Translations under genes and position numbers: made by a program
The notes under the pieces: model-generated
Told to the model about the DNA's origin: nothing
Seen by the model: only the letters and a program-made list of their open reading frames with translations
Database searches by the model: none
In this document: positions 1 to 64,000 of the stretch, piece by piece
Numbering within the stretch: the stretch's first letter is position 1
Layout of the letters: the number at the start of each line of letters is the position of its first letter
NCBI GenBank assembly: GCA_003554025.1
Contig: PWFC01000039.1
Coordinates: 91,872 to 155,871 of the forward strand
Source: Mollicutes bacterium
GTDB lineage: Bacteria; Bacillota_I; Bacilli_A; Izemoplasmatales; Izemoplasmataceae
Reading direction: 5' to 3'
Length of the DNA stretch: 64,000 nucleotides

Positions 1-360
1 TGCGGCACCACAATCAATCCCGAACTTGCCCGCGGCCAGGTTGAAGGCGGCATCGTGCAAGGCCTCGGCATGGCCGTCACCGAAGACGTTCATTACGCCA
101 AAAACGGCAAACTGATTTCAAGCGACATGCTCAATTACAAAATCCCGACGAACCTCACCCTCAAGAAGTTGACGACCGAATTCGCCGACAGCTATGAAGA
201 AAGCGGACCCTACGGCGCGAAATCGGTCGGCGAAATCGGCATCGACACCCCGCCCGCGGCGATCGCCAACGCGGTCTATAACGCCACCGGCGTGCGCATC
301 AAGACTCTACCGGTCACACCCGAGAAAATACTAAAAGGATTAAAAGAAAAGGAGATTTAA
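1..360 (+). CDS. Molybdenum hydroxylase large subunit, C-terminal end (partial)
   Basis: Reading frame 1 is open from the first base, so the gene begins outside the window. The visible 119 residues are the C-terminal end of a xanthine dehydrogenase/aldehyde oxidase-type molybdopterin-binding subunit. GGIVQGLGMA is the usual family segment, and GPYGAKSVGEIG carries the glutamate that acts as catalytic base in this family. The gene ends TAA, with AAGGAG just before the stop serving the next gene. A second, complete large subunit lies at 6065-8164, so the cluster has two of them, as the E. coli xdhD/xdhA arrangement does. The substrate (urate, hypoxanthine or another purine) cannot be told from this fragment. 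Confidence 0.9.
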   Translation, partial: CGTTINPELARGQVEGGIVQGLGMAVTEDVHYAKNGKLISSDMLNYKIPTNLTLKKLTTEFADSYEESGPYGAKSVGEIGIDTPPAAIANAVYNATGVRIKTLPVTPEKILKGLKEKEI

Positions 361-363
361 ACC

Positions 364-993
364 ATGAACAAAAAACTCGCATTGTTGAGCACCATCGTCT
401 TTTTCGGCGCCCTTTGGGGCGTGCTTGAAGCCACACTAGGCTATGTTTTGCATTTGATTCCCGTTCCTTTTTTGGCCGGAAGCATCATGTTCCCCTTAGC
501 GACTCTTGTCCTGCTTTACGCATACAAGCACACGCAATCTAGGAAAGCGCTCTTGGCCGTAGGTGTCATCGCGGCTTCCATCAAAGCGCTCAATTTCTTC
601 ATGCCCATGAACCACTGGGGCATCATCAATCCGATGATTTCCATCGTGCTCGAGTCGCTCATGGTCGTTGCGCTCGCAAACTTTTTGGTCTCAAGAAACC
701 TCAAGAAGCAAGCGCTTGGTTTCCTCACCGCATCGGTGGCCTGGCGCGGCGCATACCTTGTTTGGTTCGCCGTGCAGTTCGCGGCCACCGGATTCCTCGC
801 CGAGCAAATCGGCTCTTTTGGCAACGTGTTGACGTTTGCCGTGTTCCAAGGGCTTTTCAGCGGCGCTTTGGCGTTTGCGCTTTATAAAGGTTTCGAGCTC
901 CTTGAGACACGCAGCGCCTTAAGCCTTCGCATCCATCCCTTAGGCGCGACCTTCATGCTGACACTTGCCACCGTTTTGACCGTTATATTGTAA
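364..993 (+). CDS. Multispanning membrane protein, possible ECF S-component-like transporter
   Basis: This 209-residue protein is almost entirely hydrophobic, with about six predicted membrane helices (roughly residues 8-30, 35-55, 62-80, 87-107, 120-145, 150-175 and a last one near the C-terminus). It starts three bases after the stop of the molybdenum hydroxylase subunit and uses the AAGGAG in that gene's end. Conserved-looking features are GALWGVLEATLGY near the N-terminus and NHWGIINPMIS in the middle. Size and topology fit a substrate-binding S component of an energy-coupling factor transporter, which would suit uptake of a purine or a cofactor precursor, but I recognise no defining motif. 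Function is therefore inferred from position only. A hairpin with a short T-run follows the gene. Confidence 0.7.
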   Translation: MNKKLALLSTIVFFGALWGVLEATLGYVLHLIPVPFLAGSIMFPLATLVLLYAYKHTQSRKALLAVGVIAASIKALNFFMPMNHWGIINPMISIVLESLMVVALANFLVSRNLKKQALGFLTASVAWRGAYLVWFAVQFAATGFLAEQIGSFGNVLTFAVFQGLFSGALAFALYKGFELLETRSALSLRIHPLGATFMLTLATVLTVIL

Positions 994-1000
994 AACCGAT

Positions 1001-1040
1001 GGCCAAAGTGTGCTTTATGTATGCTTTGGCCTAATTTTTA
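1001..1040 (+). terminator. Hairpin with short T-run inside the purine cluster
   Basis: GGCCAAAG (1001-1008) pairs with CTTTGGCC (1024-1031) over a 15-base loop and is followed by TAATTTTTA. It lies between the membrane protein and the xdhC-like gene. It could be a partial terminator that lowers downstream expression, or an mRNA-processing hairpin. The next gene starts only 17 bases after the T-run and I see no promoter in between. Confidence 0.5.
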
Positions 1041-1056
1041 GGAAGCAGAAAGTTGG

Positions 1057-1923
1057 ATGACAATGGAAGACGAAACTCTCTACGAACGGTTACTCCGTTA
1101 TAAAAAAGAAGGCAAAGACGCCGTGTTGGTCACGGCGGTCGAGAAAAAGGGCGAAGGTCCGGTCGCCATCGGCATCAAGATGCTCGTGAGCGAAGACGAC
1201 GAAGCGATCGGCACCGTCGGCGGCGGCGCGCTTGAATACCACGCCCGCGAACGGTGCAAGGACATCATCAAGAAGCGGGAAAGCAAACTTGAACGCTATT
1301 TGCTCAACGAAGAGAAAATCGAAGTCGACAACCGTTCCGACATGACGACCCTGCCGATGAAATGCGGCGGCGTCGTGACCCTTTTTTACGAATTCATCGG
1401 CGTCAAAAACCATATTTATCTTTTCGGCGCCGGGCATGTCTCAAAGGCCTTGGGACACGTCTTGGACACCATGGATTTTCACCTGACCGTCATCGACGAC
1501 CGGAAAGAAGTCTTAGACGTTTACCCTTACGGCAACAGGCTTGTCGAAAAGCCGTTTGTGCAATTCATCGAAGAAGAAGGCATTAAAGACGGCAGTTTCG
1601 TGGTCGTTTGCACGCCGAAACACGCCAACGATTACCACGTCATCAACAAAATCCTAGAACTTGGTCTCTCGCCCAAATACATGGGCATGCTTTGTTCGTC
1701 GGCCAAATTGAAGGATTATTTGAAAAAGACGTACGACACCTTCGGCGAAGACGTCGATTTGAGCAATTTCTACGCGCCGATCGGCCTCGATACGGGCGGA
1801 GGAAGCCCCGAAGAGATCGCCGTTTCGATCAGCTCCGAAATCCTAGCCGTCTCGCACGGAAAAAAAGGCCATCTTCACATGAGGGAAACCGAAAATGGTT
1901 CACATCGTTACTGGGAAGATTAA
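1057..1923 (+). CDS. XdhC/CoxI-family molybdenum hydroxylase maturation factor
   Basis: A 288-residue XdhC/CoxI-family protein. The N-terminal XdhC domain has GTVGGGALE (residues 52-60). A C-terminal Rossmann fold begins with LFGAGHVSKAL (about 122-132) and ends with PIGLDTGGGSPEEIAVS. Family members bind the molybdenum cofactor, promote its sulfuration and hand it to the hydroxylase; selenium-dependent clusters carry a close relative (YqeB-type). The gene sits directly before the enzymes that need it. ATG 1057 follows AGGAAG; ATG 1063 is an equally possible start. The last 29 bases overlap the next gene, which implies translational coupling. Whether it serves a sulfur- or selenium-containing cofactor cannot be read from the sequence. 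Confidence 0.88.
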   Translation: MTMEDETLYERLLRYKKEGKDAVLVTAVEKKGEGPVAIGIKMLVSEDDEAIGTVGGGALEYHARERCKDIIKKRESKLERYLLNEEKIEVDNRSDMTTLPMKCGGVVTLFYEFIGVKNHIYLFGAGHVSKALGHVLDTMDFHLTVIDDRKEVLDVYPYGNRLVEKPFVQFIEEEGIKDGSFVVVCTPKHANDYHVINKILELGLSPKYMGMLCSSAKLKDYLKKTYDTFGEDVDLSNFYAPIGLDTGGGSPEEIAVSISSEILAVSHGKKGHLHMRETENGSHRYWED

Positions 1924-2386
1924 CGACCGCAAAACCACCCGCATGATCGCGCTTTACGAGCGCCTCGGCGGCGATGGGTTCGTGTCGTTAAAGACCATGA
2001 AAAACGACACCGTCCACAGCTACACCGCCCAACGTCTTTCGACCGGCGAACAAAGACTTTTGATCATCCGGGATGCCTACATGCCCGAAGATTTCAACAG
2101 CAAAGAAAACATCGGACCCTACCATTTCGAGAAAAACTGTGTCGAATGGATCGAATCGACGTTGAAGACGCTCGTTGAAGAGCGAGTCGAACCGCTCTTT
2201 TTGGACGAAGTCGGAATTTTGGAAATGCACGACCAAGGATTCGCCAACACGGTGAAGGCCATGGTCGATTCCGGACTCGATGTGTGTTTTGCGGTACGTG
2301 AAACGTTGCTTCCGGACTTCTTGAAACAATACGCCATCACCGATTATCGCCTCATTGAGGAGGAAAACGATGGATTTAGCCATTAA
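1895..2386 (+). CDS. THEP1-like P-loop NTPase with altered Walker A
   Basis: A 163-residue protein with the layout of THEP1-type nucleoside triphosphatases: a short first strand and P-loop (VTGKINDRKTT, residues 5-15) and a Walker B strand LFLDEVGILEMH around residue 102-113. In the P-loop the glycine that normally precedes the catalytic lysine is replaced: NDRKTT stands where a family member would have (N)SGKTT. The Walker B aspartate and glutamate are intact. The gene begins inside the xdhC-like gene and its end overlaps the hydantoinase start by 17 bases, so it is tightly coupled. A cofactor-related role is plausible from context but unproven. ATG 1895 has GAGGG upstream. Confidence 0.65.
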   Translation: MVHIVTGKINDRKTTRMIALYERLGGDGFVSLKTMKNDTVHSYTAQRLSTGEQRLLIIRDAYMPEDFNSKENIGPYHFEKNCVEWIESTLKTLVEERVEPLFLDEVGILEMHDQGFANTVKAMVDSGLDVCFAVRETLLPDFLKQYAITDYRLIEEENDGFSH

Positions 2387-3677
2387 AAACGGCGACGTGT
2401 TTCTAAAAGGCGCCTTTCAGAAGACAAACGTCTACGTCAAAGACGGGCGCATCGCCGAAATCACCGATCAAAACCTTGACGCCGAAGAAACATACGACGC
2501 TAAGGGCGCCATGGTATTGCCGGGTCTCATCGACCCGCATGTCCATTTCGCCTTAGATTTGGGCGCGTTCGTTTCGGTCGACGATTTTTCCGCAGGTTCG
2601 AAAGCCGCCGCTTACGGCGGCGTCACGACGTTTATCGATTTTTTAGACCCCGTCGACAACGCCGACGATTTGAAACGCGCGTTTGAAACGCGCTTGAAGG
2701 AAGCAAAAACGTCTCATCTCGACTACGCCTTTCACGCCACAATCAAAAATCCGAAAGGCGACCTTGAAACGTTTGTGCAAACGATGAAGGATTTGGGCAT
2801 TCCCACGCTCAAATTTTTCACAACCTATTCCGAATCGAACAGGCGCACCTACGACAAAGACATCAAAGAACTTCTCCGACTTTCAAAAAAACACAACATC
2901 ACGTTGCTCGCGCATATTGAAAACGACGACATGATCACCATAAAGGACGAATACACCCACGAGGATTTGCCCAAGAGCCGTCCTTCAAACAGCGAAACCA
3001 CAGAAGCTTTGAAACTCGCAGGTTTCGTAGAAGAAACGAACGGCACGCTCTACATGGTGCACCTAAGCAGCGGCGAAACCCTGCGGGCTCTCAAAAAGCA
3101 TTATCCGCATCTTTTGAACAAGCGCTTCATCGTCGAAAGCTGTCCGCAATATTTTGCTTTCAACGACGCTTCGCTTCGTGGCGAAAAAGGCAAACTCTTT
3201 ACCTTCGCTCCGCCTTTGCGCAGCGAAGCAGACCGCAAAGCGCTTTGGGACCATTTTGACGATGTCCACACCATCGGCACCGACCATTGCGCCTTCATGA
3301 AAGCGGACAAACAAGCCTCCTCGCTAAAAGACATGCCTCTTGGCATTGGCGGCGTCGAACACTCGTTTTCCATTTTATATCGCCATTTCAAGAATTCGCT
3401 CATCGAAAAAATGAGCCTGAACAACGCCCGTGTGCATCATCTAACGCCGCGCAAAGGCGATATCGCGGTAGGCGCCGACGCCGATTTGGCAATCTTCGAA
3501 GCGAAAGACACCATAATTAAGAACAACCACGCCGCTTCCGATTATTCGGTGTATGAAGGCCAACCTGCGGGCGCCGTTTTAAAGGCCACCATCGCCCGGG
3601 GTGCGTTCATTGTCAAAGACGGTGCGTTTTACCCCCAAAAAGGACACTTTCTCAAAAGGAGTGAAAGAAATGCCTAA
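2370..3677 (+). CDS. hyuA: Dihydropyrimidinase/hydantoinase-type amidohydrolase
   Basis: A 435-residue cyclic amidohydrolase. All binuclear metal ligands of the hydantoinase family are visible: HVH (57 and 59), the lysine that is carboxylated (K148 in TLKFFTTY), H182 (LLAHIEND), H231 (YMVHLSS) and D305 (GTDHCAF). These enzymes open cyclic ureides or diamides; in the anaerobic purine pathway the HyuA homologue hydrolyses a ring of the reduced purine. ATG 2370 is chosen because GAGGAGG sits 7 bases upstream; a TTG at 2355 is in frame but lacks such a site. It overlaps both neighbours by a few bases, marking it as an operon member. The exact substrate is inferred from the cluster. Confidence 0.88.
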   Translation: MDLAIKNGDVFLKGAFQKTNVYVKDGRIAEITDQNLDAEETYDAKGAMVLPGLIDPHVHFALDLGAFVSVDDFSAGSKAAAYGGVTTFIDFLDPVDNADDLKRAFETRLKEAKTSHLDYAFHATIKNPKGDLETFVQTMKDLGIPTLKFFTTYSESNRRTYDKDIKELLRLSKKHNITLLAHIENDDMITIKDEYTHEDLPKSRPSNSETTEALKLAGFVEETNGTLYMVHLSSGETLRALKKHYPHLLNKRFIVESCPQYFAFNDASLRGEKGKLFTFAPPLRSEADRKALWDHFDDVHTIGTDHCAFMKADKQASSLKDMPLGIGGVEHSFSILYRHFKNSLIEKMSLNNARVHHLTPRKGDIAVGADADLAIFEAKDTIIKNNHAASDYSVYEGQPAGAVLKATIARGAFIVKDGAFYPQKGHFLKRSERNA

Positions 3678-4974
3678 AGCGATTGTCAACGCCATGGTTT
3701 ACGATTTCGACCGTTTTTACGAAAACGGGTATGTCGTGTTTGACGACAAGATTCTCGCTTCCGGCGACATGAAGGACTTTAAAGAAAAGGGCCATGAGAC
3801 CATCGACGGAAAAGGCCATTTGGTCATGCCTTCGCTCATCGTCGGCCATACCCATATCTATTCCACCTTCGCCCGGGGCTGGATGAACGCTTTCAAAGTG
3901 GAGAACTTCATGGACATTTTGGAAGGCCAATGGTGGAAGCTCGACCGTAGTCTAAAGAAGGAATCCATCTATCATAGCGGCATCGTCAACGCCGTCGACC
4001 ATGTCAAAAACGGCGTGACCACCATCATCGACCACCACGCCAGCGGCAGCGTCAAAGGGTCCCTTGAAACCCTCAAAAAGGCGGTCGTCGACGATGTGGG
4101 GTTGCGCGGGATGTTCGCGTTTGAAACGAGCGACCGTTTCAACGTCGACGAATGCCTCGAAGAAAACCGTTCCTTCCTCAAACGCCATCAAAACGAGACC
4201 GTCAGCGGCCATTTCGGCCTTCACGCCTCGCTTTCGCTCTCGGAAGAAACGCTAGAACGCGTCCGCGAACGCCAAGGCGATTCCCCCATCCACATTCATG
4301 TGGGCGAAAGCGTCATGGACCAAAACGATTCTTTGAAACAATACGGCGAACGGGTCGTGACCCGTTTGCATCGTCACGGACTTTTGACCAAAGACAGCAT
4401 CCTCACCCACGCGCTTCACGTCAGCGACAGCGAACGAACGCTGATTAAAGAAAACGATTGCGTCGTAGCGCTCAATCCGTCCTCGAACATGAACAACGGC
4501 GTCGGCATCCCCGATTACCCGGCGCTTCGCGAAAAGGGCGTCCGCACCATCGTCGGCAACGACGGGCTTTCCTCCTCGGTGACGACCGAGTATCTCAATC
4601 TCCTTTACGCTTCGCACGCCTTGAAAGGAACGCCCGAAGCGATGGGGCTTGACGACATCCAAAAAATCATCGACGACACCTACGATTACGCCTCAAGACG
4701 TTTCGGCATCAAGCTCGGACGTTTCCAAAAAGGTTATGAGGCGGACTTGCTGATGCTTCCCTACACCCCGCCGACTCCGATTCACAAAGACAACGCGCTC
4801 GGCCATCTGTTCTTCGGCTGCTTCAACAGCTTCAAACCGCGCAACGTCTTTGTCGGTGGAAAAATCGTCGTAAAAGACTACGAAGTCAGCGAAACGTTGC
4901 AAAAAACCTACCAACAAGCCAAAGCGCACGCGCAAGACCTTTGGCAAAGAATAGAAGAAGGTGAGACCTCATGA
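3670..4974 (+). CDS. ssnA: SsnA-like aminohydrolase
   Basis: A 434-residue metal-dependent aminohydrolase of the SsnA group (guanine deaminase/chlorohydrolase superfamily). GHTHIYS (H60, H62), IHIHVGES, LTHALHV and VGNDGLSSS supply the expected metal ligands and the catalytic aspartate; NPSSNMNNGVG is a typical SsnA segment. SsnA is a standard member of the selenium-linked purine degradation cluster, where it is thought to hydrolyse a reduced dioxopurine intermediate. ATG 3670 follows AAAGGAG and overlaps the hydantoinase stop by 8 bases. Its own stop overlaps the next start (ATGA). The assignment to SsnA rather than a generic guanine deaminase relies on sequence resemblance and neighbours together. 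Confidence 0.87.
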   Translation: MPKAIVNAMVYDFDRFYENGYVVFDDKILASGDMKDFKEKGHETIDGKGHLVMPSLIVGHTHIYSTFARGWMNAFKVENFMDILEGQWWKLDRSLKKESIYHSGIVNAVDHVKNGVTTIIDHHASGSVKGSLETLKKAVVDDVGLRGMFAFETSDRFNVDECLEENRSFLKRHQNETVSGHFGLHASLSLSEETLERVRERQGDSPIHIHVGESVMDQNDSLKQYGERVVTRLHRHGLLTKDSILTHALHVSDSERTLIKENDCVVALNPSSNMNNGVGIPDYPALREKGVRTIVGNDGLSSSVTTEYLNLLYASHALKGTPEAMGLDDIQKIIDDTYDYASRRFGIKLGRFQKGYEADLLMLPYTPPTPIHKDNALGHLFFGCFNSFKPRNVFVGGKIVVKDYEVSETLQKTYQQAKAHAQDLWQRIEEGETS

Positions 4975-6059
4975 AACTAAAGACTTCCTTTGACGGCTTA
5001 ACGCTTGAAAATCCGCTCATGCCCGCATCCGGACCGCTTGTGGGCGACGCGGAGAAACTGTTTTTCATGCGTGAAGACGCCGGTTGCGGCGCCGTCGTGA
5101 CCAAAACCATTTCCACCAAGGAACCCAAGATTCCCAAACCGTGTATCTACACCGGCAAAAATTACGTCATGAACAGCGAACTGTGGAGCGAACACTCCAT
5201 GGAGAAATGGATCGAGGAATTCCTCCCGGCCTATACCAAGGAAAACGACCGTCCCCTGATCATCAGCGTCGGCTATTCCAAAGAGGACATGGAAACCCTC
5301 ATTCCGAAACTAGACGGCTTTGCGGACGCTTTTGAAGTTTCGACGCACTATGTGGGGACCGACCTCTCGGTCATCGGCGAAACCGTCAAAACCATCCGTT
5401 CGCTCACCAAAAAGCCGTTTTACATGAAGATTAGCCCTCACATTCCCGACCCGGAAGGGTATGCGAAGACCATCAAAGAAGCGGGCGCAAACGGCGTTGT
5501 GGCCATAAATTCTCTCGGCCCGACCATCAACATCAACCCCGAAAAACGCCGCATCGAATACGGCGCGGAAGACGGCTTTGTCTGGACGACGGGACCGGTG
5601 ATCAAAAACCTCGCCCTCGCGACCGTCTACAAAATCAAACAGGCCGAACCCGACCTCACGGTCTTAGGCGTTGGCGGAATCAGCACCGCCGAAGACGTCG
5701 TCGAGTTTCTCCTAGCCGGCGCAAGCGGCGTGCAAATGCTTTCGGGCGCTCTTTTAAAAGGCAAACAGCTTTACGCGAAGATCATCAAAGACCTTCCTAA
5801 GGCGCTTGAAAAGTTCGGTTTTGAAAGCGTCGAGGAAGCCATCGGCACCGATTTGACCAACGATGTCACCTACGAAGACGAACTGCCGACGCTCATCGAG
5901 GAGAAGTGCATCGAATGCATGCTCTGTGAAAAGGCCTGTCCGTATTTCGCCATCGATTTCAAAGACAAAATCACGTTCAATCCGGACAAATGTTTCAGTT
6001 GCGGCCTTTGCGTCTCGATTTGCCCCACCAACGCCATCAAAATGGATAAATTAGGGTGA
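4971..6059 (+). CDS. PreA/YgfK-like flavin reductase with two 4Fe-4S clusters
   Basis: A 362-residue protein. Residues 1-300 form a dihydroorotate-dehydrogenase-type FMN barrel (LENPLMPASGP at the start, MKISPHIPDPEGYA, VLGVGGISTAEDV, GASGVQMLSGALL). The tail holds two ferredoxin motifs: CIECMLCEKACP and CFSCGLCVSICP. This is the organisation of the dihydropyrimidine dehydrogenase subunit PreA and of one portion of E. coli YgfK. YgfK is about 1,030 residues long, so the glutamate-synthase-like half is absent here and electrons must come from another partner. In the cluster it probably reduces the (di)oxopurine ring before hydrolysis. The start overlaps the ssnA stop by four bases. Confidence 0.85.
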   Translation: MKLKTSFDGLTLENPLMPASGPLVGDAEKLFFMREDAGCGAVVTKTISTKEPKIPKPCIYTGKNYVMNSELWSEHSMEKWIEEFLPAYTKENDRPLIISVGYSKEDMETLIPKLDGFADAFEVSTHYVGTDLSVIGETVKTIRSLTKKPFYMKISPHIPDPEGYAKTIKEAGANGVVAINSLGPTININPEKRRIEYGAEDGFVWTTGPVIKNLALATVYKIKQAEPDLTVLGVGGISTAEDVVEFLLAGASGVQMLSGALLKGKQLYAKIIKDLPKALEKFGFESVEEAIGTDLTNDVTYEDELPTLIEEKCIECMLCEKACPYFAIDFKDKITFNPDKCFSCGLCVSICPTNAIKMDKLG

Positions 6060-6064
6060 TTGCG

Positions 6065-8164
6065 ATGAAAACCAAAAAAGACATATCCGAATCCATTCGC
6101 AAAGTCGACAGCGAAGAGAAGATTTCCGGGCGCGCCCCCTATACGAGCGACATAAGCGTCGAAGGGATGCTGTATGCGAAAACCGTCCGTTCGCCCATCG
6201 CGCGGGGCGTCATCAAAAACGTCAAACTCCCCGACATGCCGGAAGGCTATTATACCGTCGACGCTTCCGACATTCCAAGCCGGAACGTCGTGTCCATGAT
6301 TTATGAGGACTGGCCGGTATTCGCCGAGAAGGAAGTGAATTTCATCGGCGAACCGATCATGTTGATCGTCGGTCCGGACAAAGAAACGGTGATGAATCTC
6401 GCCGACAATGTCGAGATCGACTACGAAGAAAAAAACCCCGTGTTTGATTTTTCCAACAGCGGCGTGCGGCTGCATTTCGACAAAGGCGACGTCGTAAACG
6501 CCTTTGAAAGAGCCGCCAAAACGATTGAATACGAATACGAAACCGGCTACCAAGAACAAGCCTACATCGAACCGCAAGGCTTTGTGGGATATATAGAAGA
6601 CGGCGGATACACCCTTGTGGGGTCCATCCAGTGCCCCTATTACGTCAAAAACGCCGTGATGGACACAATGGGCGAAGACGAAGACAAAGTGCGCGTCATC
6701 CAAGCGCCCGTAGGCGGCGCCTTCGGCGGCAAGGAAGAATTTCCATCCGTCACCGCTTGCCAGTTGGCCGTCGCTTTGAAAAAGATTCAAAAACCCATCA
6801 AATTCATCTACGAACGCGAAGAGGATATGGAAACGACCACAAAACGCCATCCTTCCAAAACGAAGATGGAAGCCGCCCTCGATGAACACAACAACATCAT
6901 CGGCATGCGCTCGCGCATCGGGCTTGACGGCGGCGCCTACATCGGACTCTCCGGCGTCGTCCTCTCGCGCGGCATGCTTGCGGTCACCAACGCCTACACC
7001 ATCGACAATCTCGACGTCCACGGCGACGTTTTCCTGACCAACACCGTCCCTAACGGCGCCTTCCGGGGTTTTGGAGCACCGCAAATGATTTTCGCCATCG
7101 AAATGTTCATCCATCACATCGCCAAAGACATCGGCGAAGACCCCTACGTTTTCCGCAAGCGCCACATGGTCAAACAAGGCGACAAAACGTCAACTAGCGG
7201 TACGTTTAGAGACCCCATCATCCTAGACGACATGATTCAAAAAGCGGTGGAAATCTCAAACTACCACGACAAAGCGAAAGCGTATGAGGACCGAGACACT
7301 TATAAAGGCATCGGCATGAGCTGGTTCTTGCATGGTTGCGGTTTCACCGGCAGCGGCGAATCCGACATCATCAAGGCGAACGTAAAGCTTAGGAAGGACG
7401 ACGAAGACAACGTCCATATCCTAGTGGCCGCTGTCGATATGGGCCAAGGCCCGAAAACGACGTTCCGCAAACTCGTCGCCGACATATTGGATGTACCGAT
7501 CGAACAAGTGACCTTCAACTACCCCGACACGCGCTACGTCCCCGATTCGGGTCCGACCGTCGCCTCAAGAACGATGATGGTCGTGGGCGGATTGCTCGCT
7601 AGGGCGGCGAAGACGCTGAAAGAAGACTGGAAAGAAGGCGAAGAACAAACCGTCGTCAAACAATACGAACAACCCGATTACGTCGAATGGGACCAAGACA
7701 CCATGCGAGGCGACGCGTATCCCGCCTATTCATGGGGGGTCAACGTTGTCGAAGTGGAAGTCTCGAAAGTCACCTACGAAGTCACCGTCACAAACGCCTG
7801 GAGCATCTACGACCTCGGCAAGGCGATCGACGAACGCATCGTCATGGGCCAAGCCGACGGCGGGCAGGCGCAAGGCATCGCGTATGGATATTTAGAAGTG
7901 ATGAACCATGAAAACGGCAAGCTGAAACAAAAAAATATGACCGACTACATCATTCCGACATCCGTCGACGTTCCGAAAATGGAAAACCACATCATGGACA
8001 ATCCCTACCCCTTAGGCCCTTACGGCGCCAAAGGCGTCGGCGAACTCACGCTTGTGGGCGGCGCCCCGGCGGTTGCGCTTGCCATCGAACAAGCCATCGG
8101 ACGCAAGGTCCGAAAGATTCCCGCCACCCCCGAATCCATTATGGAGTTGATCGACAATGGCTAA
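6065..8164 (+). CDS. xdhA: Xanthine dehydrogenase molybdenum-binding subunit
   Basis: A 699-residue molybdopterin-binding subunit. Motifs in order: APYTSDI at the N-terminus, PVGGAFGGKEE (cofactor-binding glycine loop), GAFRGFGAPQ, VDMGQGPKTTF and, near the end, GPYGAKGVGELTLVGG with the catalytic glutamate. It hydroxylates purines using water, passing electrons to the 2Fe-2S and FAD subunits encoded next. ATG 6065 is chosen because AGGGTG lies just before it; a GTG at 6056 is in frame. The length is a little below the 750 residues usual for XdhA. The end overlaps the Fe-S subunit by 8 bases. Purine specificity is inferred from the adjacent deaminases and hydrolases. Confidence 0.92.
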   Translation: MKTKKDISESIRKVDSEEKISGRAPYTSDISVEGMLYAKTVRSPIARGVIKNVKLPDMPEGYYTVDASDIPSRNVVSMIYEDWPVFAEKEVNFIGEPIMLIVGPDKETVMNLADNVEIDYEEKNPVFDFSNSGVRLHFDKGDVVNAFERAAKTIEYEYETGYQEQAYIEPQGFVGYIEDGGYTLVGSIQCPYYVKNAVMDTMGEDEDKVRVIQAPVGGAFGGKEEFPSVTACQLAVALKKIQKPIKFIYEREEDMETTTKRHPSKTKMEAALDEHNNIIGMRSRIGLDGGAYIGLSGVVLSRGMLAVTNAYTIDNLDVHGDVFLTNTVPNGAFRGFGAPQMIFAIEMFIHHIAKDIGEDPYVFRKRHMVKQGDKTSTSGTFRDPIILDDMIQKAVEISNYHDKAKAYEDRDTYKGIGMSWFLHGCGFTGSGESDIIKANVKLRKDDEDNVHILVAAVDMGQGPKTTFRKLVADILDVPIEQVTFNYPDTRYVPDSGPTVASRTMMVVGGLLARAAKTLKEDWKEGEEQTVVKQYEQPDYVEWDQDTMRGDAYPAYSWGVNVVEVEVSKVTYEVTVTNAWSIYDLGKAIDERIVMGQADGGQAQGIAYGYLEVMNHENGKLKQKNMTDYIIPTSVDVPKMENHIMDNPYPLGPYGAKGVGELTLVGGAPAVALAIEQAIGRKVRKIPATPESIMELIDNG

Positions 8165-8630
8165 AGTCACTTTCACGTTGAACGGCGAATCCATCACCGT
8201 CGATGAACCGCTCAACATGCGTTTTTTGGACATCTTGCGCATGAAACTCGGCCTCACCGGTTCAAAAGAAGGATGCGGTGAAGGCGAATGCGGCGCCTGC
8301 GCCGTCTTGATTGACGGACAACTTGTCAATTCCTGCCTCCTTCCCCTAGGAAGCGTCGAAGGTCGAAACGTTATGACCATCGAAGGGTATCGAAAGACAA
8401 AACGCTACAAGATTTTAGAGGACGCCTTTATTGAAGAAGGCGCCGTGCAATGCGGCATCTGCACGCCGGGGATGGTCATGGCATCTGAAAGCTTGCTGAA
8501 TCAAAACCCCAAACCGAGCGAGAAGGAGATTCGCATCGCCCTTGCGGGCAACCTTTGCCGCTGCACCGGATACGAAATGATTTTCAAAGCCGTCAAGCGC
8601 GCCGCAAAGGAAGGTGAGGGTCTATGGTGA
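8157..8630 (+). CDS. xdhC: Xanthine dehydrogenase 2Fe-2S subunit
   Basis: A 157-residue electron-transfer subunit with two 2Fe-2S domains. The plant-type ferredoxin domain has GCGEGECGACAV and a later NSC cysteine. The helical domain has AVQCGICTPGMVM and GNLCRCTGYE. This is the complete cysteine set of the xanthine dehydrogenase/carbon monoxide dehydrogenase small subunit. It connects the molybdenum centre with the FAD subunit encoded immediately downstream. The gene overlaps both neighbours by a few bases. The symbol follows E. coli naming for the Fe-S subunit; it is unrelated to the XdhC-type maturation factor at 1057-1923. Confidence 0.94.
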   Translation: MAKVTFTLNGESITVDEPLNMRFLDILRMKLGLTGSKEGCGEGECGACAVLIDGQLVNSCLLPLGSVEGRNVMTIEGYRKTKRYKILEDAFIEEGAVQCGICTPGMVMASESLLNQNPKPSEKEIRIALAGNLCRCTGYEMIFKAVKRAAKEGEGLW

Positions 8631-9475
8631 AGCATGTGATCCCCAAAACCTACAAAGAAGCGCTCGAACACTTGAGCGAAGGCACCTACAAAGTATTGGC
8701 CGGCGGCACCGACCTTATGGTCAAAAACCGCTCGTGGAGCGAAACGCCGGCTCGCTTCAAGCAAGACATGCTCTACATCCACAACCTCGACGAACTTCGC
8801 TATGTCGAAGACAAAGGCGACCATCTCGCCATCGGGGCGCTGACCGATTATGAAACCCTTCTCCGCCATGAAGCCGTCCCGAAAGTTCTCAAGGATTGCC
8901 TGATTGAAATCGCCGGCCCGGCCATCCGCAAAGTCGGAACCCTCGCCGGAAACATCGGCAACGCCTCCCCGGCCGCCGACGGCGTGCTCTTGCTTTACCT
9001 TTTGGACGCGCAGCTGGTGATAGAACGAAAGGGCGCCCGTCGCGAAGCCTTGATCGACGATGTCATCACGGGCCCCGGCAAAACCACACTCTCCAACGAA
9101 GAGATGATTAAAGAAATCCGACTTCCGAAATCGACGTTCACCAAAACACAATTCTTGAAAGTCGGAGGCCGCAAGGCCGACGCCATCTCCAAAGTCGCCT
9201 TCGCCGGCGCCGTTCGCATCGAAGATGGAATCGTCAAAGACCTGCGCATGGCCATCGGCGCCGTCAACGTCACCGTGGTCCGCCTGCGCGAAGTGGAAAA
9301 GCTTCACACCGGCGAAACCATCAGCGCCGTGCAAGACAGCATCGTCAGCATCAAAAACGCCTACGTTCCGCACATCAAACCCATCGACGACCAGCGTTCC
9401 AACCGGGTTTATAGAAAACGCGTAGCGTTCAACATGATCGAAGATTTCATCATGAACATGCACATTCAAGACTGA
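8624..9475 (+). CDS. xdhB: Xanthine dehydrogenase FAD-binding subunit
   Basis: A 283-residue FAD-binding subunit of the molybdenum hydroxylase. The two flavin-contact stretches are visible: VLAGGTDLMV around residues 25-34 and AIRKVGTLAGNIGNASPAADG in the middle, read as two adjoining parts AIRKVGTLAGN and IGNASPAADG. It passes electrons from the Fe-S clusters to NAD or another acceptor. The order Mo, Fe-S, FAD differs from the A-B-C order of E. coli xdhABC but is common in anaerobic Bacillota. The start overlaps the Fe-S subunit by 7 bases; GAAGGTGAGGG supplies the binding site. Confidence 0.92.
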   Translation: MVKHVIPKTYKEALEHLSEGTYKVLAGGTDLMVKNRSWSETPARFKQDMLYIHNLDELRYVEDKGDHLAIGALTDYETLLRHEAVPKVLKDCLIEIAGPAIRKVGTLAGNIGNASPAADGVLLLYLLDAQLVIERKGARREALIDDVITGPGKTTLSNEEMIKEIRLPKSTFTKTQFLKVGGRKADAISKVAFAGAVRIEDGIVKDLRMAIGAVNVTVVRLREVEKLHTGETISAVQDSIVSIKNAYVPHIKPIDDQRSNRVYRKRVAFNMIEDFIMNMHIQD

Positions 9476-9493
9476 CAAAAGAAGGTGGAATGC

Positions 9494-11203
9494 ATGAACG
9501 ACAAAGAACGAATGAAAATTGCAAGAGGCGTAAAAAAAGCGGCGTTGGTTTTGAAAAACGCCCGCATCGTCAACGTGTTCACAAAGGAACTTGAAGATGG
9601 CGACATCGCGATTCAAGACGGTCTTATCGTCGGCATCGGAAAATACCGCGGAAAAGAAGAAGTCGACCTTCAAGGAAGCTATGTCGCGCCCGGATTCATC
9701 GACGGGCACGTGCACATCGAATCTTCCATGGTGACCCCGCCTCAGTTTGCGAACATCGTCCTTCCCAAGGGCACGACCACGATCATCGCCGACCCTCATG
9801 AAATCGCCAACGTCAGCGGCAAAGAAGGCATCCGTTACATGCTTCGAAGCAGCAAGGCTTCTTTCCTCGATGTCTTCATGATGATTCCTTCAAGCGTACC
9901 GGCCACCACGTTCGAAACGGCGGGCGCAAATGTGAGCGTCGAAGACATCGCCGAATTGGCGCTTGAAGACGGCGTTTTGGGTCTAGGCGAAGTGATGAAC
10001 TACCCCGATGTTTTAAAGGGAGAACAGACAATCCACGACAAAATACGGCTCATGCAACCAAGGCCCATCGACGGACACGCCCCATCGCTTAAGGGCAACG
10101 ATTTGAACGCTTATGCGACCGCAGGCGTGCAAACCGACCACGAATGTTCAACGGTCGAAGAAATGCTCGACCGCGTTCGCCGCGGCATGTATGTGCATCT
10201 GCGAGAAGGTTCGGTGACCCGTAACGTCCGCACTCTTTTAAAGGGTGTCACCGACAAAAACACCGAACGTCTGCTTTTTTGCACCGACGACAAGCATCCC
10301 GAAGACATCAAGGCCGAAGGCCACATCAATTATAACGTCAACCTCGCCATCGACCACGGCATCGACCCCATCACCGCCATCAAAATGGCGACCTTGAACG
10401 CGGCAACTTGTTACAAACTCCCCCGCCATGGCGCGATCGCGCCATCTTATTACGCGGATTTGGTGGTGTTTGACAGCCTTGAAAAGATTGAGCCCAAAGC
10501 CGTCTACAAACGCGGAACGCTCGTCGCCAAAAACAACGAACCCCTAATCGACGCGCCCACCATCAAAGACGCAACGGTCAGCGACACCGTCCACGTCGAC
10601 TTAGACCGATTGGACTTCACGCTCAAGCTCAAAAAGAACACCGTGAAAATCATCGGCCTCATCAAAAACAACATCACGACAAAACGTCTGAACGAGACCG
10701 TCCTCATCGAAGACGGAGCGTATAAAAACGACCCCGAACAAGACCTATTAAAGCTTGCCGTCGTTGAACGCCACAAAGGCAGCGGCGATTACGGTTTGGC
10801 TTTGGTCAAAGGATTCGGGCTCAAAAACGGCGCCTTGGCGATGACCATCGCCCATGATTCTCACAACCTCGTCGTTGTCGGCGATTCCGATAAAGCGATG
10901 CGTCTTGCCACCGAGAAAATCGTCGAAATATCGGGCGGCATCGTCCTTGTCAAAGACGGAGAAGTAGAAGACGCGCTTCAGCTAGAAATCGGAGGCATCA
11001 TGACGACCAAACCGGCGTCAAAGGTCGCCGAAACCTTGAATCGCATGAAAGAAAAAGTCCGCGCGATGGGACTGAACCCCGACATCGACGACCCCTTCAT
11101 CCAGCTCGCGTTCCTCTCGCTCCCCGTCATTCCGGATTTGAAGTTGACCGACCAAGGACTCTTCGACGTCAACGCCTTTAAAATCGTACCGATAGAAGAT
11201 TAA
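9494..11203 (+). CDS. ade: Adenine deaminase
   Basis: A 569-residue adenine deaminase of the AdeC type, converting adenine to hypoxanthine and ammonia with a binuclear metal site. Diagnostic stretches are GHVHIESSMVTPPQF (metal-binding HxH and the substrate-side ESSM), TTIIADPHEIANV and CTDDKHPEDI. The length matches the family. It feeds adenine into the xanthine dehydrogenase encoded just before it. ATG 9494 is preceded by AGAAGGTGG; a GTG at 9485 is in frame but sits within that binding site. The gap to the previous gene is 18 bases and to the next gene 15 bases, consistent with one operon. Confidence 0.94.
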   Translation: MNDKERMKIARGVKKAALVLKNARIVNVFTKELEDGDIAIQDGLIVGIGKYRGKEEVDLQGSYVAPGFIDGHVHIESSMVTPPQFANIVLPKGTTTIIADPHEIANVSGKEGIRYMLRSSKASFLDVFMMIPSSVPATTFETAGANVSVEDIAELALEDGVLGLGEVMNYPDVLKGEQTIHDKIRLMQPRPIDGHAPSLKGNDLNAYATAGVQTDHECSTVEEMLDRVRRGMYVHLREGSVTRNVRTLLKGVTDKNTERLLFCTDDKHPEDIKAEGHINYNVNLAIDHGIDPITAIKMATLNAATCYKLPRHGAIAPSYYADLVVFDSLEKIEPKAVYKRGTLVAKNNEPLIDAPTIKDATVSDTVHVDLDRLDFTLKLKKNTVKIIGLIKNNITTKRLNETVLIEDGAYKNDPEQDLLKLAVVERHKGSGDYGLALVKGFGLKNGALAMTIAHDSHNLVVVGDSDKAMRLATEKIVEISGGIVLVKDGEVEDALQLEIGGIMTTKPASKVAETLNRMKEKVRAMGLNPDIDDPFIQLAFLSLPVIPDLKLTDQGLFDVNAFKIVPIED

Positions 11204-11218
11204 AGAAAGCGGGATACC

Positions 11219-12469
11219 ATGGAATTCTTGACCCATTACTCTTGCACTTTGTGCGGGAGCGAATACACCCCTCCCGTAGATTTTTACACATGCCCAAAAT
11301 GCGGAGAAAAAGGCATTTTGGACATCCATTACGATTACGAACGGTTGAAAAAAACGCTGAACAAGCAATATTTTGCGGACAACACCGATTACAGCATGTG
11401 GCGCTACGAACCGCTAATGAGCGTTTCAAAAGCCCACATCGACAAAACGCTTCGCGTTGGCTGGACGCCCCATTACAAAAGCAATCAGCTTGCGAAACGT
11501 TTAAAAATGGACGCCCTTTACATCAAAGACGAAGGGCTCAACCCGACCGGTTCCCTCAAAGACCGAGCTTCGGCCGTGGCCGTTTTGAAAGCGATGGAAA
11601 ACGACAACGTCACCATCGCCTGTTCTTCGACGGGCAACGCCGCATCGAGTTTGGCCGGAAACGCCGCACGCATGGGGCTTAAGACTGTCATTTTTGTCCC
11701 CGAACGCGCTCCAATCGGCAAACTTGCGCAGTTGCTTGCCTACGGCGCCGACGTCATCAGCGTCGAGGGCGACTACAAAGCGGCCTTTCAACTTTCGAAA
11801 GCGGCCATCGACCATTTCGGCTGGTACAATCGCAACGCCGCGATCAATCCTCATATGGTCGAAGGCAAAAAGACGGTCGCATACGAAATCGCCGAACAAT
11901 TGGATTTCGACGTGCCCGACTGGGTGGTCGTCAGCGTTGGCGACGGTTGCACCATCGCCGGGGTGTACAAAGGGTTTTACGACCTTTTCGCGATCGGCAT
12001 CACCGATCGAATCCCGAAAATTCTCGGCGTTCAAAGCGAAGGGTGCGCGCCCTTCTACGAAGCGGCCAAAGAGGGACGCGAACTCATCGAGACCGACGAA
12101 AACACCATCGCCGACAGCATCGCCGTAGGCATTCCGAGAAACCCCACCAAGGCGTTAAACGCTGTAAAACGTTCCGGTGGACAATGGATCACCGTCACCG
12201 ACGAACAAATCTTGGAATCGATCGTCTTGCTTGGAAAAGAAGAAGGCGTCTTCGCCGAACCGGCCGCCGCCGCGTCGATGGCGGGGCTTTTGGAGGCTCT
12301 TGAACAAAACGTCGTCTCAAGGAGAGAACGCGTCTCGGTGATCGTAACCGGCAACGGCCTCAAAGACACGAAATCGATGGAACATTACGGAATCAAACCA
12401 AAACGGCTGAAACCCGATTTGGATCTGTTGATAGAGTACATGCAAAACAACGAAGGAGGACGAACATGA
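11219..12469 (+). CDS. Threonine-synthase-like PLP enzyme with N-terminal zinc ribbon
   Basis: A 416-residue fold-type II PLP enzyme resembling threonine synthase. An N-terminal zinc-ribbon has C9, C12, C25 and C28 (SCTLCGSEY and YTCPKCGEKG). The PLP lysine lies in GSLKDRAS, the phosphate-binding loop is SSTGNAASS, and VVSVGDGCTIAGV follows. Position inside a purine operon argues against threonine biosynthesis. In E. coli the corresponding step is YgeX, a diaminopropionate ammonia-lyase that also has this fold, so this gene may take that or a related elimination step. This is inference; the true substrate is open. It overlaps the next gene by four bases (ATGA). Confidence 0.8.
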   Translation: MEFLTHYSCTLCGSEYTPPVDFYTCPKCGEKGILDIHYDYERLKKTLNKQYFADNTDYSMWRYEPLMSVSKAHIDKTLRVGWTPHYKSNQLAKRLKMDALYIKDEGLNPTGSLKDRASAVAVLKAMENDNVTIACSSTGNAASSLAGNAARMGLKTVIFVPERAPIGKLAQLLAYGADVISVEGDYKAAFQLSKAAIDHFGWYNRNAAINPHMVEGKKTVAYEIAEQLDFDVPDWVVVSVGDGCTIAGVYKGFYDLFAIGITDRIPKILGVQSEGCAPFYEAAKEGRELIETDENTIADSIAVGIPRNPTKALNAVKRSGGQWITVTDEQILESIVLLGKEEGVFAEPAAAASMAGLLEALEQNVVSRRERVSVIVTGNGLKDTKSMEHYGIKPKRLKPDLDLLIEYMQNNEGGRT

Positions 12470-13824
12470 AAAAAAGCACCCTGGGTCCCACCTATGAGGA
12501 GATGCTGCACCCAAGCAAGTTGGACGCCTCGTTGCGCAAGCAAGCGCTTGCCGCCAAAAAGGACGAACTGGACCCGATGAACTTGTTCAACATCACTTGG
12601 AAAAAGGAAAACAACGAAGTCAACAAAGTCGTGCTTCCTAAGGCTTTGACCGGCGTCGACGCAAACATTGTCGTGATGCTCGGCAAAGATTTTCCTAGCG
12701 GTTCCCATAAAGTCGGACCCGCGTATTCGACCTTGATCGAAGGCTATGTCGATGGCGACATCGTCCCCGGCAAACACACCATTCTTGGGCCTTCTACCGG
12801 GAATTTTGGCATTGGCGTTTCCTACATCTGCAACTTGATGGATTACGAAGCCGTCGTCATCATGCCCGACAACATGAGCAAAGAACGTTACGACCGCATC
12901 AAGGGGTACGGGGCAAAACTCGATTTGACCCCGGGAACGGAATCGGACGTCATCTTGACGCTTGAGAAAACGCACAAGCTTTCCAAAGACCCCAAAAACG
13001 TCGCCTTGGCGCAATTCGAATTGATGCCGAATTACCGTTTTCACCGCCACGTTACGGGATATAGCGCCATCGAAGCGGTTAAGGGCGTCGGCAACGGCCG
13101 CATCGCCTGCTTCGCATCCGCTCCCGGAAGCGCGGGAACTTTGGCCGCGGGCGATCAGATCAAAAAAGAGTACCCCGAGGCGAAAATCGCCGCCTTAGAA
13201 CCTTACGAATGCTCGACCCTCATGGACGGCGGGCGCGGCCAACACCGTATTGAAGGGATTGGCGACAAGATGTGCACGTTGATCCATAACGTGCTCAACA
13301 CCGATTTCATCGCCCTTGTGAGCGATGAGGACGCCGTACGCGGGTTGAAAGTGTTGCGCGATGGCGTCGACGTTTTGGCCGAGTTTGGCGTCGAGAAGAA
13401 ACAATTGAAAGCCATGCGCGATTTCTTCGGCGTCTCCGGCGTGTGCAACATCCTAGGCGCGATCAAAATGGCGAAATATTTGAAACTAGGCCCCGAAGAC
13501 AACGTCGTCACCGTCGCGACCGACGGATTCGACCGTTACGACAGCGTGATGGAAGATTTGGAAAACCGTTATCTTGAAACCGAAGACTTCGTCTTGCGCC
13601 GTTGGTTCCGCGACATTTTCTTAAAAGCCGACACGGAAAACGTCGCCGATTACCGAAGCGCCGCGCAAAAAGAAAAACTGTTCAAGCAAAAAGAAAACGA
13701 CTGGCTCAAGTTCGGCTACGAACAAGCCTACCTCGACAAAATGAAGTCGATGGATTTCTGGGACGAGGAATACGAGAAAATCTACGAGTACAACGAAAAA
13801 ATTCAAGCGCTACGAAACCATTAG
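12466..13824 (+). CDS. Fold-type II PLP enzyme, cysteine-synthase-like, purine cluster
   Basis: A 452-residue PLP-dependent enzyme of the cysteine synthase/diaminopropionate lyase superfamily. The probable PLP lysine is in [11 protein letters not shown], the phosphate loop is [11 protein letters not shown], and a glycine-rich strand [15 protein letters not shown] lies in the C-terminal half. It is longer than typical cysteine synthase (about 310 residues), with extra N- and C-terminal segments, and does not look like canonical YgeX of E. coli. It is translationally coupled to the threonine-synthase-like gene, which suggests the two PLP enzymes act on successive or alternative intermediates such as 2,3-diaminopropionate. 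Substrate is inferred only from context. Confidence 0.75.
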
Positions 13825-13834
13825 GAGGTATATT

Positions 13835-15055
13835 GTGAACATAAATTTTGAAGAAATACTCAAAAAAGCGAAACACTACGAAGAAGACATGACCAAGTTT
13901 TTGCGCGACATGGTGCGCATCCCAAGCGAAAGCCAGCAAGAAAAGGACGTTATATTGCGCATCAAAGAGGAGATGGAAAAAGTCGGGTTCGACAAAATCG
14001 AAATCGATCCGATGGGCAACATCATCGGCACCATCGGCAAAGGCAAACGTCTGATCGCGATGGATGCGCACATCGACACCGTCGGCATCGGCGAGCGCAA
14101 AAACTGGGATTTCGACCCATATGAAGGATTCGAAGACGAAACATACATCGGCGGTCGTGGCACAAGCGACCAAGAAGGCGGCATGGCCTCGATGGTCTAC
14201 GCCGGCAAAATCATCAAAGATTTCAATCTTGAAGACGATTACACGCTTTTGATCACCGGCACCGTGCAAGAAGAGGATTGCGACGGTTTGTGTTGGCAAT
14301 ACCTGATTGAAGAGATGGGCATCAAACCCGAGTTCGTCGTCATCACCGAACCCACATCCTGCAACATTTACCGCGGACAACGCGGCCGAATGGAAATCAA
14401 GGTTTCCACGCACGGGGTCTCTTGTCACGGCAGCGCCCCCGAACGCGGCGACAACGCCATTTTCAAAATGGCGCCGATTTTGCAGGAACTTGAAGCGTTG
14501 CACAAAGATTTGCACGACGATCCATTCCTAGGAAAAGGCACTTTGACCGTCAGCGAAATATTCTACAGTTCCCCATCACGTTGCGCCGTCGCCGATGGCT
14601 GCAGCGTCTCCATCGACCGCCGTTTGACCCACGGCGAGACTCCCGAGGGCGCGATGGATGAAATCCGCAACCTTCCTTCGGTGAAAAGCGCGGACGCAAA
14701 GGTTGAAATGTATGATTATGAAGAGCCCTCTTACACCGGTTTGGTGTATCCGACGAAGACGTATTTCCCAAGCTGGGTGTTGGAAGAAGAACACATCGCC
14801 ACGCAAACACTCGTGGACGCTTACAGGGAACTCTTCGGCGGCAAGCCGCTTGTCGATAAGTGGACCTTCTCGACAAACGGCGTCTCGATTATGGGCCGCT
14901 ACGACATTCCTTGCATCGGTTTTGGCCCCGGGCACGAAAAAGAAGCGCACGCCCCGAACGAAAAGACGGAAAAAGAACACCTCGTCAAAGCCGCGGCCAT
15001 GTACGCGGTCATTCCCAATCTCTATCTGAAACGCCTGGAAAAAACAAATTCATAA
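13835..15055 (+). CDS. ygeY: YgeY-like M20 family hydrolase
   Basis: A 406-residue M20-type zinc hydrolase. Motifs: [11 protein letters not shown] (metal ligand and catalytic aspartate), [10 protein letters not shown] (bridging aspartate), TVQEEDCDG (catalytic and metal-binding glutamates), VITEPTS and [15 protein letters not shown] of the dimerisation domain. This is the YgeY group annotated as a selenium-metabolism-linked hydrolase, which removes an N-acyl or ureido group in purine breakdown. The start is GTG at 13835 with AGGAGGT 6 bases upstream; no closer ATG exists. It stands between the PLP enzymes and the carbamoyltransferase, the order expected for a pathway ending in a ureido amino acid. 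Confidence 0.88.
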
Positions 15056-15073
15056 TAAAAAAGGAGTTATTCT

Positions 15074-16057
15074 ATGAAACCACTTTTTAAAGGAAAACAC
15101 TTCATCACCCTCGAAGATTGGAAAACCGAAGAAATTGAAAAACTTTTGGAGGTAAGCGCCGACCTCAAAGAAAAGTTCAAGAACAACGAAATCACCGATT
15201 ATTTGAAAAACAAGACGTCATTTTTGATGTTCTTTGAACAATCCACCCGCACCCGCAATTCCATGGAAGCCGGCATCGCGCAACTAGGCGGCCACGCAAA
15301 CTTCCTAGATACCTCAACCATGCAAATCTCGCACGGCGAAACCGGCAAAGACACCGCCATCATCCTTTCAAGCTACGGACACGGCATCGCCGCGCGCAAC
15401 TGTTTTTGGCGGCAAGGCAACAAGTTCTTGCGCGAGATGGCCGACAACGCCAGCGTCCCCGTGATGAACTTGCAATGCGACCTTTACCATCCGATGCAAG
15501 GCCTTGCCGACCTCATGACCATCAAAGAGGTCAAAAAGAAGACCGAAAACGTCAAGGTCTCGATCATCTGGGCTTATGCGACGAGCCACAAAAAGCCCAT
15601 CAGCGTCCCTCTTACGCAGGCGCTGTTGTTCCCGCGTTTCGGCATGGAGGTAGTCCTCGCGCATCCTAAAGGCTATGAACTGCCCGAGTGGGTTTTGGAA
15701 AAAGCCCGCAAGAACGCCGAAGAAAACGGCGGCACCTTCAAAGTCACCAACGACATGGAAGAAGCGTATAAAGACGCCGACATCGTCATCCCCAAAAACT
15801 GGGGAAGCTGGGTCAGCAACCAAAGCGACGACGTCATCGACGACATCTTAGAATCGAACAAGCACTGGAAATGCACCGAAAAAATGATGGCGCTTGCCAA
15901 GCCCGATGCGAATTATATGCACGCCCTTCCCGCCGACCGCGGCAACGAAGTGGAAGATTCCGTCATCGACGGCAAGCAATCGATCGTTTATCAAGAAGCC
16001 GAAAATCGTCTCCATACCGCCAAAGCGGTCATGGCCATGACGATGGGCGACAAGTAA
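15074..16057 (+). CDS. ygeW: YgeW-like knotted carbamoyltransferase
   Basis: A 327-residue carbamoyltransferase. FEQSTRTRNSMEAG is the carbamoyl-phosphate loop and YHPMQGLADLMTI the second substrate motif. It matches the YgeW group of knotted transcarbamylases found in purine catabolic clusters, though E. coli YgeW is longer (about 396 residues). In the degradative direction it would transfer a carbamoyl group from a ureido intermediate to phosphate, yielding carbamoyl phosphate and, through carbamate kinase, ATP. No carbamate kinase gene is in the window. The gene is the last of the operon: an elaborate hairpin terminator follows within six bases. Confidence 0.88.
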   Translation: MKPLFKGKHFITLEDWKTEEIEKLLEVSADLKEKFKNNEITDYLKNKTSFLMFFEQSTRTRNSMEAGIAQLGGHANFLDTSTMQISHGETGKDTAIILSSYGHGIAARNCFWRQGNKFLREMADNASVPVMNLQCDLYHPMQGLADLMTIKEVKKKTENVKVSIIWAYATSHKKPISVPLTQALLFPRFGMEVVLAHPKGYELPEWVLEKARKNAEENGGTFKVTNDMEEAYKDADIVIPKNWGSWVSNQSDDVIDDILESNKHWKCTEKMMALAKPDANYMHALPADRGNEVEDSVIDGKQSIVYQEAENRLHTAKAVMAMTMGDK

Positions 16058-16062
16058 GACAC

Positions 16063-16145
16063 AAAAAAGCGCTCCTCGCGGGCTGAACCCCAACATTGGA
16101 TGCGATTTCCAATACAACGGGTAAAGCTCACGGGAGCGCTTTTTT
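16063..16145. terminator. Bidirectional, multi-helix terminator between convergent genes
   Basis: A perfect 13-base-pair outer stem (16063-16075 with 16133-16145) carries A6 on one side and T6 on the other, so it can stop transcription from both ygeW and the convergent deaminase. The 57 bases inside are not an ordinary loop: GGCT/AGCT (16081-16084 with 16125-16128), ACCC/GGGT (16087-16090 with 16119-16122) and ATTGGA/TCCAAT (16095-16100 with 16108-16113) extend it into a rod of about 27 base pairs. Confidence 0.85.
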
Positions 16146-16632
16146 AATAGATTTCTTTGCCTAAGGCTTCGTATTCTCGGAAGAGTTTCAAACAGTCTTC
16201 GCGGAAATCTTCGCGGATTTCCAAAATGCTTGTGTCTTTGCAGCCGTCTTCGATGTACTTATAGATGAAGTCGTCGCGAAAGCCGATTTCATCGGCGTCT
16301 TCGGGGCGGCAACCGTAGACGATGGTTTTGATGTTCGACCAGATGATGGCGCCTAAACACATGGGACAGGGGTAGGCGGTGGTGTAGAGAATGCATCCGC
16401 TCAGATCGTGGTTGCGAATCTTTTTCGACGCTTCGCGAATGGCGTTGATTTCGGCGTGGGCGGTGGCGTCGTGGTCGCCCAAAACCGAATTCGAGGTTAC
16501 CGAAAGCACTTCGCCTTGTTCGTCGATGACCGCGGCGCCGAAAGGGCCGCCCAAGTCTTCGTTCATGGTTTGCTTGGCGCGTTCAATGGCCAATTGCATA
16601 ATCTTTTTGTCTGTAATAGTAATGCGTATCAC
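16144..16632 (-). CDS. guaD: Guanine deaminase-like cytidine-deaminase-fold protein
   Basis: A 162-residue zinc deaminase of the CDA fold. HAEIN supplies the zinc histidine and catalytic glutamate, and PCPMCLG the two zinc cysteines; LGGPFGAAVID near the N-terminus and GFRDDF near the C-terminus fit the guanine deaminase branch rather than TadA. It would convert guanine to xanthine, feeding the adjacent xanthine dehydrogenase. It converges on the purine operon and has its own promoter. The start is uncertain: GTG 16632 lies inside GAGGTGAT, itself a good ribosome binding site, and the next ATG comes only after residue 10 (ATG-CAA-TTG), so initiation at a rare ATT codon is possible. Confidence 0.85.
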   Translation of the reverse strand: MIRITITDKKIMQLAIERAKQTMNEDLGGPFGAAVIDEQGEVLSVTSNSVLGDHDATAHAEINAIREASKKIRNHDLSGCILYTTAYPCPMCLGAIIWSNIKTIVYGCRPEDADEIGFRDDFIYKYIEDGCKDTSILEIREDFREDCLKLFREYEALGKEIY

Positions 16633-16656
16633 CTCAACATTCAGTCTGTTACCTCA

Positions 16657-16685
16657 ATTATACCTTTTTCAAGGGTTTTAGGCAA
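16657..16685 (-). promoter_or_regulatory. Promoter of the guanine deaminase gene
   Basis: On the minus strand TTGCCT (-35, 16685-16680) and a perfect TATAAT (-10, 16662-16657) are separated by 17 bases, 25 bases before the proposed GTG. Confidence 0.75.
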
Positions 16686-16736
16686 TAATCGCAGCCATAG
16701 TCTTTACAAATAATGCTACTCACAACTTGATATGTT

Positions 16737-16745
16737 TGGTATAAT
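16737..16745 (+). promoter_or_regulatory. Extended -10 promoter before the methyltransferase operon
   Basis: TGGTATAAT is a perfect extended -10 element about 30 bases before ATG 16776. No convincing -35 lies at the proper distance. Confidence 0.65.
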
Positions 16746-16775
16746 GGTAAAGGATTGAAGGTTTGGGAGGCGAAT

Positions 16776-17321
16776 ATGTCAAAACGGTTGATTCCTTTTA
16801 CGCATCGTGTGCTTGAAGAAATCGTCACGAAAGACGATCTCGTCGTCGATGCGACCGCCGGAAACGGGCACGACACGGCGTTTTTGGCAAAACATGCCGC
16901 GCACGTTTTTGCCTTCGATGTGCAGGATGAAGCGCTCAAAAGCACGCGCACGCGGCTTGAGAAGGAAAACCTTGCCAACGTGACACTCATCCGGGATTCG
17001 CACGAAAACATCCCTTTGCACATTTACAAAGACATCAAGGCGGCGGTCTTCAACCTCGGGTACCTCCCCGGCGGCGACAAAACCTTGACCACGAAGGCTT
17101 TGACGAGCGTTCAAGCCGTGTCGAATATGCTAGAGTTGCTCGTTAAGGGCGGCGTGGTGGCGGTGACGGTGTATTTGGGGCATTCAGAAGGCAAAAACGA
17201 AGCCGATGCGCTGATGCGTTTTGCCGATACGCTATCTGAGGAAACTTACAGAGTCAGCGTCTATAAAATTCTAAACCGAAACGAAGCGCCTTTTACCATG
17301 TTTATTGAAAAACTCAAATAG
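16776..17321 (+). CDS. mnmM: MnmM (YtqB)-like tRNA methyltransferase
   Basis: A 181-residue class I SAM-dependent methyltransferase. VVDATAGNGHDTAFLA is the SAM-binding loop and VFNLGYLPGGDKTL the family-specific catalytic motif of the YtqB group. Members methylate nm5s2U at tRNA position 34 in Bacillota. ATG 16776 follows GGGAGG; a TTG at 16755 is in frame but lacks a binding site. It opens a three-gene transcription unit with the membrane protein (17 bases later) and the SDR gene. The family is older-annotated as rRNA methylase; the tRNA role is the better-supported one. Confidence 0.85.
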   Translation: MSKRLIPFTHRVLEEIVTKDDLVVDATAGNGHDTAFLAKHAAHVFAFDVQDEALKSTRTRLEKENLANVTLIRDSHENIPLHIYKDIKAAVFNLGYLPGGDKTLTTKALTSVQAVSNMLELLVKGGVVAVTVYLGHSEGKNEADALMRFADTLSEETYRVSVYKILNRNEAPFTMFIEKLK

Positions 17322-17337
17322 AAGAAGGAGAGATTGT

Positions 17338-17859
17338 ATGAAAGAACGTATCGTGGCGGCGATGCCGCTTATCAGTTTGTTGCTCTTTTTGTTTAGCGGA
17401 TTGGTTTTGGAGAATTGGACCCTGGGGATCAGCTTCTTTTTGTTGATTCCGCTTTCGGCGATTTTGCTTTCCCGCAATGTTTTCAAGCGGTTGAACCAGA
17501 TGATGCCGCTAATTTCTTTGATTCTCTTTTTATGGCTTTGGCTTGGCTTTGACCTTGCCCACCCCGGATGGGTCGTCTTCTTTTTGATCCCCATCTCGAA
17601 CATTCTATACAGCCATAAAGTGGATATGCGCAGTTTGGTCACGCTCCTTGTGACGATTGTTTACATCGTCTTAGGCATTGTGCTCGACGATTTTTGGCAT
17701 CCCGGATGGCTGATTCTTTTGTTCATCCCAATCATCAACACCATCTTTTTCCCGAAACAGCGTATCCATATTCGTCGCAGCGGCGATTTTTTCCGTTCGA
17801 CGTTTTCCGATATCATCGACGAAAAAGAAGACATCACCATCGACGAGGAAGAACGATAA
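17338..17859 (+). CDS. Membrane protein with three internal repeats
   Basis: A 173-residue membrane protein I cannot assign. It is built from three similar units of about 43 residues, each a helical hairpin: PLISLLLFLFSG ... FFLLIPLSAIL, then PLISLILFLWLW ... HPGWVVFFLIPISNIL, then VTLLVTIVYIVLG ... HPGWLILLFIPIINTIF. The HPGW motif is shared by units 2 and 3 and replaced by WTLG in unit 1. A short acidic cytoplasmic tail follows (about residues 147-173). AAGGAG lies before ATG 17338. It is co-transcribed with a tRNA methyltransferase and a dehydrogenase, which gives no functional hint. Confidence 0.8.
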   Translation: MKERIVAAMPLISLLLFLFSGLVLENWTLGISFFLLIPLSAILLSRNVFKRLNQMMPLISLILFLWLWLGFDLAHPGWVVFFLIPISNILYSHKVDMRSLVTLLVTIVYIVLGIVLDDFWHPGWLILLFIPIINTIFFPKQRIHIRRSGDFFRSTFSDIIDEKEDITIDEEER

Positions 17860-17872
17860 AGGAGGCTCATTC

Positions 17873-18622
17873 ATGCAAGACGATGTGCTGATTGTAACAG
17901 GCGCCGCAAGCGGCTTAGGCGCCGCGAGTGCGAAACTTTTGGCCGAAGAAGGCGCTCGCATTGTCGCCGCCGATGTCGACCGCGAAGGTCTTGAGCGCGT
18001 GGTTGAAGAGATCCGTAAAAATGGCGGTGAAGCGGTGGCTTTCCCAACTGACGTTGCCAAAGCCAACGAAGTCGAAGCGCTGGTTGAGCATGCGGTCGAT
18101 ACCTATGGAACGCTCGATGGCATTTTCAACAACGCCGGCATCCGCGACGGCACCCATTTCACCGAGGTCACCCCGGAAACCTATCACGAACATTTGGCAA
18201 TCAACCAACATGGTGTGTATTACGGCATGCATTACGCGGCAAATAAGATGCGCGAACTGAACGTCGAAGGCGGCCGCATCGTCAACACCGCTTCCATCCG
18301 CAGCTATTTCGGAGCGAAAAAGAGTTTTCGCTACAGCGCCGCCAAAGCGGCGGTGGAAAACATGACCAAATCGGGCGCGGACGCATTGGCCGAAGACGGC
18401 ATTCGCGTCACGGCGGTAGCGCCCGCTTTCATCGACACCGCGCTATTGAAGCACGTTCCCGAGGAACGCAGAAAGCGGCTTGAGAAAAAGCATCTTCGCG
18501 GTAAGATGCTGAGCGCATTAGAAGTCGCAAAAGTCGTGCGTTTCCTGTTTTCGCAGGATAGTGTCGCCATCAACGGTTCGTGCGTATTGGCCGACGACGG
18601 ATTTCTCGCCATTCACGGATAA
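17873..18622 (+). CDS. Short-chain dehydrogenase/reductase
   Basis: A 249-residue classical SDR. TGAASGLGAAS (residues 9-19) is the cofactor-binding glycine motif, FNNAG the structural NNAG, and the catalytic set is serine in NTASIRS plus YSAAK. The acidic residue at the end of strand 2 (ADVDRE) favours NAD. The C-terminal INGSCVLADDG matches the usual family ending. Substrate is not recognisable. AGGAGG lies 7 bases before ATG; the gene is third in the methyltransferase unit and is followed by a terminator. Confidence 0.88.
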   Translation: MQDDVLIVTGAASGLGAASAKLLAEEGARIVAADVDREGLERVVEEIRKNGGEAVAFPTDVAKANEVEALVEHAVDTYGTLDGIFNNAGIRDGTHFTEVTPETYHEHLAINQHGVYYGMHYAANKMRELNVEGGRIVNTASIRSYFGAKKSFRYSAAKAAVENMTKSGADALAEDGIRVTAVAPAFIDTALLKHVPEERRKRLEKKHLRGKMLSALEVAKVVRFLFSQDSVAINGSCVLADDGFLAIHG

Positions 18623-18649
18623 AAGCGTTCCGAAGGGGCGCTTTTTTTT
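18622..18649 (+). terminator. Intrinsic terminator after SDR gene
   Basis: AAAGCGTTCC pairs with GGGGCGCTTT (two G-U pairs) across a GAA loop, followed by a run of T. Confidence 0.85.
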
Positions 18650-18705
18650 GCGTATTGACAAGCTTATCGAGCGTACGCGTGATAAAATGAATTAGAGGTG
18701 GTAGC

Positions 18706-19140
18706 ATGAAGAACGATCCGAAAGCTTTGAAAAAGCGTTTGAACAAAATGCAATACGAGGTCACGCAAAACAATGCGACGGAACCTCCCTTCCGCAACGA
18801 ATATTTTGACCACGAGGCGGAAGGATTGTATGTGGACGTTGTGAGCGGCGAACCGCTATTCAGCAGCAAAGACAAATACGACGCCGGTTGCGGCTGGCCG
18901 AGTTTCACAAAGCCGCTTGCCGACGTCGTTGAAAAAGAAGACCGCACACACGGCATGCGCCGCACGGAGGTCCGCAGCAAAAAAGCGGATTCGCATCTCG
19001 GACACGTTTTTCCAGACGGCCCGCAAGAACGAGGCGGCCTTCGCTATTGCATCAATTCCGCCGCTTTGCGCTTCATCCCCAAAGAACGCCTTGAAGAAGA
19101 GGGTTATGGTGAATATCGCTCGATCTTCAATGAGGAATAA
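18706..19140 (+). CDS. msrB: Peptide-methionine (R)-S-oxide reductase
   Basis: A 144-residue stand-alone MsrB, which reduces methionine-R-sulfoxide in damaged proteins. [19 protein letters not shown] and [11 protein letters not shown] (with the catalytic cysteine) are the family signatures. Only one of the usual four zinc cysteines is seen near the centre (DAGCGW), so this appears to be the non-zinc form. AGAGGTGG lies 6 bases before ATG. It stands alone between a terminator and the promoter of the next gene; TTGACA at 18655 is a possible -35 but the matching -10 is poorly placed. Confidence 0.93.
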
Positions 19141-19144
19141 GGGG

Positions 19145-19172
19145 TTGCAACGTTGGAGGATTATGGTATAAT
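19145..19172 (+). promoter_or_regulatory. Promoter of the 7TM-GGDEF gene
   Basis: TTGCAA (19145-19150), 16 bases, TATAAT (19167-19172) with the extended TGG just before the -10. The -35 overlaps the region directly after the msrB stop. Confidence 0.8.
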
Positions 19173-19216
19173 TTTGTGATATGTCTTTACAAATCCTTAC
19201 GAGGGGTGACTAGGCG

Positions 19217-20734
19217 ATGACAACTTTTCAGGGCGTCATGCTTGTGTTTGCGGCCGCGCTCAGTTTTGTGCCGGCCATCCATTTGGCTTCTTACGCCGGA
19301 AACGAACGTTTTTTGAATTTGCGCCGTTTCGTGTTTTTGATCGCCTTTTGGTCGATGTTGCTGCTCATCAAGCAAATTACTCCACAGGTCTCCTTGGCGT
19401 ATCATTTGCATTTGCTCGGATATCCGCTGGTCTTTGCCATCGTTTTTTACTGCTACAAAACCATCACGGCCTTTGTGGGGGCATCTACCCCGAAATTTTT
19501 CGATTACGCCGCGGGGGCGTTTTTCTTGGTCAATTTGACGGTGGCTCTTACAAACACTTTCCATCTTTGGTTTTTGGACATCTCCCTGCAGGAAGCGTCG
19601 GCGTTAGAAGATATTGTTTTCGCCGAGGCGGGCGTTTTCTTCTTGGTGCACGCCTTTACAAGCTATGGCGTGCTCGTGTTTGCCTTGACCAGGTTTTCTA
19701 GAAACTATCGCCGTTTTCTTGCGAAAAAGCCTTATCAAAAGGCGGGCGCGCTATTTACAATCGCCATCGTTTTCACGATTATAATCAATGTGGTGCATGT
19801 GTTTTTCCTGCCGATGAACGTAGACCCCACACACCTCACCACCGTTGCTTTTTCCTGGTTGCTTTATATGGTGGTTTATCGCAAGGATTTGCATTATGCG
19901 CTTTTGCGCGAAGGCAGGGAAACCTTGATGGAAGAGATGCGCGAAATGTATGTTTGCATGAGCGAGACCGGCGAGATTGTCGAGGCTTCAAAAGCGTTGC
20001 TTGATCGGTTCAACCTCGAAAACCACCGCCACATCGATTCGCTCTTAGAAGAACTCGGGCAAAAGGCCATACTCTATGAAAACATCGACACTGTCCGTCA
20101 AAAAGACGCAAAGCGTCCTTATCTCTATGTGTATGAAAAAACGTTCACGCTCGAAAAATTCGACATCGTCGGACGTGTGCTGTTTTTGTACGATGAAAGC
20201 GAATTTGTGGCTTTGATCAACGAATTGGAATATTTGAAAAACTACGATGTAATGACCAATCTATACAACCGCAACTACCTTGAGAATCTTCTCCGAAAAC
20301 TGGACGCCGGTGAAGCTCAGTACGGCTTGATTGTGACCGATTTGAACGGACTCAAGCTGATCAACGACAATTTCGGGCACCATGCGGGCGATGAGCTTTT
20401 GAAGCGGTTCGCCTCCATATTGAAAGAAGTGGCGGCCAAACAAAAAGGCACTAAGGCGTTACGCATGGGCGGCGACGAAATGCTTCTTGTCGTCCCGGAT
20501 ACCGATAAGAGGACGCTTGAGAAGATGGTAATCGATCTTGAAAAGCGCTGCATGCACGAAGACATTATGAAGCGCATTTCGATGGCGGCGGGGCATGCAA
20601 TCCGTAAAGAAGGCGAACCTTTTGAAGCCGTGCTGCGCCGGGCGGATGTAAATTTGTACATGGCGAAAGACGCGCAGACTATGGATTATCAGGAAGCACT
20701 GTTAAAGCGAATCAAGAAAAAAAGCGACGGTTGA
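19217..20734 (+). CDS. Membrane diguanylate cyclase (7TM sensor, GGDEF)
   Basis: A 505-residue sensor enzyme. About seven membrane helices fill residues 1-225, in the manner of the histidine-kinase 7TM input domain; residues 235-330 look like a degenerate PAS domain; residues 345-500 are a GGDEF domain. The active-site loop reads RMGGDEML: the last position is M rather than F, but the catalytic GGDE is intact. DLNGLKLINDNFGHHAGD provides the metal and GTP contacts. It probably makes c-di-GMP in response to a membrane signal. GAGGGG is the ribosome binding site. The gene end lies within a bidirectional terminator. Confidence 0.87.
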   Translation: MTTFQGVMLVFAAALSFVPAIHLASYAGNERFLNLRRFVFLIAFWSMLLLIKQITPQVSLAYHLHLLGYPLVFAIVFYCYKTITAFVGASTPKFFDYAAGAFFLVNLTVALTNTFHLWFLDISLQEASALEDIVFAEAGVFFLVHAFTSYGVLVFALTRFSRNYRRFLAKKPYQKAGALFTIAIVFTIIINVVHVFFLPMNVDPTHLTTVAFSWLLYMVVYRKDLHYALLREGRETLMEEMREMYVCMSETGEIVEASKALLDRFNLENHRHIDSLLEELGQKAILYENIDTVRQKDAKRPYLYVYEKTFTLEKFDIVGRVLFLYDESEFVALINELEYLKNYDVMTNLYNRNYLENLLRKLDAGEAQYGLIVTDLNGLKLINDNFGHHAGDELLKRFASILKEVAAKQKGTKALRMGGDEMLLVVPDTDKRTLEKMVIDLEKRCMHEDIMKRISMAAGHAIRKEGEPFEAVLRRADVNLYMAKDAQTMDYQEALLKRIKKKSDG

Positions 20735-20757
20735 TTAAGAACCGTCGCTATTTTTTT
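20723..20757. terminator. Bidirectional terminator
   Basis: AGCGACGGTT (20723-20732) pairs with AACCGTCGCT (20740-20749), flanked by A-run and T-run, between the convergent GGDEF and nucleoside kinase genes. Confidence 0.9.
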
Positions 20758-20760
20758 GCG

Positions 20761-22398
20761 TCAATCGAAGCAGCTGCCGCCGATGAACTCTCTTAGCAGC
20801 GAATTGTTGGGGACCTGCTCGTCGTCGATGTCTTTGAAATATTTCAAGAACTTGATCAGGCGGTTTGCGGTGATGAAATGTTCGCTTTCGCGGGGAATTT
20901 CCATCAAGGTGTCGAGCGCATGCTTTTTCATGATGCCCAGTTCATAAGTCAACGAACTGTTGAAGATGTAATCCGCGCCTTCTTGATGCGGATAAATCCA
21001 GCGGAACTCGCCGCGGCGCACCGACCCCCACATGCCGATGGTCTTGCTTGCGGGCGCGTTGCGGAATTTCCGGTCGCGGACGATGCGTCTTAATAGGCGT
21101 AGATTGGTGATGTTGATGGGGTTTTGGTAGTCGACGTTGACCTGCAGTTGGGGGCTGATGAAAATCTTGTATTTTTGGTGTTGGGGAATCAGGGACGTCA
21201 AGGTTTCGTTTAGGGCGTGGATGCCTTCGATGATGATGGGATTGTTCTCCGTGATTTGCAGTTTTTTGAACCCGGAACGGGTTTTGGTCATGAAATCGAA
21301 AATGGGGATGTCGACTTCCCGGCCTTGAATGAGGTCGAGCATGTTTTGGTTGAACAAATCGATATCGAGCGTGTTGATGTGTTCGAGGTCGATGTTGCCG
21401 TTTTCGTCGGGTTCGATTTGGTCCCGGTCAAGGTAGTAATCGTCCAAGGAAATCATGACGGGTTGAAGGCCTTGGCTCATAAGTTCGATGCGGAGCCGGT
21501 TGGAAAAGGTCGTCTTTCCGCTTGAGGAAGGGCCGGCGATGGCGATCAAGCGTATGTCTTCGCTGTTTTCCTTGATGGTTCTGCCGATTTCCGAAAGCAT
21601 TTGGTTGTGCCGCGCTTCGTTCATTTGCACGAATTCGACGATGGAGTCGCTTTCGGCGTGGCGGTTCATCCGCGCGACCGTTTCGGCGTCGATTCTTTCC
21701 AGCCAGCGGTTGGCGTTTCGAAGCGTACGGCTGTAAATCGGCGCGTCTTCGAACTCCGGGATTTTTCCGCCTTCTTCGGCGCGAGGGTATTGAATCAAAA
21801 AGCCGGGCGGATATGTGCGCAGCACAAATTCTTTCAAATATCCCGTCGAGGGCACCATCAGCGAATACATGTAATTGAGGTAGCCGTCGCATTCGTAGAA
21901 GTGGACGATGTCTTCGGGGCGGTATTGAATCGCTTCGATTTTGTCGTGGTAGTTGTGCTTTTTGTAAAACTCGACGGCTTCTTCCTTGTTCATCTCGGTA
22001 CGGGTGATGGGGAGGTCGAGTTCGACGAGGCGGCGCATTTCTTTTTCGAGTTCGCGCAAGATTCTGCCGATGTCGCTCGCTTTTTCTAAGTTCATGATGT
22101 GGCAGAAGACCGAGCGGGAAATGCTGTAGTTGAATTTGAAGTCGTATTCGGGGTAGAGGTTGTGAAACGCCATCGAGACAAGGTAGCGCAGGCTTGCTTC
22201 GTAGGGATAGATCGCTTCGGGATGATGAAAATCCAAAAACTCCACCGTAGCGTCGTAGTCGATCACATAATGCAATTCGCGCATGCGGTTGTTGACAAGC
22301 GCGATGAAATAGCGGCGTTTTGGGTCGTCGATTAAATCCAGCAATTTTACGGGTTTATCGAATTGTCGTTTGCTTCCTTCGATGTTCAAGGTGAACAT
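20761..22398 (-). CDS. Nucleoside (uridine-type) kinase with N-terminal ThrRS-like domain
   Basis: A 545-residue protein. The N-terminal region (about 1-60) resembles a TGS domain and residues 60-230 the threonyl-tRNA-synthetase second domain (HMN-type metal segment, FCHIMNLEK). The C-terminal half is a uridine-kinase-type P-loop domain with AGPSSSGKTTFSNRL (about residue 283), SLDDYYLDRD and IIIEGIHALN. This domain combination is common in Bacillota and clostridia, and is annotated as nucleoside kinase. ATG 22398 is chosen because AAGGAGAATCACCC precedes it; the frame stays open a further 33 codons upstream but those are low-quality. It is transcribed from a strong divergent promoter. Confidence 0.87.
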   Translation of the reverse strand: MFTLNIEGSKRQFDKPVKLLDLIDDPKRRYFIALVNNRMRELHYVIDYDATVEFLDFHHPEAIYPYEASLRYLVSMAFHNLYPEYDFKFNYSISRSVFCHIMNLEKASDIGRILRELEKEMRRLVELDLPITRTEMNKEEAVEFYKKHNYHDKIEAIQYRPEDIVHFYECDGYLNYMYSLMVPSTGYLKEFVLRTYPPGFLIQYPRAEEGGKIPEFEDAPIYSRTLRNANRWLERIDAETVARMNRHAESDSIVEFVQMNEARHNQMLSEIGRTIKENSEDIRLIAIAGPSSSGKTTFSNRLRIELMSQGLQPVMISLDDYYLDRDQIEPDENGNIDLEHINTLDIDLFNQNMLDLIQGREVDIPIFDFMTKTRSGFKKLQITENNPIIIEGIHALNETLTSLIPQHQKYKIFISPQLQVNVDYQNPINITNLRLLRRIVRDRKFRNAPASKTIGMWGSVRRGEFRWIYPHQEGADYIFNSSLTYELGIMKKHALDTLMEIPRESEHFITANRLIKFLKYFKDIDDEQVPNNSLLREFIGGSCFD

Positions 22399-22441
22399 GG
22401 GTGATTCTCCTTTCTTGGTGAAAATACCGTTTAGTACAACT

Positions 22442-22469
22442 ATTATACCAATAAAAGCCATTTTTTCAA
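22442..22469 (-). promoter_or_regulatory. Promoter of the nucleoside kinase gene
   Basis: Minus strand TTGAAA (22469-22464), 16 bases, TATAAT (22447-22442) with an extended TGG. Confidence 0.8.
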
Positions 22470-22499
22470 GGTAGCGAGGATGCTTTTTGAAAGACATGA

Positions 22500-22508
22500 T
22501 GGTATAAT
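22500..22508 (+). promoter_or_regulatory. Extended -10 promoter of the Rieske gene
   Basis: TGGTATAAT, 28 bases before ATG 22537, divergent from the nucleoside kinase promoter. A -35 at proper spacing is weak. Confidence 0.65.
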
Positions 22509-22536
22509 GGAATTGTTAAAGAGGAGGGGAAAACCA

Positions 22537-22863
22537 ATGGCGAAACATTTCCTTGAAAAGCTGGACGTCTTGGCGAAGGAAAAGAAGATTCGGGTTGAAA
22601 TCGAAGATTTGCCGCTTTTGGTTCTATATCACGAGGAGAACGTCTACGTTCTCAAAGACAAATGCCCACATATGCGCGCTTCGCTTTACAAAGGCACATT
22701 TGAAGACGGTGTGGTGACCTGCCGCAAGCATGGCGCGCAAATCGACGCCAAAACCGGCGAGGTTTTGCGGAAAGCGAAAATCGGGTTTGTGCATATGCCC
22801 ACCAAAAAAGCGACGACCTATCCCGCCGTGATTGAGGACGGCAAGGTTTTCGTCAAATTGTAA
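22537..22863 (+). CDS. Rieske 2Fe-2S protein
   Basis: A 108-residue single-domain Rieske protein. KCPHM and VTCRKHGAQ give the C-x-H and C-x-x-H ligands of a Rieske cluster, with the loop between them (about 20 residues) typical of nitrite-reductase small-subunit and dioxygenase-ferredoxin types. It is a soluble electron carrier; no partner oxygenase or reductase is nearby. ATG 22537 follows GAGGAGGGG. The gene is monocistronic, with its promoter overlapping the divergent kinase region and the tRNA-Thr promoter directly after its stop. Confidence 0.9.
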   Translation: MAKHFLEKLDVLAKEKKIRVEIEDLPLLVLYHEENVYVLKDKCPHMRASLYKGTFEDGVVTCRKHGAQIDAKTGEVLRKAKIGFVHMPTKKATTYPAVIEDGKVFVKL

Positions 22864-22871
22864 AAAAGGGC

Positions 22872-22900
22872 TTTTCATTCCCGGCGTTTCGTGTTAGAAT
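22872..22900 (+). promoter_or_regulatory. Promoter of tRNA-Thr
   Basis: TTTTCA (22872-22877), 17 bases, TAGAAT (22895-22900) with an extended TGT; the tRNA begins 24 bases later. Confidence 0.6.
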
Positions 22901-22923
22901 GTTTGAGGAAAATCGCCCATCGT

Positions 22924-23000
22924 GCCGCTTTAGCTCCAACAGGTAGAGCAATTCCATGGTAAGGAAGAGGTTGCTGGTTCGAGTCCGGCAAGCGGCACCA
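22924..23000 (+). tRNA. tRNA-Thr (anticodon GGT)
   Basis: A complete cloverleaf: acceptor GCCGCTT/AAGCGGC, D stem GCTC/GAGC, anticodon stem ATTCC/GGAAG with the loop ATGGTAA (anticodon GGT at 22958-22960), T stem GCTGG/CCGGC around TTCGAGT, discriminator A and an encoded CCA. The top of the anticodon stem is an A-G mismatch. Confidence 0.95.
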
Positions 23001-23011
23001 CTTTTTTCTTC

Positions 23012-23038
23012 ATGCTTGTCCGCGCAAGCATTTTTTAT
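23012..23038 (+). terminator. Terminator after tRNA-Thr
   Basis: ATGCTTG (23012-23018) pairs with CAAGCAT (23025-23031), followed by a T-run. Confidence 0.75.
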
Positions 23039-23060
23039 TTTAAGACGGGAGAGCGATACG

Positions 23061-23147
23061 ATGCTTGAAAAATACGCGCTGTTAAAAAAGATCGTGTTCA
23101 TAGTGTTGACGCTTTTGCTCGTCGTGTTGTTAGCGATGATTGTTTAA
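23061..23147 (+). CDS. 28-residue single-helix membrane microprotein
   Basis: ATG 23061 opens a 28-codon frame preceded by GGGAGAG. The product has a charged start (MLEKYALLKK) and then one continuous hydrophobic helix of about 18 residues to the C-terminus. It ends in the ribosome binding site of the SDR gene, whose ATG follows 12 bases after the stop, so the two are probably co-translated. I know of no family. It could be a small membrane regulator or merely a translation-coupling leader; the good binding site and clean helix favour a real product. Confidence 0.55.
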   Translation: MLEKYALLKKIVFIVLTLLLVVLLAMIV

Positions 23148-23159
23148 AGGAGGATACGG

Positions 23160-24014
23160 ATGAAAAGGATATTGATCACCGGCGTCACAAGCGGCATCGG
23201 CAAAGCGTTGATGCATTACTTTTTGGACCATGGCGAAGAAGTGATCGGCGTGGCGCGCGATGAAGAGAAAATTCAATCCCTGCGGAAAACCCTCTCTAAG
23301 AAGTATGAGAGCAAAAGGATTCATCTTTATCGCGCAGATTTTTCGAAGATGCGCGATGTGAAAGCGATGATCGCCGAGGTTTCAAACGCTTTTTCCGACG
23401 GCCTTGACGCCCTCATCAACAACGCCGCCGTGTTTCCTCACAAAAAAAGAATCACCGAAGACGGTTTTGAGACGCAATTTCAAGTGAACCATCTTGTGCC
23501 CGCTTTGCTTTCTTTTGAAATGTTCCCCCTGCTTAAAAAACGTTTGGGGCGCATCATCACCACAAGCAGCGATTTGCACAAAAAAGCCAAATTCGACCCC
23601 GACGACCTTGAGGGGTTGAAACGTTATCATCCCCTCAGAATATACGCAAGAACCAAACTGTACAACTTGCTTTTCACCATCGCGCTTAACGACCGTTATG
23701 GCGAAAAGATCGGCCTTCGAGCGTTTGCCGTGCATCCCGGAAAAGTCAAAACCCGCATCGGCGAAAAAGGGAAGCGCCGCCTATACGGAGCTGTTTGGCG
23801 TTTTTTTACACGCAAAGCCTTGCCACCGCATCGTGTGGTGTTCACATATGGGCTTTTGGTCTATGAGAAGGACCCAAAAACCATCATCCCCTATTTTCAT
23901 AGGGGCCAGCCGCTCCGTTATTCCGACGTCGCCTTGAACCGCGACAACGTGAACCGGCTGTTTGATGAAACCGCGGCGCTTTTAAACATCGACCCAAACG
24001 AAAAGCTTACATAA
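23160..24014 (+). CDS. Short-chain dehydrogenase/reductase (retinol-dehydrogenase-like)
   Basis: A 284-residue SDR. LITGVTSGIGKA is the cofactor loop, INNAAVFPH the NNA motif, TTSSDLH holds the catalytic serine and IYARTKLYN the YxxxK pair. The layout (long C-terminal region after YxxxK, VHPGKVKTRIG) resembles the WW-oxidoreductase/retinol-dehydrogenase subgroup. Substrate unknown. AAAGGAGG precedes ATG by 6 bases. The stop codon abuts a bidirectional terminator, and the last 33 bases are overlapped by the nominal end of the convergent anti-sigma frame. Confidence 0.87.
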   Translation: MKRILITGVTSGIGKALMHYFLDHGEEVIGVARDEEKIQSLRKTLSKKYESKRIHLYRADFSKMRDVKAMIAEVSNAFSDGLDALINNAAVFPHKKRITEDGFETQFQVNHLVPALLSFEMFPLLKKRLGRIITTSSDLHKKAKFDPDDLEGLKRYHPLRIYARTKLYNLLFTIALNDRYGEKIGLRAFAVHPGKVKTRIGEKGKRRLYGAVWRFFTRKALPPHRVVFTYGLLVYEKDPKTIIPYFHRGQPLRYSDVALNRDNVNRLFDETAALLNIDPNEKLT

Positions 24015-24830
24015 AAAAAAAACAGCTCTTGCGAGCTGTTTTTTACAACCCGAACGGGGGGTGTCCTGCGGTGGGCCGGGCCGTTTTGGAGATATGTCGT
24101 AGTCGTCCATGAGATCTCTCAATTGGCCGACGGAGTATTCACTCAAAGTTTCGTAGTCGTAATCGTCGGTTTCTTCTAAGATGGCGTCGATGATGCGGCT
24201 TTTCATAACGCTGATTCCGTGTTGCTGGGCCCTTTCACGTTCCTCTTCGCCAACACCTTCACTTGAACCGCGCATCAAAGCGAAATTCGGGACACGGTCT
24301 TGCGCGACTTCGGGGAGTCTTTCCTCCATCTTCGCGAGGTGGCGAGCTTGCAAGTCTTCGTTGTCGCTGATGACGTCAAACATCAAGTAGGGATTGTCTT
24401 CGCTTAAGTATCCGCGGTCGATGGCTTCCTCGACGAGAATGTCTATGACGTCGTCAAAAGGTTGGTTGCGCAAGTTCGAAAGGCCTTCAAGAAAGTCTTC
24501 TCCGTCTTGGTTCTCGCCGTCCAAACGTTTGACAAAGTCGTCCTCGCCGACTTCAAGTCTCAAGCTCGGGTTTATGTCCATATATACGGTAGAAGAAGCC
24601 TCGGCTTGAAACAACGGGAAGACAAAGACAAAGGCGAGGATGAGAAGCGCCAACGTTCCACCGAACGCCAAACGGCGGTTCCAGTTGAACCCCGGCGTCT
24701 TTTTTGGTTCCGGCTGTCTTTTGTCCATAAAATCGCGGTACACCGAAGACGCTTTGATTCGCTCTTTCACATCGGGCGTTTCTTCTTTGGCATAATGGCG
24801 CAGTTTCTTTTCCATTTTTTTATCGCTCAT
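23982..24830 (-). CDS. RsgI-like membrane anti-sigma factor
   Basis: A 282-residue frame. A charged cytoplasmic segment (residues 1-50) precedes one membrane helix (about 53-73, LAFGGTLALLILAFVFVF), then an external domain starting STVYMDINPSLRLEV, the signature segment of RsgI-type anti-sigma factors, and an acidic helical remainder. It should bind the sigma factor encoded upstream, which it overlaps by 11 bases. ATG 24830 has AAGGAGGCG. The C-terminal 25 residues are read through the terminator hairpin. In the +1 frame the sequence ends GHPPFGL-stop right before the hairpin (stop at 24045-24043), so a one-base difference near 24070-24080 probably shifted the true end. Confidence 0.8.
   Translation of the reverse strand: MSDKKMEKKLRHYAKEETPDVKERIKASSVYRDFMDKRQPEPKKTPGFNWNRRLAFGGTLALLILAFVFVFPLFQAEASSTVYMDINPSLRLEVGEDDFVKRLDGENQDGEDFLEGLSNLRNQPFDDVIDILVEEAIDRGYLSEDNPYLMFDVISDNEDLQARHLAKMEERLPEVAQDRVPNFALMRGSSEGVGEEERERAQQHGISVMKSRIIDAILEETDDYDYETLSEYSVGQLRDLMDDYDISPKRPGPPQDTPRSGCKKQLARAVFFLCKLFVWVDV
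24021..24045. terminator. Bidirectional terminator
   Basis: AACAGCTC (24021-24028) pairs with GAGCTGTT (24033-24040), with an A-run before and a T-run after, between the convergent SDR and anti-sigma genes. Confidence 0.88.
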
Positions 24831-25353
24831 CGAACTCGCCTCCTTCCTTGCGCATTTTCTCAAGGGCGTTTTGGTATTTCCACAACACAGTCCCAAGCGG
24901 TTTCTTCAAGTCTTCGGCGATGTCTTTGTGCTTGTCGCCCAAGACGGCGTGGCGGATGACGATGGTCTTTTCCTCTTCGTTAAGGACGTTTAAGAGCTTT
25001 TCGAGGTAATAGCGCTTTTCAAGGTCGCGGTTTTCGCTTTCGAAGAGATTGGGGTTTTCGGCGGCATCCATGGGAGTCTCTTTCTTTCTTTTGTTGTAGG
25101 CGTTGATCGCGAGTCGTTTCGCGATGGTTTTGAGCCAAGCCTTGAATTCGCCTTTTCGTTTGTAGCTTTGGATGTTTTCGATCATTTTCAAATATGTGTC
25201 TTGCATGATGTCTTCGCTAAGGGATGGGTCCTTGAGGACAAGGAGTATGGTGTAGTAGACGTCGGTTTTGGTTTCTTCATACAAACGGTCGAACGCGGTT
25301 TCGTCGCCGTTTTTGAAGGCTTCAACGATGTTTTCGAGTTTGTTTTTGTTCAT
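24820..25353 (-). CDS. ECF-type sigma-70 family sigma factor
   Basis: A 177-residue sigma factor. Region 2 contains DETAFDRLYEET and SEDIMQDTYLKM with the core-binding and -10-recognition helices; region 4 has HKDIAEDLKKPLGTVLWKY, the -35-binding helix-turn-helix. It is paired with the RsgI-like anti-sigma gene and should direct transcription of an envelope-stress regulon. ATG 25353 follows GAGGTGA; the frame extends nine more codons upstream without a binding site. A 15-base inverted repeat and a GCAAC/CGAC pair that could be an ECF-type promoter lie in the 80 bases before the gene. Confidence 0.9.
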   Translation of the reverse strand: MNKNKLENIVEAFKNGDETAFDRLYEETKTDVYYTILLVLKDPSLSEDIMQDTYLKMIENIQSYKRKGEFKAWLKTIAKRLAINAYNKRKKETPMDAAENPNLFESENRDLEKRYYLEKLLNVLNEEEKTIVIRHAVLGDKHKDIAEDLKKPLGTVLWKYQNALEKMRKEGGEFDER

Positions 25354-25421
25354 GCACTTCACCTCGCCGAGCCCTTTCACTTTTAAACAAAGAGGGGCGT
25401 CGTTTTATTGGAAAAAGTTGC

Positions 25422-25436
25422 TTGAAATATTTTCAA
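25422..25436. promoter_or_regulatory. Inverted repeat upstream of the sigma gene
   Basis: TTGAAA-TAT-TTTCAA, a perfect 6-base inverted repeat with a 3-base spacer, in the divergent region between the sigma factor and the THUMP methyltransferase. Possible operator; next to GCAAC (minus strand) that resembles an ECF -35. Confidence 0.35.
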
Positions 25437-25451
25437 TCGCCTGAATCATTA

Positions 25452-25481
25452 TTGGGAATGAAGAGAAAAAGGTGGTAAGAT
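25452..25481 (+). promoter_or_regulatory. Promoter of the rRNA methyltransferase gene
   Basis: TTGGGA (25452-25457), 18 bases, TAAGAT (25476-25481) with an extended TGG, just before ATG 25494. Confidence 0.5.
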
Positions 25482-25493
25482 GGTGTTGAAAGG

Positions 25494-26642
25494 ATGATGA
25501 ACATGCGATGTGTCGCGACAACCGCTTTCGGTCTTGAAGCCGTTTTGAAGCGGGAACTTACGGGGTATGGCTTTTCAATCACAGATAGCGCGCACGGAAG
25601 GATATATTTCGAGGCAAACGTTCGCGGCATGGTTCGGGCGAATTTGCGCTTGCGCACCGCGGAAAGGGTGTATGTCGTCTTGGGCGCAAAACGCGTGGAG
25701 ACGTTCGACGAGCTTTTTGACTGGATCGAAAGCTTGCCGCTTGGAAAGTATTTGCACGAACAGGGTCAATACATCGTGAACGCGAAAAGCCACAAATCCA
25801 CACTCTTTAGTGTACGTGATATTCAGTCGATTGGCAAGAAGGCGTTGATACGGAGTTTGCAAAAATCCTACGGCACCGAGATTTTTCCCGAGACCAAAGA
25901 AAAATACGCTTTGCTCATAAACATTCAAAAAGACAACGCGGAACTTTGGCTCGATACGAGCGGAATCGCACTTCACAAACGCGGATACCGAAAACAAACC
26001 GGGAAAGCGCCTCTTAAGGAAACGTTGGCCGCGGCGCTTGTTCTTTTGAGCCATTACCATGAGACTCGAACGCTCTACGATCCATTTTGCGGGTCCGGGA
26101 CCATCCCCATAGAAGCGGCGATGGTGGCGAAAAACATCGCGCCCGGATTGCACCGCCGTTTTGCTTTTCAACGATTTTTTTGGGTGTCGAAAGAAGCCTA
26201 CACCATCGAACGCCGCGAAGCGCTCAAAGCCATAAAACACGAACCTATCAAACCCATCGTCGCCAGCGATTCGGACCCGGGAGCGATCGCTTCCGCCAAA
26301 GAAAACGCGGAAAAGGCCGGAGTCGACGAGGAGATTCACTTTGAAATCGCCGATTTTTCTCACCAAATTTTCTCCGAACCAGCCCCTGTTTTCATCACGA
26401 ATCCGCCTTATGGGGAACGAATGGGAAAAGAAGAAGTGTCCGCTTTGTACAAAAGCGTTGGTGAAATCCTAAAGAAAAAGCCGGAGGCTTCTTTTTACAT
26501 CTTGACGCCCGTAAGCGGCGTCGAACAATTGCTTGGGAAAAAAGCGGACCGCACCAGGGTGCTGTTCAACGGTCCAATCAAAACCAGGTTGTATCAATAC
26601 ATCGGGCCGCCGCCTAAAATAAACGAAAAATCCCGCACTTGA
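25494..26642 (+). CDS. THUMP-domain RlmL/YpsC-like methyltransferase
   Basis: A 382-residue N6/N2-adenine/guanine RNA methyltransferase. The N-terminal THUMP region covers residues 1-160; the catalytic Rossmann domain has LYDPFCGSGTIPIEAA (SAM loop), ASDSDPGAI and the catalytic ITNPPYGERMG. This is the YpsC/RlmL type that methylates 23S rRNA guanine 2445. Three ATG codons (25494, 25497, 25503) lie next to each other; AAAGG precedes them and the exact one cannot be decided. No terminator is seen before the MATE gene, whose own promoter lies in the 46-base gap. Confidence 0.88.
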   Translation: MMNMRCVATTAFGLEAVLKRELTGYGFSITDSAHGRIYFEANVRGMVRANLRLRTAERVYVVLGAKRVETFDELFDWIESLPLGKYLHEQGQYIVNAKSHKSTLFSVRDIQSIGKKALIRSLQKSYGTEIFPETKEKYALLINIQKDNAELWLDTSGIALHKRGYRKQTGKAPLKETLAAALVLLSHYHETRTLYDPFCGSGTIPIEAAMVAKNIAPGLHRRFAFQRFFWVSKEAYTIERREALKAIKHEPIKPIVASDSDPGAIASAKENAEKAGVDEEIHFEIADFSHQIFSEPAPVFITNPPYGERMGKEEVSALYKSVGEILKKKPEASFYILTPVSGVEQLLGKKADRTRVLFNGPIKTRLYQYIGPPPKINEKSRT

Positions 26643-26662
26643 TGTGACAAAACGTCATAATG

Positions 26663-26671
26663 TGCTATAAT
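26663..26671 (+). promoter_or_regulatory. Extended -10 promoter of the MATE gene
   Basis: TGCTATAAT (26663-26671), 17 bases before ATG. An inverted repeat TGAC-AAAAC-GTCA lies just upstream. Confidence 0.6.
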
Positions 26672-26688
26672 ACTGTAGGGTGAACAAA

Positions 26689-28146
26689 ATGACAAAAGAC
26701 GAACGCAGACGCTACCTTATACTCAAAGACAAAAACATCTACAAAGGGCTGGTAATTTTGGCCCTTCCTTTAATGCTGAACAATTTGCTGAAATCGTTGC
26801 ACGACATCGTCGATATGTTTTTTGTCAGTCGCATACCCGGCGTGAGCGCCGAAGCGGTATCCTCGATTCAATTGGTGTTTCCGGTGGTTTTTACCTTCTT
26901 GTCCTTAGGCATCGGCCTTTCGGTGGCCGGAGTCGCCCTCGTTTCACAGTTTGTGGGCGGCAACGATTACCCGCAAGCGCGCCATTACGCAACCCTGCTT
27001 TTTGTCATCGCGCTCTCCTTTGGCGTTGTTTTGAACGTCGCCGGTTATTTTGCGGCGCCCTATATCGTCGGCGCGATGGGGGCCGAAGGGTTCGTCTTTG
27101 AAAACGCGACCGCTTACTTGCGGATTCGCGCGTTCGAATTGCCGATATTTTTTACGTTTTTCGCGTTTATGGCCACGAGGCAAGCAAGCGGCGACACTTG
27201 GAGCCCGATGCTTGTAAGCGGCGGCGCGATTTTGCTCAATACGGTACTTTCTCCTCTTTTCATCAGCGTCTTCGGCCTTGGCGTGCCGGGGGCGGCTTAC
27301 GCAACGCTTACCAGCTATCTTGTGATTATGCCGATCGGTGTTTTCCGCCTCTTTTACGCAAAAACCGGCGTGACCATCGACCTTCGGTTTTTAATCAAAA
27401 AACGGATGGAAGACTTGTCGGTCGCCTTAGAAGAAAAACGAAAAGCCGTTTTCAAAATATTGAAAACCGCCGCGCCGGCTTCTGTTGGGCAAGCCATCAC
27501 CGCGATTGGTTTTGGGGTGATGAACGGCGTCATTTACGCTTATGGCGTCGAGACGGTCGCGGCCTTTGGCATCGGCAACCGCCTGCTTTCGATGATTTTG
27601 CATCCCGTGATGGCGATGGGGGCGATTTTGAGCGCTTACATCGGACAAAACATCGGCGCGCAAAACCCCGCAAGAGCGAAAGAAACGTTTTTGAAAACCA
27701 TGAAACTGTCGGTCGGCATCATGGCGGTCGGTTCGCTCGGTTTGATTATGGTGCGCGAACCGCTGGCCAAAATTTTCCTAGGCGACAACCCCGAGGCGTT
27801 GCGCCTCACTGTCGATTACATGTACTACATACTTTTGGGGTTGCCGTTGATGGCGGTTTTCCAAACCTTCATCGGGACTTTCAACGGCACGGCGAACACC
27901 CATTTCACTTTTGTCATGGCGGTCACGCGGCTGTGGGGATTTCGGATTCCGCTCGTCCTTCTCGCCGGATACCTTTTCCCCGAACGAGGCAGCCGCATCA
28001 TCTGGGAAGTGATGCTTTTGAGCAACTTGTTGATCGCGTTGGTCGGGTTCTTGCTGTATACGCGCGTGGACTTCAAGCCGAAAGTCGACGTCAGGGAAAA
28101 AGCCGAAATCCATCCCGCCACCAAACCGCATTTGAAAACTTCCTGA
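26689..28146 (+). CDS. MATE family multidrug efflux transporter
   Basis: A 485-residue transporter with twelve predicted membrane helices in two six-helix halves (LALPLMLNNLLKS at the first, AAPASVGQAITAIGFG at the start of the second). The opening SLHDIVDMFFVSRIPG, the QFVGGND loop and YIGQNIGAQNPARAKE are typical of the MATE family, which exports cationic drugs against Na+ or H+. ATG 26689 is preferred over GTG 26680, since AGGGTG just upstream is its likely binding site. The stop codon lies inside a strong terminator stem. Confidence 0.92.
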   Translation: MTKDERRRYLILKDKNIYKGLVILALPLMLNNLLKSLHDIVDMFFVSRIPGVSAEAVSSIQLVFPVVFTFLSLGIGLSVAGVALVSQFVGGNDYPQARHYATLLFVIALSFGVVLNVAGYFAAPYIVGAMGAEGFVFENATAYLRIRAFELPIFFTFFAFMATRQASGDTWSPMLVSGGAILLNTVLSPLFISVFGLGVPGAAYATLTSYLVIMPIGVFRLFYAKTGVTIDLRFLIKKRMEDLSVALEEKRKAVFKILKTAAPASVGQAITAIGFGVMNGVIYAYGVETVAAFGIGNRLLSMILHPVMAMGAILSAYIGQNIGAQNPARAKETFLKTMKLSVGIMAVGSLGLIMVREPLAKIFLGDNPEALRLTVDYMYYILLGLPLMAVFQTFIGTFNGTANTHFTFVMAVTRLWGFRIPLVLLAGYLFPERGSRIIWEVMLLSNLLIALVGFLLYTRVDFKPKVDVREKAEIHPATKPHLKTS

Positions 28147-28168
28147 CATTCAGGGAGTTTTTTTTTAT
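28136..28168 (+). terminator. Terminator overlapping the MATE stop codon
   Basis: AAACTTCCTGA pairs with TCAGGGAGTTT (one G-U), CAT loop, followed by a T-run. Confidence 0.9.
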
Positions 28169-28214
28169 GAGTAAAACTTAACATCGAGGCGTATGATATA
28201 TGCGAGGTGATGAA

Positions 28215-30023
28215 ATGAGAAAAATGATTGGATTGTTATCGGTATGCTTTTTGGTTTTGGCGACGGCGATGGTCTTGTCGGCCCTTGATACAAAAGCCGA
28301 TGGGAAAAACCTGTTGAACCCTGCCTATTTTCAGGGCGATGCGGGAGAAAACGTCTTCTATACGAATCCCCGCCATCCTGTAACGTCCGGTGTGTACACG
28401 CTTAGTGTCCCCGCCGGTCTTGGTTCGGTGCTTTTGGTTGAAAGCGGAGGCGAAATTTTGGTAAACGAATCGGATTCGGCGTCTTTGATGTGTGACAGTG
28501 AAGACAGTGACGTTATGGTCTGCCGTCTTGAACTGACGGAAAGCGATTTTTACATGGAAATGCGTGGTGGCGCCGCGTATCAGCATTTCGGCCATTTCGG
28601 TTTGGACGGTTTTCAACTTGAAAAAGGAGAAGAGGCGACTCCTTATGAGCCGTATCAACCCAAAGACGATGTCGCTCCGGTCTTTTCGGGAAGCGGCTTC
28701 ATCGTTTTGAGTTATACGGAAACGCAGACCCTTGAAGAACTCGTCGATGCGCACGTGGGGGCTTACGATGAAATCGACGGCGATTTGAGCGATGAGATCG
28801 TCATCGCCGAAGACGGTTACTCCGAACACTCAACGACCACCGGCGAATACGAAGCCACGTTAGAAGTGAGCGATTCTTCGGGCAACACCGCGTATTTTAC
28901 GCTTGTTGTTATAGTAAAAGACGAAATCCCGCCGGTAATTACGGGGCCGGATACATTGCATGTGGATGTGGATAAGCCTCCTTTGCTTGAGGACTTGATC
29001 GACGAACATTTCCTTTTTTACGACGATTACGACGGCGCGTTGGATGGGTATGTTGTTTATGAAGACTCCTATTCGGACGCCTTGGGGGTTTTGGGTGAAA
29101 AGTCTGTGACCATTGGCGTCGTCGACGCAAGCGGAAACGAAACGTTCAAAACGTTTAGCGTTATAGTTGAAGACGTGACGCCGCCATCGATTGTCGGCCC
29201 GAGCGCGGTTGAAATCCTTCTTTCCGAACCGATGAGTTTTGAAGAGGTTTTGCTGTTATATGCGTTGGCCGACAATCATACGCCGGAAGAAGACATCGCT
29301 TTGTACATTCACGAGGAGAATCTAAGCGAGAACTTGGATACGCCGGGAGAATATTATTTGACGCTTCAAGCGGTCGATGCTTCCGGAAATGAAACCTTAA
29401 AGATTGTCCATGTGGACATCTTAGACGACGTCGCTCCTGAATTAAACGGCCCCGTGAATCACCGAATCTCTTACACCGTCGAATTCGACTGGGTTCAGCT
29501 GCGCAATCAACTGTTTGTTTATGACAATGTGGACGATTTGACGGTAGACGATGTGGCGATGCGAGAACACAACGTTGTTGAGGGCGAAATCGGAAGCTAC
29601 ACGGTCGTTTTCGAAGTTTCGGACGCCGCAGGGAACCTAGCGTTTCACAGCGTCGTTGTCGACGTCATCGACGACGTCCCACCGGTCTTTGTCGTCGACG
29701 ATCGTATCATCGTGACTGAAGGTTCATCGCTTTCAGAAGGCGAGCTGCTTTCCATCGCCTCTCAAAGCGCGACCGCGAAAACGTTTGAAGCGGTATCCTT
29801 TGAGATACTTCATGACGATTACAGCGCTTTTAAAGATACACCGGGGCTTTACAGTTACGAAATCGAAATGACAAACGAGTCCGGTGAAAAGCTTGTGCAT
29901 GCGTTCGACGTTGTCGTTGAAGAACCGCAAGCTGAAAGAGGCGTGGCGGCGGTTCTATGGATCGCTTTGTGCGGACTAGGGTTGATTGGTGCAAGTTATG
30001 TGGTTTTAAAGCGTCGCGAATAA
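28215..30023 (+). CDS. Surface-anchored protein with repeated Ig-like (DUF5011-type) domains
   Basis: A 602-residue exported protein. An N-terminal signal peptide (about residues 1-30, MIGLLSVCFLVLATAMVLSA) is followed by a unique region to residue 150. About five tandem Ig-like units of 80-85 residues follow, recognised by repeated (D/E)(D/E)xxPPxI or APV starts, EVSDSSGNTAYF or VVDASGNETFK ends and GEY/GEK beta turns. A C-terminal membrane helix with a positively charged tail (VLKRRE) anchors it. The protein is very acidic. Such repeats act as stalks or adhesive domains. ATG 28215 follows GAGGTGA; an upstream ATG (28200) is in frame but lacks a site. A terminator follows. Confidence 0.82.
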   Translation: MRKMIGLLSVCFLVLATAMVLSALDTKADGKNLLNPAYFQGDAGENVFYTNPRHPVTSGVYTLSVPAGLGSVLLVESGGEILVNESDSASLMCDSEDSDVMVCRLELTESDFYMEMRGGAAYQHFGHFGLDGFQLEKGEEATPYEPYQPKDDVAPVFSGSGFIVLSYTETQTLEELVDAHVGAYDEIDGDLSDEIVIAEDGYSEHSTTTGEYEATLEVSDSSGNTAYFTLVVIVKDEIPPVITGPDTLHVDVDKPPLLEDLIDEHFLFYDDYDGALDGYVVYEDSYSDALGVLGEKSVTIGVVDASGNETFKTFSVIVEDVTPPSIVGPSAVEILLSEPMSFEEVLLLYALADNHTPEEDIALYIHEENLSENLDTPGEYYLTLQAVDASGNETLKIVHVDILDDVAPELNGPVNHRISYTVEFDWVQLRNQLFVYDNVDDLTVDDVAMREHNVVEGEIGSYTVVFEVSDAAGNLAFHSVVVDVIDDVPPVFVVDDRIIVTEGSSLSEGELLSIASQSATAKTFEAVSFEILHDDYSAFKDTPGLYSYEIEMTNESGEKLVHAFDVVVEEPQAERGVAAVLWIALCGLGLIGASYVVLKRRE

Positions 30024-30034
30024 AGCCAAAACAC

Positions 30035-30064
30035 AAGGTTGCAAAAAAATTGCAACCTTTTTTC
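30035..30064 (+). terminator. Intrinsic terminator
   Basis: AAGGTTGCAA (30035-30044) pairs with TTGCAACCTT (30050-30059), then T-run. Confidence 0.92.
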
Positions 30065-30072
30065 TTGGCCTA

Positions 30073-30118
30073 TTGACAAAAAGACATGAACGTTTATAAT
30101 GGTTAGGTAAAGCCTAAC
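30073..30118 (+). promoter_or_regulatory. Promoter with MarR-type operator
   Basis: Consensus TTGACA (30073-30078), 16 bases, TATAAT (30095-30100). Directly downstream lies the inverted repeat GTTAGG-TAAAG-CCTAAC (30102-30118), covering the expected transcription start; it is a likely autoregulatory site for the MarR protein encoded 28 bases later. Confidence 0.8.
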
Positions 30119-30145
30119 TAAATATTGCTTTCGGGAGTGGACGTC

Positions 30146-30565
30146 ATGGATAAGGAACGTTTCCGCGAGTCCTTCAACGCATTTTTGAAAATGTATTTCA
30201 ACAGTTGCCGCGAAGTCTATGAAGAATTGGATTTAAAAAACGTGAGCGATCGCCAATTCCGTTATTTGCGCGAAATCGAAAAACGCAGTTCGGTCACAAT
30301 GAGCGAACTGGCTGAGATTTTCGGGCTGTCAAAGCCGACGGTCACCGAAACTGTCCGCACGTTTGAAGAGACAGGTCTCATTGTAAAAAAGAGGTGCAAA
30401 GAAGACGCGCGAGTCTACAACATCACCTTGACAGACCGCGGAAAACTGCTTGCGAAAACGAACGTCTACGAAAGCAACAAGGCGATGGAGAAAATTTTCT
30501 CCCGCTTAAACGCAGAAGAATTGCAGACCCTCGTGCGTCTGTTTGACAAAATAGGGCAGGTGTAA
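30146..30565 (+). CDS. MarR family transcriptional regulator
   Basis: A 139-residue MarR regulator. The winged helix-turn-helix covers residues 40-105 with SSVTMSELAEIFGLSKPTV (recognition helix) and the wing KKRCKEDARVYNITLTDRG. The helices at both ends make the dimer. It lies 3 bases before the first ABC exporter gene and behind a promoter with an inverted repeat, so it probably represses its own operon until a drug-like ligand binds. ATG 30146 follows GGGAG. Confidence 0.9.
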   Translation: MDKERFRESFNAFLKMYFNSCREVYEELDLKNVSDRQFRYLREIEKRSSVTMSELAEIFGLSKPTVTETVRTFEETGLIVKKRCKEDARVYNITLTDRGKLLAKTNVYESNKAMEKIFSRLNAEELQTLVRLFDKIGQV

Positions 30566-30568
30566 GAC

Positions 30569-32359
30569 ATGCTTTTTTCAAAATCCATCAACAAATATTA
30601 CGTAAAATTCATCCATCTGTTCCTCCTTGGCGTAATCGCCCTGATCGTCGTCGATTTGGCGCAGCTTGAAGTGCCGATGATCATCGGGCGTCTCGTCGAC
30701 GATTTGGAAGCCTTTCGCACCGGCGAAATCACTCGTGAGGAAGCCGTTGAGGCCGTACGGAACATATTGCTTTTGCTAGTGGGCATCAGCGTGATGATCG
30801 TCATCGGCCGTTTTTCATGGAGAATCGGCATCATGGGCGGTTCAAGAAGGATGGCGTACGAACTTCGCGACGACATGTTCTCGCACGCTTTATTGCTTTC
30901 GAACCGTTTTTACAGCGAACGCAAAGTCGGCGGGTTGATGGCGCTTTTCATCAACGACATCGAAGCCATCCGCCGTGCGGTCGGTCCCGGAATGCTGATG
31001 ATGATCGACGCCATTGTTTTGGGCACGTTGGTCTTTACCCGTATGTTCTTGTTAGACGCGAGGATGACGCTAGTGCTTGTGTTGCCGCTCGTTTTGATCG
31101 CTAGCGCGGGCATTTTCATCGGCACCCGAATGCGCCAGCGTTTCCGTCAAGCGCAAAAGGCGTTTGAAGACTTGAGCGACGTTACCCAGGAATCCCTTTC
31201 GGGCATCTCGGTGATCAAAGCGTTTGTCAAAGAAGAACTCGAAATTCTCCACTTCCTAAAAGCCAACAAAAACGCCAAAGACAAAAACATCCGCTTTGTG
31301 CGCATGCAAATGCTTCTGCAAGTCATTGTCCGCGGCATCGTTTCGTTGACGTTCGTGCTGATGATCATCTACGGCGCGCAGCTTGTAGAGATGACAAGCG
31401 GTACGGATGATCCCTTCACCGTTGGCGACCTAGTGGCGTTCCTTTCTTATTTCGGTATGCTCATCTGGCCGATGATGGCCATTTCGATGATCATCAATGT
31501 CCGCAGCCGCGGGCGCGCTTCCTTGCAGCGCATTGAAGAGTTTTTGGACGAACCCGTTGAAATCAAGGACGAAAACGTCATCGATGTCAAAGAGATTCGT
31601 GGCGACATCGAGTTCAACCATTTATATTTCAAATATCCCGATGAAAAAGGCGAGGACTACGTCTTAAAAGACATCAGTTTCAAAATCAACGCCGGCGAGA
31701 TGGTGGGCATTTTAGGGCGCACCGGCAGCGGAAAAACGAGCATCGTCGATTTGCTTTTAAGGCTTTACAACCTTGAAGAAAACCAGTTGTTGATCGACGG
31801 TTACGACATCATGCGCTTGCCGATCAAAAAGGTGCGTGAGGACATCGGATACGTTCCGCAAGACGGGTTCTTATTTTCCGATACCATCAAAAACAACATC
31901 GCCCTCGGTGTGGATTATGAAGGGCGCCAAATGGATAAAATCCAAGAAGTCGCCAAATTGAGCGACGTCCACGACAACATCGTGCAGTTCAAGCACGGCT
32001 ATGAGACGGTCATCGGCGAACGGGGCGTCACCCTAAGCGGCGGGCAAAAACAAAGGGTTTCGATTGCTCGCGCTCTAGCGAAAAATCCGCCGATTCTCAT
32101 CATGGACGATTCGGTAAGCGCCGTCGATACCTCTACAGAAGAGAAAATCCTGCGCAATTTGCGCAAAATACGCAAAGGCAAAACGACCATCATGATCGCC
32201 CACCGCATATCGACGGTCAAAAACGCGGACAAAATCATCGTCATCGACGATGGCGAAGTGTTGGATGTGGGCACCCACGAAGAACTTTACGAACGCTGTG
32301 CCTTCTACCGCGACCTAGTCGAACGCCAACAACTCGAAGACGAAGTGGAGGTGCAGTAA
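30569..32359 (+). CDS. ABC exporter half-transporter 1A (degenerate catalytic site)
   Basis: A 596-residue type IV ABC exporter: six membrane helices (about 1-310) and a nucleotide-binding domain from about 340. Walker A is GRTGSGKT (near 382), signature LSGGQKQR, Walker B LIMDDSVSAVD (near 511), H-loop MIAHRIST. The residue after the Walker B aspartate is D instead of the catalytic E. With the downstream partner, which keeps E but has an atypical signature, this is the BmrC-like half of a heterodimeric multidrug exporter. It is co-transcribed with the MarR gene; the partner's ATG directly follows its stop. Confidence 0.93.
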   Translation: MLFSKSINKYYVKFIHLFLLGVIALIVVDLAQLEVPMIIGRLVDDLEAFRTGEITREEAVEAVRNILLLLVGISVMIVIGRFSWRIGIMGGSRRMAYELRDDMFSHALLLSNRFYSERKVGGLMALFINDIEAIRRAVGPGMLMMIDAIVLGTLVFTRMFLLDARMTLVLVLPLVLIASAGIFIGTRMRQRFRQAQKAFEDLSDVTQESLSGISVIKAFVKEELEILHFLKANKNAKDKNIRFVRMQMLLQVIVRGIVSLTFVLMIIYGAQLVEMTSGTDDPFTVGDLVAFLSYFGMLIWPMMAISMIINVRSRGRASLQRIEEFLDEPVEIKDENVIDVKEIRGDIEFNHLYFKYPDEKGEDYVLKDISFKINAGEMVGILGRTGSGKTSIVDLLLRLYNLEENQLLIDGYDIMRLPIKKVREDIGYVPQDGFLFSDTIKNNIALGVDYEGRQMDKIQEVAKLSDVHDNIVQFKHGYETVIGERGVTLSGGQKQRVSIARALAKNPPILIMDDSVSAVDTSTEEKILRNLRKIRKGKTTIMIAHRISTVKNADKIIVIDDGEVLDVGTHEELYERCAFYRDLVERQQLEDEVEVQ

Positions 32360-34132
32360 ATGTACGATATCGATACGGACCAAAGACTGTACAACTATTC
32401 CGACAAAGCGATTCTGAAAAGACTCATGTCGTATGCGAAGCCTTATGTTCCCGCTTTCGTCCTCACGTTTTTCCTCATGGTGCTTTCGGTTATGTTCGCG
32501 CTGCTTGAACCTTTTATCATCGGGTTGAGCATCGATACTCTGACCGAGATTCCCATCGACACTACGTTCCTTTTCCGCATCTTGGCGTTGTTTGTCGCCT
32601 CGATCATCCTAAGCGCGCTCTTTGAATATTTGCAGACCATCATTTTGCAAAAGACCGGGCAAACCATCATTTACAACATGCGCGAAGAGGTGTTCACCCA
32701 TGTCGAGCGCCAAGACATCGAATATTTCAACACCATCCCAACCGGGAAGCTCGTCACCCGCATCGCCAACGACACGAACACGCTCAACGAAATGTATACG
32801 AGCGTTGTCGTCAACGTCTTCCGCAATCTTTTGATGATCATCGGCATCATGACGGCGATGCTGCTTTTAAATGTGCGCCTAGCGCTTTTGGTGTTGACGG
32901 TCATTCCTTTCATTATTATCTTTTCGTTCATTTTCCGCCGTTTCTCCCGCAAGGCGTATCGCACCGTACGGGCCAACATGTCCCGTGTCAACGGTTATCT
33001 CGCGGAACACCTTTCCGGGATGAAAGTGGTGCAAATCTTCAACAAGGAAAAAGACAAGCACCGCGAATTCGACGATAAGAACACCGAACTCAAAAACAGC
33101 GAACTGCGCGAACTCTTGGTGTTTGCCATTTATCGTCCCACGGTGTATATGCTTTTTATGATCGCCACCATCATCATTTTCTTCTTCGGCGGCATGCAAG
33201 TCATCGCAGGAACCCTCACCGTTGGTACCTTGGTCGCGTTTTACAATTACTTGCGTCGCTTTTTCGAGCCGATTCAGCAACTGGCCGAACAATTCAACAT
33301 CGTCCAGGCCGCGTTCGCTTCAAGCGAACGCATCTTCGCCATCTTGGACAACCACCCCGAAGTGGTGGACCGTCCCGATGCGATCGAACTTGAGGAAGTC
33401 CGAGGCGAGATCGAATTCAAAAACGTTTGGTTCGCCTATAAAAAAGACGAGTGGGTCTTAAAAGACGTCAGCTTCAAAGTAAACGCCAAGGAGGCCGTGG
33501 CGTTCGTCGGCGCGACGGGCGCGGGAAAAACGACCATTCTTGCCTTGCTGTGCCGCAATTACGACATTCAACATGGGCAAATACTCCTAGACGGCATCGA
33601 CATCCGCAACATCAAAATTGCCAACTTGCGTTCCTTTATCGGACAAATGCTTCAAGACGTCTTCATGTTCAGCGGAACCATCATGTCGAACATCACATTG
33701 CGTGACGATTCGATCAGCGAAGAAGAAGTCGAACAAGCGTGCAAGTACGTCAACGCTCACCGTTTCATTGAAAAACTGCCCAACAAATACTATGAACAAG
33801 TGCGCGAACGCGGCAACAACTATTCCGCCGGCCAGCGCCAGCTCATAAGCTTTGCCCGTACGCTCGTGCATAAGCCGCGCATCATGATTCTCGATGAGGC
33901 GACGGCAAACATCGACACCGAAACCGAAGAACTGATTCAAGAATCTCTTAAGAAAATGATGAACATCGGCACCATGCTGATTGTCGCCCACCGGCTTTCC
34001 ACGATTCAGCATGTCGACAACATCATCGTCTTGCAGCACGGAGAAATCATCGAACAGGGCAACCACCAAGAACTTCTCAAGCAAAAAGGCCATTATTACT
34101 ACTTGTACAAATTGCAATATCAAGAACAATAA
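32360..34132 (+). CDS. ABC exporter half-transporter 1B (catalytic half)
   Basis: A 590-residue partner of the preceding gene. Membrane domain to about 315, then Walker A GATGAGKT (near 383), an atypical signature YSAGQRQL in place of LSGGQ, Walker B MILDEATANID (near 511) with the catalytic glutamate, and VAHRLSTI. In heterodimeric exporters one ATP site is made from the degenerate Walker B of one half and the altered signature of the other, and only the second site hydrolyses; the residues here match that scheme exactly. Its ATG touches the previous stop (TAAATG), so production is coupled one to one. Confidence 0.93.
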   Translation: MYDIDTDQRLYNYSDKAILKRLMSYAKPYVPAFVLTFFLMVLSVMFALLEPFIIGLSIDTLTEIPIDTTFLFRILALFVASIILSALFEYLQTIILQKTGQTIIYNMREEVFTHVERQDIEYFNTIPTGKLVTRIANDTNTLNEMYTSVVVNVFRNLLMIIGIMTAMLLLNVRLALLVLTVIPFIIIFSFIFRRFSRKAYRTVRANMSRVNGYLAEHLSGMKVVQIFNKEKDKHREFDDKNTELKNSELRELLVFAIYRPTVYMLFMIATIIIFFFGGMQVIAGTLTVGTLVAFYNYLRRFFEPIQQLAEQFNIVQAAFASSERIFAILDNHPEVVDRPDAIELEEVRGEIEFKNVWFAYKKDEWVLKDVSFKVNAKEAVAFVGATGAGKTTILALLCRNYDIQHGQILLDGIDIRNIKIANLRSFIGQMLQDVFMFSGTIMSNITLRDDSISEEEVEQACKYVNAHRFIEKLPNKYYEQVRERGNNYSAGQRQLISFARTLVHKPRIMILDEATANIDTETEELIQESLKKMMNIGTMLIVAHRLSTIQHVDNIIVLQHGEIIEQGNHQELLKQKGHYYYLYKLQYQEQ

Positions 34133-34172
34133 CCCCTCCTCGGCGCTTTTTGGCGCCGAAAAGGGGGTTTTT
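34131..34172 (+). terminator. Terminator after the first ABC exporter
   Basis: CGGCGC (34141-34146) pairs with GCGCCG (34153-34158); AACCCC further out pairs with GGGGTT; T-run follows. Confidence 0.88.
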
Positions 34173-34186
34173 CGTGCTCTTCGACA

Positions 34187-34215
34187 TTGCTACAATCACA
34201 ATCGTGGTGTATAAT
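34187..34215 (+). promoter_or_regulatory. Promoter of the glycosyltransferase operon
   Basis: TTGCTA (34187-34192), 17 bases, TATAAT (34210-34215), 25 bases before ATG 34241. Confidence 0.75.
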
Positions 34216-34240
34216 ACGCTTAGTGACAGGAGGGGTGCAT

Positions 34241-35251
34241 ATGCCGTTATTGTTTTTCTTCTTAGTAATGCTGGTCTTCATCGACCACGCCATCAAATAC
34301 AAACGCCAATCGTTAATCTATTACAAAAACAAGCACCGTTTTTCCGTTGTCGTCGCCATTGTGCAATACAGTTATTACATCGAGAAACTTTTTGAATTTG
34401 CCAGGGAATCCGCACACGAGTTCATCTTCGTTGATGTTAACGGCTCCTTGCCGGATTATCCCGACGATGTACGCGTGTTCGAGGTGAACCAATACATCGA
34501 CCCCGAGGATCCAAACGCCAAGACCAAACTCCTTGAAAAAGCTTACAAAGAAGGTTATGAGCACACCGAAAACGAGTTTCTGTTGTTTTTGGACGCCGAT
34601 TTGCACTTTGAGAATTATAAGATTTTAAAACACATGGCCAACAATCTCGTTGAGCATCAAGTATACACCCTGAAAGAGACGTATCCTTTCCGCGATTACA
34701 ACCAAGGGTACAAACTGTTCTTTGACTTTTTCCGGGAGATGAATGTCTCTTCCGATCGTTTGAACCACTCGTTTTTTGCGGTGAAGCGCAAGACGTTCGA
34801 GCTTCCCGGGTGTCAGGCGAAACTTTACGACTGCACCGAGGATTTTGAAGAGGACATTGAACGGAAAAACATCAGCATTGTCCACATTGACCACAACCAT
34901 TCCGTACGAAAAGGGGAAGTCGAAGCCGACCTCAAGTCCTTTTTGCGGCGGTGGATCGACCAATTCGCCAAACGGAAGGAGAACATCGGCATTCAGAAAA
35001 TGCTGCTTTTCCTTTTAGCCCTCCACGGGTTTTATTTCGCCATCGTTTACGATTTCAGCGTTTTGAATCTGGCGTTGCTCGCGATGGTGCATGCCGCGCT
35101 TTATTTGCTTTCAAGACGCGACATGAAACAGCATCCGCTGCAGTTTGTGTTTATCCCTTTTTACATGCTGTTTTTTGATGTATTCTTTCTTTGGGGCGGT
35201 CTCAAGCGGCTCTTCCTTCGAAAAATTCGAAAAGAAGAGGCCCGCAGTTGA
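34241..35251 (+). CDS. GT2-type membrane glycosyltransferase
   Basis: A 336-residue protein: an N-terminal membrane helix (1-15), a glycosyltransferase family 2-like domain with LLFLDADLHF (DxD metal site, near residue 125), and two to three membrane helices at 245-325. The arrangement resembles carotenoid or lipid glycosyltransferases of the CrtQ group. The acceptor is likely a lipid. ATG 34241 follows AGGAGGGG; the frame extends 18 codons upstream without a site. The next gene starts at a TTG within its stop (TTGA), so both proteins are translated together. Confidence 0.78.
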   Translation: MPLLFFFLVMLVFIDHAIKYKRQSLIYYKNKHRFSVVVAIVQYSYYIEKLFEFARESAHEFIFVDVNGSLPDYPDDVRVFEVNQYIDPEDPNAKTKLLEKAYKEGYEHTENEFLLFLDADLHFENYKILKHMANNLVEHQVYTLKETYPFRDYNQGYKLFFDFFREMNVSSDRLNHSFFAVKRKTFELPGCQAKLYDCTEDFEEDIERKNISIVHIDHNHSVRKGEVEADLKSFLRRWIDQFAKRKENIGIQKMLLFLLALHGFYFAIVYDFSVLNLALLAMVHAALYLLSRRDMKQHPLQFVFIPFYMLFFDVFFLWGGLKRLFLRKIRKEEARS

Positions 35252-36135
35252 ACGCCTTTTTGTTTCAAAACCTTCGCGACACCAACTATTTTGAAGGGTT
35301 TTACGTACGATTTTTCGATAGGGAACACACGGTGAATATCGCGTGCATTTTCGCAGTGACGTTCAACGAAGAAGACCCCCATGCGTTTTTACAGGTTTTC
35401 GACGGATTGAAACGTGAAAACCGTTACCACCGTTATCCGCTTTCCGCGTTTTCTTTTGAAAACGGCGTGTTGACCCTTGAAAACAACACACTCACGACAA
35501 AAGGCATGAAAATTGATACCGAAACGTGCAAACTGAGTGTCGAGTTTACCAAAAAGACTTCCCCTCCGCACAAAAGCGCGATGGGATTTTTGCGGAAATT
35601 TCCCCTTCAGTGCCATCAAGATGTTATTTTCATAAACGGCGAGGGCGAGGCGACGTTTCAAAGAGAAGACATGTCGCTTAAAGTTCGCGGGAAAGTCTAT
35701 ATGGAGACAACGTATGGAAAATCCTTTCCGCGTCGTTGGCTGTGGTTGCAGGCCAACGCCTTCAAGGCTTCAAACGCATCTTTGAGCGTAGCGGGTGGCA
35801 GCGTGCCCTTTTTGTGCTTCCAACCGTTCGCATTCTTCGTTCTGTTGACGCACAAAAACAAAACGTATCGTTTTGCGACCTATAACGCGTCTACGCTCAA
35901 AATCTCGCAAGAACATGGTACGATGAAAGTAACGGTACGCAAAGGAAGACTCCGTTTGGAACTATTTGTCTCTCCAAGTCAAGCGACAACTTTGCTGGGT
36001 CCTTCGGACGATGGAAAGATGGACCGCGAAGTATACGAAACCTTGGACGCAAAAGTTGCTTTAACCTTGAAGAAAGGTTCCACCATTTTGCTTGAGGACA
36101 AGGCGGAACACGCCGGCCTCGAGTGGATGTTATAA
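35248..36135 (+). CDS. Tocopherol-cyclase-family protein
   Basis: A 295-residue protein of the tocopherol cyclase-like family. YFEGFYVRFF near residue 12 and KSFPRRWLWLQANAF near residue 165 are the two hallmark segments, with DPHAFLQVFDG between them and AGLEWM at the end. In plants and cyanobacteria the family closes the chromanol ring of vitamin E; heterotrophic bacteria carry homologues of unknown role. The TTG start at 35248 overlaps the glycosyltransferase stop and has AGAAGAGG upstream; no ATG gives a full N-terminal motif. It may modify or bind a lipid made or glycosylated by the neighbour. Function not known. Confidence 0.78.
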   Translation: MNAFLFQNLRDTNYFEGFYVRFFDREHTVNIACIFAVTFNEEDPHAFLQVFDGLKRENRYHRYPLSAFSFENGVLTLENNTLTTKGMKIDTETCKLSVEFTKKTSPPHKSAMGFLRKFPLQCHQDVIFINGEGEATFQREDMSLKVRGKVYMETTYGKSFPRRWLWLQANAFKASNASLSVAGGSVPFLCFQPFAFFVLLTHKNKTYRFATYNASTLKISQEHGTMKVTVRKGRLRLELFVSPSQATTLLGPSDDGKMDREVYETLDAKVALTLKKGSTILLEDKAEHAGLEWML

Positions 36136-36136
36136 T
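36128..36136 (+). promoter_or_regulatory. Extended -10 promoter of the aldo/keto reductase gene
   Basis: TGTTATAAT, overlapping the stop codon of the previous gene, 19 bases before ATG 36156; no clear -35. Confidence 0.55.
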
Positions 36137-36155
36137 AGTAAAGGAAGGTGTTATC

Positions 36156-36980
36156 ATGAAAAAAGTCACGTTGAACAACGGCGTTGAAATGCCCGCACTC
36201 GGACTCGGAACGTTTCGAAGCAAAGACGAGAACGCCTACAATGCCGTCTTGCACGCCATCAAATCGGGCTATCGCCTCATCGACACCGCCGCGATTTATG
36301 GCAACGAAGAGGAAGTCGGACGCGCCATTCGCGATTCCGGCGTGAAAAGGGAAGACCTTTTCATCACGACGAAACTTTGGTGGGCCGACCATGGGTATCT
36401 CTCGGCAAAGAAGGCCTTGAAGAAATCCCTGAAACGTTTGGGGCTTGATTATGTCGATCTCTACCTAATTCACTGGCCCAAGGATTACAGCGACAACAAG
36501 GATTCCTATCAAGCGATGGAAGATTTGTATTTCGAAGGTTACACCCGCGCCATCGGCGTCAGCAACTTCTCGTTCCATCACCTCGAACACTTGCTTGAGG
36601 ATGCGGAAATCGTTCCGCAAGTCAACCAAGTCGAGACCCATCTTTATTTGCAAAACTACAAGCTTCAGGAGTTCTGCATGAAGCGCGGCATCTATCTAGA
36701 AGCGTACGCGCCCTTGATGAGCAACGAAATCAAAACGCTTTTGCAAGACGAAACCGTCAGCAAAATCGCCAAAAAACACGGAAAAACCAATCCGCAAATC
36801 GCGCTACGCTTTTTGAACCAGCGTGAAATCGTCGCCATCCCGAAATCCGAAAACGCCCAGCGCATCGAAGAGAACTTCGCCATTTTCGATTTCGAACTCG
36901 ACGATGAGGACATGAAAGAACTCTTCTCCTTGAACAAGGCCAAAAAGACCTTCCCCGACCCCGACAATTTCCTAATCTGA
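36156..36980 (+). CDS. Aldo/keto reductase
   Basis: A 274-residue AKR of the 5-family type (2,5-diketo-gluconate reductase-like). The catalytic tetrad is visible: D and Y in DTAAIYGNE, K in TTKLWW, H in LIHWPKD. IPKSENAQRIEENF is the NADPH-binding signature. It reduces small carbonyls such as methylglyoxal or keto-sugars. AAGGAAGG precedes ATG by 7 bases. It appears to be monocistronic. Confidence 0.92.
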   Translation: MKKVTLNNGVEMPALGLGTFRSKDENAYNAVLHAIKSGYRLIDTAAIYGNEEEVGRAIRDSGVKREDLFITTKLWWADHGYLSAKKALKKSLKRLGLDYVDLYLIHWPKDYSDNKDSYQAMEDLYFEGYTRAIGVSNFSFHHLEHLLEDAEIVPQVNQVETHLYLQNYKLQEFCMKRGIYLEAYAPLMSNEIKTLLQDETVSKIAKKHGKTNPQIALRFLNQREIVAIPKSENAQRIEENFAIFDFELDDEDMKELFSLNKAKKTFPDPDNFLI

Positions 36981-37005
36981 CCCCGAGAGAGAAACGAGGT
37001 GTAGC

Positions 37006-38412
37006 ATGAGCATAATCCTAATGAATACTTTGTTTTGGCCCCCAAGTCCGCTCACTGTGGTGTTTGCGGTGTTGGTTGTGATTTTGGCGACCATCACCGT
37101 TTTCCGCATGCGCGCAATCAAACTTTATCGGAACATGGTGTTTTTAGACGATTTGACCGAACTGAAAAAGAGCACATACCTAGAGCAATATTTCGCCGAT
37201 TCTTTGCCGGATTTCGATTCTGATGTGTCGATGTATTATTTGAACATCGACAACTTCAAAAATTACAACGACCTCTTTGGCATCAATTTGACCAACCGCC
37301 TGCTTTTCAAATTCGCAAGACGGCTAGAGGAGTTGAGCGCTCCTTATAAGCACGTATACCGCGTCCATTCGGACCGCTTCATCCTATTGCATCCGAAACA
37401 AGAACGCGAGGCCTTCACAAATCGTTTGCTTGCGAGGCTCAAGGAGCCTTTTGAAGTCGACGATTACGAAATCCGACTGACCGTGTCCGGCGGACGCTAC
37501 GATTTGCCGGAGAAAAGGCCTCGCTACTACGAATGCGTTTTTAGAAGCGAACTCGCTTTGCAAGAGGCGAAAACCGGCGGCAAAGACCGCATCGTGGCGT
37601 ATTCGAGTGAAATGCGCCGCGAAAACCAGGATTCGTTTAGGATGTTTCAGTCGATCAAAGACGCGCTCAAAAACGAGCTGTTCTATTTGGAGTTTCAACC
37701 CATCGTCGATTTGAGCACCGAAAAGCCCGTGGGGCTCGAATCCCTGATCCGCATCCAAGACAAATACAAAATCCATTTTCCTTCAGACATCATCCAATAC
37801 GCCGAAAGATACAACATGATCGAAGACATCGACCGCTATGTGGTCGACAAATCCTTGCAGGGTTTCAAACAAATATTAGAGGCCGATGTGCCGATTGAGT
37901 TTCTCTCCATCAACATTTCCTCAAAAGAGATTTACAACCCCACCTTCATCGATTATCTTGCGGCCAAGACCAAAGAATACGGTCTTGACCCAAAGCGCAT
38001 CGTGATTGAATTCACCGAAACCACCGACCCGCGGGGATTAGAAGAGGAAACAACCTTCATCGGAAAGCTTCGAGCGAAAAATTACAACGTCGCCATCGAC
38101 GATTTTGGCACCGGGTATTCTTCGCTCATGCGTCTTTCGAAAAACCAAATCGACCGCATCAAAATCGACAGGATGTTCATCCATAATATCGCCACCGACA
38201 AAAACAACCGCGCTTTGGTCGAAACGATGGTCAAACTTGCCGAAAAGTTCGGCATCGCGACCATCGTCGAAGGAATCGAACTGCCCGAAGATTATGAAAT
38301 CATCAAAAAGATGCCTGTGCAGTTTGCGCAAGGGTATTTGTTTCACCGTCCAATGCGTCTTGCGGCCGTATTTGAAAAGTTTTCGACAAAACAAGATAGT
38401 ACACAAACATAA
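37006..38412 (+). CDS. Degenerate GGDEF plus EAL c-di-GMP phosphodiesterase
   Basis: A 468-residue protein with one N-terminal membrane helix (about 18-35), a GGDEF-like domain (50-200) and an EAL domain (210-460). The cyclase motif is RVHSDRFIL instead of GGDEF, so it cannot make c-di-GMP but may bind GTP. The EAL domain keeps its catalytic residues: GLESLIRIQ (E of the EAL motif), NISS, EFTET, DDFGTGYSS, KIDRMFI and EGIE. Probably a c-di-GMP-degrading enzyme with a regulatory pseudo-GGDEF domain. GAGG precedes ATG 37006. The end lacks a strong terminator. Confidence 0.9.
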   Translation: MSIILMNTLFWPPSPLTVVFAVLVVILATITVFRMRAIKLYRNMVFLDDLTELKKSTYLEQYFADSLPDFDSDVSMYYLNIDNFKNYNDLFGINLTNRLLFKFARRLEELSAPYKHVYRVHSDRFILLHPKQEREAFTNRLLARLKEPFEVDDYEIRLTVSGGRYDLPEKRPRYYECVFRSELALQEAKTGGKDRIVAYSSEMRRENQDSFRMFQSIKDALKNELFYLEFQPIVDLSTEKPVGLESLIRIQDKYKIHFPSDIIQYAERYNMIEDIDRYVVDKSLQGFKQILEADVPIEFLSINISSKEIYNPTFIDYLAAKTKEYGLDPKRIVIEFTETTDPRGLEEETTFIGKLRAKNYNVAIDDFGTGYSSLMRLSKNQIDRIKIDRMFIHNIATDKNNRALVETMVKLAEKFGIATIVEGIELPEDYEIIKKMPVQFAQGYLFHRPMRLAAVFEKFSTKQDSTQT

Positions 38413-38453
38413 TTTGTTTTGTGCGTGTTTCTTGCTGAATGAACGCCTTCGGA

Positions 38454-38482
38454 TTGTTTTTTGAGTTTTCCTATGCTATGAT
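38454..38482 (+). promoter_or_regulatory. Promoter of the DUF2188 gene
   Basis: TTGTTT (38454-38459), 17 bases, TATGAT (38477-38482) with an extended TGC. Confidence 0.7.
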
Positions 38483-38536
38483 TTATAGTAAGAATAAAGG
38501 CGTTTCACGAGAAAATGTGAAAAGAGGAGAGATGTT

Positions 38537-38869
38537 ATGGAATTCTTGAAGAAACTGTTTGGTCGCAAGAAAAAAGCGCAGAAAGCGCAACCGGCACCCG
38601 AAAAGCCCAAAGAAAAAGAACCGCGCGATGTCAGTTTGGAAGAAGTCGAAAAAGATCTTGACGACGTAAAAGAGGTAGAGGCGCAAGCTACTGAAGAAAA
38701 ACCCGTCTACCACATCAAAAAGCATTCCGACGGTTGGCAAATCATCAAAGAAAACGCAACCAAGGCGTATCGTGTCTTCAACTACCAAAAAGAAGCCATC
38801 GAGTTCGCCGACAAGGAAAATCTTGAATATCTCGTATACAAAGCCGATGGAACGTTAAGGGAAAAATAA
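38537..38869 (+). CDS. DUF2188-domain protein with charged N-terminal segment
   Basis: A 110-residue soluble protein. Residues 1-55 are low complexity, rich in lysine, proline and glutamate. Residues 57-108 form a small domain with the pattern of DUF2188 (VYHIKKHSDGWQIIKE, then FNYQKEAIEFA), a short alpha/beta module of unknown function. GAGGAG lies 9 bases before ATG. The stop codon is inside a 34-base perfect palindrome that ends the transcript. Confidence 0.78.
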   Translation: MEFLKKLFGRKKKAQKAQPAPEKPKEKEPRDVSLEEVEKDLDDVKEVEAQATEEKPVYHIKKHSDGWQIIKENATKAYRVFNYQKEAIEFADKENLEYLVYKADGTLREK

Positions 38870-38896
38870 AACCTACGGGCCCGTAGGTTTTATTTT
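38863..38896. terminator. Perfect 34-base palindrome, terminator
   Basis: Two 17-base arms (AAAATAAAACCTACGGG and its exact complement) meet with no spacer; the A-run and T-run allow termination in both directions. It contains the stop codon of the DUF2188 gene. Confidence 0.85.
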
Positions 38897-38908
38897 TGCC
38901 CCGATACA

Positions 38909-38921
38909 TGACAGTTTGTCA
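38909..38921. promoter_or_regulatory. Likely TetR operator
   Basis: TGACA-GTT-TGTCA, a perfect inverted repeat 17 bases before the TetR start codon. No clear separate promoter is visible, so it may act on transcription arriving from upstream or on a weak promoter at the palindrome. Confidence 0.55.
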
Positions 38922-38937
38922 CCTCAGGAGGACATCC

Positions 38938-39552
38938 ATGCCCACAAAAACGTTTGAAGCTTTATCCCCATCCAAACAAAAACGCATTGAAGAGGCTGCA
39001 AGAACGGTCTTTTTGCGCATGCCATACGCCGAAATCACCATCAGCGCCGTCGTCGAAGCCGCCGCCATTCCAAGAGGCAGTTTCTATCAGTATTTCGACG
39101 ACTTAGAAGACCTTTACGCCCATCTTTTTGAACAATCTCTCTCGGCGTATGAGGACATGCTTTACACAAGACTTCGTCAAAGCGAAGAGAAGTCGGTGTT
39201 CGATTATTACCGCACGTCGTTTGCCAAAGACTATCGTTATTTGAAGGATTCCGAGTTTCACGCGACGATTCGGAAATTCATACGTGAACGGCAAGGGTTA
39301 GGGTTTGACATCGACTATTTCGAACGTCGCCGCGATCGTTTTTTCCAATATCTTTACCGCCGTTTCAGGGAAACGGGTCTTCAATCTTTTAAAGAAGAGG
39401 ATTGTTTGAAAATCTTTCGATTGCTTGCACATCTTAAAATGCAGTTCATCCAAAAAGTTCTTCGCGACGAGGCGCGTTACAGCGAGGCGTACAACGATTT
39501 TCTCTTTTTCGTCGATTTGATTGAAAGAGGCGCAAGGGAGGAATCAAAATGA
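38938..39552 (+). CDS. TetR/AcrR family transcriptional regulator
   Basis: A 204-residue TetR regulator. The DNA-binding domain fills residues 10-55 with AEITISAVVEAAAIPRGSFYQYF read as the HTH segments ITISAVVEAAAI and PRGSFYQYFDD; the remainder is an all-helical ligand domain. AGGAGG lies 6 bases before ATG 38938. Its stop overlaps the start of the second ABC exporter (ATGA), and a palindrome lies in its 5' region, so it likely represses its own exporter operon and responds to an exported compound. Confidence 0.9.
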   Translation: MPTKTFEALSPSKQKRIEEAARTVFLRMPYAEITISAVVEAAAIPRGSFYQYFDDLEDLYAHLFEQSLSAYEDMLYTRLRQSEEKSVFDYYRTSFAKDYRYLKDSEFHATIRKFIRERQGLGFDIDYFERRRDRFFQYLYRRFRETGLQSFKEEDCLKIFRLLAHLKMQFIQKVLRDEARYSEAYNDFLFFVDLIERGAREESK

Positions 39553-41342
39553 GCCATATATTGAAACTGTTGCGCTATGCGACGCCATACAAAGGGTATA
39601 TTTTGATATCCGTCGCGACGATGTTCGTGCAAGTGTTCGTGAGCTTTTACATCCCGTTTTTGATGATCGACATCATCGACGTCGCTTTGCCCGAACGGGC
39701 GTTTGACACGGTGCTCAATACGGCCTTCATCATGCTCGGGCTTGCCCTTTTGGGCATTGCAAGCGGCGTTGTCAACACTTATACCTCGCAATACATAAGC
39801 CAATACGCGACGGCTTCGCTTCGGTTGGATTTGTTTCGGAAAATCCAGGAACTCTCCTTTAAAAACGTTGACGATTTCAAGGCGTCGCGCTTGATCACCA
39901 ACGCCACAAACGACGTGCTTCGTGTGCAGATGTTCTTCACGATGATGTTGCGCATTGTCATCCGCGCGCCGCTTATGATCGTGATGGGCCTGATTCTCGC
40001 GCTAAGAACTTCGCTTTTGCTCAGCCAAGTATTCTACATCACTATGCCGCTTTTGGTTATTGCGGTGGTGATTCTCATGATCAACGCTTATCCCCGCTTC
40101 AAAAAAGTGCAATACGCGCTTGACGATTTGAACAACGTCGTGTTGGAAAACGCCAATTCGCCTCAAGTCATCAAATCGTTCGTCACGCAGCCTCAGGAAA
40201 GCGGCCGTTTCGAACGTACGAACGAAAATTACCGAAAAGCCAATACGGGCGCGGAGACGGTCATGGCCTTCGCCGACCCGGTCATCAACTTCATTTTCAC
40301 AACCGGCGTGTCGCTCATCTTGTTTTTCGGGGCTTATTATATGCTGCAAGGCGAGTTCATCAGTCCGCTTGGCATCCCGCAAGTGGGGATTTTGATGGCG
40401 TTCAATCAGTATAGCCAGCAGATTTTGGTCGGCTTGATGATGTTTGCGATGATTATGATTTTCCTGAGCCGGGCCAACGTCAGCGCGGCCCGTATCAACG
40501 AAATATTTTCCGCGAATATCGACTTGAAAAACCCGAAAGACCCCATCGACCGCCCGATTCGGGGCGAAATCGCGTTTGAAGACGTGAGCTTCGGCTACGG
40601 AAACGGCGGCAACCAGGTCGTCGAAGGGGTGAATTTCACCATCGCCAAAGGGGAAATGGTCGGCATCATCGGTTCGACCGGCAGCGGCAAAAGCACTTTG
40701 GTGCATCTCATTCCGAGGCTTTATGATCCCACAAGAGGCAAGGTCCTCCTAGACGGCATATCCGCCGACCGCTACGATCTCAAACGCCTGCGCGAGAGCA
40801 TAGGCTTTGTTACCCAAAACGCCACAATCTTCAGCGGGTCCATCGCGACGAACATCCGCCAGGGCAAAGAAGACGCCAACTACGACAATTTGGAAGAAGC
40901 TGCGCAAAAGGCTTTATTGCATACGTTTATCCACGACCAAGACGACCATTACAACTATCTCGTCCGCAGCAAAGGCGTCAATCTAAGCGGCGGGCAGAAG
41001 CAAAGACTCTCGATTGCGCGCGCGCTGATCAAGCGCCCGCCGATTTTGATTTTCGACGACGCCACAAGCGCCGTCGACGCCCAAAGCGAACGAAGCATTC
41101 TCGCCCATATCGACGACCTCCCCTACGACCCGACGCTCCTTTTGATTTCTCAAAAGGTCGCCACGGTCCGTAGAATGGACAAAATCATCGTCTTGAACAA
41201 CGAAGGGCGCATCGACGGGGTCGGAACCCATGAACGCTTGATGGAAACCAGTCCCGTATACCAAGAGATTGCGGCCAGCCAGCTGGATTTGGGAGGTGAG
41301 CGCCGTGAGCGATCCGAAGATTCTTACCAAACGGGAACTTAA
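39549..41342 (+). CDS. ABC exporter half-transporter 2A (degenerate catalytic site)
   Basis: A 597-residue ABC half-exporter: membrane domain 1-310 and nucleotide-binding domain from 335. Walker A GSTGSGKS (near 374), signature LSGGQKQR (near 478), Walker B LIFDDATSAVD (near 502) with D replacing the catalytic E, and a Q in the switch position (LISQKVAT instead of AHR). These two changes mark it as the non-catalytic half. It starts inside the TetR stop and ends 38 bases inside the partner gene, so three proteins are coupled in translation. Confidence 0.93.
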   Translation: MSHILKLLRYATPYKGYILISVATMFVQVFVSFYIPFLMIDIIDVALPERAFDTVLNTAFIMLGLALLGIASGVVNTYTSQYISQYATASLRLDLFRKIQELSFKNVDDFKASRLITNATNDVLRVQMFFTMMLRIVIRAPLMIVMGLILALRTSLLLSQVFYITMPLLVIAVVILMINAYPRFKKVQYALDDLNNVVLENANSPQVIKSFVTQPQESGRFERTNENYRKANTGAETVMAFADPVINFIFTTGVSLILFFGAYYMLQGEFISPLGIPQVGILMAFNQYSQQILVGLMMFAMIMIFLSRANVSAARINEIFSANIDLKNPKDPIDRPIRGEIAFEDVSFGYGNGGNQVVEGVNFTIAKGEMVGIIGSTGSGKSTLVHLIPRLYDPTRGKVLLDGISADRYDLKRLRESIGFVTQNATIFSGSIATNIRQGKEDANYDNLEEAAQKALLHTFIHDQDDHYNYLVRSKGVNLSGGQKQRLSIARALIKRPPILIFDDATSAVDAQSERSILAHIDDLPYDPTLLLISQKVATVRRMDKIIVLNNEGRIDGVGTHERLMETSPVYQEIAASQLDLGGERRERSEDSYQTGT

Positions 41343-43173
41343 CGAAAAACTGAAAGCGCAAATCGACCCGACCGACCCGTCGCAATCGCCCAAAAGAGGC
41401 GGCCGCATGCGCGGAAGCCCGGCGGTCGGACCGAAGCCGAAAAACATCCGCCAGACGGTGTTCCGTTTGCTTTCGTATATGGGCGTGTTCAAGTTCGCCC
41501 TGCTTTTCGTGGCGCTCGCTTTAATCGCTTCGACATTGATGTTTTTGTTGGTGCCCTTTCTTTTCAGTTTCGCTTTGGACAACCATTTTTTGCAATTCGA
41601 TTTTGAAGGGGTGTACCGCATTGCCCTGATCATCCTCTTTTTGGCCCTTTTCAACAGCATGGTCCGGTTCTTCTCAAGGTTCGTGATGGCGCGCATCTCT
41701 CAAAAAGTGGTCAAGAAGCTTCGCAGCGACGCATTTGATAAATTGATGAAAGCGCCCGTCTCCTATTACGACGAAAAAGGTAGCGGCGACATCGTCAGCC
41801 GCATATCCAACGACGTCGAACTCATCAGCAATTCGCTCGGCCAAACGGTTTTAGAGGGGATCAACTCTTCCATCGTCATTGTCGGCGCGTTCTTCTTCAT
41901 GTTTTATTTGAACTGGATGCTCGCTTTGGTCGTTGTGGCCTTTTTGCCAATCATGGTGCTTTTCACCGTAAAAATATCCAAAAAGACCCGCAAAGGCTTC
42001 AAGGAACAGCAAATCCATCTGGCCAGCCTCAACGGCATCATTGAAGAAAACGTCTCCGGTTTGAAAACCGTAAAACTTTACAACCAAGAAGAACCCTTCA
42101 TCGAAGAGTTTCGCGACGAAAACGACAAGTTGAAAAGAGCCGGCTTCATGGCGCAGTTTTTTTCAGGCCTCATTTGGCCGTTCATCCACTTTATGAACAA
42201 CTTGATCTTTCTAACCGTCATCGGCGTGGGGGCTTTTCTCCATCTTTATTTAGGAGCCGCTTTCGTCACCATCGGCCACATAGCGGGTGTATCGCAGTAT
42301 TCTCGGCAGTTCATCATGCCCATCAGCAACCTCGCACAGCTTTTCAACGCCTTGATGCAGGGCATCGCCGGCGCCGAACGCGTCTTTGAGATCATCGACG
42401 CCGAAAGCGAATACGACGCAGACGGCGAGGTTTCCATCGACACTTTGCAAGGCGAGATTGAGTTCGACGATGTGACGTTTGGCTACGATGAAGACGTCTT
42501 GGTGCTCCAAGACATCACATTCCGCGCGAAAAAAGGCGAGCTGATTGCCATCGTCGGACCAACAGGGGGCGGAAAAACGACAACTATCAAGCTTCTCAAC
42601 CGCTTCTACGATGTGCTTTCAGGCTCGATCAAGCTCGACGGTATCGACGTTCGTGAGATGAAAAAAGACGAACTCCGCAAAAAAATCGGCGTCGTGTTGC
42701 AGGATACGCACTTGTTTAAAGGCAGCGTGTTCGACAACATCCACTATGGAGACTTCGACGCCACAAAAGAAGAAGTGCTGCGCGCAAGCAAACTTGCCGG
42801 CGCGCACGACTTCATCGTCAAGCTTCCAAAAGGGTACGACACCGAAATTCATGAAGGCGGGCAAAACTTTTCCCAAGGCGAACGTCAGCTCATCAGCATC
42901 GCCCGCACCATCCTTTCCGACCCGGACTTGCTGATTTTGGACGAAGCGACCTCCAACGTCGACACGCGTACGGAAGCAAAAATCCAAGAAAGCATGAACC
43001 TTCTGATGGAAGGGCGCACAAGCATCGTCATCGCCCATCGCCTGCAAACGATTCAAAAAGCGGACAAGATTCTCGTCATACACAAAGGCCGTTTGATCGA
43101 AACGGGCACTCACGCGTCGTTGCTTGAACAAAAAGGTTTTTACCACAGCTTATACCAAGCGCAATTCGAGTAG
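41305..43173 (+). CDS. ABC exporter half-transporter 2B (catalytic half)
   Basis: A 622-residue partner. A 50-residue basic, proline- and glycine-rich cytoplasmic leader precedes the first membrane helix. Walker A GPTGGGKT (near 417), altered signature NFSQGERQL (near 521), Walker B LILDEATSNVD (near 543) with catalytic E, H-loop IAHRLQT. Start is GTG 41305 after GGGAGGTGAG; the frame continues upstream inside the previous gene, but no other site exists. Complementary defects with the preceding gene show a heterodimeric exporter. Confidence 0.92.
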   Translation: MSDPKILTKRELNEKLKAQIDPTDPSQSPKRGGRMRGSPAVGPKPKNIRQTVFRLLSYMGVFKFALLFVALALIASTLMFLLVPFLFSFALDNHFLQFDFEGVYRIALIILFLALFNSMVRFFSRFVMARISQKVVKKLRSDAFDKLMKAPVSYYDEKGSGDIVSRISNDVELISNSLGQTVLEGINSSIVIVGAFFFMFYLNWMLALVVVAFLPIMVLFTVKISKKTRKGFKEQQIHLASLNGIIEENVSGLKTVKLYNQEEPFIEEFRDENDKLKRAGFMAQFFSGLIWPFIHFMNNLIFLTVIGVGAFLHLYLGAAFVTIGHIAGVSQYSRQFIMPISNLAQLFNALMQGIAGAERVFEIIDAESEYDADGEVSIDTLQGEIEFDDVTFGYDEDVLVLQDITFRAKKGELIAIVGPTGGGKTTTIKLLNRFYDVLSGSIKLDGIDVREMKKDELRKKIGVVLQDTHLFKGSVFDNIHYGDFDATKEEVLRASKLAGAHDFIVKLPKGYDTEIHEGGQNFSQGERQLISIARTILSDPDLLILDEATSNVDTRTEAKIQESMNLLMEGRTSIVIAHRLQTIQKADKILVIHKGRLIETGTHASLLEQKGFYHSLYQAQFE

Positions 43174-43187
43174 TTTTCCGGCTCGAT

Positions 43188-43216
43188 TTGCATTTTACCG
43201 CATTATAAGCTATACT
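43188..43216 (+). promoter_or_regulatory. Promoter of the GGDEF gene
   Basis: TTGCAT (43188-43193), 17 bases, TATACT (43211-43216), 33 bases before ATG 43250. Confidence 0.7.
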
Positions 43217-43249
43217 ATACTAATTTGATGATCTCACGGGGGATAATCC

Positions 43250-44164
43250 ATGAACAAAACGCTGAAAGAGTTTCAGGAGACGATCGCTAAAGACGGGGCA
43301 TTAATTGCCAAAGACCCGCGGTTTTTGCGGTTTCTTGCGGTCCGTAGCGATACAGGGTTGTCGTTTCGGATTGTGAAGGGTGAAGCGAGCGCCGTCGGTT
43401 TGCCCGCGCAGGATTCTTTCGCTTGCGACGAAATCAAAGACCATATCGAACTCGATCATGTGTTCACCGAAATTCTCGGTCCCCGCGATTACCTGAATCT
43501 TCTAAAGAAGAATTTCCATCCTGAGTCGACCTCGAACGTTTTTCTGTTGCCGATCAAACGTGAAACCACTCCGCTTTGGTTGTTAGTGCGCGTCTACGCG
43601 CTCGGCGAAACGGCGGATGGGGATTACGCCTTTGGCGGCGAAGTCGTCCACATCCACAAAGACGAACCTTTCAGCATGAAACTGTACAAGACGGCGCACA
43701 CCGACGACCCCACAGGGCTTTACAACCGCGAAGCGTTGCGCCAACACATCATGCGCATGGACAACCACAACAAGCTTTACGGCATGTTCATCGACATGGA
43801 CGATTTCAAGGAAATCAACGACCTATACGGGCATTATCACGGCGATCGGACGCTTGAAAAAGTGGCGCACCGCTTAAAACAGCTCCAAAACGAGCACCGT
43901 CGTTTTTACCGCATCGGCGGCGACGAGTTTTTCGTCGTCGTGCGCACGAATTCTTCACAGAAGGCCCTTGGCCTTGCAAACGAGCTTATCCGCAAATTTC
44001 AAAACGTTGAAATCGAGGGGAAAGAAATGCATTTGACCGCTTCGATTGGCGTCATAAGGCTTCCTAAAGAACGCCCCGATTTTGACACGCTTCTAAAAAA
44101 AGCCGACGCCGCGATGTATGAAGCCAAGCGGAAAGGAAAAGGCAGAGTTGTCTATAAAGATTAG
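43250..44164 (+). CDS. Cytoplasmic diguanylate cyclase
   Basis: A 304-residue protein without membrane helices. Residues 1-140 form an N-terminal domain I cannot name; residues 150-300 are a GGDEF domain with an intact active site (YRIGGDEFF) and DMDDFKEINDLYGHYHGD. The RxxD inhibitory site is not found at its usual place, so product inhibition may be absent. It synthesises c-di-GMP. It lies between two drug-exporter operons with its own promoter and terminator. Confidence 0.9.
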   Translation: MNKTLKEFQETIAKDGALIAKDPRFLRFLAVRSDTGLSFRIVKGEASAVGLPAQDSFACDEIKDHIELDHVFTEILGPRDYLNLLKKNFHPESTSNVFLLPIKRETTPLWLLVRVYALGETADGDYAFGGEVVHIHKDEPFSMKLYKTAHTDDPTGLYNREALRQHIMRMDNHNKLYGMFIDMDDFKEINDLYGHYHGDRTLEKVAHRLKQLQNEHRRFYRIGGDEFFVVVRTNSSQKALGLANELIRKFQNVEIEGKEMHLTASIGVIRLPKERPDFDTLLKKADAAMYEAKRKGKGRVVYKD

Positions 44165-44191
44165 TCCCATCCCATGATGGGGCTTTTTTTT
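44163..44191 (+). terminator. Terminator after the GGDEF gene
   Basis: AGTCCCATC pairs with GATGGGGCT (one G-U) across CCAT, followed by T8. Confidence 0.9.
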
Positions 44192-44202
44192 ACGATTTCA
44201 TG

Positions 44203-44231
44203 TTTACTTTTGCATGAAGATGTGATAGACT
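44203..44231 (+). promoter_or_regulatory. Promoter of the attenuated ABC exporter operon
   Basis: TTTACT (44203-44208), 17 bases, TAGACT (44226-44231) with an extended TGA. Transcription would begin near 44238, giving a leader of about 220 bases before the exporter start. Confidence 0.6.
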
Positions 44232-44276
44232 CTTTTTGTGCGACACACATTCTTATTTGGAAAAGTGGTGATTCTC

Positions 44277-44354
44277 ATGCTCAAAATTGTAAACGCAAAC
44301 GCGAAAAAACCGAATACCGATACACGCTATCCATCTTCAAAGGGTGCATTTTGA
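44277..44354 (+). CDS. 25-residue leader peptide of the third ABC exporter
   Basis: ATG 44277 is preceded by GGTGAT (44267-44272), complementary to the 16S rRNA 3' end. The frame encodes 25 residues, beginning MLKIVNANAKK and ending TRYPSSKGAF, then TGA. The start and stop regions are exactly complementary (12 pairs), which ties translation of this frame to RNA folding. It is neither a domain nor a signal peptide, and its place in front of a terminator and a drug exporter marks it as a regulatory leader peptide. The basic AKK and arginine/proline-containing end could be the nascent-chain or codon-specific stalling element, which is inference. Confidence 0.7.
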   Translation: MLKIVNANAKKPNTDTRYPSSKGAF

Positions 44355-44389
44355 GCATGCGTTCATACCGTGCATGCCGCAATCTTTTC

Positions 44390-44430
44390 GCGCCGCCTTT
44401 TATCGTTGGATAGAAGGGGGCGCTTTTTTT
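44390..44430 (+). terminator. Leader terminator, 30 bases before the ABC exporter
   Basis: A 15-base stem (44390-44404 with 44409-44423; one mismatch, one G-U) with the loop GTTG, followed by T7 (44424-44430). It sits between the promoter and the exporter's ribosome binding site (AAGAAGAGGTG), so unless it is prevented, most transcripts should end here. Confidence 0.85.
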
Positions 44431-44459
44431 ATTGCCGCAACAAGAAGAGGTGAAACATC

Positions 44460-46274
44460 ATGAGACGATTGAAACAATTCACACAATGGATGAAAGGACA
44501 ATTGCATCTATACATCATCGGCATGCTGCTGCTGTTTTTCTTGCAGTACTTTCGTACGCTCACGCCGCTTTTCGTGCAGCACATTGTCGACACGGTGTTT
44601 GCCAACAAGCCTTCGGCGCTGCCGGCATTCATCGCGAACTTGCTGATTGCCGACACCGTGCAAAGGCAACTTTTGCTAGTGGCGGTTTTTTCCGTCGCGT
44701 TCGCCTTGTTCCGTCTGACGTTCGTGTTCGTCCAACGGGTCATTTTCGCCGTGTTCACCGAACGCACCGCCTACAATATGCGAAACACCTTATACGACCG
44801 TTTGCAAAACCTTTCCTTCACTTACCATTCGCAAGCCGACACCGGCGATTTGATTCAACGCACGACAACCGATGTCGACACCTACCGGCGTTTCATCGGC
44901 GAACAGCTTGTCGACGTTTTGAGGCTTTTGTTCCTGATGGTCTTCGCGGTGTATCAAATGATGCTTATGAACCCGCGGATGACCGCCATATCTTTGGCCA
45001 TGTCGCCGATCATCCTAGTGAGCGCGCTTGTTTATTTCGCTTACGTCAAGAAAATTTTCCGCCGCGTTGAAGAGGCGGAAGGAGAGATGACGACCGCCGT
45101 GCAGGAAAACGTCACCGGAAACCGTGTCGTCAAAGCGTTTGCGAACGAACGTTTTGAAATGGAAAAATTCGACAAGACGTCGACCAAATTCCGCGAAGAA
45201 AGCATGCGGCTTACGAAACTTATGGCGTTTTTTTGGGGAGGCACCGATCTTCTGATTTTCGCGCAGTATGCGCTCACCGCCTCTTTCGGCATCTATTTCG
45301 CGGTCATGGGTACGCTCGACACCGGACAGTTCATCGCCTTTTTAAGTTTGCTCGGGCTCATTGTCTGGCCGCTTAGGCAATTAGGGCGCATCGTCGGGGA
45401 CTTTGGCAAAACGACGGTCGCCTTAGACCGCATCGACGAAATTATGGCGCAAGAAAGCGAACACGAAAACGACACGACAAACACCCCCGACATTCAGGGG
45501 CATATCCGGTTTGAAAACGTCACGTTCCAATTTGTCGACGACACCAAGCCGCTGCTTAAAAACGTCAGTTTTGAGGTACACCCGGGCGAAACCCTTGCCG
45601 TCATCGGCAAGACCGGAAGCGGCAAGAGCACGCTGATGAATCTGATGGTGCGTCTTTTGGACAACCAGGAAGGACGAATCCTTTTTGACGGTTGCGACAT
45701 CAAATCCATCAACAAGAAACATCTTCGCAAAAACGTCGGCATCGTCTTACAAGAACCGTTCCTTTATTCGAAAAGCGTTTATGAAAACATTGGCATCATT
45801 AAGCGCGACGTCCCCAAAGAACGCATCGTCGATGTGGCGAACATCGCCAGGGTGCACGACGACATCGAAGATTTTGAAGCCGGCTACGATACGCTGGTCG
45901 GTGAACGCGGCGTCACGTTAAGCGGCGGACAAAAACAGCGTCTGGCGATCGCGAGGATGCTTCTTGACACCAAGCCCGTCCTCATTTTCGACGATTCCCT
46001 AAGCGCCGTTGACACCGAAACCGACATCCAAATACGCCGCGCGCTATACAAGCATTGGCAAAACACCACCGTATTCATCATCACCCACCGCATCACCACC
46101 GCCATGGAAGCGGACAAAATCATCGTGTTGGACCAAGGCGAAATCATCGCCCAAGGCACCCACGAAACGTTGTTGGCCGAAGGCGGATTGTATGCGGAAC
46201 TCTATCATCAGCAAACAAAAATCGCCCAAGAATTCGAAGCGCATAAAGGAGGCGATGAAGATGCAACAATTTGA
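44460..46274 (+). CDS. ABC exporter half-transporter 3A (BmrC-like)
   Basis: A 604-residue ABC half-exporter. Membrane domain to about 320; Walker A GKTGSGKS (near 382), signature LSGGQKQR (near 486), Walker B LIFDDSLSAVD (near 508) with D in place of the catalytic E, and ITHRITT. It has the BmrC-type degenerate site. AAGAAGAGGTG is the binding site. Expression is gated by the leader attenuator, which argues for induction by ribosome-targeting drugs; the drug itself cannot be predicted. The last 14 bases overlap the partner gene. Confidence 0.93.
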   Translation: MRRLKQFTQWMKGQLHLYIIGMLLLFFLQYFRTLTPLFVQHIVDTVFANKPSALPAFIANLLIADTVQRQLLLVAVFSVAFALFRLTFVFVQRVIFAVFTERTAYNMRNTLYDRLQNLSFTYHSQADTGDLIQRTTTDVDTYRRFIGEQLVDVLRLLFLMVFAVYQMMLMNPRMTAISLAMSPIILVSALVYFAYVKKIFRRVEEAEGEMTTAVQENVTGNRVVKAFANERFEMEKFDKTSTKFREESMRLTKLMAFFWGGTDLLIFAQYALTASFGIYFAVMGTLDTGQFIAFLSLLGLIVWPLRQLGRIVGDFGKTTVALDRIDEIMAQESEHENDTTNTPDIQGHIRFENVTFQFVDDTKPLLKNVSFEVHPGETLAVIGKTGSGKSTLMNLMVRLLDNQEGRILFDGCDIKSINKKHLRKNVGIVLQEPFLYSKSVYENIGIIKRDVPKERIVDVANIARVHDDIEDFEAGYDTLVGERGVTLSGGQKQRLAIARMLLDTKPVLIFDDSLSAVDTETDIQIRRALYKHWQNTTVFIITHRITTAMEADKIIVLDQGEIIAQGTHETLLAEGGLYAELYHQQTKIAQEFEAHKGGDEDATI

Positions 46275-48078
46275 AGAAGAAACGTACACAAAAAAAGAAT
46301 TTGACACGAAAACGTGGAAACGGATATTTTCCTTTATGAAGCCCTTGAGGCGTTATGCGATCATCGTCGTCCTTTGCGGGGTCTTTTTGGCCGTCGCCGA
46401 TTTGGCTTATCCGCTCATTAACCGCTATGGAATCGATTACATCATCGAAAACGAGGACCTCTCGATGCTTCCTTATTTCATCGGCGTCTACGTCTTGTTC
46501 ATGGCGGCGATGGGGACGCTGGTCTTCACGTTCATCTATTTCGCCGAGAAAGTGCAAAACCACCTGGCCTACGCCATTCGGCAAAAGGCGTTCAAGAAGC
46601 TTCAGGAACTTCCGTTTTCCTATTACGACCGCACCCCCGCAGGATGGATCATGGCGAGAATGACCAGCGATTCGAGGCAACTATCCGACATGATCTCTTG
46701 GGGGCTCATCGACATCACGTGGGGGGGATTGATGATGATCGGCCTTGCGGTCGTGATGCTTGTTTTGAACTGGCAGCTCGCGCTCATCGTCTTGAGCGTC
46801 TTGCCGATATTGGTGTATTTGAGCCTGTATTTCCGTCGGAAAATTTTGAAGGCTTTCCGGAATATCCGCAAGCAGAACTCAAAAATCACAGGCGCCTTCA
46901 ACGAAGGCATCGGCGGGGCAAAAACCACCAAGACGCTCGTGTTAGAAGAAAGCAACTACCAGGATTTCGACAGGCTCACCTCGCGCATGAAAAAACACTC
47001 GATCCGCGCGGCCATGTTTGCGGGACTCTATTTTCCAACCATCTTGTTCATCGCCGCCATCGCTACCGCGCTCGTCTTTTATTATGGCGGGCTTGATGTC
47101 CGCGACCAGGTGATTCAGGTAGGATTGCTGTACGTCTTTGTCAGCTATGTGGGGCAGTTTTTCGACCCGATCATGCAACTGGCGAACACAATCGCCCATT
47201 TCCAGCAAGCCCAAGCGAGCGCCGAACGCGTCGTCGGCTTGATCGACGCCGACCCCGACATCAAAGACACCCCCGAAGTCGTCGAGCGTTACGGCACGAT
47301 TTTGGAGCCAAAAAAGGAAAACTGGGAACCGCTTCATGGGGACGTTACGTTTGAGAACATCTCCTTCAAATACAAAAAAGGCGAACGGGTTTTGGACAAT
47401 TTCAACTTGCAAGTAAAAGCCGGCGAGTCGGTCGCTTTGGTCGGGCACACAGGCGCCGGGAAAAGCACCATCGTCAATTTGATTTGCCGTTTCTACGAAC
47501 CGACGCAGGGCCGAATTCTCATCGACGGCAAGGACTATAAAGAGCGCTCGCTCAGCTGGTTGCACGGCCATTTGGGCTACGTGCTCCAATCGCCGCATCT
47601 ATTCAGCGGCACCATCCGTGAAAACATCCGTTACGGCAACCTAGAAGCAAGCGAAGCGGAAATCATCGAAGCGGCGAAACTAGTCGGCGCGCACGAGTTT
47701 ATCGAATCGTTCGCCGAAGGCTACGACACAGAAGTACAAGAGGGCGGTTCCCGTCTTAGCGTCGGGCAAAAACAGCTGATCAGCTTCGCCCGGGCGCTCA
47801 TCAAAGACCCCGCCATCCTGATTCTCGATGAAGCCACAAGTTCGGTCGACACCGCGACCGAACAAAAGATTCAAAAAGCCATCGAGGTCATCATGCGCGG
47901 AAGAACATCGTTTGTCATCGCCCATCGCCTTTCAACCATCGTGAACGCCGACAAGATTTTGGTGTTGGAACACGGCAAGATCATCGAAGCGGGGTCCCAC
48001 GAAGAACTGCTGAACAACCGCGCCCATTATTACCAGCTTTACACGAACCAATTCAAAGAAACCGCCTTGAGCCACTAA
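46261..48078 (+). CDS. ABC exporter half-transporter 3B (BmrD-like)
   Basis: A 605-residue catalytic partner. Walker A GHTGAGKS (near 394), altered signature LSVGQKQL (near 498), Walker B LILDEATSSVD (near 520) with catalytic E, and IAHRLST. An insertion of about 20 residues (EPKKENWEPLHGD region) lies just before the nucleotide-binding domain, as in BmrD-like proteins. ATG 46261 is preferred: AAAGGAGG lies 8 bases upstream, whereas ATG 46255 is too close. The reading frame continues far upstream within the previous gene, but this has no coding character. A terminator follows the stop. Confidence 0.93.
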   Translation: MQQFEEETYTKKEFDTKTWKRIFSFMKPLRRYAIIVVLCGVFLAVADLAYPLINRYGIDYIIENEDLSMLPYFIGVYVLFMAAMGTLVFTFIYFAEKVQNHLAYAIRQKAFKKLQELPFSYYDRTPAGWIMARMTSDSRQLSDMISWGLIDITWGGLMMIGLAVVMLVLNWQLALIVLSVLPILVYLSLYFRRKILKAFRNIRKQNSKITGAFNEGIGGAKTTKTLVLEESNYQDFDRLTSRMKKHSIRAAMFAGLYFPTILFIAAIATALVFYYGGLDVRDQVIQVGLLYVFVSYVGQFFDPIMQLANTIAHFQQAQASAERVVGLIDADPDIKDTPEVVERYGTILEPKKENWEPLHGDVTFENISFKYKKGERVLDNFNLQVKAGESVALVGHTGAGKSTIVNLICRFYEPTQGRILIDGKDYKERSLSWLHGHLGYVLQSPHLFSGTIRENIRYGNLEASEAEIIEAAKLVGAHEFIESFAEGYDTEVQEGGSRLSVGQKQLISFARALIKDPAILILDEATSSVDTATEQKIQKAIEVIMRGRTSFVIAHRLSTIVNADKILVLEHGKIIEAGSHEELLNNRAHYYQLYTNQFKETALSH

Positions 48079-48101
48079 ACGTCCGGATTCCGGGCGTTTT
48101 T
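48077..48101 (+). terminator. Terminator after the third ABC exporter
   Basis: AAACGTCCGG pairs with CCGGGCGTTT (one G-U) across ATT, then T-run; it includes the stop codon of 3B. Confidence 0.9.
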
Positions 48102-48115
48102 CTTGTGAATTTCCC

Positions 48116-48142
48116 TTGCATAGTGCGTGTGTGTGGTACAAT
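48116..48142 (+). promoter_or_regulatory. Promoter of the flavoprotein operon
   Basis: TTGCAT (48116-48121), 15 bases, TACAAT (48137-48142) with an extended TGG. Confidence 0.6.
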
Positions 48143-48161
48143 ACAAGTAAGGAGGGATACC

Positions 48162-49505
48162 ATGCGTTTTGTGATCATCGGCGGTGTCGCCGCCGGAATG
48201 AGCGCCGCAAGCAAGCTCAAACGTTTGCGCAGCGATGTCCAAATCGACGTTTACGAACAAGGCGAAGACGTGAGCTATGGCGCCTGCGGAATGCCTTATT
48301 ATTTGAGCGACGTCATCAAAGACGCCGATTCACTCATAGCGCGCAGCGCCCAAGCCTTTCAAAAACGAGGCGTGAACGTGCACACGAACCACAAAGTATT
48401 GCGCGTCCATCCCGACAAGAAAGAAGTCCTTGTGCGCACGCCCAAACAAGTCGAAATTCGCGTCCCCTACGATTCTTTGCTGGTGGCTAGCGGAGCCTCG
48501 GCGATTCGCTTAGACGTTCCCGGGCGTGCCAACGAAAACATCCACAAATTGAACTCTTTGCAAGACGCAAGAATGCTCAAAGAGGCTTTGCATCGCAAAA
48601 ACGTCCGCAAAGTCGCCGTGGTTGGCGGCGGTTATATCGGAATCGAGGTCGCTGAAGCGCTGGTCGAACTGAACAAAGATGTGCGTTTGGTCGAACGCGA
48701 GGATCGCATTTTGCCCGGGTTCGACGAAGACATCGCCGAGGTGGTAAAAGACGCTTTACAAGAAGCCGGTGTCAAGCTTTATTTGGGCGAAACTTTGAAC
48801 GCTTATGAAGAAAGGGAAAATAGCGTTTCTCTACGCACCGACGCTTCGTCAATCGACGCCGACTTGGTCGTTGAGGCCGTCGGGGTGCGCCCGAACACCG
48901 ACTTTTTGGCGCACACGGACATTAAACGCCTTGCAAACGGCGCCATCGAAGTGAACGACAAAATGGAAACTTCCGTCGATTCGATTTACGCCGCCGGCGA
49001 TTGTGCGAGCGTGCCTCATCGCATCACCAAGCGTAGCGCCTACATCCCACTAGGGACGCACGCAAACAAGTGCGGCCGCGTGGTCGCCCACCAGATTGCG
49101 GGCGAAGACAAACGTTTTGAAGGCGTCGTCGGTTCGACCGTCTTAAAGGCGTTGTCCTTAGAAGCCGCCAAAACCGGGATCGGCAAGCGAGAAGCTGAAG
49201 AAGCGGGGCTTTCCATTGACAGCGTGACCATCGATGCGCCTTCGCACGCCGGCTATTACCCCGGCATGAAGAAAATGAAGGTCAAGGTGTTTTACAACCC
49301 CGACAACTGCCGTCTTTTAGGGGCGCAGATGGTTGGCGAAAAAGGCGTTGCCCACCGCATCAACGTTATGGCCGCGGCCCTGCACGCGAACATGGCGGCG
49401 GACGAATTCGCCGGTCTCGATTTGGCCTACGCGCCACCTTTCTCCCCGGTATGGGACCCCTTGCAGATTGCCTGCAATCAAATCAAGTGTGAAAAAACAA
49501 ACTAA
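48162..49505 (+). CDS. CoA-disulfide reductase/NADH oxidase-like flavoprotein
   Basis: A 447-residue pyridine nucleotide-disulfide oxidoreductase. IIGGVAAGMSAA binds FAD, and SYGACGMPYY carries the single redox cysteine (about C43) of CoA-disulfide reductases and NADH oxidases. VVGGGYIGIE binds NAD(P)H and YAAGDCA is the second FAD motif. It protects against oxidants by keeping CoA reduced or by reducing oxygen or polysulfide. GTAAGGAGGG precedes ATG 48162. A small DUF2892-like membrane protein follows after 16 bases; this pairing occurs in rhodanese/sulfur-linked gene sets. Confidence 0.9.
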   Translation: MRFVIIGGVAAGMSAASKLKRLRSDVQIDVYEQGEDVSYGACGMPYYLSDVIKDADSLIARSAQAFQKRGVNVHTNHKVLRVHPDKKEVLVRTPKQVEIRVPYDSLLVASGASAIRLDVPGRANENIHKLNSLQDARMLKEALHRKNVRKVAVVGGGYIGIEVAEALVELNKDVRLVEREDRILPGFDEDIAEVVKDALQEAGVKLYLGETLNAYEERENSVSLRTDASSIDADLVVEAVGVRPNTDFLAHTDIKRLANGAIEVNDKMETSVDSIYAAGDCASVPHRITKRSAYIPLGTHANKCGRVVAHQIAGEDKRFEGVVGSTVLKALSLEAAKTGIGKREAEEAGLSIDSVTIDAPSHAGYYPGMKKMKVKVFYNPDNCRLLGAQMVGEKGVAHRINVMAAALHANMAADEFAGLDLAYAPPFSPVWDPLQIACNQIKCEKTN

Positions 49506-49521
49506 TAAAGAGGTGTTGAAC

Positions 49522-49725
49522 ATGAAAACTAACGTCGGAAAAGTCGATCAAACGATTCGCTACATCGTCGCCATTGTCCTAATCGTTTTGGCCGCAATCT
49601 TTCAGGGAGTTTGGCTTTGGCTCTTGATTCCGGCCGTAATCCTAGGGGTCACCGCCGCCATCAGTTGGTGCGCCATCTATAGGATTTTCGGCTATGACAC
49701 TTGCAGATTCGACAAGAAGAAATAA
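49522..49725 (+). CDS. DUF2892-like small membrane protein
   Basis: A 67-residue protein with two membrane helices (about 10-30 and 32-50) separated by a short turn. The N-terminal MKTNVGKVDQTIRYIV and the ending WCAIYRIFGYDTCRF with two cysteines are typical of DUF2892/YgaP-type membrane modules. It is co-transcribed with the CoA-disulfide-reductase-like gene, which suggests a role in sulfane-sulfur or thiol stress, though this is inference. AGAGGTG lies before ATG. Confidence 0.82.
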   Translation: MKTNVGKVDQTIRYIVAIVLIVLAAIFQGVWLWLLIPAVILGVTAAISWCAIYRIFGYDTCRFDKKK

Positions 49726-49730
49726 CGCGA

Positions 49731-49757
49731 AAACCCTCTACAGCAGAGGGTTTTTTT
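49731..49757 (+). terminator. Terminator
   Basis: AAACCCTCT (49731-49739) pairs with AGAGGGTTT (49745-49753), then T-run. Confidence 0.92.
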
Positions 49758-49789
49758 CTTGAATGGAAAAATGTTGTATTATAAGTTGT

Positions 49790-49817
49790 TTGTTTTCCGC
49801 CGGCGATATGCTATAAT
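49790..49817 (+). promoter_or_regulatory. Promoter of the GntR regulator gene
   Basis: TTGTTT (49790-49795), 16 bases, TATAAT (49812-49817) with an extended TGC. Confidence 0.7.
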
Positions 49818-49847
49818 GTCCTTGACGTTATGGTAGGAGGATACGCT

Positions 49848-50573
49848 ATGAAAAGAAAAAGCAAAAGCCAAAAGGTTTACGATTATATAGAAGAACTGAT
49901 TATCAGCGGCGAATACAAGCCCGGCGAGCGTCTTCCTTCGGAAGCGCAACTTGGTGAAACGTTGAAGGTAAGCCGTGTGAGCGTGCGTGCGGGCATTGAA
50001 AAGCTCTCCGCCATCGGCCTTGTGCACAAGAAAAAAGGTGGCGGAACCTATGTGAACAAGCCGAAAAACGACAACTACCTTTCGGTGTTCACGCCGACGC
50101 TTCTTCACAACACGGATTATCTCGAACTCATGGAAATCCGTCGCGCGCTCGATTCTTTGAGCGTGCAGCTTTGCACGCAAAACATCACCGAAGCCGGCGT
50201 GCGCAAGCTCGGAAAAATTATCGACCGCATGGAGCATTTGGAAGAAGACGACGATTTTTTCGAACTCGACAAAAAATTCCATCTCCTCGTTTCAAAGTAC
50301 TCGAAAAACCGTTTTTTGCACAACATCCACCTAATCATTTGGGACGTTTTGCAAAAGACGCTCCGTCCGAAATACACCAAGGTGACCGAACCTTCCGCTT
50401 ACGATCGTGTCGGGTCCCACAAGCGCATCTACGAGGCAATCGTGCACAAAGACGAAAACCTCGCGCGCATTTACACCGTGCACCACCTTGAGAAGGTCAT
50501 CGACACGTTCAAATGCGAATACAACGAGGCGTACCAGGAAGCTCGTGAAAAAAATCAAAAAAAAGAAACGTGA
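49848..50573 (+). CDS. GntR (FadR subfamily) transcriptional regulator
   Basis: A 241-residue regulator. The winged helix (residues 5-70) has GEYKPGERLPSEAQLGE and VSRVSVRAGIEKL, the GntR signature. The C-terminal FCD helical domain (95-230) has FFELDKKFHLLV and histidines (HHLEKV) that would bind a metal and a small acid ligand. Target genes are not evident, since a tRNA gene follows. AGGAGG precedes ATG 49848. Its stop is within a terminator stem. Confidence 0.9.
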   Translation: MKRKSKSQKVYDYIEELIISGEYKPGERLPSEAQLGETLKVSRVSVRAGIEKLSAIGLVHKKKGGGTYVNKPKNDNYLSVFTPTLLHNTDYLELMEIRRALDSLSVQLCTQNITEAGVRKLGKIIDRMEHLEEDDDFFELDKKFHLLVSKYSKNRFLHNIHLIIWDVLQKTLRPKYTKVTEPSAYDRVGSHKRIYEAIVHKDENLARIYTVHHLEKVIDTFKCEYNEAYQEAREKNQKKET

Positions 50574-50587
50574 ACCGTTTCTTTTTT
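50558..50587 (+). terminator. Terminator overlapping the GntR stop
   Basis: AAAAGAAACG pairs with CGTTTCTTTT across TGAAC, then T-run. Confidence 0.88.
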
Positions 50588-50596
50588 GCAAAGATT

Positions 50597-50605
50597 TGTT
50601 ATAAT
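50597..50605 (+). promoter_or_regulatory. Extended -10 promoter of tRNA-Leu
   Basis: TGTTATAAT, 9 bases before the tRNA, directly behind the GntR terminator. Confidence 0.65.
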
Positions 50606-50614
50606 ACCTAATAG

Positions 50615-50698
50615 GCCAGCATGGCGGAACTGGTAGACGCGCTAGACTCAAAATCTGGTGGACGTTAGTCCGTGTCGGTTCGAATCCGACTGCTGGTA
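50615..50698 (+). tRNA. tRNA-Leu (anticodon CAA)
   Basis: Complete class II tRNA: acceptor GCCAGCA/TGCTGGT (G-U at the first pair), anticodon stem CTAGA/TCTGG with the loop CTCAAAA (anticodon CAA at 50649-50651), long variable arm GGAC/GTCC, T stem GTCGG/CCGAC. Discriminator A; no encoded CCA. A T7 run follows directly and the convergent gene ends 6 bases later. Confidence 0.95.
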
Positions 50699-50703
50699 TT
50701 TTT

Positions 50704-52359
50704 TTATGCCTTCATCGCTTCGCAAAACGTGTCCAAAAGCTTGCCGTCATAAAAGGAATTCTTTTTCGAAAGAAGCGTCTTGAGCGCTTCTTTTTTAGTT
50801 TTGCCGCCTTGATCGGCGTCGGTGAGTTCGTCGTAATCGTCAAGAATGCGCAAAATGCGAGCCGCAAGCGGGATTTCATCTTCCTTGAGGCCGAAAGGGT
50901 AGCCGGAACCGTCGTAGTTTTCGTGATGAGTCAGGATGGAATAGGCGACGTTTTTGAGTCTTGGTAGCGCGTTGGCGATGCGGTAGCCGATTTCCGGGTG
51001 TCGTTTTAGTTCTTCGCGTTGGTCGATGTCCAAGGAAGTTTCAGGGTTGAAGATGTCTTTGTCGATGCTGATTTTTCCGATATCGTGCAAATCGACAAGC
51101 ATGTAGAGTTCGCGCTTGTCTTGCGGCGAAAGCGGCATCTTACGGGTGAACTGGATGGCGAGGTTTCTTAACCGTTTCAAGTGGTTCTCCGTTTCGTCTG
51201 TGTGTTCGTAAAGCTTGTCTAAAAGCGCGGAGACGACACTGCGGGTCTGTTGGTGGTATTCGTGGATCTTGTCTTTGTAAAGCATGTTCTCCGCGCGCCG
51301 AAAAGATTGTTTGAGGGTTGTGTGGTCGTGTTTTTTGCTGTAGCCGAAGGCGGCGGAGAGGAAAGGGGATTCGGAGGCCGACCGTTTGATTTTGCTGCGA
51401 ATGGAATGAATGGTCTTTTTGATGTTGCGGCTGTCGAATTTGGGGATGACGGCCACAAACTCGTCGCCGCCGATGCGGGCGATGAGGCTGTCTTTTGGGA
51501 GATGTTCGCGCAAGAGTTGTGCGAATTCGCGGAGGAGTTTGTCCCCTTCATGGTGGCCGAAGACGTCGTTGACGAGTTTCAAGCCGTTGATGTCGGCTAG
51601 GAAGACTCCGCTTCCTTTTTTGTCGGCGTAAATTTCTAGGATTTGGTTGTAATAGCGACGGTTGTAAAGGTTGGTCAGATCGTCGTGGAAACTCAGGTGT
51701 TCAAGGTTTTTTTCTTTTTGTTTTTGCTCGGTGATGTCAATGGCGATGGCGACGTAATTGCGGAGCCCTTGTTCGTCGCGGCCAATGTAGGCGGAGTACC
51801 AATCCCAATAGCGGCGTTCGCTGTTTTTCGTGGATATGGTGAACGTCCCTTCGTAGGTGTTTTTCTTGTGGTCGTAGGAACGCAGGATGTGCTCATAGAT
51901 TTCTTCGCGCTTTTGCGTGTAGGCCCGCTCGACCCAGGCGCGTATGGTCGGGATTTCGGCGATGCCATAGCCGGTTGTGTCGCGGAAATGTTTGCTGATG
52001 CGAAGGATTTGTTGGTTTTCAGAGTGCAGCATGATGGGGAGCGGCGCTTCGTCGATGAGCGTGTGGAGCATGCTTTTTTGAAGGGAAAGCATCTCTTCGT
52101 AGTTTTTCAAGGTGTTCGTTTGCGCGTCTAAATTTTTCTTTAAACGCTCGCGACGTTTTTCTTGAAAGCGCAGGGTAAAGAAAATGATGGCCGCGGAAAG
52201 CGCGACAAAAATCAGCCCTTTGACAAGGCTGAAATAATAAAAATCGTCCAAATCCGGGCGCAAGGTTAAAAGAAGCCAGTCCGACAAGACAATCCATGCA
52301 ACGCCGAAGATGACATAAATGGCAACGACGGTGAAGGTGTCCTTATATATATTGCGCAT
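50704..52359 (-). CDS. Membrane PAS-GGDEF-HD-GYP sensor
   Basis: A 551-residue protein combining both c-di-GMP activities. Two membrane helices (about 10-30 and 43-65), coiled segment, PAS domain (about 100-215), GGDEF domain (220-370) with an intact ARIGGDEF, and an HD-GYP phosphodiesterase domain (380-550) with LHDIGKI and HHENYDGSGYPFG. It could make or destroy c-di-GMP depending on a signal sensed by the PAS or membrane part. AGAGGAG lies before ATG 52359. It converges with the tRNA-Leu gene and has no separate terminator. Confidence 0.92.
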   Translation of the reverse strand: MRNIYKDTFTVVAIYVIFGVAWIVLSDWLLLTLRPDLDDFYYFSLVKGLIFVALSAAIIFFTLRFQEKRRERLKKNLDAQTNTLKNYEEMLSLQKSMLHTLIDEAPLPIMLHSENQQILRISKHFRDTTGYGIAEIPTIRAWVERAYTQKREEIYEHILRSYDHKKNTYEGTFTISTKNSERRYWDWYSAYIGRDEQGLRNYVAIAIDITEQKQKEKNLEHLSFHDDLTNLYNRRYYNQILEIYADKKGSGVFLADINGLKLVNDVFGHHEGDKLLREFAQLLREHLPKDSLIARIGGDEFVAVIPKFDSRNIKKTIHSIRSKIKRSASESPFLSAAFGYSKKHDHTTLKQSFRRAENMLYKDKIHEYHQQTRSVVSALLDKLYEHTDETENHLKRLRNLAIQFTRKMPLSPQDKRELYMLVDLHDIGKISIDKDIFNPETSLDIDQREELKRHPEIGYRIANALPRLKNVAYSILTHHENYDGSGYPFGLKEDEIPLAARILRILDDYDELTDADQGGKTKKEALKTLLSKKNSFYDGKLLDTFCEAMKA

Positions 52360-52392
52360 ACATTCACTCCTCTTTATCCCCTATCATTTTAT

Positions 52393-52420
52393 ATTAGCAC
52401 ACACAAGAGGATAATCAAAC
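52393..52420 (-). promoter_or_regulatory. Probable promoter of the GGDEF/HD-GYP gene
   Basis: Minus strand TTGATT, 16 bases, TAATAT preceded by TGC, about 40 bases before the ATG. Moderate match; position approximate. Confidence 0.45.
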
Positions 52421-52464
52421 ACCCAAACGACCGCAAAAAGAAATGAATTTGTCGTTGCAGGCGC

Positions 52465-52493
52465 TTGCCAATGACGCCGTTATGGTCTATAAT
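52465..52493 (+). promoter_or_regulatory. Promoter of the glycine cleavage operon
   Basis: TTGCCA (52465-52470), 17 bases, TATAAT (52488-52493). The leader is only about 65 bases, too short for a glycine riboswitch. Confidence 0.8.
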
Positions 52494-52520
52494 TAGTAAC
52501 TGTTAGGGCTTACAATATTT

Positions 52521-52543
52521 GTCGTTTTTTTTGCAAAAACGAC
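52521..52543 (+). promoter_or_regulatory. Hairpin in the gcvT leader
   Basis: GTCGTTTTT (52521-52529) pairs with AAAAACGAC (52535-52543), ending 8 bases before the ribosome binding site AAAGGAAG. Not followed by a T-run. May stabilise the mRNA or affect initiation. Confidence 0.5.
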
Positions 52544-52564
52544 GGTTCAGAAAGGAAGTCGTTC

Positions 52565-53647
52565 ATGAAAAAGACCGCACTGCATGGAGAACACATTCGC
52601 TTGGGCGCCAAAATGACCGAGTACGCCGGGTTCGACATGCCGGTATCGTATTCTTCACTGAAAGAAGAACACCACGCCGTTCGCAAACAAGCCGGCGTTT
52701 TTGACGTTTCTCATATGGGCGAAATCGTCGTCCTTGGAAAAGAGGCGACGGATTTTGTCGATTATATCTTCACCAACAACGTTCGAAAGATGACCGCAAA
52801 ACAGATTCTTTACGGATTCATGTGCTACGAAGACGGAGGCGTCGTCGACGACTTTTTGGTCTATAAGCACAACGACCAGCACTATCTTTTGGTTGTCAAC
52901 GCGGCCAACACCGACAAAGATTTCGCATGGCTGCAAAAACAAAACACGTTTGACGCGACCGTTTTGAACAAGACCGAAGAATATAGCGAAATCGCCTTGC
53001 AAGGGCCAAAAGCGGAAGAAATTTTGCAACGCTACACCGAAACGAATTTGAAAGACATCCGCTTTTTCACGTTTGACGAAATCGTCGTAAACGGCGAAGA
53101 GTTTCTCGTCTCAAGAACCGGCTACACCGGAGAGGACGGTTTTGAAATCTATGGCGATCATGAGGCCGTTCGCGCCTTGTTCACGCGTTTGCTTGAAGAA
53201 AACGACGCACTGTTGCCTTGCGGGCTTGGTTGCCGCGATACGTTGCGTTTCGAAGTCGCTTTGCCCTTATACGGCCACGAAATCTCCAAAGACATCACCC
53301 CGCTTGAAGCCGGATACGGTTTTGCGGTCGACTTAGACAAAGAAGATTTCCTCGGCAAAGACGCATTGGTTGAACAGAAGTCCGAAGGGCTAAAACGCCG
53401 CGTCGTCGGACTAGAACTGATCGACAAAGGCATCATCCGCGAAGGCTATGAAGTTTTTGCCGGCGAAGCGAAAGTTGGCCATGTCACCAGCGGATACTTG
53501 GCCCCATCACTTGGCAAGGCCGTCGCGATGGCGCTCGTTGAAAAGCCGCACACCAAGAAAGGCGCCGAACTTTCCGTCAAGGTCCGCAAGCGTTTTGTGC
53601 GCGCCAAAGTCAGAAACAAGCAGTTTTACGATAAAAGACAAAAATAA
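52565..53647 (+). CDS. gcvT: Aminomethyltransferase (glycine cleavage T protein)
   Basis: A 360-residue T protein, transferring the methylene group from the lipoyl arm of GcvH to tetrahydrofolate with release of ammonia. MTEYAGFDMPVSY, FDVSHMGEI (folate/aminomethyl site), SRTGYTGEDGFEIY, GLGCRDTLRFE and PLYGHEIS are the family landmarks. The length is normal. First gene of the gcvT-gcvH-gcvPA-gcvPB operon; the usual lipoamide dehydrogenase gene is not adjacent. AAAGGAAG is the binding site. Confidence 0.95.
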   Translation: MKKTALHGEHIRLGAKMTEYAGFDMPVSYSSLKEEHHAVRKQAGVFDVSHMGEIVVLGKEATDFVDYIFTNNVRKMTAKQILYGFMCYEDGGVVDDFLVYKHNDQHYLLVVNAANTDKDFAWLQKQNTFDATVLNKTEEYSEIALQGPKAEEILQRYTETNLKDIRFFTFDEIVVNGEEFLVSRTGYTGEDGFEIYGDHEAVRALFTRLLEENDALLPCGLGCRDTLRFEVALPLYGHEISKDITPLEAGYGFAVDLDKEDFLGKDALVEQKSEGLKRRVVGLELIDKGIIREGYEVFAGEAKVGHVTSGYLAPSLGKAVAMALVEKPHTKKGAELSVKVRKRFVRAKVRNKQFYDKRQK

Positions 53648-53664
53648 TGAATAGGAGTGATCGT

Positions 53665-54042
53665 ATGAAATTCCCCAAGAATCTTTATTACACGGAAACC
53701 CATGAATGGGTCAAGGTTGAAAAAGGCTACGCTTACATCGGCATCACCGACTATGCGCAAGATGCGCTAGGCGAAATCGTGTTCATCGAACTTCCCGAAG
53801 AAAGCGACGAACTCTCGCAAGGCGAAGAATTCGCCGCCATCGAATCCGTCAAAGCCGCATCCGACGTCATGGCGCCCGTTAGCGGCGTTGTCGTGAGCGT
53901 CAACGAAGACCTTGAGGATTCTCCGGAATTGCTGAACGAAGATCCCTACGAAAACTGGATCGTCAAAATTGAACTCGACGATGAAAGCGAACTCGACAGC
54001 CTTATGAGCGCTGAAGAGTACGAAAACATGAGCAAAGAATAG
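53665..54042 (+). CDS. gcvH: Glycine cleavage system H protein
   Basis: A 125-residue lipoyl carrier. YYTETHEWVKVE at the N-terminus and ESVKAASDVMAPVSG, with the lysine that carries the lipoyl arm, identify it. It shuttles the aminomethyl group from P to T protein. ATG 53665 is preceded by TAGGAGTG; a start at 53647 overlaps the gcvT stop and is unlikely. Confidence 0.95.
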   Translation: MKFPKNLYYTETHEWVKVEKGYAYIGITDYAQDALGEIVFIELPEESDELSQGEEFAAIESVKAASDVMAPVSGVVVSVNEDLEDSPELLNEDPYENWIVKIELDDESELDSLMSAEEYENMSKE

Positions 54043-54053
54043 GAGGCTCCTTG

Positions 54054-55382
54054 ATGTTTAAGTATTTGCCGCATACCCACCAAGACATCGATGAAATGCT
54101 GAAAACCATCGGCGTGGATTCGATCGACGACTTGTTTGCGGAAATCCCGGACGAGCTCAAACAATGCGAAATAGACATCCCAAGTTCGCATTCGGAGTTA
54201 GAGCTTCGCGAACATTTCAAAAAGGTAGCCGGCATGAACGAACCGCTCATACCGTTTATGGGCGCGGGCGCGTACGACCATTACACACCGAGCATCATCC
54301 CGTATCTGACCGAGCGCCAAGAATTCATGACCGCCTACACTCCGTATCAGCCGGAGGTGTCGCAAGGCACCCTCCAATACATTTTCGAATACCAAAGCAT
54401 GATTTGTCAGCTTACCGGCATGCATGTATCAAACGCTTCGATGTACGACGGCGCCACCGCCACCGCGGAAGCGATGTTCATGGCGGCCGGCGTACGCAAG
54501 AAGAAGCGCGTTTTGATCAGCGCCACCGTCAACCCCAACGTCGTCGAAGTCGTCAAGACGTATGCACACTATCGCGGCATTGACATTGTCGTCGTCGACG
54601 AAAAAGACGGCGCGACCGATTTTGATGACATGAAAAACAAACTTGACGGCGACACCGCCGGCATGATTGTGCAAAACCCGAACGTCTATGGCGTCATCGA
54701 AGATTTTGAAGGCTACAGCGACACGCTGAAAGAACAGAAGGCCCTTTTCATCATGAACCACGACCCCTCGACGCTCACGCATCTAAAAACCCCCGCCGAA
54801 CACGGCGTCGACATCGCCATCGGCGAGGCGCAATCGCTTGGCGTTCCGCTTTCTTTCGGCGGCCCCTACATCGGCTACATGGCGACCACGAAAAAACTGA
54901 TGCGCAAAATGCCGGGCCGCATTTGCGGCGTCACCGAAGACGTCGATGGAAAGCGCGCCTACGTGCTCACCCTGCAAGCGCGCGAACAGCACATCCGCCG
55001 GGAAAAGGCGAATTCGAACATCTGTTCGAACCAAAGCTTGATGGCGCTTTTCGTGACCATCTACATGGCGACCATGGGCAAAAAAGGCGTGTACGAGGCC
55101 CAGCAGATTTCCTACAACCACGCGCATTACCTCCACGACATGCTGCTGAAGCTTCCGCAGTTTGAAAAGGCCTTCGACAAGCCGTTTTTCAAAGAGTTCA
55201 CTTTGAAGACCACCCTCGATGTCGAAAAGATGAACCGCGCCCTTAGGGAAAAAGGCTATTTAGGCCCACTCTCGCAAGCGCGCTTCGACGAAAACAAAGA
55301 AGGTCTTGTCACCTTCGCGGTCACCGAAAAACGCACCAAAGCACAAATGGATGAACTCATCCGCACACTGGGGGAGTTATAA
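54054..55382 (+). CDS. gcvPA: Glycine dehydrogenase subunit 1
   Basis: A 442-residue N-terminal half of the split P protein. FMGAGAYDHYTPSIIPY, TAYTPYQPEVSQGTLQ, GMHVSNASMYDG and RICGVTEDVDGKRAY are the characteristic stretches. It forms the glycine decarboxylase heterotetramer with GcvPB. AGGAGG lies 7 bases before ATG 54054. The following ATG lies one base after its stop. Confidence 0.95.
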   Translation: MFKYLPHTHQDIDEMLKTIGVDSIDDLFAEIPDELKQCEIDIPSSHSELELREHFKKVAGMNEPLIPFMGAGAYDHYTPSIIPYLTERQEFMTAYTPYQPEVSQGTLQYIFEYQSMICQLTGMHVSNASMYDGATATAEAMFMAAGVRKKKRVLISATVNPNVVEVVKTYAHYRGIDIVVVDEKDGATDFDDMKNKLDGDTAGMIVQNPNVYGVIEDFEGYSDTLKEQKALFIMNHDPSTLTHLKTPAEHGVDIAIGEAQSLGVPLSFGGPYIGYMATTKKLMRKMPGRICGVTEDVDGKRAYVLTLQAREQHIRREKANSNICSNQSLMALFVTIYMATMGKKGVYEAQQISYNHAHYLHDMLLKLPQFEKAFDKPFFKEFTLKTTLDVEKMNRALREKGYLGPLSQARFDENKEGLVTFAVTEKRTKAQMDELIRTLGEL

Positions 55383-55383
55383 A

Positions 55384-56844
55384 ATGTCCGTATACTATGG
55401 CCAGTTGATATTCGAAAAATCGCAAGAAGGACGCAAAGGCTACACATTGCCAAAAAGTCCGATCAAACACTACGAACTTAACGACAAATACAAGCGCGCC
55501 GATTGCCCGCAGCTTCCCGAAGTGAGCGAATTCGACGTCGTCAGGCACTACACCAACGTCAGTTTCAAAAACCACGGCATCGAAAAAGGCTTTTACCCCT
55601 TAGGTTCTTGCACGATGAAATACAACCCGAAAATCAACCTAGAGGTTTCTTCGCACGAGAATTTCACAACGTTACACCCCTATCAACCCGTTGAAACCGT
55701 ACAGGGCGTGTTGAAGATTTACCACGAAACCCAAAAGATGCTTTCTGAAATCAGCGGGCTTTCGAAATACTCGCTCAACCCCTTCGCCGGCGCACACGGC
55801 GAGCATGTGGGCTTGATGATCATCAAAGCCTACCACGAATCGCGCGGCGATCATAAACGCAAAAAAATCATCGTCCCCGATTCGGCCCACGGCACCAATC
55901 CGGCCAGCGCCTCCGTCTCGGGCTTCGAAGTCGTTGAAGTGAAATCGAACGAAAGCGACGGCACCGTCAACATCCCCGACTTAAAAGAAGTGCTCGACGA
56001 CGAAGTCGCCGGCATCATGTTGACCAACCCGAACACCATCGGCATGTTCGAAAAGGACATTCTTGAAATATCGCGTCTTGTCCACGAAGCCGGCGGACTC
56101 CTTTATTACGACGGCGCGAACTTGAATCCGCTTCTTGGCATCGCCCGTCCGGGCGATATGGGCTTCGACATCACCCACATCAACTTGCACAAGACTTTCT
56201 CGACGCCCCATGGAGGCGGCGGACCCGGAAGCGGCCCAGTCGGCGTCACCAAAGAACTCGAGCCCTTCCTCCCCGCGCCCGTTGTCCGCAAGGCCGGCGA
56301 CCTTTACTTAATCGATGGAAAAGGCAAGCGATCGATCGGACAGATCAGCCATTTCCTCGGAAACATCGGCGTCGTGATCAAAGCGTACGCCTACTTGCTT
56401 ACAAACGGCAAAGAACGGATGAAGGAAATCGCGAAGATGAGCACCTTGAACGCGAACTACGTCAAGGACGCCCTCAAAAGCGTATACAAGCTCCCCGTCG
56501 ACAAGGTTTGCAAGCACGAGTTCGTCTTCGACGGCCTCAAAGACGAATCGATCGACGTGCGCACGCTCGATATCGCCAAGCGCCTCCTCGATTTCGACAT
56601 CCATCCGCCGACCGTGTATTTCCCGCTTTTGTTCAAGGAAACGATGATGGTCGAACCCACGGAAAACGAATCCAAACAAACTCTGGACGCCTTCATCGAC
56701 GCCATGTTGAAAGTCGCCAAAGAAGCGAAAGAGGACCCCGAGATTTTGAAAAACGCTCCGTATTCGACGCCTGTAAGGCGTCTTGACGAAGCGCAGGCGG
56801 CGCGCAAGCCCCGCGTGAAATACAAAGATTTGCTTGAAGAATAA
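55384..56844 (+). CDS. gcvPB: Glycine dehydrogenase subunit 2
   Basis: A 486-residue C-terminal half of the split P protein, carrying the PLP lysine in HINLHKTFSTPHGGGGPG. YPLGSCTMKYNPK, FAGAHGEHVGLM and AHGTNPAS are further hallmarks. It decarboxylates glycine with PLP. GGGGAG precedes ATG 55384 inside the gcvPA end. The operon ends at the terminator just after it. Confidence 0.95.
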   Translation: MSVYYGQLIFEKSQEGRKGYTLPKSPIKHYELNDKYKRADCPQLPEVSEFDVVRHYTNVSFKNHGIEKGFYPLGSCTMKYNPKINLEVSSHENFTTLHPYQPVETVQGVLKIYHETQKMLSEISGLSKYSLNPFAGAHGEHVGLMIIKAYHESRGDHKRKKIIVPDSAHGTNPASASVSGFEVVEVKSNESDGTVNIPDLKEVLDDEVAGIMLTNPNTIGMFEKDILEISRLVHEAGGLLYYDGANLNPLLGIARPGDMGFDITHINLHKTFSTPHGGGGPGSGPVGVTKELEPFLPAPVVRKAGDLYLIDGKGKRSIGQISHFLGNIGVVIKAYAYLLTNGKERMKEIAKMSTLNANYVKDALKSVYKLPVDKVCKHEFVFDGLKDESIDVRTLDIAKRLLDFDIHPPTVYFPLLFKETMMVEPTENESKQTLDAFIDAMLKVAKEAKEDPEILKNAPYSTPVRRLDEAQAARKPRVKYKDLLEE

Positions 56845-56856
56845 ACCCCATGGAAA

Positions 56857-56892
56857 AAGCTCCCGAATGTTCGATTCGGGAGCTTATTTTTA
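56857..56892. terminator. Bidirectional terminator
   Basis: AAGCTCCCGAAT (56857-56868) pairs with ATTCGGGAGCTT (56874-56885) between the glycine cleavage operon and the convergent pilus genes. Confidence 0.9.
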
Positions 56893-58677
56893 TTCGCGGG
56901 TTTCATACATGAACGTGCTCTTCTCCGAATTCAGTTTGTCGGGTTCCGGATAAAGAACCAGCTTGGAAAATTCCGGAAGGTTGTCGAAGGATTCCCGCAA
57001 GTTGTCGGAAGGACTTTGTCCGGGCGTGCTTTGATAAAGCGAATTGAAGCTGAACGTGTGGTCGCCGCCACCTTGGCCCGGAAGGCCTGCGCCCGGAGGC
57101 CTGCCGCCGCCCGGGTTCGCGCCGGGGTTGCCCGGAGGTCCGCCGCCGCCCCCGCCGTTGTCGCCGCCATCGCCGGGGTCGGAGGAACCGTCCTCAAGGT
57201 CGATGGTGCCGTTGTAGCTGTTGATCCAAATGCCCCGGAAGGGAACTTCTTCGTCGTCTTCGTCGATGTAGAAGTTTGGCAGCGGGTCGCCTTGGCCTTG
57301 AGCGTAGATGGCGCCGCCAAAGGCCATTCGGTCAAGAGAGGCGTTGATTAGGACGGATTGGCGAGCAAAAACGAATAGCGACATGCGCACGCCGCTTTGA
57401 TGGGCGAACGTTCTCGAGTAATCGATGAGGACATGGCCGTTTGCGAAGAGGCCGAAACCTTCGTTCGCTTGGCCTTGTGCGACGATTTCAAAACCGGTTT
57501 CGCTGTCGAATTGAACGTGGATGTCGCCGGTTGCGTAAAGGTTTGCGGTCACTTTCATATCGCGGTCGTTTTCGAATGTCGCATCGCCGTAGATGAAGAT
57601 TTGGCCGGGTCCGTTAATCTCGGCGAGGCTATCTATATGGAGGTCGCCGAGGACGACGAGACTGTGGCCGTTCAGTTCGAGGTTGTTGCCTTCGATGTCG
57701 ATGGTCAAATCGCCGTCTTTGATGGTGTCTTCGCTTAGAGTGTGGGTTTCGTTCACGGTAAGGTCGCCTTCAAGTTCGCCCAAAACGCCGTCGTTCGCAT
57801 CGCTTGTGAGCAGGGAATAATAATTGTCTGCGGTGATGCGCTGGCTGGCGTCGACTTCGGCGTTGAGGGTTTGGTAGTAATAATCCATGAGATTGAATCC
57901 GCTGAAAATGTCGGTGAAGAATTTGTCGCGGTCCTGTTCTTCGGAGAAATACTGATCGCGGTCCAAAATGACGTTGTTTTCTTCCCCGTCGACGTTCAAG
58001 CAGTTGCCCTCGGGACTGCATTCACGGTATTCGCGGGTGACGAACTGCGCGTCATCGCCGCTTGGGAAATTGTAGGTGCCCCCAAGCGTCCCTTCGGTGG
58101 GGTGATAAAAGCCGTCGAAGTCGCGGTAGACGGTGTTGAACCCGGCGAATATTCTGCGCCCGTAGAGTTCGGTCGCATCGAGATATTGGCCGCCGTTAAC
58201 GACGACGTCCTCGTTCGTGCCGATGGAGAAGGAGAAGGCGTCGTATTCTTCGTATTCGATGCCGTGGTTGGTAAGGTAGAGGTAGCGGACCATGTCCTTC
58301 GTATCGTCGACGGTATAGGAGACGCGGTAGGTGCGCACGACGATGTCGTCTTCTTTGAAGGTTTCCGTTTCTTCGATGGTCGTGCCCGAATCGGCTTCGA
58401 TGGCTTCGATGATGTCGACGTCGTAATAGTTGTCTTCAAAATCGTTGAAAGCGGCGACGCCGTGTTCTTCGATCAAAGCGTTCATCTCCCGTTCAAGGTC
58501 GTTGATCGCTTGCGAAACGGCGCGCTTGGCGCGGTTGTCGCTGTAGTTGCCTTCGACGACGCGGTTGGTGTTCGACGCCGTACGGAAGGTGTAGGCCGAA
58601 AGCGAAGTCAAGGAAAAAGACAGGATGGCGATGACGATGATCGCTACGGTCATGACGCTGCCTTTTTGGTTTCGCAT
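56890..58677 (-). CDS. Large PilX-like pilus-associated protein
   Basis: A 595-residue exported protein. The N-terminus NQKGSVMTVAIIVIAILSF is a class III-type signal with a cleavable G-S site and hydrophobic helix but without glutamate at +5, as in PilX-type minor pilins. Residues 40-200 are acidic; 300-430 contain short beta-repeats (GDLTVNETHTL, IDIEGNNLELNGHSLVVLGD, GDATFENDRDM, GDIHVQF) resembling bactofilin or polymer-forming domains. Residues 490-540 are a Gly/Pro-rich linker (GGGGGGPPGNPG) followed by a 50-residue tail. It is the last of the three minus-strand pilin genes. GGAGGG precedes ATG 58677. Confidence 0.78.
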   Translation of the reverse strand: MRNQKGSVMTVAIIVIAILSFSLTSLSAYTFRTASNTNRVVEGNYSDNRAKRAVSQAINDLEREMNALIEEHGVAAFNDFEDNYYDVDIIEAIEADSGTTIEETETFKEDDIVVRTYRVSYTVDDTKDMVRYLYLTNHGIEYEEYDAFSFSIGTNEDVVVNGGQYLDATELYGRRIFAGFNTVYRDFDGFYHPTEGTLGGTYNFPSGDDAQFVTREYRECSPEGNCLNVDGEENNVILDRDQYFSEEQDRDKFFTDIFSGFNLMDYYYQTLNAEVDASQRITADNYYSLLTSDANDGVLGELEGDLTVNETHTLSEDTIKDGDLTIDIEGNNLELNGHSLVVLGDLHIDSLAEINGPGQIFIYGDATFENDRDMKVTANLYATGDIHVQFDSETGFEIVAQGQANEGFGLFANGHVLIDYSRTFAHQSGVRMSLFVFARQSVLINASLDRMAFGGAIYAQGQGDPLPNFYIDEDDEEVPFRGIWINSYNGTIDLEDGSSDPGDGGDNGGGGGGPPGNPGANPGGGRPPGAGLPGQGGGDHTFSFNSLYQSTPGQSPSDNLRESFDNLPEFSKLVLYPEPDKLNSEKSTFMYETRE

Positions 58678-58689
58678 GGGGCAACCCTC

Positions 58690-59334
58690 CTAAAAAACAA
58701 TGGTCGACTGATAGGTTTTGGGCCTGAAAATCGGTCGGTTTTCGATGGTGAACGTCAACGTGATTTTCAAGTTGATGATGGCGCTTGCGCATTTGACTTC
58801 GCCGCCTTGAAACTCGGCTTCGGCGACGCAGGTGTAATCGAGAATGGTGACCGGGTCGTCGGTCGTGCCCGGTTCGACCTCGACATCGGGGCTGTTTACG
58901 CGGTAGGCCTCGCGGTCGAGAAACTGGCGGTTGCCGAAGTCAAAGTATTCTTCGGGTCCGTAGTAGAGGGACTTGTTGACCATGTCGAAATGCAAGACGT
59001 AGGATTCTTTGTTGCTGTAATCGCGGTAGATGACGCCGGAATACGGGTCGGTGCGCAAATCGTATTCGTGATTCAGCTGCAAGATTTGGTCGTTTTCGTC
59101 TTGGACGATGGTTTCAATCGAGCGCACGCCCATGTCGAATATTTGGGCTTGAAGGAACTCGGAGATATGGTAGGATTCTTGCAACAAGCGGTTTTCGTGG
59201 TCCATATAATTGCGGCTGATGAGCGTTGTCGATAAAATGTTCATCAGCATAATCATCACAAAACTACCGATGGAGATGGAAATGAGGAGTTCGATGAGGG
59301 TCATCCCTTTTTGCTTGAGGTGTTCTTTAGTCAC
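58690..59334 (-). CDS. Type IV prepilin (PilW-like)
   Basis: A 214-residue prepilin. KQKGMTLIELLISISIGSF is the class III signal: prepilin peptidase should cut after G and leave methylated M; E5 is present. The rest (about 40-214) is a beta-rich pilin domain. It overlaps the upstream gene by 8 bases and lies 12 bases before the large PilX-like gene. Probably a minor pilin or pseudopilin. Confidence 0.88.
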   Translation of the reverse strand: MTKEHLKQKGMTLIELLISISIGSFVMIMLMNILSTTLISRNYMDHENRLLQESYHISEFLQAQIFDMGVRSIETIVQDENDQILQLNHEYDLRTDPYSGVIYRDYSNKESYVLHFDMVNKSLYYGPEEYFDFGNRQFLDREAYRVNSPDVEVEPGTTDDPVTILDYTCVAEAEFQGGEVKCASAIINLKITLTFTIENRPIFRPKTYQSTIVF

Positions 59335-59911
59335 GGCTCACATCCCCTTCCACCAATAAGGAAAGGTTGTAATCGGCGTCGTATTCCATCCACACGAACA
59401 TGTTCAAGAAGTTTTCGTCCGCGCGTTCGGTTTCATCAAGCGCTTCGATTGCGGCGAGCACTTTGTCGGGGACGTCCATCGCTTCGATGGTCTCCCAATC
59501 GTTTTCATCGATCTGATTTGAAGCGATGAAAACGCGGAAAGCGTCTTCTTCAAAGGTGATGTTGCTCCACATTTGATCGAAAATCATCCCACAGACTTCG
59601 TCACTGCCCATCAATCGGAAGGGGTCGTCGACATCGATGGTGAAAAGGGCGCAGTCGTCTGCGTCGATTTCGGCGAGAGGTTCTCCGTTCAAATGATTGT
59701 ACAAATTGTCGAAGTGCACTTTGGAAAATGCTTCGATGGTGGTGTCGCCGAGGCTTGAGGCGGCGCGGCGGTTGTGCATGCGTTCGTTGACATCAAGGTT
59801 GGCGATGAAACCGCCAAGCATGGGAAAAAGAATGATCGAAGCGACAATGATGACCGCCATGAGTTCGACAAGGGTCACGCCTTTGCTGTTCACAAACCTC
59901 ACCACCCTCAT
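59327..59911 (-). CDS. Type IV prepilin (PilV-like)
   Basis: A 194-residue frame. NSKGVTLVELMAVIIVA is the cleavage/methylation site and helix; E5 is present. The remainder is acidic and lacks cysteine bonds of known pilins. ATG 59911 has no ribosome binding site; GTG 59893, giving MNSKGVTLVEL after GGTGAGG, is more likely but closely spaced. It begins the minus-strand pilin operon. Confidence 0.85.
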   Translation of the reverse strand: MRVVRFVNSKGVTLVELMAVIIVASIILFPMLGGFIANLDVNERMHNRRAASSLGDTTIEAFSKVHFDNLYNHLNGEPLAEIDADDCALFTIDVDDPFRLMGSDEVCGMIFDQMWSNITFEEDAFRVFIASNQIDENDWETIEAMDVPDKVLAAIEALDETERADENFLNMFVWMEYDADYNLSLLVEGDVSRD

Positions 59912-59927
59912 TTAGTAAGTTATTATT

Positions 59928-59956
59928 ATTATACCACAAATAAAACGACATGCTAA
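59928..59956 (-). promoter_or_regulatory. Promoter of the pilin operon
   Basis: Minus strand TTAGCA (59956-59951), 17 bases, TATAAT (59933-59928) with an extended TGG. Confidence 0.6.
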
Positions 59957-59990
59957 TAGCGGAAAGGGTTTTTTCAAGTGAAAATGCCCT

Positions 59991-60019
59991 TTGTCAAATG
60001 CGCTCTTGTGTTGTATAAT
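59991..60019 (+). promoter_or_regulatory. Promoter of the VanW-like/pilB/pilC operon
   Basis: TTGTCA (59991-59996), 17 bases, TATAAT (60014-60019), divergent from the pilin promoter. Confidence 0.8.
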
Positions 60020-60047
60020 GAAGAAAACCCGCGAAATAGGTGGTAAT

Positions 60048-61151
60048 ATGTTTTCTAGGCTTTTAAACAGCAACATAGGCTATCTCGTATACACGATTTT
60101 CGTTCTCGCCATCGGGGCGGGAAGCCTTGTGGTTTTTTATTTTATGGTTACCGGTTTCAACATCGGCGTTTATTCGGAAAATACGCTTGTAGGGAGCGTC
60201 TATGTCGGCGGACTCACCGAAAGCGAAGCCGAAGAAAAGGTGCGCGACAGCGTCAACCGCTGGCTAGATGATGAAGACATCACCTTTGAAGCGGGCTATC
60301 AAGGGTATTATTACACTTTCGACCGCGATTTGATCACTTTCGATATCGGCGCTTCGATGGACGATGCGCGAGATGGTAGAGCCAACGACCTTTACGTCAG
60401 CTATTCGCCGACGGCCCTAGACACCATCGACATGGAAATCACGCAAATGGATTTCATGGAAGGACGGCGCGACTTGTTCGATTTGGACGCCTTGATCGAC
60501 GATGTGCTTGAAGACGCTTCGATGCTCACTGAATGGTCGCGCCATGAATTCAGCGACTATTTCGTCAACGAAGAAGAAGTCATAACGACGTTGCAAGATG
60601 TCACCATGCCGGTCGTTCATAGCGTAAACGCGGAAGATCTTATTGAAAAAATCGAAGGCGATTTTGAAAACGGACGCGTCACCTTGTCCCCGGGCGAATC
60701 CTTCAGCGTGCTTGATAACTTCGGACCGCACTATACTTCATCGGAACTCGACATGGTCGGCTCGATCATGCAGGATTTGCTCGTTCCAACCTGCATTCAG
60801 ATTCAAGAACGCCATTACAACCCGCAAATCGACTTCACAAGATATTCCATCGACAATTATCCCTATTTCGGGCGCAACGTGCGCGTCAACCGCCGCGTCG
60901 ATTATGATTTTGTCGTCGAAAACGATTGTTCAATGAATTACGAGGTGCGGTTTTCCGCCCAAGACGAAAACACGCTAAGGGCGCAATTCATCGGCGCGCC
61001 CTACCTTGACGACGTGGTCGTCACTAAAGAACAGATTCCCGTCCCAGAAGATGGAATGATCGTCATCGTCACGCGCGAAATTTACAACATTTACGGAGAA
61101 AAAATCGACGACTTCGTCGTCGTGTTCGAATATTATCCGCCAGTGGATTAG
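60048..61151 (+). CDS. VanW-like exported protein
   Basis: A 367-residue membrane-anchored protein. One N-terminal helix (about 12-35) is followed by a G-V-Y-V-G-G-L-T type repeat domain (SVYVGGLTESEAEEKV) of the peptidoglycan-associated family and a C-terminal VanW-like part (TLSPGESFSVLDNFGPH near residue 215, NPQIDF, NVRVNRRVDYDFVVEN). The function of VanW-like proteins is not settled. It is the first gene before pilB, 18 bases apart, so it may act in pilus passage through the wall. AGGTGG is the binding site. Confidence 0.78.
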   Translation: MFSRLLNSNIGYLVYTIFVLAIGAGSLVVFYFMVTGFNIGVYSENTLVGSVYVGGLTESEAEEKVRDSVNRWLDDEDITFEAGYQGYYYTFDRDLITFDIGASMDDARDGRANDLYVSYSPTALDTIDMEITQMDFMEGRRDLFDLDALIDDVLEDASMLTEWSRHEFSDYFVNEEEVITTLQDVTMPVVHSVNAEDLIEKIEGDFENGRVTLSPGESFSVLDNFGPHYTSSELDMVGSIMQDLLVPTCIQIQERHYNPQIDFTRYSIDNYPYFGRNVRVNRRVDYDFVVENDCSMNYEVRFSAQDENTLRAQFIGAPYLDDVVVTKEQIPVPEDGMIVIVTREIYNIYGEKIDDFVVVFEYYPPVD

Positions 61152-61169
61152 GCAAGGGAGTGAACCACC

Positions 61170-62858
61170 ATGGCTAAAAAATCTCCAAAACGTTTAGGGG
61201 ATGTTTTGGTTGACGAAGGCGTCGTCACCGAAGAAGAAATCGAAGAGGCGCTAAGGAAAAGGGACCGCGGTGAAAAAATCGGCGAAGCGTTGATCCGTTT
61301 CGGCTATTGCAGCGATTCGCAGATTGTCGACGCGCTCAGCGACAGCTTGGGCATCAAACGCGTCAATCTGGGAATGATTTTTGTCGACGACCATGTTTTG
61401 AAACTGCTTGATGAAGATTTCGTCACCAAAGCGAAAATCATGCCCGTCAACATCAGCGGGCGCAGGCTCGTCATCGCGACCAACGACCCGCTCGATTTTC
61501 CGACCATCGAAAACGTCCGTTTGAAAACGGGGATGAACGTCGAGACCGTTCTTGCGACCCAAAACGACATCGAGACGGCCATCGCCCGTTACTACGGATT
61601 CACCAAAACCCTCAAATCGCTCGGCATCGAGGTAGACAAGGAAAAGAAAGAAGACGAGAAGTTTTACGAAGAGATGGTCAAAGAACCCGAACAAGACGCT
61701 TCGGATTCGCCCATCATTCAGCTGGTCAACCAGATTCTTCTTACCGCCGTCAAATCGGAAGCGAGCGACATCCATATCGACCCCACCGACATCGAATTCA
61801 AAATCCGTTACCGCATCGACGGCGTTTTGACGACCGAAAGGCTCTTGCCGAAAGTCGTGCTGCCGAAGCTGATTTCGCGGATCAAGGTCATGTCGCACAT
61901 GGACATCACAGACACAAGAAACCCGCAGGACGGAAGGATTAAGACGGTGCTTGAAGGACGGCCCGTAGATTTGCGTATTTCGACCCTTCCGACCGTCCGC
62001 GGCGAGAAATGCGTCATGCGTGTCCTGGACTTGACGCGCGACTCAAAAGGCATCGACCGCCTAGGCATGACGCAAACCGAACAAAGACGTTTCATGCGGC
62101 TGATTAAGAGACCTAATGGCATCGTATTGGTGAGCGGACCTACCGGTAGCGGTAAGACCACCTCGCTTTATGCCTGCCTAGACCAGCTCAATTCTCCCGA
62201 GGACAACTTGATCACCGTTGAAGACCCTGTCGAGATCGAACTTGAAGGCATCAACCAGGTGAACGTCAACCCCGACATCAACTTCACCTTCGCCAACGCC
62301 CTCCGTTCGATACTCCGTCAAGACCCCGATACCATCATGATCGGGGAGATTCGCGACGTCGACACCGCTCAGATCTCCGTAAAAGCCGCCTTGACGGGAC
62401 ACCTCGTCCTCTCGACCATTCACACCAACAGCGCCGTAAAGACCATCGGCCGCTTAATCGACATGGGCATCGACCCCTTCCTCGTCGCCTCTTCCTTAAG
62501 CGGCGTCGTCGCCCAAAGGCTCGTGCGCCGTGTCTGCAAGGTGTGCGCCAAAAGCGAAGAACCCACGGAAAACGAAAAAGAAATCTTCAAAAAGCACAAC
62601 GTCGAAATCCCGACCGTCAAACGCGCCGTCGGCTGTTCAAGCTGCAACAACAAAGGCTATCGCGGCCGGACGGCGGTTTTCGAGATTTTGGACGTCAACG
62701 ACCAAATCGCCAAGATGATCTCCAACAACGAAAAGGAATACCTCATCTTAGAACAGGCCCGCAAAGACGGCACAAGACTGCTTGTCGAGGCGGGACTCGA
62801 TAAAATCAAAGACGGCGTGACCACCGTCGAAGAGATTTTGAAACTCGGACTCGACTAG
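61170..62858 (+). CDS. pilB: Type IV pilus assembly ATPase PilB
   Basis: A 562-residue GspE/PilB secretion ATPase. N-terminal MshEN-like domain (1-150), which may bind c-di-GMP in this family; ATPase core with GPTGSGKTT Walker A (about residue 325), EDPVEIE (Asp box), Walker B MIGEIRDVDTA and the His box STIHTN. The zinc-binding C-terminal CKVCAKS ... CSSCNNKG has four cysteines. It powers pilin polymerisation. GGGAG precedes ATG. The four GGDEF/EAL/HD-GYP proteins elsewhere in the window could regulate this machine. Confidence 0.95.
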   Translation: MAKKSPKRLGDVLVDEGVVTEEEIEEALRKRDRGEKIGEALIRFGYCSDSQIVDALSDSLGIKRVNLGMIFVDDHVLKLLDEDFVTKAKIMPVNISGRRLVIATNDPLDFPTIENVRLKTGMNVETVLATQNDIETAIARYYGFTKTLKSLGIEVDKEKKEDEKFYEEMVKEPEQDASDSPIIQLVNQILLTAVKSEASDIHIDPTDIEFKIRYRIDGVLTTERLLPKVVLPKLISRIKVMSHMDITDTRNPQDGRIKTVLEGRPVDLRISTLPTVRGEKCVMRVLDLTRDSKGIDRLGMTQTEQRRFMRLIKRPNGIVLVSGPTGSGKTTSLYACLDQLNSPEDNLITVEDPVEIELEGINQVNVNPDINFTFANALRSILRQDPDTIMIGEIRDVDTAQISVKAALTGHLVLSTIHTNSAVKTIGRLIDMGIDPFLVASSLSGVVAQRLVRRVCKVCAKSEEPTENEKEIFKKHNVEIPTVKRAVGCSSCNNKGYRGRTAVFEILDVNDQIAKMISNNEKEYLILEQARKDGTRLLVEAGLDKIKDGVTTVEEILKLGLD

Positions 62859-62873
62859 GTTAGGAGAGTGGCC

Positions 62874-64000
62874 ATGCAAATCAACGATTATAAGTACAAA
62901 GCCAAACGGATGAAAGACGGCAAAATCGTCAAAGGCACCGCCGAGGGCCCCTCAAAAGCCATCGTCGATCAGTTTTTGTTTGAAAACGGCCTTCGCGCCA
63001 TCGAAATCGACCGCTACAAAAGCTTGATCGGCCGGCTCAACCGCATCACGCTCAACAAGGTCATCGGCGAGCAGGATTTGATTTTTTACCTCAAGCAGCT
63101 CAGTTCCCTGCTTCGAAGCGGCGTGCGATTGAACGAAGCGTGTGAAATCCTCGCCACCCAGCAAACCAACAAAAACATCCGCCGCATCCTTTTCGGCGTC
63201 TATTACTCGGTAAACGGAGGCTCGACGCTTTCGGAAGCCTTCAAGGACTATCCCCGCGAATTTCCGAAAATCCTCACCTCGATGATCGCCGTCGGCGAAC
63301 ACGTCGGCGATTTGGACGAAGTTTTGACCGAAGCGGTCGACTACTTCGAAAAGCAGCACCGCCTCAAAAGCTCGATCAAATCGGCCGTCATGATGCCCCT
63401 GGTCTACATCATCGTCGCCATCGGCGTCGCCGCCTTTTTGATGGTCGGCGTGCTGCCGCAGTTTGAAGACATGTACGAAGGTTTAGGCGGCGATTTGCCC
63501 GGCGTCACGGTGTTTTTCATGGGCATGGGCAACTTCTTGCGCGAAAACATTCTTTACATTCTTGCGGGTCTCTTTTTGACGATTGCAGGCCTCGTGTTCG
63601 CGTACAAAAAATCGTATAGGTTCCAATACGCCCTGAGCGCGCTTGCCATCCGAATGCCGCTTTTTGGCGAACTTGTCAAAATGAACAACCTCTCCCGCAT
63701 CGCCTCGACCATCTCGGAAATGCTCAAAAACCACATTCCCCTTCAAGACACCTTGAAGACCACCTACGAAGTCATCAACAACAAAGTCTACCAAAAACTG
63801 TTGATCGACGCCCAAAAAAGCGTCACCGGCGGCGATTACATGTCGAATTCGTTCATGCACCACTACGCAAGCGAAGTCGTTTTCAACCGCATGATGTCGG
63901 TCGGCGAGCGAAGCGGCGAACTCGGCAAAATGATGAGCAACCTCTCCGACTTTTACGACGAAGACAGCGAAATCAAAGTCGAACGGCTCAAAAAGAGCTT
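62874..64000 (+). CDS. pilC: Type IV pilus inner-membrane protein PilC (partial)
   Basis: An open frame of 375 codons that runs off the window end, so the C-terminal part of about 30 residues or more is missing. ATG 62874 follows TTAGGAGAG. Two GspF domains are visible: the first has LSSLLRSGVRLNEACEIL, MIAVGEHVGDLDEV and a membrane helix around residue 175-200; the second has a membrane helix near 225-245 and VGERSGELGKMM. It is the platform protein that works with PilB. The retraction ATPase PilT is not in the visible part. Confidence 0.93.
   Translation, partial: MQINDYKYKAKRMKDGKIVKGTAEGPSKAIVDQFLFENGLRAIEIDRYKSLIGRLNRITLNKVIGEQDLIFYLKQLSSLLRSGVRLNEACEILATQQTNKNIRRILFGVYYSVNGGSTLSEAFKDYPREFPKILTSMIAVGEHVGDLDEVLTEAVDYFEKQHRLKSSIKSAVMMPLVYIIVAIGVAAFLMVGVLPQFEDMYEGLGGDLPGVTVFFMGMGNFLRENILYILAGLFLTIAGLVFAYKKSYRFQYALSALAIRMPLFGELVKMNNLSRIASTISEMLKNHIPLQDTLKTTYEVINNKVYQKLLIDAQKSVTGGDYMSNSFMHHYASEVVFNRMMSVGERSGELGKMMSNLSDFYDEDSEIKVERLKKS

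Follow-up and report, generated by a model that had tools for sequence, protein, structure and literature searches.

The RNA leader in front of a heterodimeric ABC exporter in the window (the whole 64,000-nucleotide stretch of Mollicutes bacterium DNA analysed here) is proposed to control the exporter by ribosome-mediated transcription attenuation, switched ON by a ribosome that stalls in the first codons of a short leader frame. This reading, to which we assign a probability of about three in four, draws on sequence comparison among relatives and on modelling of RNA folding. With no ribosome on the leader, the strand carrying the Shine-Dalgarno (SD) region and start codon would pair with the 3′ part of the leader as an anti-antiterminator, and the terminator would form, leaving the exporter OFF. 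A ribosome that reaches the stop codon would cover the 3′ half of the leader, and the terminator would again form (OFF). A ribosome held at approximately codons 1–5 (codons 1–11 in the window) would cover the SD/start strand and free the leader interior, which would then pair, as an antiterminator, with the loop and 3′ arm of the emerging terminator, such that RNA polymerase would read on (ON).

If this is correct, a lineage that lacks a laboratory model can respond inducibly when translation is blocked, and its attenuator functions despite a drifting peptide because only the openness of the frame and the helices are under selection. One sensor would also link an ABC-F factor with an exporter, in arrangements that lie one branch of the exporter tree apart. 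Both the polarity and the inducing stall positions are predicted codon by codon.

The leader and the exporter in the window

All elements of the leader are read from the forward strand. The promoter (44203–44231) combines a −35 element TTTACT (44203–44208), a 17-nt spacer, and an extended −10 element TGATAGACT, in which TAGACT ends at 44231. The leader frame MLKIVNANAKKPNTDTRYPSSKGAF (44277–44354) comprises 25 codons and a TGA stop and is preceded by the SD region GTGGTGATT (44265–44273). Its start and stop are joined by a perfect 12-bp helix, the putative anti-antiterminator, with 44276–44287 as the 5′ strand and 44348–44359 as the 3′ strand. An intrinsic terminator begins 35 nt 3′ of the leader stop; a stem at 44390–44423 followed by seven T spans 44390–44430 in total, with a folding energy of −25.9 kcal/mol. 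It lies 29 nt from the exporter ATG at 44460, which has its own SD region, AAGAGGTG (44445–44452). The promoter, the 25-codon frame with its ribosome binding site, the start–stop helix, and the strong terminator named in the original prediction are all present in the sequence. An inverted repeat of at least 12 bp arises in 1 of 2000 dinucleotide-preserving shuffles of 44263–44380, and the pairing energy of the start region with the leader end (−20.3 kcal/mol) is equalled by 0 of 20 leaders from other genera and by 0 of 200 shuffles. Folding of the whole leader yields z = −3.98, with 1 of 200 shuffles equally good.

Two alternative pairings of the leader interior with the terminator had been proposed, and one of them is kept as a candidate. 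CTATCC (44327–44332), a putative antiterminator strand, pairs with GGATAG (44408–44413) in the terminator loop and 3′ arm, and this pairing is retained in G041, the nearest relative. The pairing of CGCGAAAA (44300–44307) with its complement TTTTCGCG (44385–44392) was dropped as a conserved part of the leader, as CGCGAAAA is missing from the G041 leader. For the window by itself, leader–terminator pairing is at chance level, with 123 of 300 shuffles as good. The start–stop helix and CTATCC/GGATAG have no bases in common; since the antiterminator strand lies inside the loop of the start–stop helix, the two pairings would be mutually exclusive by geometry.

The exporter genes lie on the same strand at 44460–46274 (first half, 604 aa) and 46261–48078 (second half), the second gene, with its ATG at 46261, overlapping the stop of the first. 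Both products contain the domains PF00664 and PF00005, found for the second half in a domain search on 46282–48075. Walker B is written IFDDS in the first half, which we take to be degenerate, and ILDEATS in the second, which is presumably catalytic. YheI chains are among the PDB matches of the first half and YheH chains among those of the second, in each case ranked below others; the top matches are proteins other than BmrC/BmrD. The closest named record, with an exporter 90% identical, is the metagenome-assembled 'Mollicutes bacterium' PUOX01000030.1. We infer that the exporter transports drugs and that drugs induce it.

Immediately 5′ of the leader promoter, a separate hairpin with a T run (44166–44193) is probably the terminator of a GGDEF (diguanylate cyclase) gene at 43250–44164. 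This gene lies between the leader and a further pair of ABC half-transporters (39549–43173), again with one degenerate and one catalytic Walker B; visual inspection showed no leader in front of the first gene of that pair. GGDEF-type gene ends precede the leader in the four leader-bearing genomes of genus g1 and in no other genus read; a gene ending like the second half of the 39549–43173 pair lies immediately 5′ of the leader in genera g2, g5, and g9.

Leaders among relatives

Within the bacterial family of the window, 49 genomes were searched, and an orthologue of the first exporter gene (E up to 1e-150) was found in 44, for all of which the upstream DNA was inspected. A leader frame and terminator stand immediately 5′ of the exporter in 25 of the 44 (the contig of G037 begins at the leader start), and the exporter is preceded by an ABC-F gene in 18. 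Seventeen of the latter are assigned by position; in G018 the contig is too short, and the assignment is made from the look of the gene's end alone. The remaining genome, G039 (locus L029), belongs to the genus of the window and carries a promoter-like stretch before the exporter, but by eye lacks both the leader frame and the terminator.

Leaders of the same design also stand before the ABC-F gene. They were present in 10/10 genomes inspected first, and 17 are now known (16 analysed and one more in G020). The relatives' ABC-F protein scores 487 bits, above the NCBIfam cut-off of 380 bits for ribosomal-protection-like ABC-F proteins. The 25 genomes with a leader directly before the exporter, that of the window included, yielded no ABC-F orthologue (E up to 1e-90). 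Leaders before either gene occur in 16 of the 17 genera examined; in the seventeenth, g14, represented by one genome, the exporter start is missing from the contig. A promoter with a TGN-preceded −10 element and a −35 element with at least four of six matches is found for 22 of 24 exporter-type leaders and is unclear in G004 and G029, the latter of which also has a terminator that overlaps the end of the leader frame.

In a tree of 30 full-length exporters of the 44 and two outgroup rows, in which the leaderless G039 was counted as exporter type, a single branch with 100/100 support separates the exporter-type from the ABC-F-type arrangement. Both are therefore accounted for if the ABC-F gene was gained or lost once, and leaders occur on either side of this branch, as read from the sequences. 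Genomes of the sister family f2 mostly have the ABC-F gene a few kb 5′ of the exporter; inspection by eye revealed no leader in front of 28 exporter genes or of 29 ABC-F genes.

A full copy of the leader was also observed in G013 (C31, 11007–11193; locus L146), away from the ABC-F and exporter genes and before a long acetyltransferase-like gene, the start of which we take to resemble a GNAT acetyltransferase. At L089, a gene with a weak PF00198 (2-oxoacid dehydrogenase acyltransferase) domain (251–1117) lies 5′ of an ABC-F-type leader, and similar gene ends precede exporter-type leaders in genera g3, g4, g12, g13, and g15.

Competing helices and the modelled position of the ribosome

The pairing of strands within their own genome was compared with that of strands permuted between genomes (20,000 permutations) in 40 leaders, 24 of the exporter type and 16 of the ABC-F type. 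Three leaders were left out: that of G037, because of its contig start, and those of G020 and the acetyltransferase-like gene, because they were found later. The SD/start strand pairs with the later leader at −17.57 kcal/mol within genomes versus −14.49 kcal/mol when permuted, and the leader interior pairs with the inner part of the terminator at −14.56 versus −12.74 kcal/mol; in both cases, 0 of 20,000 permutations reach the observed value. Since kinship inflates such permutation tests, they were repeated for the exporter type with one genome per genus, which gives 0.003 for the start pairing and 0.013 for the terminator pairing. The 16 ABC-F-type leaders alone have little power, with 770 and 8186 of 20,000 permutations, respectively, reaching the observed values. 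Signals in single genomes are weak: the start pairing is equalled by no more than 10 of 200 shuffles in 11 of 24 genomes, and the terminator pairing by no more than 15 of 300 in 3 of 24. We assign the first pairing as the putative anti-antiterminator and the second as the putative antiterminator. The survival of frame and helices in relatives, on which the original prediction had been staked, is borne out in that both helices pair better within genomes and the frame is kept in all 40 leaders.

Additionally, the alignment of the ABC-F-type leaders contains seven pairs, GTGATGG/CCATCAC, that become GTGATGA/TCATCAC in two of three g10 leaders, with both strands changed; in this helix G011 shows a G-U pair and G014 a mismatch. 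RNAalifold returns both helices from the 16 ABC-F-type leaders. From the 23-row alignment A1, which holds 23 of the 25 leaders assembled for it (the near-copies G017 and G028 being left out), it returns the terminator only, with some rows out of register at the leader end. A literal mimicry of the SD/start motif by the terminator was considered and is not upheld, since the score within genomes is 11.20 versus 10.82 when permuted, reached by 2182 of 20,000 permutations overall and by 14,379 of 20,000 in the exporter type alone.

The original prediction had left the polarity of the switch open, and modelling of the ribosome now predicts one. Folding was modelled at the point at which the terminator loop and half of its 3′ arm have emerged, which approximates co-transcriptional folding. 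Across the 40 leaders, the modelled mean upstream pairing of the inner terminator is 0.39 with no ribosome and 0.67 with a ribosome on the start codon, with a rise in 37 leaders and a fall by more than 0.02 in one. With a ribosome on the stop codon, the mean antiterminator pairing is 0.26; the start position gives the higher modelled value in 38 of 40 leaders and is never lower by more than 0.02. As the modelled ribosome slides along the frame, the mean change is +0.28 at codon 1, +0.28 at codon 3, and +0.20 at codon 5, approximately zero over codons 7–17, and negative from codon 19. The rise at the start codon (+0.281) compares with −0.057 to +0.003 in eight replicates with shuffled interiors. 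In the window leader, tested at every second codon, modelled antiterminator pairing is 0.42 with no ribosome, 0.63–0.67 with a ribosome at codons 1–11, and 0.03–0.09 at codons 13–25. The predicted polarity is thus ON with an early stall and OFF with a ribosome absent or late.

The reverse polarity, in which efficient translation of the leader melts the start–stop helix and gives the interior access to the terminator, so that the exporter is ON under favourable conditions and OFF during a shortage of ribosomes, is the least probable of the alternatives weighed here. A ribosome in transit does open this helix, and codons 15 and 17 show small mean gains in the model (+0.004 and +0.048); however, the average loss of antiterminator pairing from codon 19 onward and the advantage of the start over the stop position both speak against it. 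At equilibrium, the completed terminator dominates despite a ribosome on the start codon (0.92 in the window), and the ON/OFF decision must therefore come during transcription. Known attenuators also decide during transcription.

Leader frame, known attenuators, and range of the family

Counted from nucleotide +12, since the AUGA start context would bias a count from the start, the leader frame is open for at least 11 codons in 40/40 leaders, while the other two frames are open in 16/40 and 17/40. This bears on a quite improbable alternative, namely that the RNA senses a ligand or a protein, or is a plain constitutive attenuator, with the reading frame incidental. The leader is indeed structured, with a strong terminator, and peptide conservation is absent; however, an SD region and an open frame are present in all 40 leaders, and the conserved helix is built from the SD/start strand itself. 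Furthermore, Rfam 15 returns nothing for the leader: at gathering score, the only matches in the window are two tRNA genes (22924–22997 and 50615–50698), and searches of five family loci, that of the window among them, give none at E up to 1.

The frames span 16–36 codons. In ten close pairs, substitutions in in-frame columns number 64, 68, and 74 at codon positions 1, 2, and 3, respectively; of seven indels, two have a length divisible by three and five do not, and leader length is equal in nine of ten pairs. Because the substitutions are even and the frame is open in all 40 leaders, what is read is probably something other than the peptide sequence. The ribosome-controlled attenuator of the original prediction is thus retained on the strength of the frame and helices, and its leader peptide as the signal is probably to be given up. 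With the frame conserved and the peptide not, the leader should report any early translation block rather than one stall peptide. Taken with the early stall positions, this pattern suggests that the inducers would be drugs that block translation just after initiation.

A specific arrest peptide of the MefAL/ErmCL kind, on which a drug would halt the ribosome at one leader motif and so open the terminator, is accordingly unlikely, if somewhat less so than the other two alternatives. In its favour, a C-terminal FFVMxxPS-like stretch is common to many ABC-F-type leaders, and 14 of 41 leaders start with MI, comparable with the vmlR upstream open reading frame (uORF) MIN described in the available text of PMC9226507. 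However, the peptides vary widely among genera, substitutions are evenly spread over codon positions, the FFVM stretch coincides with the RNA segment that pairs to the start region, so that base pairing may account for it, and the window peptide has no R/K-x-R/K motif. In most of the ABC-F-type leaders L082–L091, FFVM is encoded by a T run followed by GTYATG. Besides being able to pair with the start region, this segment might act as an RNA polymerase pause.

The preferred reading, attenuation by an early-stalled ribosome, can be set beside known systems as described in the accessible portions of the papers cited. In vmlR of Bacillus subtilis, the uORF lies within an anti-antiterminator, and a stalled ribosome leads to the antiterminator and to transcription past the terminator; the uORF has three codons, its sequence may vary (MIN, MDN, and MDK all work), and its SD is single-stranded, 5′ of the helix (PMC9226507). 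An ABC-F gene is controlled there (PMC9226507), as is predicted for the leaders of 17 relatives here; the leaders here span many more codons and use the SD/start region as a helix strand. A further difference is that the window leader precedes an exporter, in a genome that yielded no ABC-F orthologue at E up to 1e-90. The bmrB–bmrCD system of Bacillus subtilis, induced by ribosome-targeting drugs, likewise has a leader frame, a terminator, and a proposed antiterminator before a heterodimeric ABC exporter; however, the bmrB terminator lies within the coding frame, unlike that of the window, which starts past the stop, and an anti-antiterminator role was left open by the authors in the text consulted (PMC4191407). 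The cplR leader of Clostridioides difficile shares a short uORF with little sequence demand before an ABC-F gene and is thought to report post-initiation drugs; it differs in its uORF consensus MR[I/M], and translational attenuation is described as an added layer (PMC10201436). For both vmlR and cplR, these papers argue, in the parts available, that drugs acting just after initiation are what is sensed (PMC9226507, PMC10201436).

Three features of the ribosome-mediated attenuator class are found here: an SD region and short frame upstream of the gene (in sequence, for the window and 40/40 leaders), an intrinsic terminator between frame and gene, and a mutually exclusive antiterminator pairing over the 40-leader set, this last being at chance level in the window alone. 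By analogy, its predicted mode of action is that of vmlR, except that the frame is longer and drifts and the SD/start region serves as the switch strand. Of the two comparators named in the original prediction, it has more in common with vmlR than with bmrB, since leaders of the same design also stand before an ABC-F gene. The resemblance to both is one of design; the leader departs from each in an anatomical feature and is therefore filed under neither. The pump of mefA/msrD is of the MFS type. That operon also unites efflux and ABC-F genes under leader-peptide transcription attenuation, with specific macrolide arrest peptides in two leaders, MefAL and MsrDL, on mobile elements, in contrast to one drifting leader, chromosomal contigs, and an ABC exporter here (excerpts of PMC10314930). 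There is an even chance that the leader represents a portable early-arrest sensor in a single uncultured bacterial family, using its own ribosome binding site as a switch strand and a drifting peptide, and placed before an ABC-F plus exporter operon, an exporter alone, or an acetyltransferase-like gene.

A genome-wide terminator survey describes attenuators before ABC transporter genes ('ABC-leaders') and their 'hopping' from gene to gene; its available text names no leader of this design and contains neither 'Mollicutes' nor 'Acholeplasma' (PMC2965389). Within the accessible text of the open-licence PMC literature, no paper was recognised as describing this leader. A covariance model, R1, was built from 23 leaders, the genus of the window not included; its start helix was entered by hand, and R1 is therefore not independent proof of that helix. 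R1 matches 29 of the 49 family genomes, among them G004, whose match on contig C94 was rejected as a leader, since on visual inspection it is a hairpin resembling a terminator and flanked by permease-like genes. At class level, 18 of 395 sampled genomes were matched, all 18 in the family of the window, under strict filters that also miss the window. The leader is thus known from one bacterial family only, through a search that misses weak matches. With default filters, R1 likewise misses the window leader. An unfiltered run of R1 on 16 loci (66 kb) leaves five of 15 leader-bearing loci unmatched (G040, G043, G006, G022, and G029, two of them in the genus of the window); all of the top eight hits, and 10 of the 15 hits with E up to 1, fall on leaders, and the window leader is recovered at 44263–44429 with 26.6 bits and E = 0.0074.
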